Below the pieces are notes generated by a model. That model did not search any database and had not been told where the DNA came from. It saw only the letters and a program-made list of their open reading frames with translations. 37,808 bases of DNA from Prevotella sp. (GTDB lineage: Bacteria > Bacteroidota > Bacteroidia > Bacteroidales > Bacteroidaceae). Of this stretch, positions 1 through 37,808 are shown piece by piece. Position 1 is the stretch's first letter. The number at the start of each line of letters is the position of its first letter. Where the stretch lies: contig JAGAGD010000090.1 in the NCBI GenBank assembly GCA_017627765.1, positions 1-37,808 on the forward strand, read 5' to 3'. The position numbers were made by a program, and so were the translations under genes.

Positions 1-81
1 CTCATCTTCAAAAATAAGCCCTCGCTGTTTCAGTATGTTTATCTGTTCAGCGAGGGTGATGGGCTGCTTTGTATATTCCAT
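1..81 (-). CDS. Abi_2-family (AbiD/AbiF-like) protein, N-terminus only
   Basis: The reverse strand opens with ATG at 81-79 and stays open for 27 codons to the window edge. The translation begins MEYTKQPITLAEQ and continues to KQRGLIFEDE, the usual opening of the Abi_2 family: a 'Lys-Pro-(Ile/Leu)-Thr ... Gln ... Leu ... Arg-Gly-Leu' pattern within the first 25 residues. Abi_2 proteins are abortive-infection phage-defence proteins, often carried on mobile elements. A consensus Bacteroidota promoter lies upstream at 149-180, and the 67-base leader contains a short inverted repeat. The codons 19-56 contain a perfect 9-bp inverted repeat (CCCTCGCTG/CAGCGAGGG). Only about a tenth of a typical family member is visible, so the assignment rests on a short stretch. 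Confidence 0.6.
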   Translation of the reverse strand, partial: MEYTKQPITLAEQINILKQRGLIFEDE

Positions 82-94
82 ATTAAAAGAAACG

Positions 95-138
95 TCCCAC
101 CCTGGTCCGCTGGTCTTGCGACGAGAAGCGTGGTGGGA
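95..138. repeat. Inverted repeat in the leader of the Abi_2 gene
   Basis: TCCCACC (95-101) and GGTGGGA (132-138) are perfect 7-bp arms separated by 30 bases. They lie in the transcribed leader between the promoter at 149-180 and the start codon at 81. A leader hairpin or a regulator-binding site are both possible; nothing in the sequence decides between them. Confidence 0.4.
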
Positions 139-148
139 TTTGTTGGTG

Positions 149-180
149 CAAAGGTACAGCTTTTATTTGGAATAGCCAAA
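149..180 (-). promoter_or_regulatory. Bacteroidota promoter for the Abi_2 gene
   Basis: On the minus strand TTTG (180-177) is followed after exactly 20 bases by TACCTTTG (156-149). This matches the Bacteroidota sigma-ABfr consensus TTTG-N19-21-TAnnTTTG. It points at the ATG at position 81, giving an untranslated leader of roughly 60 bases. Confidence 0.7.
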
Positions 181-698
181 CTTTTTCAAAGAAAAGAATA
201 AATTTGGCCGAAGAAATCGTCTTTTTGCCTCAAAGTGCCATCTCAACCTTTCTTTTCCCTGCCTTTTTGAATCATTTTGTACCAAAGATTACCTGTCTAG
301 CGACACATAAACATTGGGACGTTTGACCTTCAATTTTCAGCGTCCATCGTTGACCTTGAATTATTAACCGTCGTTGGATTCCAGATACTTAGAGCATCCG
401 AGATACAACGGTGGTACAAGAACCCTGATTTTAGTCGATAATCGAGCTATCGGCAAAGCCCCAAAACGAGCAACTGTTGTCAGCCAGACTTGGCAAACGG
501 CAAAATTGCCTTAAATTCAAAAGTTAAATAATCTTAACGAATTGTTAAATCTTGCACAACTTTGAAGGCAGGTTTTGCTCTGCAAAACTCTTAAATTTCC
601 CATTTTTTGCTATTGCACTTTTTTGTACCGTTCAATTTTGAAAGTATTGTGTTCCCGTTTGTGTATCAGTTATTTATGAAACCCAAAAACACTTCCAC
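181..698. other. Gene-free stretch left of the truncated traG
   Basis: No open frame of convincing length or composition is seen on either strand. A loosely repeated segment is visible: TTGACCTTCAATT near 325 and TTGACCTTGAATT near 350, each followed by an (A/G)(C/G)CGTC-like end. The right end abuts traG coding sequence that starts in the middle of the gene, so the boundary near 670-690 is probably a recombination or deletion junction, or an assembly artefact. Confidence 0.5.
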
Positions 699-2225
699 AT
701 GAACAGCGTAGTTAGACAATTACTTGTTCAAAATACAGATGTAGTAATAATTGATACTGGAGATTCATACGAAGGCAACAATCGTTTTTTTGATGGGGCT
801 TATATTACATATTCTAAGGAAAATCCAATATCTATGAATCCTTTCAAGATAGAAGAAAGAGAATATCTTGAAAACTTCGGAGAAAAGAAGAATTTCCTTA
901 AGGCTCTGCTCTTTCTTATCTATAAAGGAAATGAAGAACCAGACAAAATTGAGGAATTTATAATAAACCAGACACTAATAGAATACTACCAGGCTTATTT
1001 TAATCCATTCAAAGGCTATACTGAAGAGGAAAGACAGACTCTTAGAAAAAAACTACTCATCCAAGACAAGACTAATGGAAAGTTTGAAGAATACGAAAGT
1101 GAGCTAGAAAATGACAATGATAATGAAAGTCTTAGGGAAATTGAAGACCTGAGTGATGATGACGCACAGAATAAAATAAAAAGAAAAGTAGAAAAGCTGC
1201 ACAATCTTGTTAATGATAAAAGTGCGACTGACGGAGAAAAAGCTAACGCAGGAAAAGCTCTGATAAAACTTATGCCTGAGCTGGTGGAGAATAAGTATCT
1301 AATCCGTATTGACAAGAAAATAGATAAAATGGAGGCAAGAAGAAAAAATCTTAAGGTTACATCGCTTTCATTTAATACTTACTACGAGTATGCAGTCCAA
1401 AGAATTCCACAAATAATGGCAGAGAAATCAATTAAATTTGAAATTAACAAGTTTTCAACAATTTTGGAACCATTCTATAAAGGCGGTGAACTTGAAGACA
1501 TGTTGAATAGCGATATTGATAAATCTTTGTTTGAAGAGAAATTTATAATATTCGAAATAGACCGAATAAAGGAGGATAAAATACTTTTCCCTATCGTCGT
1601 ACTTATTATAATGGATGTCTTTTTACAAAAAATGCGCCTGAAAAGAGGTAGAAAAGCATTGATAATCGAGGAAGCATGGAAAGCTATTTCAACGCCAACG
1701 ATGGCAGAATATATAAAATATTTATACAAAACTGTACGTAAGTTTAACGGTATCGCTGGTGTTGTCACACAAGAGCTGAATGATGTAATTGACTCTCCTA
1801 TTGTAAAGGATGCTATTATAAGCAACTCCGAAATAAAGATCTTGATGGACCAGTCTAAATTCAAAGACAGATATGATGAGATTTCGGATGTTCTTGGACT
1901 TACACAGCAGCAAAGACAGCAGATTTTTACAATAAACAACCTTAATAATAAAGAGAACCGACCTTATTTTAAGGAAGTCTGGATTTGTCGCGGGCAAGAA
2001 TCTGATGTATTCGGTGTTGAAGAGCCACCAGAATGCTATTGGACTTATACAACGGAAAGACTTGAAAAAGAAGCTCTGAAAATATACGAAAAACATTATG
2101 GCAGCATAGTAGATGCCATTAAACATATTGAAATTGACAGAAAATCAAATGGTTGTATGAAATACCTTGATTTTGCCAGAGAAGTTAACAAACAACAAAA
2201 TGTTTCAGAATTATGGGAAAAATAA
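699..2225 (+). pseudogene. traG: TraG conjugation ATPase (VirB4-like), N-terminus missing
   Basis: TraG is the cytoplasmic VirB4-type ATPase that powers the Bacteroidota conjugative type IV secretion channel. The frame begins with MNSVVRQLLV, which in intact TraG follows directly after the Walker A loop (GxxGxGKSF). The codons just upstream, in frame, read KHFH before the Met, where GKSF-like residues are expected, and further upstream similarity ends. About 508 residues remain out of roughly 800 or more in full-length family members. The segment VVIIDTGDSYEG (residues 15-26), ENPISMNP (41-48) and the Walker B region RGRKALIIEEAW (316-327) are TraG-like. A charged, low-complexity stretch lies at about 110-170. 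The stop overlaps the next gene. A protein starting at 699 would lack the nucleotide-binding loop and should be inactive. Confidence 0.8.
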
Positions 2226-2968
2226 AAATTTTGTTTATAACTGCCATTTTATTGTGCTGTGCCATGAGAAATCATGCTGCGTTCAGAGTAGTCATCGACC
2301 CTTATGCTATTGAAGCAGTAACACAGAATACAGCAGCACAGAAGGTTATCGAGGATCTTCATAACAAACGCTTGGACTCTATCAGGGTAAAACAAGAAAA
2401 AATAAAGAAATACACTCTAACGATGGCTGGAATTAAAGAGCTCTATAAGATGACAATGCAAAACATAACGGGCTTTGGTAGTGAAAGTAAGATTTATGTG
2501 GAGATTTATCATAACACAGTGGAAATATTTATGTTAGCCCCTCAGGCAATTTATACACTTAACAAACTCCCGATATACAACCATTTGCTGTGCATTAATG
2601 AAATACAGAATTTGATTTTGGAGACAAACCAGCTTGTTGCAGCTTTTGTAGACATTGTAAATAATGGAAAAGTTAAAGCTCCAATGCCAGATTATCATTC
2701 GGCTACTGAAGGCGGTATTCATAATATTGGACAGGGCGACGGATATAACTTCCTTGACAGATATCAAAGATATTGCTTGGCAAATAAAATACTTACACAC
2801 TTAAGTGAGATTAGACACAAACTACAAGCTATCGTATTCATGTGCAATTATTGTAACAATATTAATAATCTTGTATTCAATATTGACGTTGAATCGTGGT
2901 TTAAATTCTTTAGTGCAAAGAACGCAGTGAATCAATTAATTAACGATTGGAAAGGATTATCTTCATGA
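2213..2968 (+). CDS. Secreted conjugation protein in the traI position
   Basis: The gene overlaps the end of traG by 13 bases and encodes 251 residues with an N-terminal signal peptide (hydrophobic residues about 4-22, ending near NHA). It occupies the place of traI in Bacteroidota tra operons. Its C-terminus, WFKFFSAKNAVNQLINDW (about residues 229-246), is closely matched by a second protein of this window at 18857-19579, which ends WMKIMSGKNIVNALINDW. Both share an upstream pattern of ANxI, then LxxI, about 40 residues before the end. I infer a periplasmic or surface role in the transfer apparatus, perhaps VirB5-like, but no catalytic motif is visible. Confidence 0.65.
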   Translation: MGKIKILFITAILLCCAMRNHAAFRVVIDPYAIEAVTQNTAAQKVIEDLHNKRLDSIRVKQEKIKKYTLTMAGIKELYKMTMQNITGFGSESKIYVEIYHNTVEIFMLAPQAIYTLNKLPIYNHLLCINEIQNLILETNQLVAAFVDIVNNGKVKAPMPDYHSATEGGIHNIGQGDGYNFLDRYQRYCLANKILTHLSEIRHKLQAIVFMCNYCNNINNLVFNIDVESWFKFFSAKNAVNQLINDWKGLSS

Positions 2969-3666
2969 AAGGGAACTTAGTGATATTTATGTTGGTGGCT
3001 TGTGTCGGAGTCTCCGCTAAAAGCATTCCATTGCCCAATGACCTGCCAACTATTGAAGCGTTGATTCATCTTCACAAGACAATGAAAAACGCAGAGGATA
3101 AAGCTTGTGAAAAAATCGGCATTAGCTATGGTGAGCAGACAACAATAACTAATAAAAGCAATAAATACAACGATGTCAAGACTACGCTGAACAGTAAGCT
3201 GAATAACGTTTATTCATATATTGTTTTTGCTGGAGCTATAAGCACGACTGCCAAAAATTTATATGATTTGATAAATGAATACAGGGATTTTTCTACAAAT
3301 GCATGTGAGACTTTTTTTAAAAAGCCTATGGCTACGTGGTACTATTTAGAAGCCAACTATGCCCTGGCAAAGGAAATAAGGAATATAAGAAAAATGATGC
3401 TAACGCTTTCTGCTGAAGGATTTAATCTTATGCGTTCAAGCATGGACGAAAAACTATTTTTGATTAATACTATATCTGCAAGTATATCTACTATGCGCCA
3501 TATAATAGACAGGGCTTACTGGTGGTGCAGCCTTGTCGTTAACGGAGGATTTAACTTTATGTATATCTGGGATATACTTAATAGTGAAGTGACGGATGCC
3601 ATAGCACACAAGCTAATATGCAATTGGCGGAAAGAACTTTTACCAAACCCACAAGATCAAATATGA
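2965..3666 (+). CDS. Small secreted conjugation-operon protein, diverged paralogue
   Basis: The likely start is the ATG at 2965, which overlaps the previous stop as ATGA; an upstream TTG at 2947 is a poorer choice. The 233-residue product starts with a signal peptide (MKGNLVIFMLVACVGVSA). The C-terminal part (a helix, then 'LNSEVTDAIAHKLICNW', then a basic tail) resembles the WxKxxSxKNxVNxLINDW ending of the preceding gene, though more distantly. The sequence is helical with no recognised enzyme motif. ATGA overlaps on both sides indicate translational coupling with its neighbours, so it is probably a periplasmic or outer-envelope part of the transfer machine. Exact role unknown. Confidence 0.6.
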   Translation: MKGNLVIFMLVACVGVSAKSIPLPNDLPTIEALIHLHKTMKNAEDKACEKIGISYGEQTTITNKSNKYNDVKTTLNSKLNNVYSYIVFAGAISTTAKNLYDLINEYRDFSTNACETFFKKPMATWYYLEANYALAKEIRNIRKMMLTLSAEGFNLMRSSMDEKLFLINTISASISTMRHIIDRAYWWCSLVVNGGFNFMYIWDILNSEVTDAIAHKLICNWRKELLPNPQDQI

Positions 3667-4349
3667 AAAAAACTATAATACTAATGTTTTTGGCAATATG
3701 CTTCAATAGCAATGCAAAGGCACAGACTCCTAAACCGACGAGTGTAAGAGATAAACAGAAAGAAAAACAAATTCGCTCAATGGAAACTGGTCCTTGGGAT
3801 TTCGAACCTGGATGGTATTACTATTACCTTCATAAAAAATACAGCGGGGCTTACTCACACTGGCAATGGTCTGGCTTTAAATCAAGACTGGTCGTAAAGT
3901 TCAATGAAAAAAAATCAAATACGAGAACTATCATGCCGGTAAGAACGGCAGAGGAACTTCTGCAAAAAGAAAAAATGGATAAAGTAGAAGAAGAGAGAAT
4001 AAAAGTTAAGGAACTGTACGACGAAGAATTAATAAGACAGGCTGATAGAAGCGTAGACTTGGTATATTCTTCTTTCAAAGAAGATTTCCTAAGGCTGCAA
4101 AATGAAATTTCAGAAGGTCTAACTTACTGCTATAATAAAAGTAAGGGGAAACTGGCTTATCAAATTGGGGAATTAAGCCGAGAAAACGAAATATTATGTG
4201 AAGGTATTGAATATATACACAAACAAGGTATAGGCTATGATTTGGAAAATTCCAAGAGGGAAAAGGCTTATATTGAATTTAAGGATAAAATGAAAAAACT
4301 GGTTAAGAGAATAGCTAATCTCGTAGCCATTGCTGATTGTCACTTTTAA
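3663..4349 (+). CDS. Secreted coiled-coil conjugation-operon protein
   Basis: I choose the ATG at 3663 because it overlaps the upstream stop (ATGA) and opens a signal peptide, MKKTIILMFLAICFNSNAKAQ; an upstream ATG at 3618 would put basic residues in front of it. The mature part of the 228-residue product begins with an aromatic-rich segment (WDFEPGWYYYYLHKKY, about residues 41-56). It continues with a charged, strongly helical region rich in Glu/Lys (about 95-220) likely to form a coiled coil. I do not recognise a family. Its place between the traI-position genes and traJ suggests an envelope component or assembly factor of the transfer apparatus. Confidence 0.6.
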   Translation: MKKTIILMFLAICFNSNAKAQTPKPTSVRDKQKEKQIRSMETGPWDFEPGWYYYYLHKKYSGAYSHWQWSGFKSRLVVKFNEKKSNTRTIMPVRTAEELLQKEKMDKVEEERIKVKELYDEELIRQADRSVDLVYSSFKEDFLRLQNEISEGLTYCYNKSKGKLAYQIGELSRENEILCEGIEYIHKQGIGYDLENSKREKAYIEFKDKMKKLVKRIANLVAIADCHF

Positions 4350-4361
4350 TATTATAACGAT

Positions 4362-5546
4362 ATGATAAATTTACTTTTAACAATGGGTTTGCCTGCAATA
4401 GATGAGAGCTTGCAAGAACTGTTGACTGCAATGCAATCCTTTCCTAAAGCATTGTTCTTTAGTCAGGTTCTTATGTGGGGTAAATCAATAGGACTGATTC
4501 TTGCACTATGTGCTGGAGCAAATGAATCATATATGATGATGCTCGGACGAAAAGGTATGGATGTCCTCAAGTTGATAAGGATAATTGGTTTTTCTATGTG
4601 TATTACTGGCAGTGGAATTATTAGCAATACGCTTTCTTTGCCAGGAAGATCTTTGGAAACAAATGCGAGGACACTTGTTAATAATATGAACAAACAAGTG
4701 GCAATGCAAGAAAAGGCTGTTGCAAAATTACAAGCAAAATATCACGACAGGCTTATAGCTGTTCAAGACAGTTTAGATAAAGCTAAGATGGTGCAGGAAA
4801 TCGGTGAGGATGCAAGCAAATTCGAAAAAATCATCTACAGTGTGGCAAACTTAGGCACAACAATAAATAACAACATAAAAAGATGGGCTGTTGCGTCAGA
4901 AACTAAGGTATCAGAATGGCTAAACAACGGAATACGCTTCGTTGGTGAGCTTGTTTTTCAGATGAGCTATTACGGCATGTTTCTTGCACAAAGAGCCTTC
5001 ATGGCTATATTGTCCCTATTCTGCCCTATCGCATTTGCACTTTCTTTAGTTGGACCTTGGAGAAATGCATGGTCTCAGTGGATTTCAAAATTCGTTTCAT
5101 TGTCACTGTGGGGTTTCGTTATTTATGTTTGTATATATTACGTCGACTTCATTCTTCTTTACTGCCTACAAAAAGATATAACGGCATATACAGCTCTGCT
5201 GGGCAGCGTCGATAACTCTTGGGGACAAATAGGAGCTTTAGGCATGCAAGGTATTGGGTCGAACTGCATGTATGCAATGGGAATGCTTGTTGGCGCATAC
5301 ATTATTAGATTTGTTCCAGAAGTTTCGTCGTGGCTTATACCTGGTGGAGTAAGTTCGTCTATTGGAAGTGCAGCTGGTGGTCTTGCTCTTGGAGCTGCTA
5401 TAGCTGGGGGAAAATTGGCTGGTAAAGCAACTGTTAAAACTGCTGTTCCTGCTGCAAATTATGGTTACAAAGGCGCTGGAGCTACTGGCGCAGCTATCGA
5501 AAGACTTACAAAAAGAGCCTGGTCAAGTGCAGGAAAGAAAAATTAA
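4362..5546 (+). CDS. traJ: TraJ-like inner-membrane conjugation protein (VirB6-like)
   Basis: A 394-residue multi-spanning membrane protein occupies the traJ position, immediately before traK. Hydrophobic segments are visible near residues 30-50, 70-95, 200-230, 240-265 and 295-320. A long soluble helical segment (about 105-190) with AKLQAKYHDR-type heptads lies between them. The conserved-looking block QRAFMAILSLFCPIAFALSL (about 211-230) is typical of Bacteroidota TraJ/VirB6 polytopic channel proteins. The C-terminus is Gly/Ala rich (GGLALGAAIAGG) and basic at the end, probably cytoplasmic. It likely forms part of the inner-membrane translocation channel. Confidence 0.8.
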   Translation: MINLLLTMGLPAIDESLQELLTAMQSFPKALFFSQVLMWGKSIGLILALCAGANESYMMMLGRKGMDVLKLIRIIGFSMCITGSGIISNTLSLPGRSLETNARTLVNNMNKQVAMQEKAVAKLQAKYHDRLIAVQDSLDKAKMVQEIGEDASKFEKIIYSVANLGTTINNNIKRWAVASETKVSEWLNNGIRFVGELVFQMSYYGMFLAQRAFMAILSLFCPIAFALSLVGPWRNAWSQWISKFVSLSLWGFVIYVCIYYVDFILLYCLQKDITAYTALLGSVDNSWGQIGALGMQGIGSNCMYAMGMLVGAYIIRFVPEVSSWLIPGGVSSSIGSAAGGLALGAAIAGGKLAGKATVKTAVPAANYGYKGAGATGAAIERLTKRAWSSAGKKN

Positions 5547-5572
5547 AATAATGATAATAAAAACAAATACAT

Positions 5573-6175
5573 ATGCTCATAAAAGATCTAGCAAATAAGA
5601 CAAAAGTTGCACTCCTAACTGTAATAATAACGATTACTGGATGTACTGCAATATGTATATATTGTTTTCAATGTTGCATGGCGCTTGTCAAAGAAGAAAG
5701 AAACCAAATATACATACTTGATGGAAACATTCCTTTTCTTGCTCAGCGAGCAATGCTGGAGGCAAATTTTGAAATGGAAGCAAAAGCTCATATTCAGCTT
5801 TTCCATCAGTATTTCTTTAACTTGCCTCCCGATGATGAATATATAAAGTGGACGCTGGCAAAGGCTATGTACATGTGTGACGGCACTGCATTGAAACAAA
5901 AACAGGCAATGCAGGAAGCTGGTTTTTATTCTGATATTATGTCTTCGTCAGCAGTATGTACTATAATGTGTGACAGCATTATTCTTAATTCAGATACTAA
6001 AGAATTTAAATATTATGGCACGCAACTCATAAAGAGAAGAACTAAAAGCATGAAAAGGTCTATCATAACTGTTGGAGGAATTGAGAACGTTCCTAGAACA
6101 AGGAATAACCCTCATGGTCTGCTTATTACAAAATGGAAAACCCTTGAAAATAAAGACTTGAATATCTATGAGTAG
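5573..6175 (+). CDS. traK: TraK, conjugative transposon protein (VirB8-like)
   Basis: The 200-residue product has a short cytoplasmic start, one membrane helix (about residues 11-33) and a periplasmic domain. It carries the TraK signatures: 'IYILDGNIPFLAQRA', 'FHQYFFNLPPDDEYIKW', a 'YGTQLIKR' segment and the closing 'NPHGLLITKW' followed by 'ENKDL'. TraK is the assembly-core protein of Bacteroidota conjugative elements and is thought to be the VirB8 counterpart. Length is normal. The stop overlaps the following start, in line with an operon. Confidence 0.92.
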   Translation: MLIKDLANKTKVALLTVIITITGCTAICIYCFQCCMALVKEERNQIYILDGNIPFLAQRAMLEANFEMEAKAHIQLFHQYFFNLPPDDEYIKWTLAKAMYMCDGTALKQKQAMQEAGFYSDIMSSSAVCTIMCDSIILNSDTKEFKYYGTQLIKRRTKSMKRSIITVGGIENVPRTRNNPHGLLITKWKTLENKDLNIYE

Positions 6176-6635
6176 GAAGAATAATAAAAGAAATACTGCA
6201 AAACGTAGAAACAGAATAATTACAATCAGTATTTGGAGATTCTTAAAAAGAACACAAATCAGAGAAAAAATAATTAAAGCTAATGCTTGGGCTGATTGCC
6301 ACAGAAAGAAAACTGTTTTTATTACAATTTCTACACTTACGTTTTTTCTGATTGTCGGTATTCTCAGCACATTCAACGTTAAGGAACAAAAAGAAAATAA
6401 TCTAATGGGCGAAATTGAGGATGTCCAGGCAGTGGTACAAAGCTTTCAACAAATTCAGAACGTCAATGATTATCATACAAAAGAGGTTTCTTCCATTATA
6501 CTACAGGGAAAAAGTATAAAGAATGAGCTTGATTCTTTAATTAATATTAAGAAAAAGAACCGTCAAGACAGTATAAATATTTTAATTAAATATAAGCAGC
6601 TTCAGATAATAGCTAATAACTTTAAAAATGAATAA
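6168..6635 (+). CDS. traL: TraL-like bitopic membrane protein
   Basis: The gene lies between traK and traM, the normal place of traL, and overlaps traK by 8 bases. The 155-residue product begins with a strongly basic cytoplasmic segment (residues 1-48), has one membrane helix at about 49-69 (VFITISTLTFFLIVGILSTF) and a helical periplasmic tail. TraL proteins of this operon type are small and poorly conserved, so the name rests on position and topology more than on sequence. Confidence 0.6.
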   Translation: MSRKNNKRNTAKRRNRIITISIWRFLKRTQIREKIIKANAWADCHRKKTVFITISTLTFFLIVGILSTFNVKEQKENNLMGEIEDVQAVVQSFQQIQNVNDYHTKEVSSIILQGKSIKNELDSLINIKKKNRQDSINILIKYKQLQIIANNFKNE

Positions 6636-7824
6636 TATGAAAAAAATAAATTTTAAACAGCCAAAATACATATTTCCATTGATAATACTATTGCCAATGG
6701 TTTTCCTTGGCTATCAAATTGCAGGGCTGACAACAGGCAGTGATGAGAAGGTTGCAACAGGTGTTGTAACGGACAGTATTAATATGTCGCTGCCAGATGC
6801 TGAAAATAAGGAAATGGGAGATAAAATGAATGCAATGGATAATCGGTTTGTTGAAGATGGTGGCTTTACCGCAATGGAAAATATTGGAAGAGACATAGAT
6901 GTGAAGGACACTATAGAAAGCGGATATTCCGAATTAGAGAAAGCCAGAATTGCTGAAAGAAACGAGAGACAAAGACAAAGAGAAGAAGCGCAAGAACTGC
7001 AACGTAGTTTGAATAATGCAAGAAGAAGTATTCAGGGAGGTTCTTCTTCTAGACGAAGCTCTTATGGACGGAACAGTGATATTGACGAATATGCACAAGA
7101 ACTGCAAAGAATACAAAGAACAAACAGGGAAAGACAAAAGCTGCTCGATGGATTGTTCCGTGATGATGCCGAAGGAAGGGAATATAATGGACGAACAGCT
7201 GATAATAGCGCAGCTTCTTACATTGGCGGTGTAGCTGATAAAATTGAGAAAAAGGAAGATAAGCCTGAGCTGGTGGAGAAGGTAAAGGATAAACATGCTG
7301 ATAAATTTAATACCATTTCTAATAGCGGAGAAGTTGACGAACCTCTGATTAAGGCAATGATTGATCAGACTACCAAAGCACACGAAGGTACTCGTATAAG
7401 GTTTAAGCTGCTCGATGATGTTGTAATCAAAAAAATAAAAATAAAAAAAGGAACTTATCTTTATGGAGTGGTTACTGGCTTCGGACAACAGCGCGTAATG
7501 GTTACCATCAGCTCCATCCTCGTCAAAGATAAATTCATTAAGGTAAACCTTTCTGTTTTTGACAACGATGGACTAGAAGGCTTTTACGTGCCAGAAAGTG
7601 CCTTTCGCTCAATGATGAAAGAGGCTGGTTCACAGGCTGTACAGAACAACATTAATTTCAACGGTGGATATGGCAGCGAAATAAGCGGTGAAGCCATAGC
7701 ATTGCAAGCTCTACAAAATATGTATCAATCAGCGAGCAATGCGGTTTCAGCAAATATCAGGAAAAATCGTGCAAAAATCAAGTATAACACAATAGTATAT
7801 TTAGTTAATACATCTTTGAATTAA
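6628..7824 (+). CDS. traM: TraM, conjugative transposon protein (VirB10-like)
   Basis: The product is about 398 residues; ATG at 6628 and at 6637 (MKKINFKQ) are both plausible starts. After a basic N-terminus and one membrane helix (about 14-33) comes a long Arg/Glu/Gln-rich linker (about 95-170). A folded C-terminal domain follows at about 245-395 with TraM features: RIRFKLLDDVVI, a 'KGTYLYGVVTGFGQQRV' strand pair, and 'NLSVFDNDGLEGFYVPESAFR'. TraM is the VirB10-like protein thought to span the envelope and gate the channel. It works with TraN and TraO encoded just downstream. Confidence 0.92.
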   Translation: MNNMKKINFKQPKYIFPLIILLPMVFLGYQIAGLTTGSDEKVATGVVTDSINMSLPDAENKEMGDKMNAMDNRFVEDGGFTAMENIGRDIDVKDTIESGYSELEKARIAERNERQRQREEAQELQRSLNNARRSIQGGSSSRRSSYGRNSDIDEYAQELQRIQRTNRERQKLLDGLFRDDAEGREYNGRTADNSAASYIGGVADKIEKKEDKPELVEKVKDKHADKFNTISNSGEVDEPLIKAMIDQTTKAHEGTRIRFKLLDDVVIKKIKIKKGTYLYGVVTGFGQQRVMVTISSILVKDKFIKVNLSVFDNDGLEGFYVPESAFRSMMKEAGSQAVQNNINFNGGYGSEISGEAIALQALQNMYQSASNAVSANIRKNRAKIKYNTIVYLVNTSLN

Positions 7825-7836
7825 AAAAATATAATC

Positions 7837-8754
7837 ATGAAAAAAATCTTATCATTACTTATTTTCCTAAGTGCATATAATGTGTATGCTCAGGAATCTT
7901 TCTCTCTAGAAAGTGAGAGTATGAGATATATCAGAAGGTCTAAGCCAGAAGATATGACAATATTCGAGCAAAACAAACAAAAGAACTTGCTCTTCGTTAA
8001 TGAAGAAATAACAACACACATCATTTTTCCCGAAAACATAAAGATGATGGATATCTCTACGGATAAGCTTGTAGGTAATCAATGTTTTGATAATATCGTC
8101 AGAATTAAACCAGCTAATAGAATGATGGATAATGAAATTACTGGAACAATTACCATCATAGGAGAAAGACACATAGCACAATATACCGTTATCTATACAG
8201 GAAAGCCTTCGTGTGCAAACTCTATATTTGACGTTGAACATAAAGAAATGAGACCGTACCAGAACCCAGATGTTCTTATGCCCGTAGGCGATATGGCTAA
8301 CTATGCATGGGCGATATATTCTAGCAAGCGTAAATTCAACAATATAAAGGCTTCTGCATATGGACTTAAAGCTGTGGTTAATAATATATATACCGTTGGT
8401 GACTATTTCTTTATAGATTTTTCTCTGTATAATAATACAAAAGTAAAATATGATATAGAGGAAATGAGAATAAAGCTCACAGACAAGAAAGAAACAAAAG
8501 CAACGAATTCACAGACTATAGAACTGTCACCAGAATTTTCAATTAACAATACAAAGTCATTCAAAAAGTCTTGGAGGAACGTAATTGTTTTGAAAAAACT
8601 AACTTTTCCAAATGGAAAAGTCCTACGTATCGAGATTTCTGAAAATCAGATATCTGGCAGGGTTATTGTAATTCCAATCGAATATCAAGACATATTGAAC
8701 GCAGATGGATTTAGCGATGAACTGTTGAAGCATTTATCAAACAAATCAAAATAA
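7837..8754 (+). CDS. traN: TraN, conjugative transposon protein (VirB9-like)
   Basis: A 305-residue exported protein with a clear signal peptide (MKKILSLLIFLSAYNVYAQ). It matches the Bacteroidota TraN/DUF4138 pattern: 'ITTHIIFPENIKMMDIST' near residue 60, 'NIVRIKPANRMMDNEITGTI' near 90, and the later beta-rich block 'DYFFIDFSLYNNTKVKYDIEEMR'. TraN is the periplasmic outer-ring component that cooperates with TraM. Length and order within the operon are normal. Confidence 0.92.
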   Translation: MKKILSLLIFLSAYNVYAQESFSLESESMRYIRRSKPEDMTIFEQNKQKNLLFVNEEITTHIIFPENIKMMDISTDKLVGNQCFDNIVRIKPANRMMDNEITGTITIIGERHIAQYTVIYTGKPSCANSIFDVEHKEMRPYQNPDVLMPVGDMANYAWAIYSSKRKFNNIKASAYGLKAVVNNIYTVGDYFFIDFSLYNNTKVKYDIEEMRIKLTDKKETKATNSQTIELSPEFSINNTKSFKKSWRNVIVLKKLTFPNGKVLRIEISENQISGRVIVIPIEYQDILNADGFSDELLKHLSNKSK

Positions 8755-8761
8755 TAAAATC

Positions 8762-9259
8762 ATGAAAAAAATAGCTTTAATAATGTTTTCCCTCTTGTCT
8801 GTTATTTCAACAAAAGCTGGCGAAAACGACGATTTATTTACTCTTAATATAGGATTTCTCTTTAATAGCACTTTAAACGCTACATTTGGTTACGAGAGAG
8901 AACTTTCCTATGGCAATGCACTCGAACTATACGGAGAGGTCGGCAACAGATGGCATAAAGACCCTAAAGACGGAAAAATCTATAAAGACGATTTCTGGAA
9001 AGATTACTATTGGGATGGTGGTCTGCTTTATAAAAAAGTCCTACGAAGACACAAGAATTCAGTTTTTAGAGCAAGGTTAGGACCACATTTCGGTGCGCAC
9101 ACGGCTAAATATTTTTTTGGAGTTGAAGGCGGATTTGAATACAACTATATTTTTTCAAGTGGAATACAGTTGTCTCTAATACAGAAAAATGAAGTGAACT
9201 TCCTTCATGGAGACACTTTCCGAAACGGATTACTTGTTGGTGTGAAAATCCCATTTTAA
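8762..9259 (+). CDS. traO: TraO-like outer-membrane beta-barrel conjugation protein
   Basis: The 165-residue product has a signal peptide (MKKIALIMFSLLSVISTKAG) and then alternating beta strands with Gly and aromatic residues, such as 'NATFGYERELSYGNALELYG', 'RLGPHFGAH' and 'FFGVEGGFEYNY'. It ends in a strand finishing with Phe (LLVGVKIPF), as small outer-membrane barrels do. This and the position after traN fit TraO of Bacteroidota conjugative elements. Confidence 0.85.
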   Translation: MKKIALIMFSLLSVISTKAGENDDLFTLNIGFLFNSTLNATFGYERELSYGNALELYGEVGNRWHKDPKDGKIYKDDFWKDYYWDGGLLYKKVLRRHKNSVFRARLGPHFGAHTAKYFFGVEGGFEYNYIFSSGIQLSLIQKNEVNFLHGDTFRNGLLVGVKIPF

Positions 9260-9273
9260 AGATAACTAAGAAT

Positions 9274-9906
9274 ATGAAAATGAATAGAATATTATATTTG
9301 TTGGTTTTGGCTTTAACAGCTTTAACCTCATGTGAAGAAAGACCTGATGAGTTGGACAACAGCCTGAAAGTTGGTAATATTCTGCTTGATGACAACACGG
9401 TAATATCACCTCTTGGATATGATAAAGACAGACATTCTGCTATTGGTGTTATTTTTTATGCAAATGTTGATACGGTTCTGGTTGTTGGCACTAAAGAAAT
9501 AGGTAAATATATATACTCGGATTCTGTCGGAACAATACCTAACGTCATAAATGACTATACTAGTTTGTGCGGTACAGAGAATACGGCAGCAATAATGTCA
9601 TCAGAATTCAACTCACCTGCTGTCGAGATTGTAAAGCAATATCAATCTAATGTTGCAGGCTGGGCTGTTCCATCTGCTGGTGAGTGGAAAGCTTTGGCTA
9701 ATAATATCGCTATAGTGAGAAAGAGCATGGCACTTGCTGGAGGAGATGACTTTTTGCAAGAACAATATCTAAGTTCTTCACAAGACGGGACTACTGCTGA
9801 GACAACGGAGAATTTTTATTACAGTGTCTGCCCAATGAACGGTTTTGTTACTTCCGTGCATAAAAACAAGATGACCAGATTGAGGGCTATATTAAGAATA
9901 AGGTAA
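9274..9906 (+). CDS. Lipoprotein with DUF1566/FGE-like C-terminal domain
   Basis: The first 21 residues are a lipoprotein signal (MKMNRILYLLVLALTALTSCEE, lipobox TSC). The C-terminal part contains 'WAVPSAGEWKALANN', 'MALAGG', 'YLSSSQDG' and the ending 'TRLRAILRIR'. This is the pattern of the C-type-lectin/DUF1566-like domain found at the end of many Bacteroidota surface lipoproteins. It is the last gene of the tra operon before a G-rich terminator. It may be a surface-exposed mating-pair or host-contact protein; that role is inference from position. Confidence 0.7.
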   Translation: MKMNRILYLLVLALTALTSCEERPDELDNSLKVGNILLDDNTVISPLGYDKDRHSAIGVIFYANVDTVLVVGTKEIGKYIYSDSVGTIPNVINDYTSLCGTENTAAIMSSEFNSPAVEIVKQYQSNVAGWAVPSAGEWKALANNIAIVRKSMALAGGDDFLQEQYLSSSQDGTTAETTENFYYSVCPMNGFVTSVHKNKMTRLRAILRIR

Positions 9907-9915
9907 TTACTAAAC

Positions 9916-9948
9916 AAAGGGGGGGGGAATTGAAATGCTCCTCCTTTT
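9916..9948 (+). terminator. G-rich hairpin terminator at the end of the tra operon
   Basis: AAAGGGGGGGGG (9916-9927) faces CTCCTCCTTTT (9938-9948) across a 10-base loop. With two G-U pairs this gives a 10-11 bp stem followed by a T-run and AT-rich DNA. It separates the tra genes from the coupling-protein gene. The run of nine G is unusual for this AT-rich region. Confidence 0.6.
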
Positions 9949-9960
9949 AAATAATAACAT

Positions 9961-12270
9961 ATGGTAACACAAGAAACAAAGGAACAGCAGCAAATTTATA
10001 ATATTGTCAGAAGCTTTATATATATTATCCTTATTATAGAGTTGTTCGTTAATATTCCTGTTGGTCTAGAAAATCCTATTGCAAACTTTGCCAGACAAAT
10101 TCTAGAAAACTTCATTGTCTTTAAATATGTTGCAGCATGTAAGCTAATGGAAATTGTTTGTGTACTTATAACATGTATTGGAACGAAGGCAAAAAAAAGT
10201 CTTAATTTTAACGTCAAGACGATGGTAATATACCCAATAACCTGCGGCTCAATTATGATTTGCCTTTCAATGATTTTCTACGAAGCAAATTGGTCTGCAA
10301 TATATGGCGGAATGCCAGTCAAATTGATTATATATGCTTTCTTTTCCATTGTTGGTATAATGCTAATTCATTTAGGATTAGACGCCATATCCAAAAATTT
10401 TAATAATAAAATAGGCAAAGACAGGTTTAATTTTGAAAATGAGGCTTTCGAACAGTCAAGAGAACTTGTCAGAAATGAATACTCTGTTAACATCCCTATG
10501 ATTTTCTACCATAATAAGAAAATGAATAAAGGGTGGATTAATATAATAAACCCCTTTAGAGGAACTATAGTTCTCGGTATTCCTGGTTCTGGAAAATCAT
10601 ATGGGGTAATTGAGCCGTTTATCCGACAGCACAGTGCAAAAGGATTTGCAATGATGGTATATGATTATAAGTTCCCCACACTTGCGAGAAACTTATTTTA
10701 TCAGTATTGTAAAAATAAACATTATAACAGGTTGCCTGAAAACTGCGGATTCCATATTATTAACTTTACAGATGTTGAGTTTTCTAATCGTATTAATCCT
10801 ATCCAAAGAAAATACATTCCAGACCTTGCTGGAGCATCCGAAACTGCAGCCACACTGCTTGAAGCTTTGAATAAAGGATCTGACAAAAAAGGGGGATCTG
10901 AAGCTTTCTTTCAAAATTCGGCAGAAAACTTCCTTGCGTCAATTATATATTTCTTTATTAACTTTCATCCTACTGGCTGGAAAAATGGGAAAAAACTAAA
11001 AAGATACATTTCTTTTGAAGGACAGAAACTCAGACTTATAATTAAAAATTGGAGTGATTACACAGCTGTGGACGAGAAGGGAAATGTGGTTTTGGATTTT
11101 AATAATAACAATGGAGAAAATGTTTCGACGGATAAGGATGGAATGTTCGTAGAACTTGATAATTTTAGTTATATAGATGTTAATGGACAACTTATTATAA
11201 TTGAAAGAAGCTGGTATGAGGATGAGAATGGCGATGAAGTAGAACCAGACACTGTTACAGGGGAATTCTCCGACATGCCTCATGTGCTGGCTTTTCTGAC
11301 TAAACCTTATTCAGATGTCTTTGATATACTTATGCAAGATGACAAGATTATGTCGCTTATGGCACCATTCCAGTCTGCATGGAAAAATCGAGCGATGGAC
11401 CAGCTGGAAGGTATGGTTGGAACGCTCCGAGTTAATGCGGCTCGATTAGTGTCGCCAGAGGCTTATTGGGTGTTCAGTGGTGATGATTTTGACTTAAAAA
11501 TATCGGACAGGGAAAAACCATCATATCTCATTATAGCTAATGATCCAGAGAAAGAACAGGTCATAGGTTCTCTTAATGCGCTTATACTTAACAGACTGAT
11601 TTCTAAGATTAATAGCAAAGGTAATACTCCAGTATCTCTTATAATTGACGAGCTGCCTACTTTATATGTGCATAAGATAGACCGCCTTATAGCTACAGCA
11701 AGGTCTAACAAAGTGTCTGTAACGTTAGCCTTTCAGGAACTCCCGCAGCTTGAAGCTGACTATGGAAAAAATGGGATGCAAAAAATACTTACCACTTGTG
11801 GAAACGTTCTTATGGGTGCAGTAAGATATAAGGAAACTTTGGAATGGGCGCAGAATGATGTATTTGGCAAGACTAAACAGGTTTCTAATTCCGTAACAAT
11901 AAATGACTCTAAGGTTTCAACATCCATTTCTGAAAAAATGGACTATCTCGTTCCTGCTTCTAAGCTTACAGACCTCTCTACTGGATGGTTGGCAGGGCAA
12001 GTGGCAAGGGACTTCACTCCTACATCTAACAGCTCTTTACAAAGTTTTGAAATAGAAAAATCTAAAGAATTTAAGACCACGAAGTATTTTTGCAAGACAA
12101 ATTTTAATGGGGAAAAAATAAAAAAAGAAGAGAGTTTTTTCCGTGATTTGCCAAAAATATATAAATTTGCAAACGATAGGGAAAAACAAATCTTGCTCGA
12201 CAGGAATTTCAAAAGAATAAATGAAGAAGTCGAGAATATGATTTCAGAACTGTTAGGTAAAGATAGCTGA
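9961..12270 (+). CDS. VirD4/TraG-type coupling protein (MobC of Bacteroidota elements)
   Basis: The 769-residue product is the type IV coupling protein, an inner-membrane ATPase that brings the relaxase-DNA complex to the channel. Membrane helices lie at about residues 15-35, 52-75, 88-108 and 121-142. Walker A is GIPGSGKSYG (206-215) and Walker B is SLIIDELP (559-566), followed by the sensor-like region 'VTLAFQELPQLE'. Between residue 340 and 436 there is an acidic, Asn/Asp-rich segment that separates 'IYFFINFHP' from 'EFSDMPHVLAFL'. In relatives I remember, these two motifs lie closer together. The stop overlaps the next start (TGATG). No relaxase gene flanks it, which is unusual. Confidence 0.88.
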   Translation: MVTQETKEQQQIYNIVRSFIYIILIIELFVNIPVGLENPIANFARQILENFIVFKYVAACKLMEIVCVLITCIGTKAKKSLNFNVKTMVIYPITCGSIMICLSMIFYEANWSAIYGGMPVKLIIYAFFSIVGIMLIHLGLDAISKNFNNKIGKDRFNFENEAFEQSRELVRNEYSVNIPMIFYHNKKMNKGWINIINPFRGTIVLGIPGSGKSYGVIEPFIRQHSAKGFAMMVYDYKFPTLARNLFYQYCKNKHYNRLPENCGFHIINFTDVEFSNRINPIQRKYIPDLAGASETAATLLEALNKGSDKKGGSEAFFQNSAENFLASIIYFFINFHPTGWKNGKKLKRYISFEGQKLRLIIKNWSDYTAVDEKGNVVLDFNNNNGENVSTDKDGMFVELDNFSYIDVNGQLIIIERSWYEDENGDEVEPDTVTGEFSDMPHVLAFLTKPYSDVFDILMQDDKIMSLMAPFQSAWKNRAMDQLEGMVGTLRVNAARLVSPEAYWVFSGDDFDLKISDREKPSYLIIANDPEKEQVIGSLNALILNRLISKINSKGNTPVSLIIDELPTLYVHKIDRLIATARSNKVSVTLAFQELPQLEADYGKNGMQKILTTCGNVLMGAVRYKETLEWAQNDVFGKTKQVSNSVTINDSKVSTSISEKMDYLVPASKLTDLSTGWLAGQVARDFTPTSNSSLQSFEIEKSKEFKTTKYFCKTNFNGEKIKKEESFFRDLPKIYKFANDREKQILLDRNFKRINEEVENMISELLGKDS

Positions 12271-12632
12271 TGAGTAATAATATTGATAGAAAAGAGTTTG
12301 GGAAAAGATGTGCTGATGTCAGAAAGAAAATAGGTCTGACACAGAATGAACTGGCAAAAGAACTCGGACTGACGCAAAATACTCTCTCTAAAATTGAACG
12401 AGGGGAGAATGTTATGAGCGAGACCCTCATTAAAATAATATCCTATTATTCCCAGTATGTGTCTATTGATATTATGCTTTCAAAAAATTATAAAAATAGA
12501 TATAGTCTGCTCAATAAGCAGATAACTCTTAATAATATTATCAAGATGAAATTAGATGTAATTAAAGAAGATATAATAAAAAATAATAACGGCATAATTT
12601 CAAAAATTGAAGAATCAATAGATTTGCTATAA
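12270..12632 (+). CDS. XRE-family helix-turn-helix regulator
   Basis: The 120-residue product has an XRE/Cro-type HTH at about residues 9-63: FGKRCADVRKKIGLTQNELA, then LGLTQNTLSKIERGENVMS. A Lys/Asn/Ile-rich helical tail may dimerise. Its start overlaps the coupling-protein stop by one base, so it is co-translated with it. It probably regulates the element's transfer genes. The palindrome at 14746-14769 is one possible target, but this is inference only. A strong terminator follows. Confidence 0.88.
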   Translation: MSNNIDRKEFGKRCADVRKKIGLTQNELAKELGLTQNTLSKIERGENVMSETLIKIISYYSQYVSIDIMLSKNYKNRYSLLNKQITLNNIIKMKLDVIKEDIIKNNNGIISKIEESIDLL

Positions 12633-12633
12633 T

Positions 12634-12672
12634 AAAAAGCGAGAATACTACATCTTAGTACTCTCGCTTTTT
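12634..12672. terminator. Bidirectional rho-independent terminator
   Basis: AAAAAGCGAGAATACTA (12634-12650) pairs with TAGTACTCTCGCTTTTT (12656-12672), a 17-bp stem with one mismatch and a 5-base loop. Runs of A on one side and T on the other let it serve both the XRE gene and the convergent hydrolase gene. Confidence 0.92.
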
Positions 12673-12689
12673 ATAAATTTTAACCGCTG

Positions 12690-13778
12690 CTATTTATAAA
12701 AAAATTCAATTGAATTGACTATTTTTCTTAACTTATTTATATATTGACTATCTTCGGCATATCCTATCTTGTTTAAAAACGAATAATAATCACCACCCTT
12801 GTATTTATATTGCACATAGTCCCTGTATGCTTTTACAGACTCTTCCCAATTTGCAAATTTATAATACTTTCCATTCGACGGACGACGCAAACCAAATAAA
12901 TTATTATTTTCTAAGCATACACGTGAGGAAAAATAACCCGTTTCTAACAGCGCCTGAGCCAGCACAATCTCCTTATGTTTAACATCATGGCGATTAAGAA
13001 CGGCATAAAGATTAGTAATAGACAATTCTTTATTCGACTCATCATGTAAACCAAGCGCGTGAAGTTGACTCTGAAGATCATTTATATATTTATTCAAATA
13101 TGCTATAAAGGGGGTCGGATCAATACTTTTGCCATTTTTTGTTATCTGGATGTGAAGATGTGGACCTGTAGACTTTCCTGTATTACCAGAAATCCCGACT
13201 ATAGTTCCAGCAGTAACGTTATCACCTTCTGATACTGCAATTAATGACAAATGCCCATACAGACATTCTATATTACCATGATTTATTACAATGTAATTAC
13301 CATAACCCTTTTTCCCATAAACAACTTTGCTGATTATTCCTGGCAACATGGAATATACATTTTCATAGTTACATTGTAAATCTATACCGTCATGGAATCT
13401 ATGACACTTGTTTATTGGGTCTGTACGCCAACCGTATCTTGAATTAACCTTTAAGAAATCTAATGGCAGGCATACATTGAGCCTGTCATGAATCATACAT
13501 AGCAGTAAACTGTCATAAGCGTTGACAAATATTGGTACGTCAATATCAAGTTTTACAGCTTTTCCTTTTTCTTGCGAGAAAAACGTTATTGTGTCTTCTT
13601 GTGTGATAGGACTTTTACCCCTTTGGTTTTCATCAACATAAACATAATCATCTTCTTTATAACCAGACATGAACTCTATTGATTCTTCTGAAGGGAAAAC
13701 AGTGTAAAACTGTGCTTTAACATGCAAGACATCTGTCATAAATGTTAAAAAAACAATAAAAATAAATTTAATAACCAT
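12690..13778 (-). CDS. Bifunctional peptidoglycan hydrolase (M23 endopeptidase plus glucosaminidase)
   Basis: The 362-residue exported protein (signal peptide about 1-22, ending VKAQ) has a LytM/M23 metallopeptidase domain at about 105-225. The zinc ligands are visible as HDGID (129-133) and GPHLHI (205-210). A second domain at about 255-360 resembles FlgJ-type glucosaminidases: 'IVLAQALLETGYFSS' with probable catalytic Glu279, then 'NNLFGLR' and 'YAEDSQYINKL'. In conjugative elements such enzymes open the cell wall for channel assembly. It is transcribed against the rest of the element and shares the 13779-13832 intergenic region with the next gene. Confidence 0.9.
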   Translation of the reverse strand: MVIKFIFIVFLTFMTDVLHVKAQFYTVFPSEESIEFMSGYKEDDYVYVDENQRGKSPITQEDTITFFSQEKGKAVKLDIDVPIFVNAYDSLLLCMIHDRLNVCLPLDFLKVNSRYGWRTDPINKCHRFHDGIDLQCNYENVYSMLPGIISKVVYGKKGYGNYIVINHGNIECLYGHLSLIAVSEGDNVTAGTIVGISGNTGKSTGPHLHIQITKNGKSIDPTPFIAYLNKYINDLQSQLHALGLHDESNKELSITNLYAVLNRHDVKHKEIVLAQALLETGYFSSRVCLENNNLFGLRRPSNGKYYKFANWEESVKAYRDYVQYKYKGGDYYSFLNKIGYAEDSQYINKLRKIVNSIEFFYK

Positions 13779-13796
13779 GTTTTGATATATTTTTCT

Positions 13797-13815
13797 TATA
13801 TTTGCGACAAAAGTA
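13797..13815. promoter_or_regulatory. Back-to-back -7 elements between divergent genes
   Basis: TATATTTG (13797-13804, plus) and the reverse of CAAAAGTA (13808-13815, minus: TACTTTTG) both match TAnnTTTG. They lie within the 54-base gap between the divergent hydrolase and DUF4099 genes. Neither has a TTTG at the ideal 19-21 bp, so these are partial promoter matches. Confidence 0.4.
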
Positions 13816-13832
13816 CAAAAATATATTAGAAT

Positions 13833-14591
13833 ATGTATAACAAATATGTTTTTTTTGAAAAAGAAATTCCATTCGAGCAGATGGAAAAGCTTGGAATGGA
13901 TAGAAAAAAGTTACTTAGCGCACCTAGACAGATTCTTGAACCGCTGCTAAATGGAGAAATTACACCACTTCTGGCAAGTAGAATTAAAGCATCTAACGGT
14001 AAAGAAGTAATAATCCCCTTAAAAATGCAATTGCGAAGGGGAAAAAATGGAGAGGTGGATGTAATAACATACCCTGTCAGAAATCAAATTACCTCTGATG
14101 TCAGACTGAATTTCAAGGAGATTGAAAAGTTAGAAAAAGGGGAAGTTATAAAGAAAAATGTTAACGAGGAAGGAAGGCATATTTTGAAGTTCCTGCAACT
14201 TGACGAAGAAACAAAATGTGTCATGATAAGGAATGCCGCTAACATTAGAGTTCAAGACAAGCTGCGTAATATTGAAAGTATAAACGATATTCAAATTGGA
14301 CTGACGCAAAAACAAGCAGCTGTAGATGGAAAGCCTGTAGAACTTACCATAGGCGATAAGAAAGTTTCCTTTGGGGTTGACCTTAAAGAGCCGCAGGGAT
14401 TCAAAGTACTGCATGGTGATTTGGAAGAATGGGAAAAACAGAAAAAAATTAAATATGACCTGGAAAATGAAGGATTCATGGGATATGTCATGACCGATGA
14501 AAACAGATGGCAATACCAGAAAGTCGTAGACCGACTCGAAGGTAAACATAATAAATTAGAACAAAAGAAAGAGAATGGGCTGAAAATATAA
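13833..14591 (+). CDS. DUF4099/DUF3945-type mobile element protein
   Basis: The 252-residue product opens with the DUF4099 pattern 'MEKLGMDRKKLLSAPRQILEPLLNGEITPLL' (about 17-47, quoted in part). It later carries the DUF3945-like block 'VDGKPVELTIGDKKVSFGVDL' split over about 164-185. Such proteins are common on Bacteroidota conjugative and mobilisable elements near topoisomerase or primase genes, and their biochemical role is not established. It heads the plus-strand DNA-processing block and is followed by a 319-base gap with its own operator-like palindrome. Confidence 0.75.
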   Translation: MYNKYVFFEKEIPFEQMEKLGMDRKKLLSAPRQILEPLLNGEITPLLASRIKASNGKEVIIPLKMQLRRGKNGEVDVITYPVRNQITSDVRLNFKEIEKLEKGEVIKKNVNEEGRHILKFLQLDEETKCVMIRNAANIRVQDKLRNIESINDIQIGLTQKQAAVDGKPVELTIGDKKVSFGVDLKEPQGFKVLHGDLEEWEKQKKIKYDLENEGFMGYVMTDENRWQYQKVVDRLEGKHNKLEQKKENGLKI

Positions 14592-14910
14592 AACAGCTGA
14601 CTTCTTGTCTAATTAACCCATTGAAATATAATCTGGAAAATTATATAATCGAAAAATTAAATGCTGAAAAAATGGGAAAAATAAAAAATTTCTGGAAAAA
14701 GACAAAAACATTTCCCTAATTTGGGAGTGGTGTTTTGTTGGTCTACATTCATTACCTTTGTAATGAATGATTAATAGCTTTTAATAAGGTTATACTATAA
14801 CTTAATTGTGGTAAAATACCACTCCTTGACCATTGGTTGTACTATCCTGTACAGCCTATAAATCATTGTACCTTTCTATTACAAATATTATTAATAAAAA
14901 CAAAAAAAAC
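14592..14910. other. Intergenic region with promoter and palindrome
   Basis: No gene is seen. The region holds a TAnnTTTG element embedded in a perfect palindrome (14746-14769) and then about 140 bases of AT-rich leader before the next ATG at 14911. An open frame extends back to a TTG at 14833, but the segment 14833-14910 does not look coding. Confidence 0.6.
14746..14769. promoter_or_regulatory. Perfect palindrome over a -7 promoter element (putative operator)
   Basis: CATTCATTAC (14746-14755) and GTAATGAATG (14760-14769) are perfect 10-bp inverted arms around CTTT. The -7 element TACCTTTG (14753-14760) lies inside it. A dimeric repressor bound here would block transcription of the genes from 14911 onward. 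The nearby TTTG at 14734-14737 is 15 bp upstream, shorter than consensus. The XRE protein at 12270 is a candidate ligand (inference). Confidence 0.6.
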
Positions 14911-15708
14911 ATGGCTAATAAACAAAAAAGAACAGAAAACAAATCTGTCGAAACAAAAGAGAGAAAAGCAGAAGAAGCAAAGGCTTTAGTTACCATTAAC
15001 GGTGATAAGGTAACGGATGCACGGGTCTTTCAAAAGGAAGGCAACGACAAGGATTATTTTTTTTCCGCCAAACTTAACGGGAAAGATCTATTTCCTATGA
15101 AAATGAAAGACGCTGATATTGTTGCGTGGGAAGAAAATAAAACAACGGTAGAAAAAATGATTAAGACCTACTACCCTAGCAAAATGGAGAAAAGACTTAG
15201 TAAGGAAGAATTCCAGGCAGCCAATATTCTATCTGACGGCAGGGAAATTAACAAAATGACCGTATTCAAGGAAAAGAAGGAGGATAGCCCAGATTATGGG
15301 CGATACAAACTCTATGCCGAAGTTGGTGACAAGAAAATGTGGACGGTTATTAACTTCAATGATCTCAATTCATACTTTGACAGGACTACAACACCTGCTA
15401 AGCTGGTGGAGAAGAACTTTGGGGAAAAGCTCAACCTCGCTTCGCACTACAAGAATTTTAAGCTGCCTGAAGGCATGGATAACCTTTCTGTCTTCATCGC
15501 CAAAGAAAAAGAGGATAATAAATGGTATATATCGGTTAAGAATGGGGAGAATGCTTCTATGAAAAAAGAATTGTCTTTTGACGATGGACGTTCTTACTTT
15601 AACACAAAAACCGCAACAAAAGAGCAGCTTGCAGTTAAATATTTTGGAAACAACATAAAAGATCTTGTCGGACAAAAACAAGAAATTAATAAATCATTAA
15701 AAAGATAG
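14911..15708 (+). CDS. Three-repeat protein of unknown function (mobile element associated)
   Basis: ATG at 14911 is the likely start (MANKQKRTEN); the frame continues upstream only to a TTG without coding character. After a charged 30-residue head the 265-residue product consists of three diverged copies of one domain, at about 34-92, 113-174 and 191-250. Each copy runs 'VF or VFI, then charged, then Y-x-(A/S)-x-(L/V), then D or N, then (T/A)-T-x-x-(L/K)-(V/A)-(E/V)-K-x-(Y/F)'. Copies end TYYPSKM, NFGEKL and YFGNNI. The same unit appears as the C-terminal domain of the ArdC-like protein (15920) and of the protein at 20090. It is probably cytoplasmic and single-strand or protein binding; the function is unknown. 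Confidence 0.7.
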   Translation: MANKQKRTENKSVETKERKAEEAKALVTINGDKVTDARVFQKEGNDKDYFFSAKLNGKDLFPMKMKDADIVAWEENKTTVEKMIKTYYPSKMEKRLSKEEFQAANILSDGREINKMTVFKEKKEDSPDYGRYKLYAEVGDKKMWTVINFNDLNSYFDRTTTPAKLVEKNFGEKLNLASHYKNFKLPEGMDNLSVFIAKEKEDNKWYISVKNGENASMKKELSFDDGRSYFNTKTATKEQLAVKYFGNNIKDLVGQKQEINKSLKR

Positions 15709-15714
15709 AAAACA

Positions 15715-15927
15715 ATGGGAAATATAAAATACGAAGATTCGATACAGCTCAAACAAGAAGGAAAAATTGGGTGGGTGAAATTGGTACAACAGGGTGGCTA
15801 TTATGAGGAATTTAAAGAATGGTGCAATTATCATAATATCGAACTAACAGAGGAAAACGCAGAGTTTTATCTTGAAATGACTGAGAACAAAATGATGGAA
15901 AATCAAATGCTTAATCAATATGAATAA
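15715..15927 (+). CDS. Small hypothetical protein
   Basis: A 70-residue acidic protein lies six bases after the previous stop and overlaps the next gene by 8 bases. It starts MGNIKYEDSIQLKQEGKIGW and ends with a Met/Glu-rich helix (MTENKMMENQMLNQYE). I recognise no family. The tight packing makes a real, co-translated gene likely. Confidence 0.6.
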   Translation: MGNIKYEDSIQLKQEGKIGWVKLVQQGGYYEEFKEWCNYHNIELTEENAEFYLEMTENKMMENQMLNQYE

Positions 15928-17188
15928 TAAAACACCAGGTCAACACGCCATTGATAAATTCGCGGAAATGATGATCTCCAGAATGGAGGAAATGAAAAAT
16001 GGCACTTGGAAAAAAGGATGGATTGGCGGAAAGGTATATGGCTTACCGCAAAACATTTCAGGAAGGATGTACTCATATAGCAATGCCCTTTTCCTTAATA
16101 TGGACACTGCTGTAAAAGGATATACCACTCCAATATACTTAACATTCTTACAAGTGCAAAAGGAAGAAGCACGTGTAAAAAAAGGTGAAGAGTCCATGCC
16201 TGTAATATATTGGGACCTTTCTATAAAAACACCAGAAGGGAAAAACATAGATAGGAAAAAATATGAGAATCTTTCAGAGGAGGATAAAGAAAAATGCCTG
16301 GTCATACCTTTCATTAAAGCATACAATGTCTTTAATCTTGATCAAACTAACCTTAAAGAGGTAAATAGGGATAAATATGATGAAATTGTGGCAAAATTCA
16401 AAAATCCCATTAGTAAAGACAAAACAGGTATGTATGAGAATATGGCTCTAGACAGAATGTTTGAAAAACAAGAGTGGGTTTGCCCAATTCATTTTAGTAA
16501 TAGAGTAGAATCCCCACATTACAGAACATCAACAGATGAAATATTCATACCTAAAAAGGAACAATTTAATATTGGAAGGACAAAGAATGATATATATAAG
16601 GATGGTATGGAGTTTTATTCCACAGTTTTACATGAAATGGCACACTCAACAGGTGCAGAAAACAGACTGAATAGAAACTTAAAAAACAAATTCAATGAAC
16701 CTCAATATGCAAAAGAAGAACTTGTAGCAGAACTTACTGCTGCTAATATTAGCAATGTACTGGGCTTTGACAAGCGCATACTGGACAATAATGCGGCATA
16801 TCTAGATGGTTGGATTTCTGTTCTAAAAGAAAACCCAAAATTCATCGTGTCTGTCATGGCAGACGTTAATAAAGCATCTGATATGATCCTTAGGGAAATT
16901 GACAAACAAAAGATAAGTTTAGGGGAAAAGCCATTTTTAGATAAAGGAATTGACACGCAAAAATTTAAGGATATATCTGTTTTTAAAACAAAAAATGGAG
17001 AATATGCTATTAGGGCTACTTATGACGGAAAGGAACTGGAAAGCAGAATAATTGACACTGCCATTGGTGAGAGTATTCTTAAATTAAAAAATGGAGAAGA
17101 TAAAGACAGGCTCATTAATAAAACTCTAAGGGAGGTATATGGTAATTTTGAGATTAATAAGAAAGAAAATAATATAAAAATCAAATAG
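15920..17188 (+). CDS. ArdC-like antirestriction protein with zincin metallopeptidase domain
   Basis: The N-terminal half of the 422-residue product is ArdC-like: MISRMEEMKNGTWKKGW, then 'YSNALFLNMD', 'YLTFLQVQKEEARVKKGE' and 'PFIKAYNVFNLDQ'. ArdC proteins bind single-stranded DNA and protect incoming conjugative DNA from restriction. A zinc metallopeptidase signature HEMAH lies at 238-242, with a downstream Glu in 'AKEELVAEL' (266-271) as likely third ligand. The C-terminal domain (about 345-405) is the same repeat unit as in the 14911 protein. It includes a 58-base stretch (16991-17048) identical to one in the gene at 20090. Confidence 0.85.
   Translation: MNNKTPGQHAIDKFAEMMISRMEEMKNGTWKKGWIGGKVYGLPQNISGRMYSYSNALFLNMDTAVKGYTTPIYLTFLQVQKEEARVKKGEESMPVIYWDLSIKTPEGKNIDRKKYENLSEEDKEKCLVIPFIKAYNVFNLDQTNLKEVNRDKYDEIVAKFKNPISKDKTGMYENMALDRMFEKQEWVCPIHFSNRVESPHYRTSTDEIFIPKKEQFNIGRTKNDIYKDGMEFYSTVLHEMAHSTGAENRLNRNLKNKFNEPQYAKEELVAELTAANISNVLGFDKRILDNNAAYLDGWISVLKENPKFIVSVMADVNKASDMILREIDKQKISLGEKPFLDKGIDTQKFKDISVFKTKNGEYAIRATYDGKELESRIIDTAIGESILKLKNGEDKDRLINKTLREVYGNFEINKKENNIKIK
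16991..17048 (+). repeat. 58-bp exact direct repeat, copy 1
   Basis: This segment is identical base for base to 21329-21386, 4.3 kb downstream. It encodes KNGEYAIRATYDGKELESR in both the ArdC-like protein and the protein at 20090. Flanking sequence is only loosely similar. Exact identity in otherwise diverged domains suggests a recent gene-conversion or recombination tract. Confidence 0.9.
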
Positions 17189-17191
17189 ATT

Positions 17192-18391
17192 ATGAGTTAC
17201 GAAAGGGTTGATTATAAATTTTTAAAAAACAAGGTTGGAATTGACGATATTGCATTCCACCTCGGTTATCGACTTGACAGAAGAGCTGGTGTGGGAAAAT
17301 ATATTGAAATGGTGCTTCCTGATGCTTCAGGGAATGCTATTGATACTCTCGTTATTAAAAATCCAAAAGACAAGGCAACACAGACCTATTTTCGTCGTAA
17401 TGGAGCGAAAGGTGGAGATGTGATTTCTCTAATACGCGAAAATATCAATCGCTTTAACGTGAGCGGAAGAAATGAATGGGATGTAGTTTCACAAGTGATG
17501 GCTAAATTTGCTAATGAGCCAATACCAGAATATGGCGATAGCTCATACCTATACAAAGCTGGCTATACAGAAAATAAGGAATTTGACCCTATAAGGTACG
17601 AAACACAACCTATTGACAATCATATTAAACATACTCTAGCCTTCTTCCAGAAAAGAGGATTGACAGCGGAAACGATGAAAGACTTTGCTCCCAATCTTAG
17701 GCTAATTAAAGATACGAAGATGACACAATATCCATATTTTAACCTTGGTTTCCCATATCGTAGACCTGGTGATGATAAAATTGTCGGTTATGAAATTAGG
17801 GGATTTGGTGGTTTTAAAAATAAAGCAGCTGGCACAGACAGTTCGTCGGCCGCCTGGATAGCAGACTTATCAGAAGATAAAGATCCTAATTCAATAAAAA
17901 ACGTGTTTTTTGCAGAAAGCGCATTTGATATGATGGCTTTCTACCAGGCTAACAAAGCAAGGATAGATAAAGAATCATCCGTTTTCGTCTCGATTGGTGG
18001 AACTTTTTCTGATAAACAGATTACCAATATAATGAAATACTATTCCGAAGCAAGAGCTATGGACTGCTTTGACAACGATCTGCCTGGTCGAATATACGGG
18101 ATTAGAATGGCTGCGTTGCTGGAAAAAATCCCACTTAACATTGTTAAGGAAGACAACTTTGTTAAGTTGCAATCGGGGGAAAAAAACATAATTATGCAAG
18201 AGGATAATGTCTCACTTGCTGAGTTTGCTAAGAACTTTCCTTTAAGGTATAAAGTGGGACAGGCAAAGGCACCGAAGAATTATAAAGACTGGAACGATGT
18301 GGTTATGGGGAAACCTCTATATAATCTCGAAATGCCAACTAAACACCAAAGAAATGAAATCTTAGAACAAAAAAGAATGAAACTGGCATGA
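17192..18391 (+). CDS. TOPRIM-domain DNA primase-like protein (TraP-like)
   Basis: The 399-residue product has a DUF3991-like N-terminal part (about 1-110) with 'RRNGAKGGDVISLIREN'. A TOPRIM domain follows at about 235-330: the conserved acidic residue lies in FFAESAFDMMAFY (Glu242) and the DxD-type motif in MDCFDNDLPGR (290-300). Proteins of this type prime or process the transferred strand in recipient cells. The usual CHC2 zinc finger is not seen. The end overlaps the next start as ATGA. Confidence 0.8.
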   Translation: MSYERVDYKFLKNKVGIDDIAFHLGYRLDRRAGVGKYIEMVLPDASGNAIDTLVIKNPKDKATQTYFRRNGAKGGDVISLIRENINRFNVSGRNEWDVVSQVMAKFANEPIPEYGDSSYLYKAGYTENKEFDPIRYETQPIDNHIKHTLAFFQKRGLTAETMKDFAPNLRLIKDTKMTQYPYFNLGFPYRRPGDDKIVGYEIRGFGGFKNKAAGTDSSSAAWIADLSEDKDPNSIKNVFFAESAFDMMAFYQANKARIDKESSVFVSIGGTFSDKQITNIMKYYSEARAMDCFDNDLPGRIYGIRMAALLEKIPLNIVKEDNFVKLQSGEKNIIMQEDNVSLAEFAKNFPLRYKVGQAKAPKNYKDWNDVVMGKPLYNLEMPTKHQRNEILEQKRMKLA

Positions 18392-18876
18392 TTATCATTA
18401 AACCTCATTATAAGCAGCTTCTGGCAGATAGCATCAAAATATTTGCATTTGCTGGACTCGTTTACTTACTTCTATATGTTCTTCGTCTTGTCGAAGTGGA
18501 TGAATATATACCTGTCATCTTATGGAAAGAGACTATTGCTATAATTGTCGCGATATTGCTAATGCTCATTAGGTATATTCATCTTACGACTGTAAAATGG
18601 GAAATAAATAATGAAACAATATTAAGGACAAAGGGGGTGTTTGCAAAGAAGAAAGATTACATTGAACTGTATCGAATTGTGGATTATCAGGAAACACAGA
18701 CTTTTCTGCAAAGAATTTTTCATGTTAAGGATATAACAGTTATATCCACAGATAGAAGCGACCAGATTATGCGCATTTTCGGTGTGCCACAATCTGAAGA
18801 TATAATAAGGAAAATAAGAACACTTGTTGAAAGAATTAAAAAAGAAAAAAGAGTATATGAAATTACGAATTATTAG
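18388..18876 (+). CDS. Membrane protein with bacterial PH (bPH_2/YdbT-like) domain
   Basis: The 162-residue product has two hydrophobic segments (about 16-33 and 43-62) and then a bPH_2-type domain: 'WEINNETILRTKGVFAKKKDYIELYRIVDYQ', later 'ITVISTDRSDQIMRIFGV' (fragments given in part). Such small membrane PH-domain proteins are widespread and of unclear role. It is coupled to the primase gene by ATGA, and its end overlaps the following start by 20 bases. Confidence 0.75.
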   Translation: MIIIKPHYKQLLADSIKIFAFAGLVYLLLYVLRLVEVDEYIPVILWKETIAIIVAILLMLIRYIHLTTVKWEINNETILRTKGVFAKKKDYIELYRIVDYQETQTFLQRIFHVKDITVISTDRSDQIMRIFGVPQSEDIIRKIRTLVERIKKEKRVYEITNY

Positions 18877-19579
18877 CATTGCTATTGTTGCAATGTTTGC
18901 TAACAGACTATATGCACAACAGACAGACCCAGCCTTGACGGCAGCCATTGTTGCGCAGACTGAAACGCTTAAAGGTCTATACAAAGCACGGGACAGCACC
19001 CAGAAGAAAATAATCACAGCTGAAATTGCGGTAACTGCTGCATTGGAACGTGTGCATAAGGTAGAAAGTAAAATACTGGAATATCTGTCGAATGCGCAGG
19101 GTGTAATGAATAACCTCTACCAGATAAAAAGAGCAGGGGAGCTTGTGGCAATTGAAATACCACAAAAAATAAACATGGTGAAGAAAGCTATACCTGGCAA
19201 CCTCAAAGGTACTGTTATTACCGCTTTGGTATCGGACAGAATTAAAGATGTACATGCTGAAATGATAAGCCTTTTCCCGTTTGTTCAGCAACTAGTTTCA
19301 AGCGGATCTTACAATGTCCAAGATTTTGATGAAAACGGGCAGCTTATAACAAAAAAACATAAGATTAACTTGCTAAATTCTGCGGAAAGGTTCTACGTAG
19401 CAAATGAGATTGTAAGTAAACTTGAAAATATTAACGTGTCACTTTATCTGCTATCATGGCAGATAAAAACATTGGGATGGAACGATCTTTGGTTTGGTCT
19501 TGATCCTGACGGATGGATGAAAATAATGTCAGGAAAGAATATTGTGAATGCATTAATTAATGATTGGTATTACCTTTAA
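18857..19579 (+). CDS. Secreted paralogue of the traI-position protein
   Basis: The ATG at 18857 gives a proper signal peptide (MKLRIISIAIVAMFANRLYAQQ); an upstream TTG at 18824 would place a basic stretch ahead of it. The 240-residue mature protein is mostly helical. It ends WMKIMSGKNIVNALINDW, which aligns with the end of the 2213 protein (WFKFFSAKNAVNQLINDW). The preceding 50 residues share the ANxIxxxLxxI pattern. The element therefore carries two clear copies, and a third diverged one, of a secreted family in two separate clusters. An envelope or VirB5-like role in transfer is inferred. Confidence 0.7.
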   Translation: MKLRIISIAIVAMFANRLYAQQTDPALTAAIVAQTETLKGLYKARDSTQKKIITAEIAVTAALERVHKVESKILEYLSNAQGVMNNLYQIKRAGELVAIEIPQKINMVKKAIPGNLKGTVITALVSDRIKDVHAEMISLFPFVQQLVSSGSYNVQDFDENGQLITKKHKINLLNSAERFYVANEIVSKLENINVSLYLLSWQIKTLGWNDLWFGLDPDGWMKIMSGKNIVNALINDWYYL

Positions 19580-19589
19580 TTTTTTTATT

Positions 19590-20093
19590 ATGAAAAGAAT
19601 AAATTTATTTTTAATATGTTTAATGGCACTTGCTATAGTTTCATGCTCAAATTTGGAAGAAAAAATGAGAAAAAAAGCTGTAGCTGAAATCGGCAGTAAA
19701 GTACATAATCCCGATGATGTAAAAATAATCGGTTTTTCTACAAGAGATTCTGCATTTGATGTAAACTATTATTCTAAAAAGGAAATTGCTAGCATTATGA
19801 AGGTAATGGATAAAATTACTGAGACGATAATGGCAAGGACGGAAAATCTTACAAGATTTAACCCTGAAGACTCTTACGTAATTGACCTGGCAGAAAGGCA
19901 GATGAAGGCAATGGCAGAACTTCAAGGAAAAACATTACAATCAGAACAAAAGGGTAACTGGAACGGATGGAAAATCAGAGTTGACTACCAAGCCAAAAAC
20001 AAAGAAGGGAAAAGTATTAAGGCTGAAAAATGGTTCTTCTTTGATAAAAAGGGCGATAATATTATAGACACTTTCGAAATTCCTCTGCCATGA
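19590..20093 (+). CDS. Hypothetical lipoprotein
   Basis: Start at 19590 gives a lipoprotein signal (MKRINLFLICLMALAIVSCS, lipobox VSC). The 167-residue product continues with a charged helical region, then two aromatic strand segments ('GNWNGWKIRVDYQAKNKEG' and 'AEKWFFFDKKGDNIIDTFE'), suggesting a small beta-sheet domain. No family recognised. It lies 10 bases after the secreted paralogue and overlaps the next gene by 4 bases, so the three are likely expressed together. Confidence 0.6.
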   Translation: MKRINLFLICLMALAIVSCSNLEEKMRKKAVAEIGSKVHNPDDVKIIGFSTRDSAFDVNYYSKKEIASIMKVMDKITETIMARTENLTRFNPEDSYVIDLAERQMKAMAELQGKTLQSEQKGNWNGWKIRVDYQAKNKEGKSIKAEKWFFFDKKGDNIIDTFEIPLP

Positions 20094-21535
20094 CAGATAA
20101 ATATAGGTTTATCAGAGAAATTATCAGCGTGGAAAATTCAATCGATTTGTTTGCTGCTGATAAAAACCAGCTTGCGGCTTTTGAAAAACTTAAACACGTA
20201 AAAGACATTGATGGTTTAAAAAAATGGCTTAACACTGAAGTTGTTATAGACCAAAATGGAGTTAGGGTTGAAAATGTCATCATGAAGATAAAAAAATACG
20301 CAAGAAATCTAAATAACAGCGAGCTTGCTGAAGTAGCCGGTTTAATACAGACAATCAATGAAGCAGGACTTGATAAGGCTTTACATAATGAGTTTAATGG
20401 ACTAAGCGAACTAAGAAAGACAAAGGATGATAGTTCTATTGTCTTATTTAAAGATGGAGAAAAATGGTTTACTTTTGGAAATGATGCGGACTGGCTTTTT
20501 GAAAAAAAAGGGTGGCAGACTGCTGAGTTAAATGTAATAGATAAAAAAATAAGCTGGATGGACATTAACCAAGATGGCAAGGCTGTGCTTGAAAAAGAAA
20601 ATGTAATTATTGACACTATAGACAATGCCTGCGTCAACATAATAACAAATTTTGTTGATTCTACAAATAGTTATTTTTCTCTTTCGCAACAGACATTAGA
20701 CTTTTTCCGTAACCTATGCAAAGAAAAAAATAATTATCTAGGTATTGATTATTCTTTTTCTGACGATATTTTTAATGAGAATATCACTTATAGATTCATG
20801 CATATAACACCAAATAGCATTGATATCCTAACAACTTCTGGCAAGAAGACAAAAGTTGTAGACGGAAATAACTGGAATGTAGCAACAGCCGATGTCGCAG
20901 ACTTTCTGCAAAGAAGAAGACACTACGTTATAGATGCCTTAACTCATCCAGAAGAATACATTTTTAATAAAAAGAAGATGGCTGACATGGCAGTTAAAGA
21001 ATTTAAATCATATCCTAAAAGTGATGGAGAAATACTGATACTTAAACAGGACGATTTTTATATTTCATATGGTGATGATGCTATAAAAATTGCTGAATTG
21101 ACTGGATGTTATATTTGGCAACGGGAAACAAAAGAGGGAAAATGTCTACCTATGGTAATCCTAAGTTCAACAGTAGTAGATTATCTTGAATATAGTAGTC
21201 CTACAAAAATTCTTGTAAAAGAGGGAGTTATAAATGAATGTGTCACAGAAATACTGGCAAAAGAAAGTATCTTGAATAAGGGACTTAGAAATGGATCGTC
21301 ATTTGACAATATCTTTCTTTTCAAAAAGAAAAATGGAGAATATGCTATTAGGGCTACTTATGACGGAAAGGAACTGGAAAGCAGAAACATAAAATCAAAA
21401 TATGCCATACAATATAATAATATATCTTCAGAAACTGAGAAAAAATTATTGTTGAAGTCATTAATTGCGGAAGACAGCCCAGAATTAACGCTTCAAAAAA
21501 CATTAAATAAAGGGAAAATAAAACGCCATATTTAA
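20090..21535 (+). CDS. Multi-domain element protein with MutS domain I-like segment
   Basis: The 481-residue product has no signal peptide. Residues about 300-390 resemble the MutS N-terminal mismatch-recognition domain: 'DGEILILKQDDFYISYGDDAIKIAELTG' (in part), then an Arg-containing turn, 'CLPMVILSS', and 'VDYL ... LVKEGVIN'. This parallels 'LLFRxGDFYExxxxDAxxAAxxLG ... P(M/A)xGxP ... YLxxLxxxGxxVA' of MutS I. A weaker similar block lies at 116-146 (SIVLFKDGEKWFTFGNDADW). The C-terminal domain (about 405-460) is the shared repeat unit and contains the 58-bp repeat. No ATPase domain is present. It may bind DNA ends or mismatched DNA during transfer (inference). Confidence 0.6.
   Translation: MTDKYRFIREIISVENSIDLFAADKNQLAAFEKLKHVKDIDGLKKWLNTEVVIDQNGVRVENVIMKIKKYARNLNNSELAEVAGLIQTINEAGLDKALHNEFNGLSELRKTKDDSSIVLFKDGEKWFTFGNDADWLFEKKGWQTAELNVIDKKISWMDINQDGKAVLEKENVIIDTIDNACVNIITNFVDSTNSYFSLSQQTLDFFRNLCKEKNNYLGIDYSFSDDIFNENITYRFMHITPNSIDILTTSGKKTKVVDGNNWNVATADVADFLQRRRHYVIDALTHPEEYIFNKKKMADMAVKEFKSYPKSDGEILILKQDDFYISYGDDAIKIAELTGCYIWQRETKEGKCLPMVILSSTVVDYLEYSSPTKILVKEGVINECVTEILAKESILNKGLRNGSSFDNIFLFKKKNGEYAIRATYDGKELESRNIKSKYAIQYNNISSETEKKLLLKSLIAEDSPELTLQKTLNKGKIKRHI
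21329..21386 (+). repeat. 58-bp exact direct repeat, copy 2
   Basis: Identical to 16991-17048. It lies in the C-terminal domain of the MutS I-like protein. The two copies are in the same orientation and could support recombination that deletes the 4.3 kb between them. Confidence 0.9.
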
Positions 21536-21567
21536 CACCTTAATGTCGATAAATATCTACAACAGGA

Positions 21568-21664
21568 CAAATATGGAGTCTTATAACAACAATATAAACA
21601 TTTTTATAACATCCCAAATATGGAGCATTAACAATAAATAACCACGCTAATGTTCCATATTTGG
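21568..21664. promoter_or_regulatory. Repeated operator-like boxes upstream of hipB
   Basis: The box CAAATATGGAG occurs at 21568-21578 and again at 21615-21625. An inverted copy lies at 21648-21664. The last two form a 17-bp inverted repeat, 21614-21630 against 21648-21664, with one mismatch and a 17-base loop. All lie upstream of the hipB promoter. HipB-type proteins bind spaced inverted sites and repress their own operon, so these are probably the autoregulatory sites. Confidence 0.65.
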
Positions 21665-21679
21665 ATTTTTATTTGTACA

Positions 21680-21710
21680 TTTGCAATGTAATAATATTTT
21701 TTTAACTTTG
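21680..21710 (+). promoter_or_regulatory. Bacteroidota promoter of the hipBA operon
   Basis: TTTG (21680-21683), a 19-base spacer, then TAACTTTG (21703-21710) fit the Bacteroidota consensus exactly. The start codon is 23 bases downstream at 21733. The -33 element lies within a perfect TACATT-TGC-AATGTA palindrome (21676-21690), another possible repressor site. Confidence 0.75.
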
Positions 21711-21732
21711 AACACTTTATTATATAGCAATT

Positions 21733-22044
21733 ATGTGGAAAGAACGTAGCAATCCTTTTATACTGATAGAAATCGGCAGCAGAATCCGACAGGCAAGGCT
21801 TCAACAGAATTTGTCTCAAAAAGTCCTGGCAGAAAATGCTGGTGTCAGTAAGAAAGTTGTTCAGAGACTCGAAAAGGGTTCGGCTATATCCACAATTAAT
21901 TTGATTGCAGTATTAAGGGAACTTAGAATGCTTGAAAGACTAGATCTGCTTTTTCCAGAACCAGTCATTAGCCCTATCCTGCTTCAAAAACTTGCTGGCA
22001 AAAAAAGAAAGAGAGCATCTAAAGCTAGCACCATTGACATATAA
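21733..22044 (+). CDS. hipB: HipB-like XRE antitoxin/regulator
   Basis: The 103-residue product has an XRE-type HTH at about residues 13-70: 'IGSRIRQARLQQNLSQKVLA', then 'AGVSKKVVQRLEKGSAIS'. A Pro-containing linker and a basic C-terminal tail (KKRKRASKAS) follow, as in HipB relatives. It lies 32 bases before hipA. It likely represses the operon through the boxes at 21568-21664 and neutralises the HipA kinase. Confidence 0.85.
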   Translation: MWKERSNPFILIEIGSRIRQARLQQNLSQKVLAENAGVSKKVVQRLEKGSAISTINLIAVLRELRMLERLDLLFPEPVISPILLQKLAGKKRKRASKASTIDI

Positions 22045-22076
22045 TATTTTTATTATTCAATAATCCTAAACATAAC

Positions 22077-23402
22077 ATGAAAGATCTTATAGTTGACATT
22101 TCTTTGTACAATAAGAAAATCGGTGCAGCATATTGGGATGGAAAAAATGATTGCTGCATTTTCGAATACGATCCCAAATTTATATCGTCTGGTCTTGAAG
22201 TTGCACCACTAATAATGCCCCTTCAAAAGTCCAGGCAAATACCATACTCATTCACAGAGAACAGAAATAAATGTTTCAGCGGTCTGCCTGGTCTTTTGGC
22301 AGACTCTCTCCCAGATAAGTATGGAGCTGAAAAAATTGATGCATATTTTGCAAGCAAAGGTATTCCTGATGAAGAAATAACTCCACTTGACAGATTATGC
22401 TATATTGGAAAAAGAGGAATGGGAGCTTTAGAATTCGAGCCTTCCGACAGTTATAAAGAACTTGATGAGTCTACATCTCTTAACATTAAAGAAATTGTAG
22501 ATATAGCACAGGAAATATTTAACAATAGGGCTGGATTCCAGGATATGCTTAGACAAAAAGATAAAAGGATAATAGATATTCTGAAAGTTGGAACATCTGC
22601 AGGTGGTGCAAAACCTAAGGCTATCATAGCATATAACGAAAAAACTGAAGAAGTTCGTTCTGGACAAGTAAAAGCACCAGAAGGGTTTGGCTATTGGCTT
22701 TTGAAATTTGATGGAGGAAAGTTTCTTGAAAACGAACAAATATGCGACAATCCAAAAGGTATAGGGCAAATAGAATATGCCTACTACCTTATGGCTAAAG
22801 AATGTAGAATAGACATGAATGAATGTAGACTCCTGGAAGAAGGAGACAATCATCATTTCATGACCAGACGGTTTGATAGAACGGATAAAGGAGATAAAAT
22901 ACATATGCAGACCCTTGCTGCAATAGCACACTATAACCGTGATGAAAGACATTCATATGAACAGATTTTTGAAGTAATGCGTAAGATGAACCTGCATTAT
23001 AAAGAACAAGAACAAATGTTCAGAAGAATGGTTTTTAACGTAGCTACTCGCAACCATGACGACCACACAAAAAATCACTCATTCTTGATGGACACAAATG
23101 GCAAATGGAGATTAGCACCTGCTTATGACCTGTGTTATTCATATAATCCTAAAGGAAAATATACAAAAGGACATCAGATGTATCTTAATGGGAAAAAAGC
23201 AGATTTTGACTTTGAAGACCTAAAAGCAGTTGCTGATAAAATTGGAATAAACAAAGGAACGGAGATTATTAATGAAATAATGGATGTAGCTTGCAGCTGG
23301 AAAGAATTTGCAGAAAAAGCTGGAGTAAACAAATTCTATGCAAATGAAATTGAGCGAAATATTATTATTCTAAAATCCCCAACAATATCGTTAAGAAAAT
23401 AG
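22077..23402 (+). CDS. hipA: HipA-family serine/threonine kinase toxin
   Basis: The 441-residue product shows the HipA layout. The N-subdomain contains 'FSGLPGLLADSLPDKYG' (67-83), followed by the activation/P-loop-like GTSAGGAKPKA (172-182). The nucleotide-binding Lys lies in WLLKFDGG (Lys210), 'HFMTRRFDR' at 260-268, the catalytic loop NHDDHTKNH (326-334) and the metal-binding APAYDL (347-352). All key residues appear intact. In known systems HipA phosphorylates glutamyl-tRNA synthetase or another tRNA synthetase and induces persistence. The target here cannot be told from sequence. Confidence 0.9.
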   Translation: MKDLIVDISLYNKKIGAAYWDGKNDCCIFEYDPKFISSGLEVAPLIMPLQKSRQIPYSFTENRNKCFSGLPGLLADSLPDKYGAEKIDAYFASKGIPDEEITPLDRLCYIGKRGMGALEFEPSDSYKELDESTSLNIKEIVDIAQEIFNNRAGFQDMLRQKDKRIIDILKVGTSAGGAKPKAIIAYNEKTEEVRSGQVKAPEGFGYWLLKFDGGKFLENEQICDNPKGIGQIEYAYYLMAKECRIDMNECRLLEEGDNHHFMTRRFDRTDKGDKIHMQTLAAIAHYNRDERHSYEQIFEVMRKMNLHYKEQEQMFRRMVFNVATRNHDDHTKNHSFLMDTNGKWRLAPAYDLCYSYNPKGKYTKGHQMYLNGKKADFDFEDLKAVADKIGINKGTEIINEIMDVACSWKEFAEKAGVNKFYANEIERNIIILKSPTISLRK

Positions 23403-23425
23403 TTTTGATAGATAACGATATATTC

Positions 23426-24160
23426 TTATTTCACAAGCTCTTCTGGAACATTCAGCGACATAAATCCGTCTTTTTGATATTCTGGAGTAAACTTCAGCCA
23501 TAGTAGTTCATAATGCCAGAAAAAATTATCCATTGCCACACCATCACCCTGCGGATTCTGTAACTGTTGTTTACAATAGTCTAACAACAGGTTGAGCATA
23601 AACACCAAGTATGATCTCAGATTATTTGCTACACCGTCTATATTTTGTCTAATGGCTGCTTCGTGAACAAGTTCATTGCGCAAATGATATATTCGCGACA
23701 AATGCCATACAAGGTTTTTTGTGTGTTTTGCAAGATATGCCTTCACTTTCGAACTATCGTGTAAATGAGACTTCATTTTGCTTATTCGGTATTTCAACAG
23801 AATATCTGTGGTATTATTAAAGGCGACATCCATTTGTTCTTCCGTCATTTTTTCAAAAGATTCAGTAGCACCTATCAGACCTTTCTCCCTTAATCTCATG
23901 TTCAAATCGATCACGTTCCTCTTGAGATAATACAGAGTGGATATTCTTGGGAAATTCTCCATCAGCCTCGAGAATGTACTATCCCCACTCTTTGGTGTGG
24001 CAAAGATGAATTCCAGTCCAATCCAGTAGTTCAGAAATCGCTGTCCTGTCTCTGTTTGCTCATCGCCAACTCTTAGATGGCGCAAGGCGGTATTCAACCG
24101 ATCCTTTACCTCCTTCAGATTCGCTACAAATTCATCCCATAAGGGTGTTCCTATTGTCAT
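23426..24160 (-). CDS. HEPN-domain protein (ApeA-like HEPN), candidate ribonuclease
   Basis: The 244-residue product is helical. It has 'RFLNYWIGLEFIF' (about 41-53) and, near the C-terminus, the HEPN active-site motif RNELVH (Arg161, His166, spacing Rx4H) in 'YHLRNELVHEAAIRQ'. Helices after this contain 'LRSYLVFMLNLLLDYC'. This matches C-terminal HEPN domains of the Apea-like group found in antiphage proteins; HEPN toxins usually cleave RNA. It follows the AbiEii gene by 89 bases on the same strand. A copy of the 29-bp box that also precedes the antitoxin gene lies 31 bases upstream of its ATG, which suggests shared control. Family members are often longer, so this may be a compact form. Confidence 0.7.
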   Translation of the reverse strand: MTIGTPLWDEFVANLKEVKDRLNTALRHLRVGDEQTETGQRFLNYWIGLEFIFATPKSGDSTFSRLMENFPRISTLYYLKRNVIDLNMRLREKGLIGATESFEKMTEEQMDVAFNNTTDILLKYRISKMKSHLHDSSKVKAYLAKHTKNLVWHLSRIYHLRNELVHEAAIRQNIDGVANNLRSYLVFMLNLLLDYCKQQLQNPQGDGVAMDNFFWHYELLWLKFTPEYQKDGFMSLNVPEELVK

Positions 24161-24191
24161 AATGTGTTATCCTATAATCTTTATTAACTAC

Positions 24192-24220
24192 GAAATTTTT
24201 ACAATATTTCCCACATTTTG
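24192..24220. promoter_or_regulatory. 29-bp box, copy A, upstream of the HEPN gene
   Basis: The segment reads GAAATTTTTACAATATTTCC then CACATTTTG on the plus strand. It matches 25877-25905 at 28 of 29 positions. It lies between the toxin stop (24250) and the HEPN start (24160). On this copy the end extends into a perfect CCACATTTTGTGG palindrome (24211-24223). Confidence 0.8.
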
Positions 24221-24249
24221 TGGATTTGCATTATCTTATCTCGACATGT

Positions 24250-25278
24250 TTACATGCATCGCAATCTCTGTTGTAACTCCTGAATCCGCTGCATCAGATG
24301 ATCAAAATCCAATGACCTCCCATAAATGAAGTATCGTTGCATATTGGAATAATCTTGGCGCCAGTCATCCTGAACATTCTCTGGGGGGAGGATATTAATG
24401 GTGTCAGGGTGATGTAATGAATAGTCCACATATCTTATCGCATAGTAGGCTTGTCGATGTTCGATGATGGTATTATATAATGTTTTGTCCGCCAAAGCAG
24501 ATTTGCCAAACTCAGAATCCATAAGGCGCTCCAAATCATAAAGATGGCGGGACATTCTCATACTACGCGGTTTGTCTTTCTGGAACTCTTCTGCAAGCAG
24601 GAATATCTTTTCCAAGAAAGTGCGGGTAGGTACTACGGTCTTGATTCGACACACTGCATCCGTATCATCATCAGGAAATGTCTCGCATATAAGTGAACGT
24701 ATTTCACGTTCCTCAACTGGCTCGTCCATAGAGAGACAGCTTATCTCTATCTTCACCCTGGGCGGGATGTAGTCAATCTTCCGAGAGAGCAGACTGTCGT
24801 AGTGAAGCAGAATGACGGTTGGATCTTTGTCGCTATCAATAGGAACAAGTTCACCTTGCCTGTTTTCTATATGAGTGATGTTCTCTATCTGGTAGCCTGT
24901 GATACCCATGGCTTTTAAACGTTCATCAAGTTGACCTGACAAAGTGCTTTGGATATAGGCTCTCGACAACTTGCGCAGCTTATCGCGTTGACTTTTGGTG
25001 GACTTATTGATGCCAAAGAATGAATGGCTGATAGCCAAGTCAATATCTTCAGAAAACCTTTCTATCAATCCCCAGCCTTTGCTGAGACTGGTACCGCCTT
25101 TGAATATCAAGCTTTCTGCACAATCCGTCTGGAATAGTGCCTTTAATGTGACACTAACCCACCAGTCTTTTTCTATTGCCGCCTGTCCAATACCAGTATG
25201 ACTCTCTTCAGTCTTCTCCAGCATGTATGAACGGTCGGTATCGTTATTGTTTATCCAAAGTATCTGTTTCATTACCAT
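24250..25278 (-). CDS. AbiEii-family nucleotidyltransferase toxin
   Basis: The 342-residue product (or from the second Met at 25272) shows the AbiEii/DUF1814 nucleotidyltransferase signature: FKGGTSLSKGWGLIERFSED (59-78), with GG/GS at 61-65 and the metal-binding acidic pair in EDID (77-80), and the later strand 'VKIEISCL'. AbiEii toxins of this fold block growth by modifying RNA; related toxins add nucleotides to tRNA. The start overlaps the antitoxin gene by 35 bases, typical for AbiE operons. Confidence 0.9.
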   Translation of the reverse strand: MVMKQILWINNNDTDRSYMLEKTEESHTGIGQAAIEKDWWVSVTLKALFQTDCAESLIFKGGTSLSKGWGLIERFSEDIDLAISHSFFGINKSTKSQRDKLRKLSRAYIQSTLSGQLDERLKAMGITGYQIENITHIENRQGELVPIDSDKDPTVILLHYDSLLSRKIDYIPPRVKIEISCLSMDEPVEEREIRSLICETFPDDDTDAVCRIKTVVPTRTFLEKIFLLAEEFQKDKPRSMRMSRHLYDLERLMDSEFGKSALADKTLYNTIIEHRQAYYAIRYVDYSLHHPDTINILPPENVQDDWRQDYSNMQRYFIYGRSLDFDHLMQRIQELQQRLRCM

Positions 25279-25870
25279 TCTTTTTTATAATAGGTGAAAG
25301 AATTTTTCGCATCCATATAGGAACCAACATCAAATCTTGGCGAAGTTTATCCTGTTCTGGTTCCTTTCGAATAAGCTTTCTTATTTGAGTTAATTCTGTT
25401 TCTCCAACATTATCTTTTCCTAATGCTTTAAGAGCTTGAACAAGATAAGCCATAAGTGTAGTTTGATAGGCAAAATTGCGAGGAACACCACGTTTGAAAA
25501 CGATGGTCTGATTACCTAATTTAATCGTTCTTCCGCTACTAACTGCTATAAAAGAATAGTTCATAGGCACTTGTGTTGATAGCCCCAATTCATTAAGAAC
25601 TGTCTCACCCACAGGAAGAATTTTAGTGTTATCGCGCTTTGCAATACTCTCAGCAATTTGTATGATAGATGGTTTAACAGCACCAAACCGGCTCATCTTT
25701 GGCCGATAGTAAATGCCTTGCCCCAACTTAAGAATCAGGTTTTCTTCAACGAGTTTTGCCAATACATTACCCACAAATTCTGCATTATATTGTGGGTAGT
25801 CAGTCCTGAAAATAACACTTCCAGGAGGGGTTTCTTCTATAATTTGTCTGAGTGGTCTGTCTTCCGTCAT
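25244..25870 (-). CDS. AbiEi-like antitoxin/regulator (DUF6088 type)
   Basis: The 208-residue product begins with a winged-helix-like region: 'IIEETPPGSVIFRTDYPQYN', then 'VLAKLVEENLILKLGQGIYY'. It continues with the DUF6088-type middle 'ILPVGETVLNELGLSTQVPMN' and 'GRTIKLGNQTIVFKRGVPRN' (each in part). Such proteins are the antitoxin and DNA-binding repressor partners of AbiEii toxins. It overlaps the toxin gene and is the first gene of the minus-strand group. A TAnnTTTG promoter lies just upstream. Confidence 0.85.
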   Translation of the reverse strand: MTEDRPLRQIIEETPPGSVIFRTDYPQYNAEFVGNVLAKLVEENLILKLGQGIYYRPKMSRFGAVKPSIIQIAESIAKRDNTKILPVGETVLNELGLSTQVPMNYSFIAVSSGRTIKLGNQTIVFKRGVPRNFAYQTTLMAYLVQALKALGKDNVGETELTQIRKLIRKEPEQDKLRQDLMLVPIWMRKILSPIIKKNGNETDTLDKQ

Positions 25871-25876
25871 ACCTTT

Positions 25877-25905
25877 GAAATTTTTGCAATATTTCCCACA
25901 TTTTG
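25877..25905. promoter_or_regulatory. 29-bp box, copy B, in the leader of the antitoxin gene
   Basis: It differs from copy A (24192-24220) at a single base. It lies between the -7 element (25909-25916) and the ATG at 25870, six bases from the start codon, so it is in the transcribed leader. It is a natural site for autorepression by the AbiEi-like protein or for a post-transcriptional signal. Confidence 0.8.
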
Positions 25906-25908
25906 ATG

Positions 25909-25943
25909 CAAATATACAAACTTTATTTCAATTCTATCACAAA
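25909..25943 (-). promoter_or_regulatory. Promoter of the AbiE-HEPN group
   Basis: On the minus strand TATATTTG (25916-25909) matches TAnnTTTG. A TTTG lies upstream at 25943-25940, with a 23-bp spacer that is slightly longer than the usual 19-21. It is followed directly by box B and the antitoxin ATG. Confidence 0.55.
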
Positions 25944-26084
25944 AAGAAAGCAAATTGACTTAAAATCATTTTTTAATGGGAAATTATAGGAATTCAAGTT
26001 CTTTAGAAAACGAAAATGAATTAAAACTACGGCATAAGAGCAGTTTTTTACTGATCAATGATATTTTATTGTTGACATCATCAA

Positions 26085-26119
26085 CTTCTTTATAATCTAT
26101 CCAGTAGATTATAAAGAAG
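26085..26119. repeat. Hairpin 1: perfect 15-bp inverted repeat
   Basis: CTTCTTTATAATCTA (26085-26099) and TAGATTATAAAGAAG (26105-26119) are perfect arms around TCCAG. No T-run follows on either strand, so it is a poor terminator. A smaller GTTGA/TCAAC repeat abuts it at 26071-26085. Confidence 0.9.
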
Positions 26120-26166
26120 TCCATTCCCTACCCTATTCATATTTGTAGGACTACATTCAAAGAAAA

Positions 26167-26207
26167 TTCTGTTTATTCCGAATATACTTTATTCTGAGTA
26201 AACAGAA
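26167..26207. repeat. Hairpin 2: nested inverted repeat
   Basis: TTCTGTTTATTC (26167-26178) faces GAGTAAACAGAA (26196-26207), 11 of 12 positions complementary, the odd one a G-T pair. Inside it GAATA (26180-26184) faces TATTC (26190-26194). Confidence 0.85.
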
Positions 26208-26216
26208 CATACTTTT

Positions 26217-26322
26217 CATTTTTCAGACGGGATTTCTTCTGCCCATAGAATATATAAGATAACACTTCCCTGAAGGAAAACTTATATCTTATATGTTCTA
26301 TCTGCAAATCCCTTTCTGAAAA
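26217..26322. repeat. Hairpin 3: long, interrupted inverted repeat
   Basis: The pairing segments in order are TTTTCAGA with TCTGAAAA, GGGATTT with AAATCCC, ATAGAA with TTCTAT, and ATATAAGATA with TATCTTATAT. A TTCC/GGAA tip closes the loop. Small internal loops separate the blocks. It spans about 105 bases with more than 30 paired positions and could fold as RNA on either strand. Confidence 0.8.
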
Positions 26323-26358
26323 GTCCGATTTTCCACCCACCCATTTTTATTATGCATG

Positions 26359-26548
26359 CTTGTTGTACCGTCGGGATTTCCTCACAAAGTTAACTCGAAC
26401 CTGAAATACAACAAGTACCGCTAAAGCTATTTATAAGATATTCTTCCGTTTCTATTAATTCAAGGTAAAGAATATCTTATAAATTCCTTGTTTTTATTTC
26501 CCTTTTGTCCTCATTGCATAAGTGAGGAAATCCCGATAGTGCAACAAG
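26359..26548. repeat. Hairpin 4: 27-bp outer and 16-bp inner nested inverted repeats
   Basis: The outer arms 26359-26385 and 26522-26548 match at 24 of 27 positions, and the differences leave G-T pairs or a mild mismatch. The inner arms TTTATAAGATATTCTT (26430-26445) and AAGAATATCTTATAAA (26468-26483) are perfect. The first nine bases of the outer arm, CTTGTTGTA (26359-26367), can instead pair perfectly with TACAACAAG (26407-26415). The structure ends 35 bases before the phosphoribosyltransferase ATG. Confidence 0.85.
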
Positions 26549-26583
26549 TAAGTTGCAACATAAGGGAATAAAATATTCATTAC

Positions 26584-27096
26584 ATGATAAAATACGCTTT
26601 ATACGACTATATTCCTAAGAGTTTATTGAACTCTGCCACTTTTGAACAACAGGATATTTGCAGGAAAATACTTGATTTGAAGGAGGGAAGAATATATGCT
26701 GCTGTGTGGGCAGCAAAAACAATAGCCCAAGTACTTTCTTTAATAAATCTGAATGACGTAATAATAGCTTGTGTTCCTGCAAGTAGTGAACGGTCTTATA
26801 TAAGAAGATGGAAGCGTTTTTCAAATATCCTTTGCTCACTTTCTGGAGCTGTTAATGGATTGGAACATATCATCGTTATAGGTATAAGAGAAAAATTTCA
26901 CAAACAAAGAAATAATAATAACATATTAAAAAATGTCTTACTTGATAAAGTTTTTTTTGAAAAACGAAAAGTTGTCATCATAGACGATATATTTACAACT
27001 GGTGCAACATCTGATAAATTTATTAAAATGTTGGAAAATGCAGGTGCCGATGTGAAACTAGCGGTTTTTCTTGGTAAGACAAAACAATTTACATAA
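26584..27096 (+). CDS. ComF-like phosphoribosyltransferase-fold protein
   Basis: The 170-residue product carries the PRPP-binding motif VVIIDDIFTTGATS (130-143) and the ComF-like segment 'IIACVPASSERSYIRRWKRF' (60-79). The N-terminal zinc-finger half of ComF is missing. Type I phosphoribosyltransferases bind PRPP, though in mobile elements some members have unknown or regulatory roles. It lies directly after the hairpin region and about 100 bases before the integrase, with no metabolic neighbour. A ComF-like role in DNA uptake or an RNA-linked role are both speculative. Confidence 0.8.
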   Translation: MIKYALYDYIPKSLLNSATFEQQDICRKILDLKEGRIYAAVWAAKTIAQVLSLINLNDVIIACVPASSERSYIRRWKRFSNILCSLSGAVNGLEHIIVIGIREKFHKQRNNNNILKNVLLDKVFFEKRKVVIIDDIFTTGATSDKFIKMLENAGADVKLAVFLGKTKQFT

Positions 27097-27161
27097 TTGA
27101 ACACGGTTATATACTAAATATTCTTTTTGAGGGATTTAATATAAATTAACGAAATATATAT

Positions 27162-27169
27162 TAACTTTG
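27162..27169 (+). promoter_or_regulatory. -7 promoter element of the integrase gene
   Basis: TAACTTTG matches TAnnTTTG and lies 30 bases before the ATG at 27199. A -33 TTTG at the ideal distance is not seen, so expression may be weak or need an activator. Confidence 0.45.
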
Positions 27170-27198
27170 CAGCCAACCTAATCAATTTGATAAACATT

Positions 27199-28422
27199 AT
27201 GGCAAGATTAACTTATTCGATTCTGAAGGATAAAGTCCTTTCTGACAAAACCTGGAATGTTTTTTTTAAGTTTTCTCACAATGGAGAAACTCGTTATTTT
27301 TCCTCCACAATGTATGTCGAACAAAAAGACTTAACAGAGGATATGCGAATAAAAAACAGAAAAATCATAGATAAATGTGAAAAATTAATTTCAATCTATA
27401 GGAAAATTATAGATGACCTCTATCTTGAGATAAACCCACTGCCTATAGATGTAATTGTCAATCTATTAAAAGATAGAGGAACTGAAGGTAATATTGACTT
27501 TGTTCAATTTGCGAAGGAATGGTGTAAAAGGCATAAAAACAAAAAGGGAATAAGAAACTATAAAAGCGCAATAAACTCACTTTGTAGATTTTTTGGAAGG
27601 GAATATATTTCTGTAAACGAAATAACAGCCAGGACTATGAAACAATTTGAAGAGAGTTTGGGTGATAAACCAAGAGCAAAGACTCTTTATACTTCGGCTA
27701 TAGTCAAATTGTTTAATGACGCTATAGAGTTTTATAATAATGAAGATTATAATATAATTAGAATCCGACACACACTTGATAGATACAAAGCTCCTAAACA
27801 ACGAATCTTCGCAAGAAAAAGGGCAATATCAACAGATAAGATTAAAGAGATTTTCAAACTGGAATATGATGGTATCCTCCATAAAGGAAATATTAGTGTG
27901 AGAGACCTTGCAAAGGATTGCTTTATGCTGTCTTTCTGCTTAATGGGCATAAATAGCGCAGATTTATTCAATGCCACAGAATATGACGGAGAATATATAA
28001 CTTATAACAGAACAAAAACAAAAGACAGAAGAGTTGATTGTGCTGAGATTAAAGTCAGAATTCCATATATAGTTAAGCATCTGGTGGAGAAGTACAGAGG
28101 GGAAAAACGCGTTTTTAATTTTTATGAAAGATATAGGAGAATGGAAAATTTTAATAGGGCAATAAATATGGGACTGAAACAAATTGGAAAGGAGATAGGA
28201 ATAGAGAACCTGCAATTTTACTCAGCAAGACATTCAATGGCAACTATAGCTCTTAACAAAGTTGGGATAGACAAATACACACTAAATGATATGCTGAACC
28301 ATATTGACCAATCTATGAGAATTACTGATATATATATAGAAAAGGATTTTACACAGATAAATAAAGCAAATGCAAGACTTATGGAATATATGTTTGGTTA
28401 CCACTCTCTTTCTCTTTTCTAA
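27199..28422 (+). CDS. int: Tyrosine recombinase (integrase) of the element
   Basis: ATG at 27199 (MARLTYSILK) is preferred over a TTG at 27187. The 407-residue product has the Bacteroidota integrase layout: an N-terminal arm-binding domain, a phage_int_SAM-like core (about 100-175) and a catalytic domain from about 205. The usual first catalytic Arg is replaced by Asn in CFMLSFCLMGINSADLF, as is common in this Bacteroidota group. The second Arg lies in YSARHSMAT (about 344), His in NHIDQ (about 368) and the nucleophile Tyr in ITDIYIEKD (about 379). The gene reads toward the tRNA-His fragment at 30263, so it probably integrates the element there. Confidence 0.93.
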   Translation: MARLTYSILKDKVLSDKTWNVFFKFSHNGETRYFSSTMYVEQKDLTEDMRIKNRKIIDKCEKLISIYRKIIDDLYLEINPLPIDVIVNLLKDRGTEGNIDFVQFAKEWCKRHKNKKGIRNYKSAINSLCRFFGREYISVNEITARTMKQFEESLGDKPRAKTLYTSAIVKLFNDAIEFYNNEDYNIIRIRHTLDRYKAPKQRIFARKRAISTDKIKEIFKLEYDGILHKGNISVRDLAKDCFMLSFCLMGINSADLFNATEYDGEYITYNRTKTKDRRVDCAEIKVRIPYIVKHLVEKYRGEKRVFNFYERYRRMENFNRAINMGLKQIGKEIGIENLQFYSARHSMATIALNKVGIDKYTLNDMLNHIDQSMRITDIYIEKDFTQINKANARLMEYMFGYHSLSLF

Positions 28423-28448
28423 TTAATAAAGAAGCTACACATATATTG

Positions 28449-28519
28449 AGAGAATGTAAAGTAAACCGAATCAGGCTACAATAGAAAAGTAGTAAGACAA
28501 AGTTTACTTTACATTCTCT
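28449..28519. repeat. Perfect 18-bp inverted repeat after the integrase gene
   Basis: AGAGAATGTAAAGTAAAC (28449-28466) and GTTTACTTTACATTCTCT (28502-28519) are perfect complements around a 35-base spacer. It lies between the convergent integrase and LRR genes. The spacer is long and no T-run follows, so a simple terminator is unlikely. A recombinase or excisionase binding site, or a long hairpin, are possible. Confidence 0.92.
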
Positions 28520-28537
28520 ACCAAGTTTACAGAAATA

Positions 28538-30124
28538 TTATTTATTATAAAACTTAACCTCTTTTGCTATACCATCTATATAATAAAGTAATACATATGT
28601 TCCTTTATGTAGAACATTTAAATTTACCCCGCTCATACTACCCTTGCCTACCAAGCTTCCTTTCATATCATAAATATACCACTTATCCATAAAAGATGGT
28701 ATCGACAGTTTTGAGCTTTCAGAAAATGCTTCCAAACAAACATCACCTATTCCAAGAGGTAGCATGTCCTCTCCGTTAAGCATATACCACCGCTTAGATA
28801 GAGCTCGATCTGGTGCATCAATAGCGCATACATTTAAATCTTCAGAAGGATCTTCTTCCTCATTATGGAAAATAATCATTCCCTCATCCTCACCTTCATT
28901 ACGCATTGTAAGGCTTTCAATCAATTCATCTGTCCCTTCAACGCTCAGATTATTGTGATCAGCCATTATCAATTTTAAGTTTTCACAGCCGTCTGCCAAT
29001 AATCTATCAAGTAAATTATGGTCGCAAGCTATTAAGGCAATAGAGGTATTACCAGAAATCTGTAAATCTGAAATATTGTTATAACTACAACTTAGCGAAA
29101 CTAACTGCTTGTTATTTCTCACATCTAAAGAAGTAAGATTATTATCACCACAACTTAGCGTATTAAGAGACAATAAAGAGGAAATGTCAAGACTGATAAG
29201 TTTGTTGGTAAAACAGTATAGTTCTTCAAGTTCACCGTTGTTGGACAGATTAAGATCTGTGATTTCATTAATTTTGCAATTAAGTTCTAACAGCTTGTAT
29301 AAATTGCTAACATCAAGAGAGGTAAGACTATTATCACCACAATATAGTATGGACAGATTAGGATTTGCTGAGACTTCTAAGTCATCAAGATTACACCCCT
29401 CGCAATATAATTGCTCCAAAAGATTATTCTTACTCAAATCTATTTTACCGAGCTTATTCTTACTGACATTTAAAATTACCAAATTAGGACATGATGCAAT
29501 ATCAAGTGTCTTTAACTGATTCCTGTAACAAGACAGCTCTATAAGATTTCCTGAATTGTCAAGATTCAAATCTGATATCTTATTCTCATGACAATAAAGC
29601 AATTTAAGTGCAGAAGAATCCCCCAAATGTAATTCTTCTATAGCATTGTCATTACAATAAAGTCTAACTAAATTGTAGTTTTGTGAAACGTCAAGAGAAG
29701 ATAGCATATTTATATCACATTTTAGTACCATCAGCGACTTCGCTAGACTACAGTTCAGCCCACTCAACTTCAGTGAAGAACAATCAATACCTGTAATGTT
29801 GCCAACTATGGTTATTGTAGGTTGGGTTACAGGTGAATTGAATTGCATGAATGTCGGAACATTTACATCGGTAGATACTTCCTTTTCTAACACAGTACCA
29901 TCCCCCAAGTCAATTGTAACAAAGCCTTCTGAAGATGCAATACTTAATCTAACGGTCTCACCTTCCAGAAGTCCACTTTCTAACACTATCATTTCATTAG
30001 GTTCTTCCGATGCCATGAGACAGCCATGATATTTAATCATTTCAAAATTAAAAAATGATGCTTGATGCGCATAAATCCCAAAACACATAAAAAGGAAATG
30101 TGTCAAAATAAACATTTTTTTCAT
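28538..30124 (-). CDS. Secreted leucine-rich-repeat protein with T9SS-like C-terminal tail
   Basis: The 528-residue product has a signal peptide (about 1-19), a beta-rich N-terminal region (about 40-115) and around 12 LRR units of about 21 residues (about 115-400). These follow the pattern 'LxxLxCxxNxLxxLDLSxNxxL', with Cys at the turn. An acidic linker (EGEDEGMIIFHNEEEDPSED) follows. The last 80 residues resemble a type A type IX secretion signal domain: 'WYIYDMKGSLVGKGS', 'GTYVLLYYIDG' and the final 'KEVKFYNK'. It is probably a surface or secreted binding protein carried as cargo between the integrase and the attachment site. Confidence 0.85.
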   Translation of the reverse strand: MKKMFILTHFLFMCFGIYAHQASFFNFEMIKYHGCLMASEEPNEMIVLESGLLEGETVRLSIASSEGFVTIDLGDGTVLEKEVSTDVNVPTFMQFNSPVTQPTITIVGNITGIDCSSLKLSGLNCSLAKSLMVLKCDINMLSSLDVSQNYNLVRLYCNDNAIEELHLGDSSALKLLYCHENKISDLNLDNSGNLIELSCYRNQLKTLDIASCPNLVILNVSKNKLGKIDLSKNNLLEQLYCEGCNLDDLEVSANPNLSILYCGDNSLTSLDVSNLYKLLELNCKINEITDLNLSNNGELEELYCFTNKLISLDISSLLSLNTLSCGDNNLTSLDVRNNKQLVSLSCSYNNISDLQISGNTSIALIACDHNLLDRLLADGCENLKLIMADHNNLSVEGTDELIESLTMRNEGEDEGMIIFHNEEEDPSEDLNVCAIDAPDRALSKRWYMLNGEDMLPLGIGDVCLEAFSESSKLSIPSFMDKWYIYDMKGSLVGKGSMSGVNLNVLHKGTYVLLYYIDGIAKEVKFYNK

Positions 30125-30161
30125 AAGCTCTTTCTATAATTAAAGTTAATAAATTTATCGA

Positions 30162-30169
30162 CAAAGATA
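30162..30169 (-). promoter_or_regulatory. -7 element for the LRR gene
   Basis: On the minus strand this reads TATCTTTG, matching TAnnTTTG, 38 bases before the LRR ATG. The -33 region is AT-rich without an exact TTTG at 19-21 bp. Confidence 0.45.
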
Positions 30170-30262
30170 AAGAAAAAAATGGGAAATAAAAATTTATGAT
30201 AAAAAATACTACTATAAAAAGAAAATGTCTTAAGCATAAAATCTATATAACTCTTTTTTAAC

Positions 30263-30306
30263 GATTGTGGTTCTGAATGTCGTGGGTTCGAGTCCCACCG
30301 GGCACC
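30263..30306 (+). tRNA. 3' fragment of tRNA-His (GTG), probable attR site
   Basis: The segment begins in the anticodon arm (GATTGTGGTTCTGA, anticodon GTG at 30267-30269). It continues with a variable loop, the T-arm GTGGG-TTCGAGT-CCCAC (30282-30298), the acceptor strand CGGGCAC (30299-30305) and C73 at 30306, as expected for tRNA-His. The 5' half is absent: upstream is AT-rich element DNA. This is the duplicate left when an element integrates into a tRNA gene and restores the gene at its other end. The other end is outside the window. Confidence 0.85.
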
Positions 30307-30311
30307 CTTCA

Positions 30312-30350
30312 AAATAAACCCTGTAAACCGATGGTTTACAGGGTTTATTT
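30312..30350 (+). terminator. Rho-independent terminator after the tRNA fragment
   Basis: AAATAAACCCTGTAAACC (30312-30329) pairs perfectly with GGTTTACAGGGTTTATTT (30333-30350), an 18-bp stem with a 3-base loop and a following T-run. It was probably the terminator of the original tRNA-His gene. Confidence 0.93.
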
Positions 30351-30502
30351 TTTTATTAGTCCTAACAGAATAATCTTTTCATGTCAAACAAACAATACTT
30401 AAATCCCAAAACGTAGTAATCAATGAAATAAGACTAAAATTCAGCAAATTTGTGAACTGATGAGAAATGAAAGACAAAATGAAAATAAAAACAGCGATTC
30501 CT

Positions 30503-30532
30503 TTTGATTATCAAAATAAATGAGTACTTTTG
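30503..30532 (+). promoter_or_regulatory. Promoter of the restriction-modification operon and leader RNA
   Basis: TTTG (30503-30506) and TACTTTTG (30525-30532) are separated by 18 bp, close to the Bacteroidota consensus. Transcription would begin near 30540, producing a leader of about 295 bases. Confidence 0.65.
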
Positions 30533-30539
30533 CAGTTGA

Positions 30540-30835
30540 GTCATATCCTTTTAGCGTAGAGGTATGACCTTTTCGAGGGTAAAAAACAATAACAGCATTA
30601 GCAGTTATTCGGAGTGTCTGAAATGTAGGAAGTTTTAGAAACAAAGCTCAAATAACGATAAATGACTAATGTCTGCGCTTCATAGCGTGGACTGATTCAC
30701 TTATCTATTTGAGCAGGTTTTCCTACAACCTCAGACACGGATAGGCGGTCCACGCTTCTTCGTGTCTGTTTGGTTTGTATGGGAATCTGCAAAATCCCGA
30801 TAAGTGCTTTTGCCAAAAGCTATAAGCGCAAATAA
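30540..30835 (+). ncRNA. Structured leader or small RNA upstream of the RM operon
   Basis: The region between promoter and ATG has strong base pairing. GTCATATCC (30540-30548) pairs with GGTATGAC (30561-30568). A long interrupted hairpin is formed by GTGTCTGA (30614-30621) with TCAGACAC (30731-30738), TGTAGGAA (30624-30631) with TTCCTACA (30720-30727), and GCTCAAATA (30646-30654) with TATTTGAGC (30706-30714). Its tip is GTCTGCGC/GCGTGGAC (30671-30692). GCGTGGAC can alternatively pair with GTCCACGC (30748-30755). Small hairpins GGGA/TCCC and GCTTTT/AAAAGC follow before the ATG. The long closing stem with open centre recalls 6S RNA, but I cannot assign a class. Confidence 0.65.
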
Positions 30836-31873
30836 ATGCCAGAAAAAGACTTGTTACCATCAAAAAAAGATGGCAATCTCCCGTGTGTTGACATTAGGGA
30901 GAACGACCTGCTGGCGATATCCGCAGACGTACTCAACACTCTGCTGCACGACCACACCACAGGTCAAAACATTTTCTGGGCGACTCATGATTATGAATCG
31001 CTTGGAAGTGAATACGGTTACTATTCCCCTATCATGCCAGAACTTATCACTGGAGACATGGGAATGGTGATTCAGCCACGTGTTTTCAAATCTAAAGAAA
31101 ACCAGTCATACCGTTCAAAGGATATGGCTGAAGTTTTTACCCCTTCATGGGTATGCAATGCCCAGAATAATCTCATAGACGAAGCATGGTTTGGTTATAA
31201 AGACGTTTTCAACTTTGAAGACAAAAAGAACCACACCTGGAAAACACGAACCGAAAGAATTAAATTCCCCCAAAACAAGACGTGGAAAGACTATGTGAGA
31301 GCAACTCGCATGGAAATTACCTGCGGAGAAGCTCCTTACCTCGCAAGCCGATATGACACCACAACTGGTAAATTCATTCCAATATCCGACCGCATTGGCA
31401 TGCTTGACAGAAAACTTCGCATCGTCAGCGAGAACACCAATACAAGCGGCGAATGGCTGGATTTTGCTCAGTCTGCCTATAAGAACACCTATGGCTATGA
31501 ATGGCAGGGCGACAATCTTCTTCTTGCGAGAGAGGCTCTTCTTTATTCATTCATAGAATACTATCATGCAAAATTCGGTAAACTGCCATTAGAGAAATCC
31601 ATCAATTATATAGCCTACATCATTTCTTGGAACATCTGGCAGATGGACGGACTCAAAGGCGTTGTTCCAGACTCATGCCGAAACGGAATGAAAGAGAAAG
31701 TTATGACTCTCTTTGGCGAGGAAGAACAAATCGTGAATTGCACAGGATGCCAACACGAAGACATCAGGAAGCATAACGGCATTTATTGCCTTATACGCGA
31801 CTGGGGAGTTAAAGACACTAAAACAGGAGAGAACAATAGGAAAATCAGATATATAGACCTTATCAAAAGATAA
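30836..31873 (+). CDS. Methyltransferase-like subunit of a restriction-modification system
   Basis: The 345-residue product has 'DMAEVFTPSWVCN' (96-108), the FTP motif near the start of many N6-adenine methyltransferases. 'MEITCGEAPYLASRYDTTTG' (159-178) is placed and shaped like a divergent SAM-binding motif I. No NPPY motif is present; that lies in the next gene. The C-terminus has a possible metal site, 'CTGCQHEDI' then 'HNGIYC' (302-318). The product is likely one half of a split methyltransferase working with the following helicase protein, four bases downstream. Confidence 0.7.
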   Translation: MPEKDLLPSKKDGNLPCVDIRENDLLAISADVLNTLLHDHTTGQNIFWATHDYESLGSEYGYYSPIMPELITGDMGMVIQPRVFKSKENQSYRSKDMAEVFTPSWVCNAQNNLIDEAWFGYKDVFNFEDKKNHTWKTRTERIKFPQNKTWKDYVRATRMEITCGEAPYLASRYDTTTGKFIPISDRIGMLDRKLRIVSENTNTSGEWLDFAQSAYKNTYGYEWQGDNLLLAREALLYSFIEYYHAKFGKLPLEKSINYIAYIISWNIWQMDGLKGVVPDSCRNGMKEKVMTLFGEEEQIVNCTGCQHEDIRKHNGIYCLIRDWGVKDTKTGENNRKIRYIDLIKR

Positions 31874-31877
31874 AACT

Positions 31878-34800
31878 ATGGCAACATTTGAATCGTCACT
31901 TAAACCAAAACTAATTTACATTTTTGCAATTCAAGACGAATGGCACAAAGACTGTCTGAAAATTGGCGAGACAACACTTGAAGAAGATACAGGCGAATTG
32001 CTTGAACCTAACAACAAACTGCTACAGAAAGCCGCATGCAGGCGGATCGACCAGTACACTAAGACAGCGGGAATACCCTACCAATTATTATATACAGAAC
32101 TTACTATATATATTAAAAATGGGAAAATCTGCTCGTTCAACGACAAGCAAGTACATTCCGTGCTTGAGCGATCTGGCATAAAAAAGAAAATTTTCGATGC
32201 TGTGAAAGGAGCCAACGAGTGGTTTTGCTGCGACCTCGAAACGGCCAAGAAAGCAATAAAAGCGGTGAAGAACGGAATGACAAGCCTGAACGCAAGCGAC
32301 ATCAGCAGTGAGAATACACCAATATTATTCCGTCCTGAACAGAAAGAAGCAATTGAGAAAACCATAAAGCAATTCAGAAGAAGCAAACAAATGCTATGGA
32401 ATGCCAAGATGCGCTTCGGCAAGACTCTCTCTGCCCTAGAGGTAGTAAAGCGAGAAAATTTCAGCCGAACCATCATACTTACACATCGCCCCGTTGTTGA
32501 TAAAGGATGGTTTGAGGACTTTGGCAAGATATTTTACGACAGAAAAGACTTTCACTATGGTTCACGCGAAAAAGGGGAAGCCTTCCAGTGTCTTGAACAA
32601 TTAGCAGCCAAAGGCGACAAATATGTCTATTTTGCATCAATGCAAGACATGAGAGGCTCTGACGCAGTTGGCGGAAAATACGTGAAGAACTCTGAAGAAT
32701 TCAATGCAGACTGGGACTTGCTGATAGTAGACGAGGCTCACGAAGGCACACAGACCGAATTAGGACAGAGCGTAATAAAAGAACTGACCAAGTCTGAAAC
32801 AAAAATACTCAAACTTTCAGGCACACCTTTCAATCTGCTTGACGATTATTCTGATGACGAGATTTTCACATGGGACTACGTAATGGAACAACGAGCAAAA
32901 TCGGAATGGGACTTAACCCACTTCGGCGACCCTAACCCTTATGAATCTCTGCCTGCAATAAATATCTACACATATGATTTAGGAACTCTGATGAATGAAT
33001 ACATCGGCGATGAAAAAGCGTTCAATTTCCGTGAGTTCTTCAGAACACGCGACGACGACACTCTAATACACGAAAAGGATGTAGACCGATTTCTCAACCT
33101 GCTCTGCAAAGACGACAAAGAAAGCCTTTACCCCTACTCCTGTGACAGGTTCAGAAATATTTTCCGTCACACACTGTGGGTTCTTCCTGGAGTCAGTGCA
33201 GCCCGTGCTGTCAGTTCAAAACTGAGATGCCACCCTGTATTCAGCAACTTCAGCATAGTCAACGTAGCAGGCAATGGAGACGAAGAGGAAGAAAGCAAAG
33301 ATGCTCTGGAAATGGTTAATAACGCCATTGGTCCAGATCCAGAAAAAAGTTATACCATAACTCTAAGTTGCGGACGACTAACGACAGGCGTAAGCATAAA
33401 ACCCTGGACTGGCGTATTCATGCTTTCAGGTTCGTTCAGTACCTCTGCTGCACAATATATGCAAACCATATTTCGCGTGCAGACACCATACACAAATCAC
33501 GGACGTATGAAAACACAATGCTATGCTTTCGACTTTGCCCCCGACCGCACACTCAGAGTACTGGCAGAAACTGCTAAGGTTTCGGCTAAAGCAGGCAAGG
33601 CAACCGACGAGGACAGAAAGATTCTTGGAGATTTTCTAAACTTCTGCCCTATCATCTCCATTGAAGGCTCTCAGATGGCTCCTTACGACGTAAACAGAAT
33701 GATGGGGCAACTGAAAAAAGCCCAAATAGAGAAAGTTGTACAATGCGGATTTGAAGATGGCGCACTCTATAACGACGAACTGCTGAAGCTGACCGATGTC
33801 GAACTAAGCGACTTCAACGACCTGAAGAAAACAATAGGCAAGACAAAGGCAATGGCTAAGACCAACGATATAGACATTAACCGACAAGGATTTACAAACG
33901 AGGAATATAAGGAAAAAGAACGGCTGGAGAAGAAGAAAAAGAGAGACCTCACTCCAGAGGAGATTGCAAGGTTGAAAGAACTGAAAGAAAAACACAATCA
34001 GCGTAAGGATGCCATATCAATTCTAAGAGGAATCTCTATCAGAATGCCACTACTCATCTACGGTGCAGAGCTAAATAGCGAAGAAGAAATTACCATCGAA
34101 AACTTTTCGTATATCATTGATGACCAATCATGGGAAGAGTTTATGCCTAAAGGTGTAGACAAAAATAAGTTTGAGAGATTCAAGAAATATTATGAGCCTG
34201 ATGTATTCCGCGAGGCAGGCAAACGAATCAGGGAAATGGCTCGCGCAGCCGACAAGTTCACAATAGAGGAACGCATAGAGCGCATTGCAAGCATATTCAA
34301 CACTTTCAGAAATCCAGACAAAGAAACAGTCTTGACTCCCTGGAGAGTAGTCAATATGCACATGAGCGATTGTCTGGGAGGCTATTGTTTCTACGATAGT
34401 GACTTCAATCAAATGTTGCATACACCTCGTTACGTTGATAAGGGCAAAGTTAGCGAGTACATATTCCGACCAGAGAGCCACATTTTGGAAATTAATTCTA
34501 AAAGCGGACTCTATCCACTCTATGTTGCCTATAATGTCTATCGCGCCCGCATCGAGGCTGCCAAACAAAAATATGGTGATGTCAGTCATGGGTTCGCCAT
34601 GAGTCTGTGGGATGCAACTATAGAGGAAAATATACTTGTTGTCTGCAAAACTCCAATGGCAAAAAGCATTACGAAGCGCACCCTTGCAGGTTTTCGCAAC
34701 ACAAGAGTAAATGCACAATATTATAAAGACTTAATTAAGAATATATCAGAAAAACCTACCGTCGTTGTAAACACCCTCAAAGACGGCAAGCATTTCTGGA

Positions 34801-35870
34801 AAATAAACAATGAAGAGAATATGAAATTAGATGCTATTGTAGGTAATCCTCCTTATCAAATAATGGATGGTGGTAATGGAGCAAGCGCAATACCTATATA
34901 TAATAAATTTGTTGAACTCTCAAAAAAAGTAAAACCACAATATATTTCATTGATTATGCCTGCAAGATGGTATACAGGTGGGCGTGGTCTTGATACTTTC
35001 AGAAAAAACATGCTTGAAGATCGTCATATTTCACTACTTCATGACTATATAGACGGACGAGCAATTTTTAGTAATGTAGAAATAAAAGGTGGTATATGCT
35101 ACTTTCTATGGGATTTAAATTGGGAAAAAGAATGTACTGTAATATCACACACTACAGAAAACATTAAACCAATTATTGAAAAACGCTATTTAAAAGACAA
35201 TGATGATGATATATTCATAAGAGACCCAAGACTATTAAAACTAAAAAATAAAATCCAAAATCAAAGACTATTATATAAAGAAACAACTTTCGACAGTATT
35301 ATGTCAAGCATGAGGCCATATGGATTAAGAGGTGACTTTTTTAAAAAACCATCAAAATATAATCTACCAGAAGTTTCTACTAATATTATTGAAGGAGGAA
35401 TAACAATCATTGGACTTGATGAAAAATTACATAGAGTCAAAAAATATGCAGATATTAACTATCCTTTACCTTTCAATACAGGTTTAGATAAATACAAAAT
35501 ATTTATACCTCGAAATTGGGGAACAGGAAAACTTTGTGATACAACATTTAAAACATATTTAGCCAAACCTTTTGATTCTTGCACTGAAACATTCATACAA
35601 ATATACCCTTTTGAAAATAAAGCAGATAGAGATAATTGCAATAAATATTTACATACAAAATTTTTCAGGATGTGTGTAAGTATTAGAAAACAAGATCAGG
35701 GTGCTAGCAAGGATGTGTATAGTTTCGTACCACTTCAAAACTTCAAAGATGATAGCGACATAAATTGGTCAGAAAGTATAGCAGAGATAGATAAACAACT
35801 ATATGCAAAATATGGACTGACAGACGGAGAAATTACTTTTATCGAATCAATGATAAAACCAATGGAATAA
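31878..35870 (+). CDS. GIY-YIG-like, SF2 helicase and N6-adenine methyltransferase fusion (restriction enzyme)
   Basis: The 1330-residue product begins with a GIY-YIG/T5orf172-like segment, 'KLIYIFAIQDEWHKDCLKIG' (11-30). An SF2 helicase/translocase follows: MRFGKT (178-183) in place of a classical Walker A, DEAH (285-288), SGTP (314-317), and a motif VI-like 'YMQTIFRVQTP' around 535. The C-terminal third has an adenine methyltransferase catalytic motif, NPPY (990-993, in DAIVGNPPYQI), then 'SLIMPARWYTGG' and a target-recognition-like region. This is a nuclease, translocase and modification chain, as in single-chain restriction enzymes. From about 34800 the base composition drops sharply. Confidence 0.8.
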   Translation: MATFESSLKPKLIYIFAIQDEWHKDCLKIGETTLEEDTGELLEPNNKLLQKAACRRIDQYTKTAGIPYQLLYTELTIYIKNGKICSFNDKQVHSVLERSGIKKKIFDAVKGANEWFCCDLETAKKAIKAVKNGMTSLNASDISSENTPILFRPEQKEAIEKTIKQFRRSKQMLWNAKMRFGKTLSALEVVKRENFSRTIILTHRPVVDKGWFEDFGKIFYDRKDFHYGSREKGEAFQCLEQLAAKGDKYVYFASMQDMRGSDAVGGKYVKNSEEFNADWDLLIVDEAHEGTQTELGQSVIKELTKSETKILKLSGTPFNLLDDYSDDEIFTWDYVMEQRAKSEWDLTHFGDPNPYESLPAINIYTYDLGTLMNEYIGDEKAFNFREFFRTRDDDTLIHEKDVDRFLNLLCKDDKESLYPYSCDRFRNIFRHTLWVLPGVSAARAVSSKLRCHPVFSNFSIVNVAGNGDEEEESKDALEMVNNAIGPDPEKSYTITLSCGRLTTGVSIKPWTGVFMLSGSFSTSAAQYMQTIFRVQTPYTNHGRMKTQCYAFDFAPDRTLRVLAETAKVSAKAGKATDEDRKILGDFLNFCPIISIEGSQMAPYDVNRMMGQLKKAQIEKVVQCGFEDGALYNDELLKLTDVELSDFNDLKKTIGKTKAMAKTNDIDINRQGFTNEEYKEKERLEKKKKRDLTPEEIARLKELKEKHNQRKDAISILRGISIRMPLLIYGAELNSEEEITIENFSYIIDDQSWEEFMPKGVDKNKFERFKKYYEPDVFREAGKRIREMARAADKFTIEERIERIASIFNTFRNPDKETVLTPWRVVNMHMSDCLGGYCFYDSDFNQMLHTPRYVDKGKVSEYIFRPESHILEINSKSGLYPLYVAYNVYRARIEAAKQKYGDVSHGFAMSLWDATIEENILVVCKTPMAKSITKRTLAGFRNTRVNAQYYKDLIKNISEKPTVVVNTLKDGKHFWKINNEENMKLDAIVGNPPYQIMDGGNGASAIPIYNKFVELSKKVKPQYISLIMPARWYTGGRGLDTFRKNMLEDRHISLLHDYIDGRAIFSNVEIKGGICYFLWDLNWEKECTVISHTTENIKPIIEKRYLKDNDDDIFIRDPRLLKLKNKIQNQRLLYKETTFDSIMSSMRPYGLRGDFFKKPSKYNLPEVSTNIIEGGITIIGLDEKLHRVKKYADINYPLPFNTGLDKYKIFIPRNWGTGKLCDTTFKTYLAKPFDSCTETFIQIYPFENKADRDNCNKYLHTKFFRMCVSIRKQDQGASKDVYSFVPLQNFKDDSDINWSESIAEIDKQLYAKYGLTDGEITFIESMIKPME

Positions 35871-36029
35871 ATGCACGGTTTCAAAAGTTGTTCAAGTCAC
35901 TGCGCTTCAAGCGATATATGGTAATTATACGACATTCTTTATCAGAATATGCTAATCTCACCTCATAACCTTACAACCTGACAAGTTGAGGACTTGTGAA
36001 ACTTAGATAAATCTATAAAAAAAGAAATA

Positions 36030-36063
36030 ATCGGTGGCACGGCTGGGTGTTGCCGATTTTTTT
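36030..36063 (+). terminator. Rho-independent terminator of the RM operon
   Basis: ATCGGTGGCAC (36030-36040) pairs with GTGTTGCCGAT (36047-36057), using three G-U pairs, followed by a run of T. Confidence 0.8.
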
Positions 36064-36158
36064 ATGACGGATAACATAAAGACTGTTGAATGGGATATTC
36101 TGCACTTGATTTATGATATTTTAATTCTAAAATGGAAGATGTTTTCGCGTATAATTTG

Positions 36159-36166
36159 TATATTTG
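36159..36166 (+). promoter_or_regulatory. Possible -7 element for the dehydrogenase gene
   Basis: TATATTTG matches TAnnTTTG about 150 bases before the ATG. No TTTG lies at the ideal -33 distance. Confidence 0.35.
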
Positions 36167-36317
36167 TGGCGATTATAATTTTATGACGAGTTGACGAGCG
36201 ACATTAGTGCATGGCTATGCGGGATTAATGATTAATGAATGTTGGGAAATTGACGAGTTGACGAGTCGTGAAGCTCATGGCACTTAAATAACTAACATAT
36301 AAAACCAAATATGAAAA

Positions 36318-37094
36318 ATGGAAAAGAAGTATTTTGATTTGAAAGGACAAGTGGCTCTCATCACGGGCTGCTCTACAGGACTGGGCGTTCAGATGGCTTG
36401 TGCGCTGGCTAATCAAGGCTGCAACATTGTGGCTATAGCACGACGCGAAGACAAACTGAAAGAAGTGGCAAGCATGCTGAAGGAGAAATATGGGGTGGAT
36501 GCCCTGCCGCTGCGCTGCGACATTACCGACACCGATATGGTTGAAGAAACTGTGAAGAAGGCGCTGGAGCATTTCAAGCGCATCGACATCCTGATAAACA
36601 ATGCCGGAACAGGTGCTGTTGCTCCTGCTGAAGAAATAACCGACGAGCAGTTTGGCAACGAGCTGAATATTGACCTTTTCGGTTCGTTCCGCGTTGCACG
36701 AGCTGTTGCCAAATTGTCGATGATTCCAAACAAGTATGGCAGAATTATCAACATAGCCTCTATGTATGGACTTGTAGGAAACTCTATTGCTCCTTGCACC
36801 CCTTATCATGCTGCTAAGGGCGGCGTTGTGAACATGACTCGCGGACTGGCTGCCGAATGGGGCAAGCATGGCATAACGGTCAACGCAATATGTCCTGGCT
36901 ATTTCTGGACTCCGCTGACAAAGGACACTCTTGAGACTGAGTGGTTTGCTAACTATGCTAAGACGGCTATTCCAAGTCAGCGCTACGGCAACGAGGGCGA
37001 ACTTGACACGGCTGCCATCTTCCTTGCTTCGCCTGCCAGCAGTTATGTGAACGGCGTAGCCCTGCCTGTAGACGGCGGCTATACTTGCGTATAG
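36318..37094 (+). CDS. Short-chain dehydrogenase/reductase, gluconate 5-dehydrogenase-like
   Basis: The 258-residue product is a classical SDR. It has the dinucleotide-binding TGCSTGLG (16-23), the structural NNAG motif, the catalytic Ser in 'NIASMYG', and YHAAK with Tyr and Lys. The closing 'VNGVALPVDGGYTCV' fits the gluconate 5-dehydrogenase/2-deoxy-D-gluconate 3-dehydrogenase group, which interconverts keto-sugar acids with NAD(P)H. An in-frame ATG at 36311 would add two codons' worth of head, and I keep 36318. The higher GC content and normal codon use suggest a resident chromosomal gene. Confidence 0.88.
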   Translation: MEKKYFDLKGQVALITGCSTGLGVQMACALANQGCNIVAIARREDKLKEVASMLKEKYGVDALPLRCDITDTDMVEETVKKALEHFKRIDILINNAGTGAVAPAEEITDEQFGNELNIDLFGSFRVARAVAKLSMIPNKYGRIINIASMYGLVGNSIAPCTPYHAAKGGVVNMTRGLAAEWGKHGITVNAICPGYFWTPLTKDTLETEWFANYAKTAIPSQRYGNEGELDTAAIFLASPASSYVNGVALPVDGGYTCV

Positions 37095-37138
37095 ATTTTT
37101 AGTTGGCATCAGCAAGACAAGCATGTATTAATTGCGGG

Positions 37139-37172
37139 ATAGGCTTATAAGGCAAAAGACTTATAAGCCTAT
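37139..37172 (+). terminator. Hairpin terminator after the dehydrogenase gene
   Basis: ATAGGCTTATAAG (37139-37151) pairs perfectly with CTTATAAGCCTAT (37160-37172), an 8-base loop, followed by TTTCC and ATTTTT. Confidence 0.75.
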
Positions 37173-37669
37173 TTCCATTTTTATAAGACTGAAAAACTTA
37201 CAAAACAAAAAAATACTTATAAATCGTAACTAAAAAAAACAGCCCGATTTTATGACGAAAAAAGTAAAAAATCTTGACAAATGGAATTTTCATTCTAGAG
37301 AAAGATTTTCTGCTTGGCACGAGGCGAAATGCAAAAATGCGTTTAATTGTTAATCAATCGGCTTAAACTATGTAAATAGTCGTGCGGAACGAAAAAGTGA
37401 AAGGTGTCCTTTCGCGATGCGAAACGTGGCATATCGCACTGCGATATGTGGCATATTGCAGTGCCAAAGGTGCCCTTTCACACTGCAAAAGATGCCCTTT
37501 GACTTTTTTAACACTTATGAATTGTGAAGCGAAACGTATAATGTCTTGATATTGAGTGATTTACTAAAAAGAGCGAGAAACCGCAAAATACTCGCATATT
37601 TTGCAACTTCTTTTTTCTCAGTCTAGAATTTTTAAGTTATTTGCGGGGTTAGTTAATCAATTTTTTGGT
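37173..37669. other. Intergenic region before the transposase remnant
   Basis: No gene is seen. It carries a 22-nt degenerate tandem repeat (37400-37503) and a GCAAAATA/TATTTTGC hairpin (37583-37604) followed by a pyrimidine run. The right part may include the end of the insertion sequence, where GCGGGG (37643-37648) faces CCCCG just after the transposase stop. Confidence 0.55.
37400..37503. repeat. 22-nt degenerate tandem repeat, 4.7 copies
   Basis: Units start at 37400, 37422, 37444, 37466 and 37488, each 22 bases, the last partial. The shared pattern is AAAGGTGNCCTTT or ATAxGTGGCATAT, followed by CGCANTGCN. Each unit holds a small internal palindrome (AAAGG/CCTTT or ATATG/CATAT). Confidence 0.8.
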
Positions 37670-37808
37670 TCATCCCCGAATTGCGTTGTTTTTGTCATGT
37701 AGTCCGAGCAGTAGCAGTGTGAAATACTCATCATCTCTATAGCCATATGCTCTTCTCTTCATTACCTTTATCTTATTGTTGATTCCTTCCAGCATTGCGT
37801 TTGTTACA
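37670..37808 (-). CDS. ISL3-family transposase, C-terminal end (partial)
   Basis: The minus strand is open from the window edge to the TGA at 37672-37670. The translation reads VTNAMLEGINNKIKVMKRRA, then YGYRDDEYFTLLLLGLHDK and NNAIRG. 'EGINNKIKVxKRRAYGYRDxxYF' is the typical C-terminal signature of DDE transposases of the ISL3 family. The rest of the element lies beyond the window. Confidence 0.85.
   Translation of the reverse strand, partial: VTNAMLEGINNKIKVMKRRAYGYRDDEYFTLLLLGLHDKNNAIRG

Follow-up and report, generated by a model that had tools for sequence, protein, structure and literature searches.

The window analyzed here is the whole stretch of 37,808 nucleotides from a Prevotella sp. 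contig, and by gene content it is most of a Bacteroidota ICE. The genes follow in the order TraG, TraM, TraN (DUF4138), MobC-type coupling protein, ArdC, Toprim protein, MutS_I-domain protein, HipBA, and AbiEii/DUF6088, after which come four hairpins (H1 to H4), a phosphoribosyltransferase (PRTase) gene, an integrase gene, and a tRNA-His end. The features of this last part are as follows.

24250-25870, minus strand: AbiEii/DUF6088 toxin-antitoxin type pair (cargo), between the MutS_I gene and H1
26084-26120, no strand assigned: H1, perfect 16-bp stem (16/16 pairs), loop of 5
26159-26215, no strand assigned: H2, arms of 26 nt at 81%
26220-26322, no strand assigned: H3, nested hairpin with words common to H4, without a -7 box
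26359-26548, no strand assigned: H4, 190 nt, last and largest of the four, proposed ssDNA promoter
26385-26392, minus strand: -7 box of H4, TAACTTTG, antisense, in the gene-distal arm, with 1/6 core positions paired in the hairpin
26412-26414, minus strand: -33 TTG of H4, separated from the -7 box by 19 nt; the predicted fold places it in the middle stem, where it is paired
26526-26530, plus strand: predicted start, from the pairing register, of an RNA for which the single antisense strand would be the template; a leader of about 55 nt would precede the PRTase ATG
26584-27096, plus strand: ComF-like PRTase, the proposed driven gene
27187-28422, plus strand: ICE tyrosine integrase, with its own Bacteroidota-type promoter (by eye) just upstream
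30263-30307, plus strand: 3' end of tRNA-His (45 bp), read as the attachment copy of the ICE

The tRNA-His copy is identical at 45/45 bases to G000:C61:8107-8151, which is the end of an intact tRNA-His. Past this tRNA, contig C61 carries a Rep_3 initiator gene (minus strand, some 0.4 kb in), a gene of 132 aa that has no Pfam match and that we call MobA-like, and a PF03432 relaxase gene (plus strand, about 3 kb in). Homologues of these three genes, 50-54% identical, lie at the corresponding end of the ICEs of two other genomes, G369 and G546, that have the same backbone order as this ICE (MobC is 72% identical in G369), and we therefore read C61 as the opposite end of this ICE. When the element is circular, the relaxase gene would lie about 6.8-7 kb beyond H4 in the same direction as the PRTase gene, a distance that rests on attachment-site identity and synteny because the ICE ends are on two contigs. 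Under the F-plasmid rule, and with transfer polarity assumed, H1-H4 probably lie in the leading region of the ICE. The PRTase gene, described as an orphan in the sequence-only reading, adjoins the same backbone genes in the ICEs of G369 and G546, and this description does not hold.

Other structured sequences were seen near the ends of the element. On C61, a 22-bp unit is repeated perfectly in tandem 4.5 times beside the Rep_3 gene (L166, 3972-4070), and a 355-bp hairpin precedes the MobA-like gene (L166, 4217-4571); a hairpin between the Rep_3 and MobA-like genes is also present in L167 and L171, and the repeats and hairpin are a probable oriV/oriT region of this ICE family. In the window, a strong inverted repeat lies just past the integrase gene, between convergent genes (28449-28519, within 28357-28608). 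Beyond the tRNA-His copy, a highly structured stretch of 306 nt (30535-30840; RNA z -7.7, no Rfam match) follows a Bacteroidota-type promoter (by eye) and precedes a gene of unknown family that adjoins an Eco57I/ResIII restriction-type gene; this stretch is possibly a non-coding RNA or a defense-system leader.

The hairpin array

The four strong inverted repeats that the sequence-only reading described are all present, in a stretch where the longest ORF is 55 aa, and they exceed chance when both strands are folded as it had proposed. The RNA fold of the array (504 nt) has an energy of -166.1 kcal/mol on the plus strand (z -16.7) and -165.6 kcal/mol on the minus strand (z -11.3), and 0/100 shuffles were as low in either case; as DNA, the z scores are -13.5 (plus) and -11.2 (minus). 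The outer arms of H4 are 27 nt at 89%, and its inner stem pairs 26429-26445 with 26468-26484 at 17/17 positions. Its stem score of 23 is modest compared with shuffles of its own region (maximum 19 among 20), and its antisense strand, in a computed DNA fold, has an energy of -37.3 kcal/mol (z -8.1). The common plan that had been noted for H3 and H4 is borne out by the words CGGGATTTC and TATAAGATA, which both contain, but the outer stem of each reaches further outward than the arms first given.

Searches with Rfam 15 gave no match at gathering score across the window; a further search gave 17 weak matches, all below gathering and 14 of them to microRNA models. The array matched only itself and its own reverse arms in its own genome (assembly 88% complete), and in a search of 301 genomes its DNA gave two short matches in other genomes of the family, both in unrelated coding genes. 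Plasmids and phages yielded weak short matches only (E 0.1 or worse), and viral contigs yielded none, either to the H4 arm pattern or in one protein search. Sigma-70-like sites are no commoner in the array region than in shuffles.

The explanation put forward below is one for H4 and does not extend to H1, H2, and H3. Additional hairpins upstream of the main one were found in 3/28 elements compared with 2/177 control windows, and multi-hairpin groups are present in L104, L170, L159, L157, NZ_OY725888, and the pMMCAT-type plasmids. As a conserved part of the system, H1-H3 are weak candidates.

Boxed hairpins upstream of PRTase and other genes

A strict ungapped repeat search near relatives of the PRTase, integrase, and DUF6088 genes found no such arrays. 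After this result had suggested their absence, imperfect hairpins emerged in the relatives when a gapped stem finder was applied to the 1500 bp that precede each PRTase relative. The loci belong to the bacterial family of the window itself, in the genome set used, or to named Bacteroides plasmids; 58 loci were reduced to 46 when short flanks and near-duplicates were dropped. A stem was scored at 20 or more over 120-450 bp, the box was defined as TAnnTTTG, and a TTG was sought 17-21 nt away, in keeping with the Bacteroides -7 and -33 promoter consensus (accessible text of PMC7366714). By these definitions, a large stem is present upstream in 35/46 PRTase relatives, and 28/46 have an antisense box in the gene-distal arm (20/46 with the TTG). 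The proximal arm has a sense box in 5/46. At this threshold, 11/46 have no stem, and in a further 7 the stem lacks a box.

Control loci gave far lower counts. Stems were found upstream of 3/28 integrase and 3/25 DUF6088 genes, antisense boxes in 0/28 and 0/25, and sense boxes in 0/28 and 1/25, respectively. Shuffled PRTase regions had 0/138 stems, shuffled integrase regions had 2/84 stems and 1/84 antisense box, and shuffled DUF6088 regions had 1/75 stems and no boxes. The hairpins of the family are imperfect, span about 190-450 bp with loops up to 207 nt, and precede leading-type genes of Bacteroidota ICEs and plasmids. H4 itself can be aligned over both arms with L119, L129, and one NZ_OY725888 element, and CAAAGnTA, CAAGTACCG, and AATTCCTTG are invariant across these four. 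No sense-strand TAnnTTTG occurs within 25871-26600, so the PRTase gene has no evident ordinary primary-type promoter there. At one further locus (L014, about 1328-1448), a 34-nt inverted repeat lies between a PRTase relative and a convergent integrase-like gene (by eye).

The PRTase gene is one of several that follow such hairpins. In two pMMCAT-type plasmids, NZ_OY725888, and Prevotella-like ICEs (a label inferred from the relative L006), boxed hairpins lie just upstream of co-oriented SSB, PcfK, LPD28, DUF4313, and PRTase genes. In pMMCAT (NZ_CP072215.1) and the related NZ_CP059857.1, they precede the LPD28, PRTase, SSB, and PcfK genes, all in one direction, and the hairpin of a JAB-domain gene in these plasmids lacks the box. 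Four plus-strand genes of NZ_OY725888, located at 64.5-73 kb and ahead of a MobV relaxase gene at 76 kb, have boxed hairpins upstream; the PRTase gene of NZ_OY725888 has only small hairpins without the box at threshold. Among the tested gaps of at least 180 bp before plus-strand genes, the best stem is boxed in 5/10 for pMMCAT and 5/11 for NZ_OY725888, some of these stems scoring below 17. NZ_CP072215.1 (L151 and L152) also contains three near-identical cassettes, at 62025-62602, 65095-65672, and 74197-74776, each before a different gene and each made of a 67-bp hairpin followed by a boxed hairpin of 315-316 bp.

Relaxase genes were searched in 38 genomes that hold 58 PRTase hits, within 70 kb on the same contig and above the score cut-off. 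Such a relaxase was found for 15 PRTase genes, of which 13 are co-oriented with it, none is opposite, and two, in the pMMCAT-type plasmids where a second relaxase faces the other way, are paired in both directions; all of the unambiguous pairs (13/13) are thus co-oriented. At G080:C2, where the relaxase lies 70.2 kb from the PRTase gene and just past the limit, the two are opposite. A boxed hairpin is present in at least 7/13 co-oriented loci, those for which one was itself scored (G369, G546, G657, G113, G182 C11, G224, and G064).

The position of the box within the stem was analyzed in 33 non-redundant elements, picked for stem and box from 63 collected. Positions 1-6 of the box are paired at 67/198, compared with 403/524 for the flanking positions and 0.71 for 635 control octamers from the same arms. 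The box is less paired than its own flanks in 30/33 elements and more paired in 3 (sign p 1.4e-6); in H4, pairing is 1/6 in the box and 12/16 in the flanks. A melted -7 box suits a promoter, and a plain operator or an RNA leader has no need of one.

The changes between arms bear on which strand folds. That the structure is under selection, as had been proposed, is borne out, and changes in the arms of relatives preserve pairing; homologous regions lacking conserved pairing, which had been named as evidence to the contrary, were not what we found. In 5/8 small families, namely A, B, D, G, and H, one or more comparisons gave more compensatory changes than a simple expectation (7 observed for 0.9 expected and 11 for 2.3 are examples), and there was no excess in family E (0) or in the diverged pair of family F (3 for 3.7 expected). 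Between H4 and its three closest relatives, compensatory changes are at chance (2, 4, and 5 observed; 3.4, 4.0, and 2.7 expected), and RNAalifold gave little signal for the four aligned elements (19 pairs, 5 with double changes). On the gene-sense strand of the 33 elements, stem mismatches are A-C 174 times and G-T 126 times, and A-C exceeds G-T in 23/30 untied elements; after correction for base composition this excess is not significant (p 0.11). Because selection on a sense RNA would leave the opposite pattern, the excess argues against it, and the asymmetry leans toward folding of the antisense strand. Since the conserved word is also a promoter on the opposite strand, the earlier proposal of RNA-level selection is not supported.

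Comparison with known single-strand promoters

In Pseudomonadota plasmids, single-strand promoters express early genes of the incoming plasmid before it is double-stranded. Masai and Arai, in 1997, reportedly described the Frpo ssDNA promoters of plasmid F, and the single-strand promoters of ColIb-P9 lie in the leading region and have an activity that depends on secondary structure. The latter, from Pseudomonadota, would by their description resemble the present hairpins in structure dependence and in a leading-region placement that is probable here.

As a positive control, the stem scan was run over 25 kb of plasmid F, where it found a stem at 58280-58596, 46 bp before ssb, and a second at 63669-63986, 45 bp before the leading gene that comes next. 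By position and by the accessible text of PMC9849209, in which Frpo1 and Frpo2 were studied in vivo, these stems would be Frpo2 (before ssb) and Frpo1, matched here by stem and place. The scan also gave stems scoring 17-52 that do not correspond to known promoters, which means that a stem by itself cannot diagnose one. Frpo1 and Frpo2 resemble the Bacteroidota hairpins in being imperfect hairpins of about 317 bp (scores 33 and 30) 45-46 bp before leading genes, in lying in the leading region (probable for the Bacteroidota hairpins) with genes co-oriented with the tra operon, and in occurring as two similar copies per element. Their mismatches show the same lean (20 compared with 9), and one strand of H4 folds, in computation, into a stem-loop that rebuilds promoter boxes, as is asked of Frpo/ssi sites.

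The boxes and the sequences differ. Frpo of plasmid F has canonical -35/-10 boxes (accessible text of PMC9849209), whereas the H4 family has a -33 TTG and a -7 TAnnTTTG in place of sigma-70 boxes. Comparison of the two F hairpins with the 63 elements gave no significant similarity (best E 0.016 over 20 nt), short of the E 1e-6 cut-off for Frpo similarity given in the accessible text of PMC11541004. The Frpo' and Frpo* candidates of that study (Samuel et al. 2024) are, like the present elements, leading-region hairpins with promoter boxes beside anti-defense genes, but its accessible text describes how they were detected, with BLAST searches from known Frpo/ssi sequences and with boxes of the sigma-70 consensus.

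A candidate promoter on the entering strand

Based on the above results, we consider it probable that H4 is an Frpo-like ssDNA promoter with Bacteroidota boxes, located in the leading region of this Bacteroidota ICE, and that it drives the PRTase gene from the incoming strand. After nicking, and if F-like rules apply, the strand complementary to the PRTase gene would enter the recipient 5' end first. On this strand the arms of H4 are predicted to pair, placing the -33 TTG in duplex and the melted -7 box in a bubble, as the computed fold and conservation indicate. RNA polymerase with the primary sigma factor would bind these boxes, would read the proximal arm as its template with the distal arm as the non-template strand, and would leave at the hairpin base to make PRTase mRNA from about 26526-26530. 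By analogy with Frpo, second-strand synthesis would dissolve the hairpin and shut off expression, and the H4 transcript may also prime that synthesis. In dsDNA, the same boxes would read the opposite way, toward H3-H1 and AbiE. With the boxes pointing away from the gene in dsDNA and toward it in ssDNA, it is conceivable that strand state alone sets the direction, in which case transcription in the integrated ICE would run toward AbiE and, on entry into a new cell, toward the PRTase gene.

Frpo is said to act as both promoter and priming site (Masai and Arai, 1997), and the hairpins could be sso sites that prime second-strand synthesis, with gene expression incidental. A probable leading region, several hairpins, and strong ssDNA folds would suit this explanation. 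ICEBs1, an ICE, has an sso (accessible text of PMC4595007), by description an ssDNA site like H4 that differs in being a replication origin and in belonging to a Bacillus ICE. As an sso alone needs no conserved -7/-33 spacing, gene-adjacent placement, or co-orientation, we regard this explanation as unlikely. A structured 5' leader, riboswitch, or attenuator of the PRTase mRNA would account for the strong sense RNA fold and for the compensatory changes in relatives, but not for the missing G-U excess on the sense strand (A-C 174, G-T 126), a conserved word that is an antisense promoter, or the unrelated genes that follow the hairpins; with no sense TAnnTTTG in 25871-26600 and no Rfam family at gathering score, an RNA element is quite improbable.

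AbiEi proteins bind inverted repeats, and a toxin-antitoxin pair lies near H1, itself a perfect 16-bp palindrome, so the hairpins might be by-products of dyad symmetry in operators, whether those of an antitoxin of the AbiEi type, of an ICE regulator, or of the integrase. However, DUF6088 relatives have a stem in 3/25 and the antisense box in 0/25, and ordinary operators do not look like nested stems that span about 190-450 nt and have loops as long as 207 nt, which makes palindromic protein sites slightly less credible still. The least probable explanation, to which we give almost no weight, is that of mobile-element remains (a MITE or insertion-sequence ends) or a recombination or attC-like site, attC-like sites having been judged by eye. 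The inverted repeats do adjoin the integrase gene, and three promoter hairpins in one plasmid are 97-98% identical, as if such units get copied, but there is no second copy in the genome of the window (assembly 88% complete), and the ICE attachment copy sits at tRNA-His. A site of the element itself, among the possibilities raised by the earlier reading, is the best class of answer.

If the promoter reading of H4 is extended to its relatives, it is conceivable, and we suggest only tentatively, that Bacteroidota conjugative elements carry an ssDNA promoter family that evolved apart from Frpo, in which the -7 box is pre-melted and strand state switches the direction of transcription. Its spread was observed across one bacterial family and is perhaps phylum-wide. 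Among the matches listed in a literature search outside subscription papers and preprints, there was no report of single-strand promoters in Bacteroidota. According to their accessible texts, PMC12826799 finds Frpo by similarity and PMC11541004 by similarity and sigma-70 boxes, and 'Bacteroid' is absent from the main text of each. Promoters in Bacteroidota, with other boxes, would escape both surveys. The idea of an ssDNA promoter is not foreign to such elements, since the accessible text of PMC3969726, which studies a B. fragilis ArdA protein, states that ArdA genes of conjugative plasmids and transposons are generally expressed from a single-stranded promoter.

Bacteroidota carry many conjugative elements, whose leading regions could be mapped by one signature, an antisense TTG-N18-20-TAnnTTTG in the distal arm that lies in a bubble. 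The signature could also point to unknown anti-defense genes there, perhaps including this PRTase gene.

A separate observation concerns the neighbors of two PRTase genes. In NZ_OY725888.1 (L150, 19935-21006) and NZ_CP059857.1 (L148, 25448-26630), the PRTase gene is followed directly by a SLOG-family gene, and the two perhaps form an anti-defense pair.
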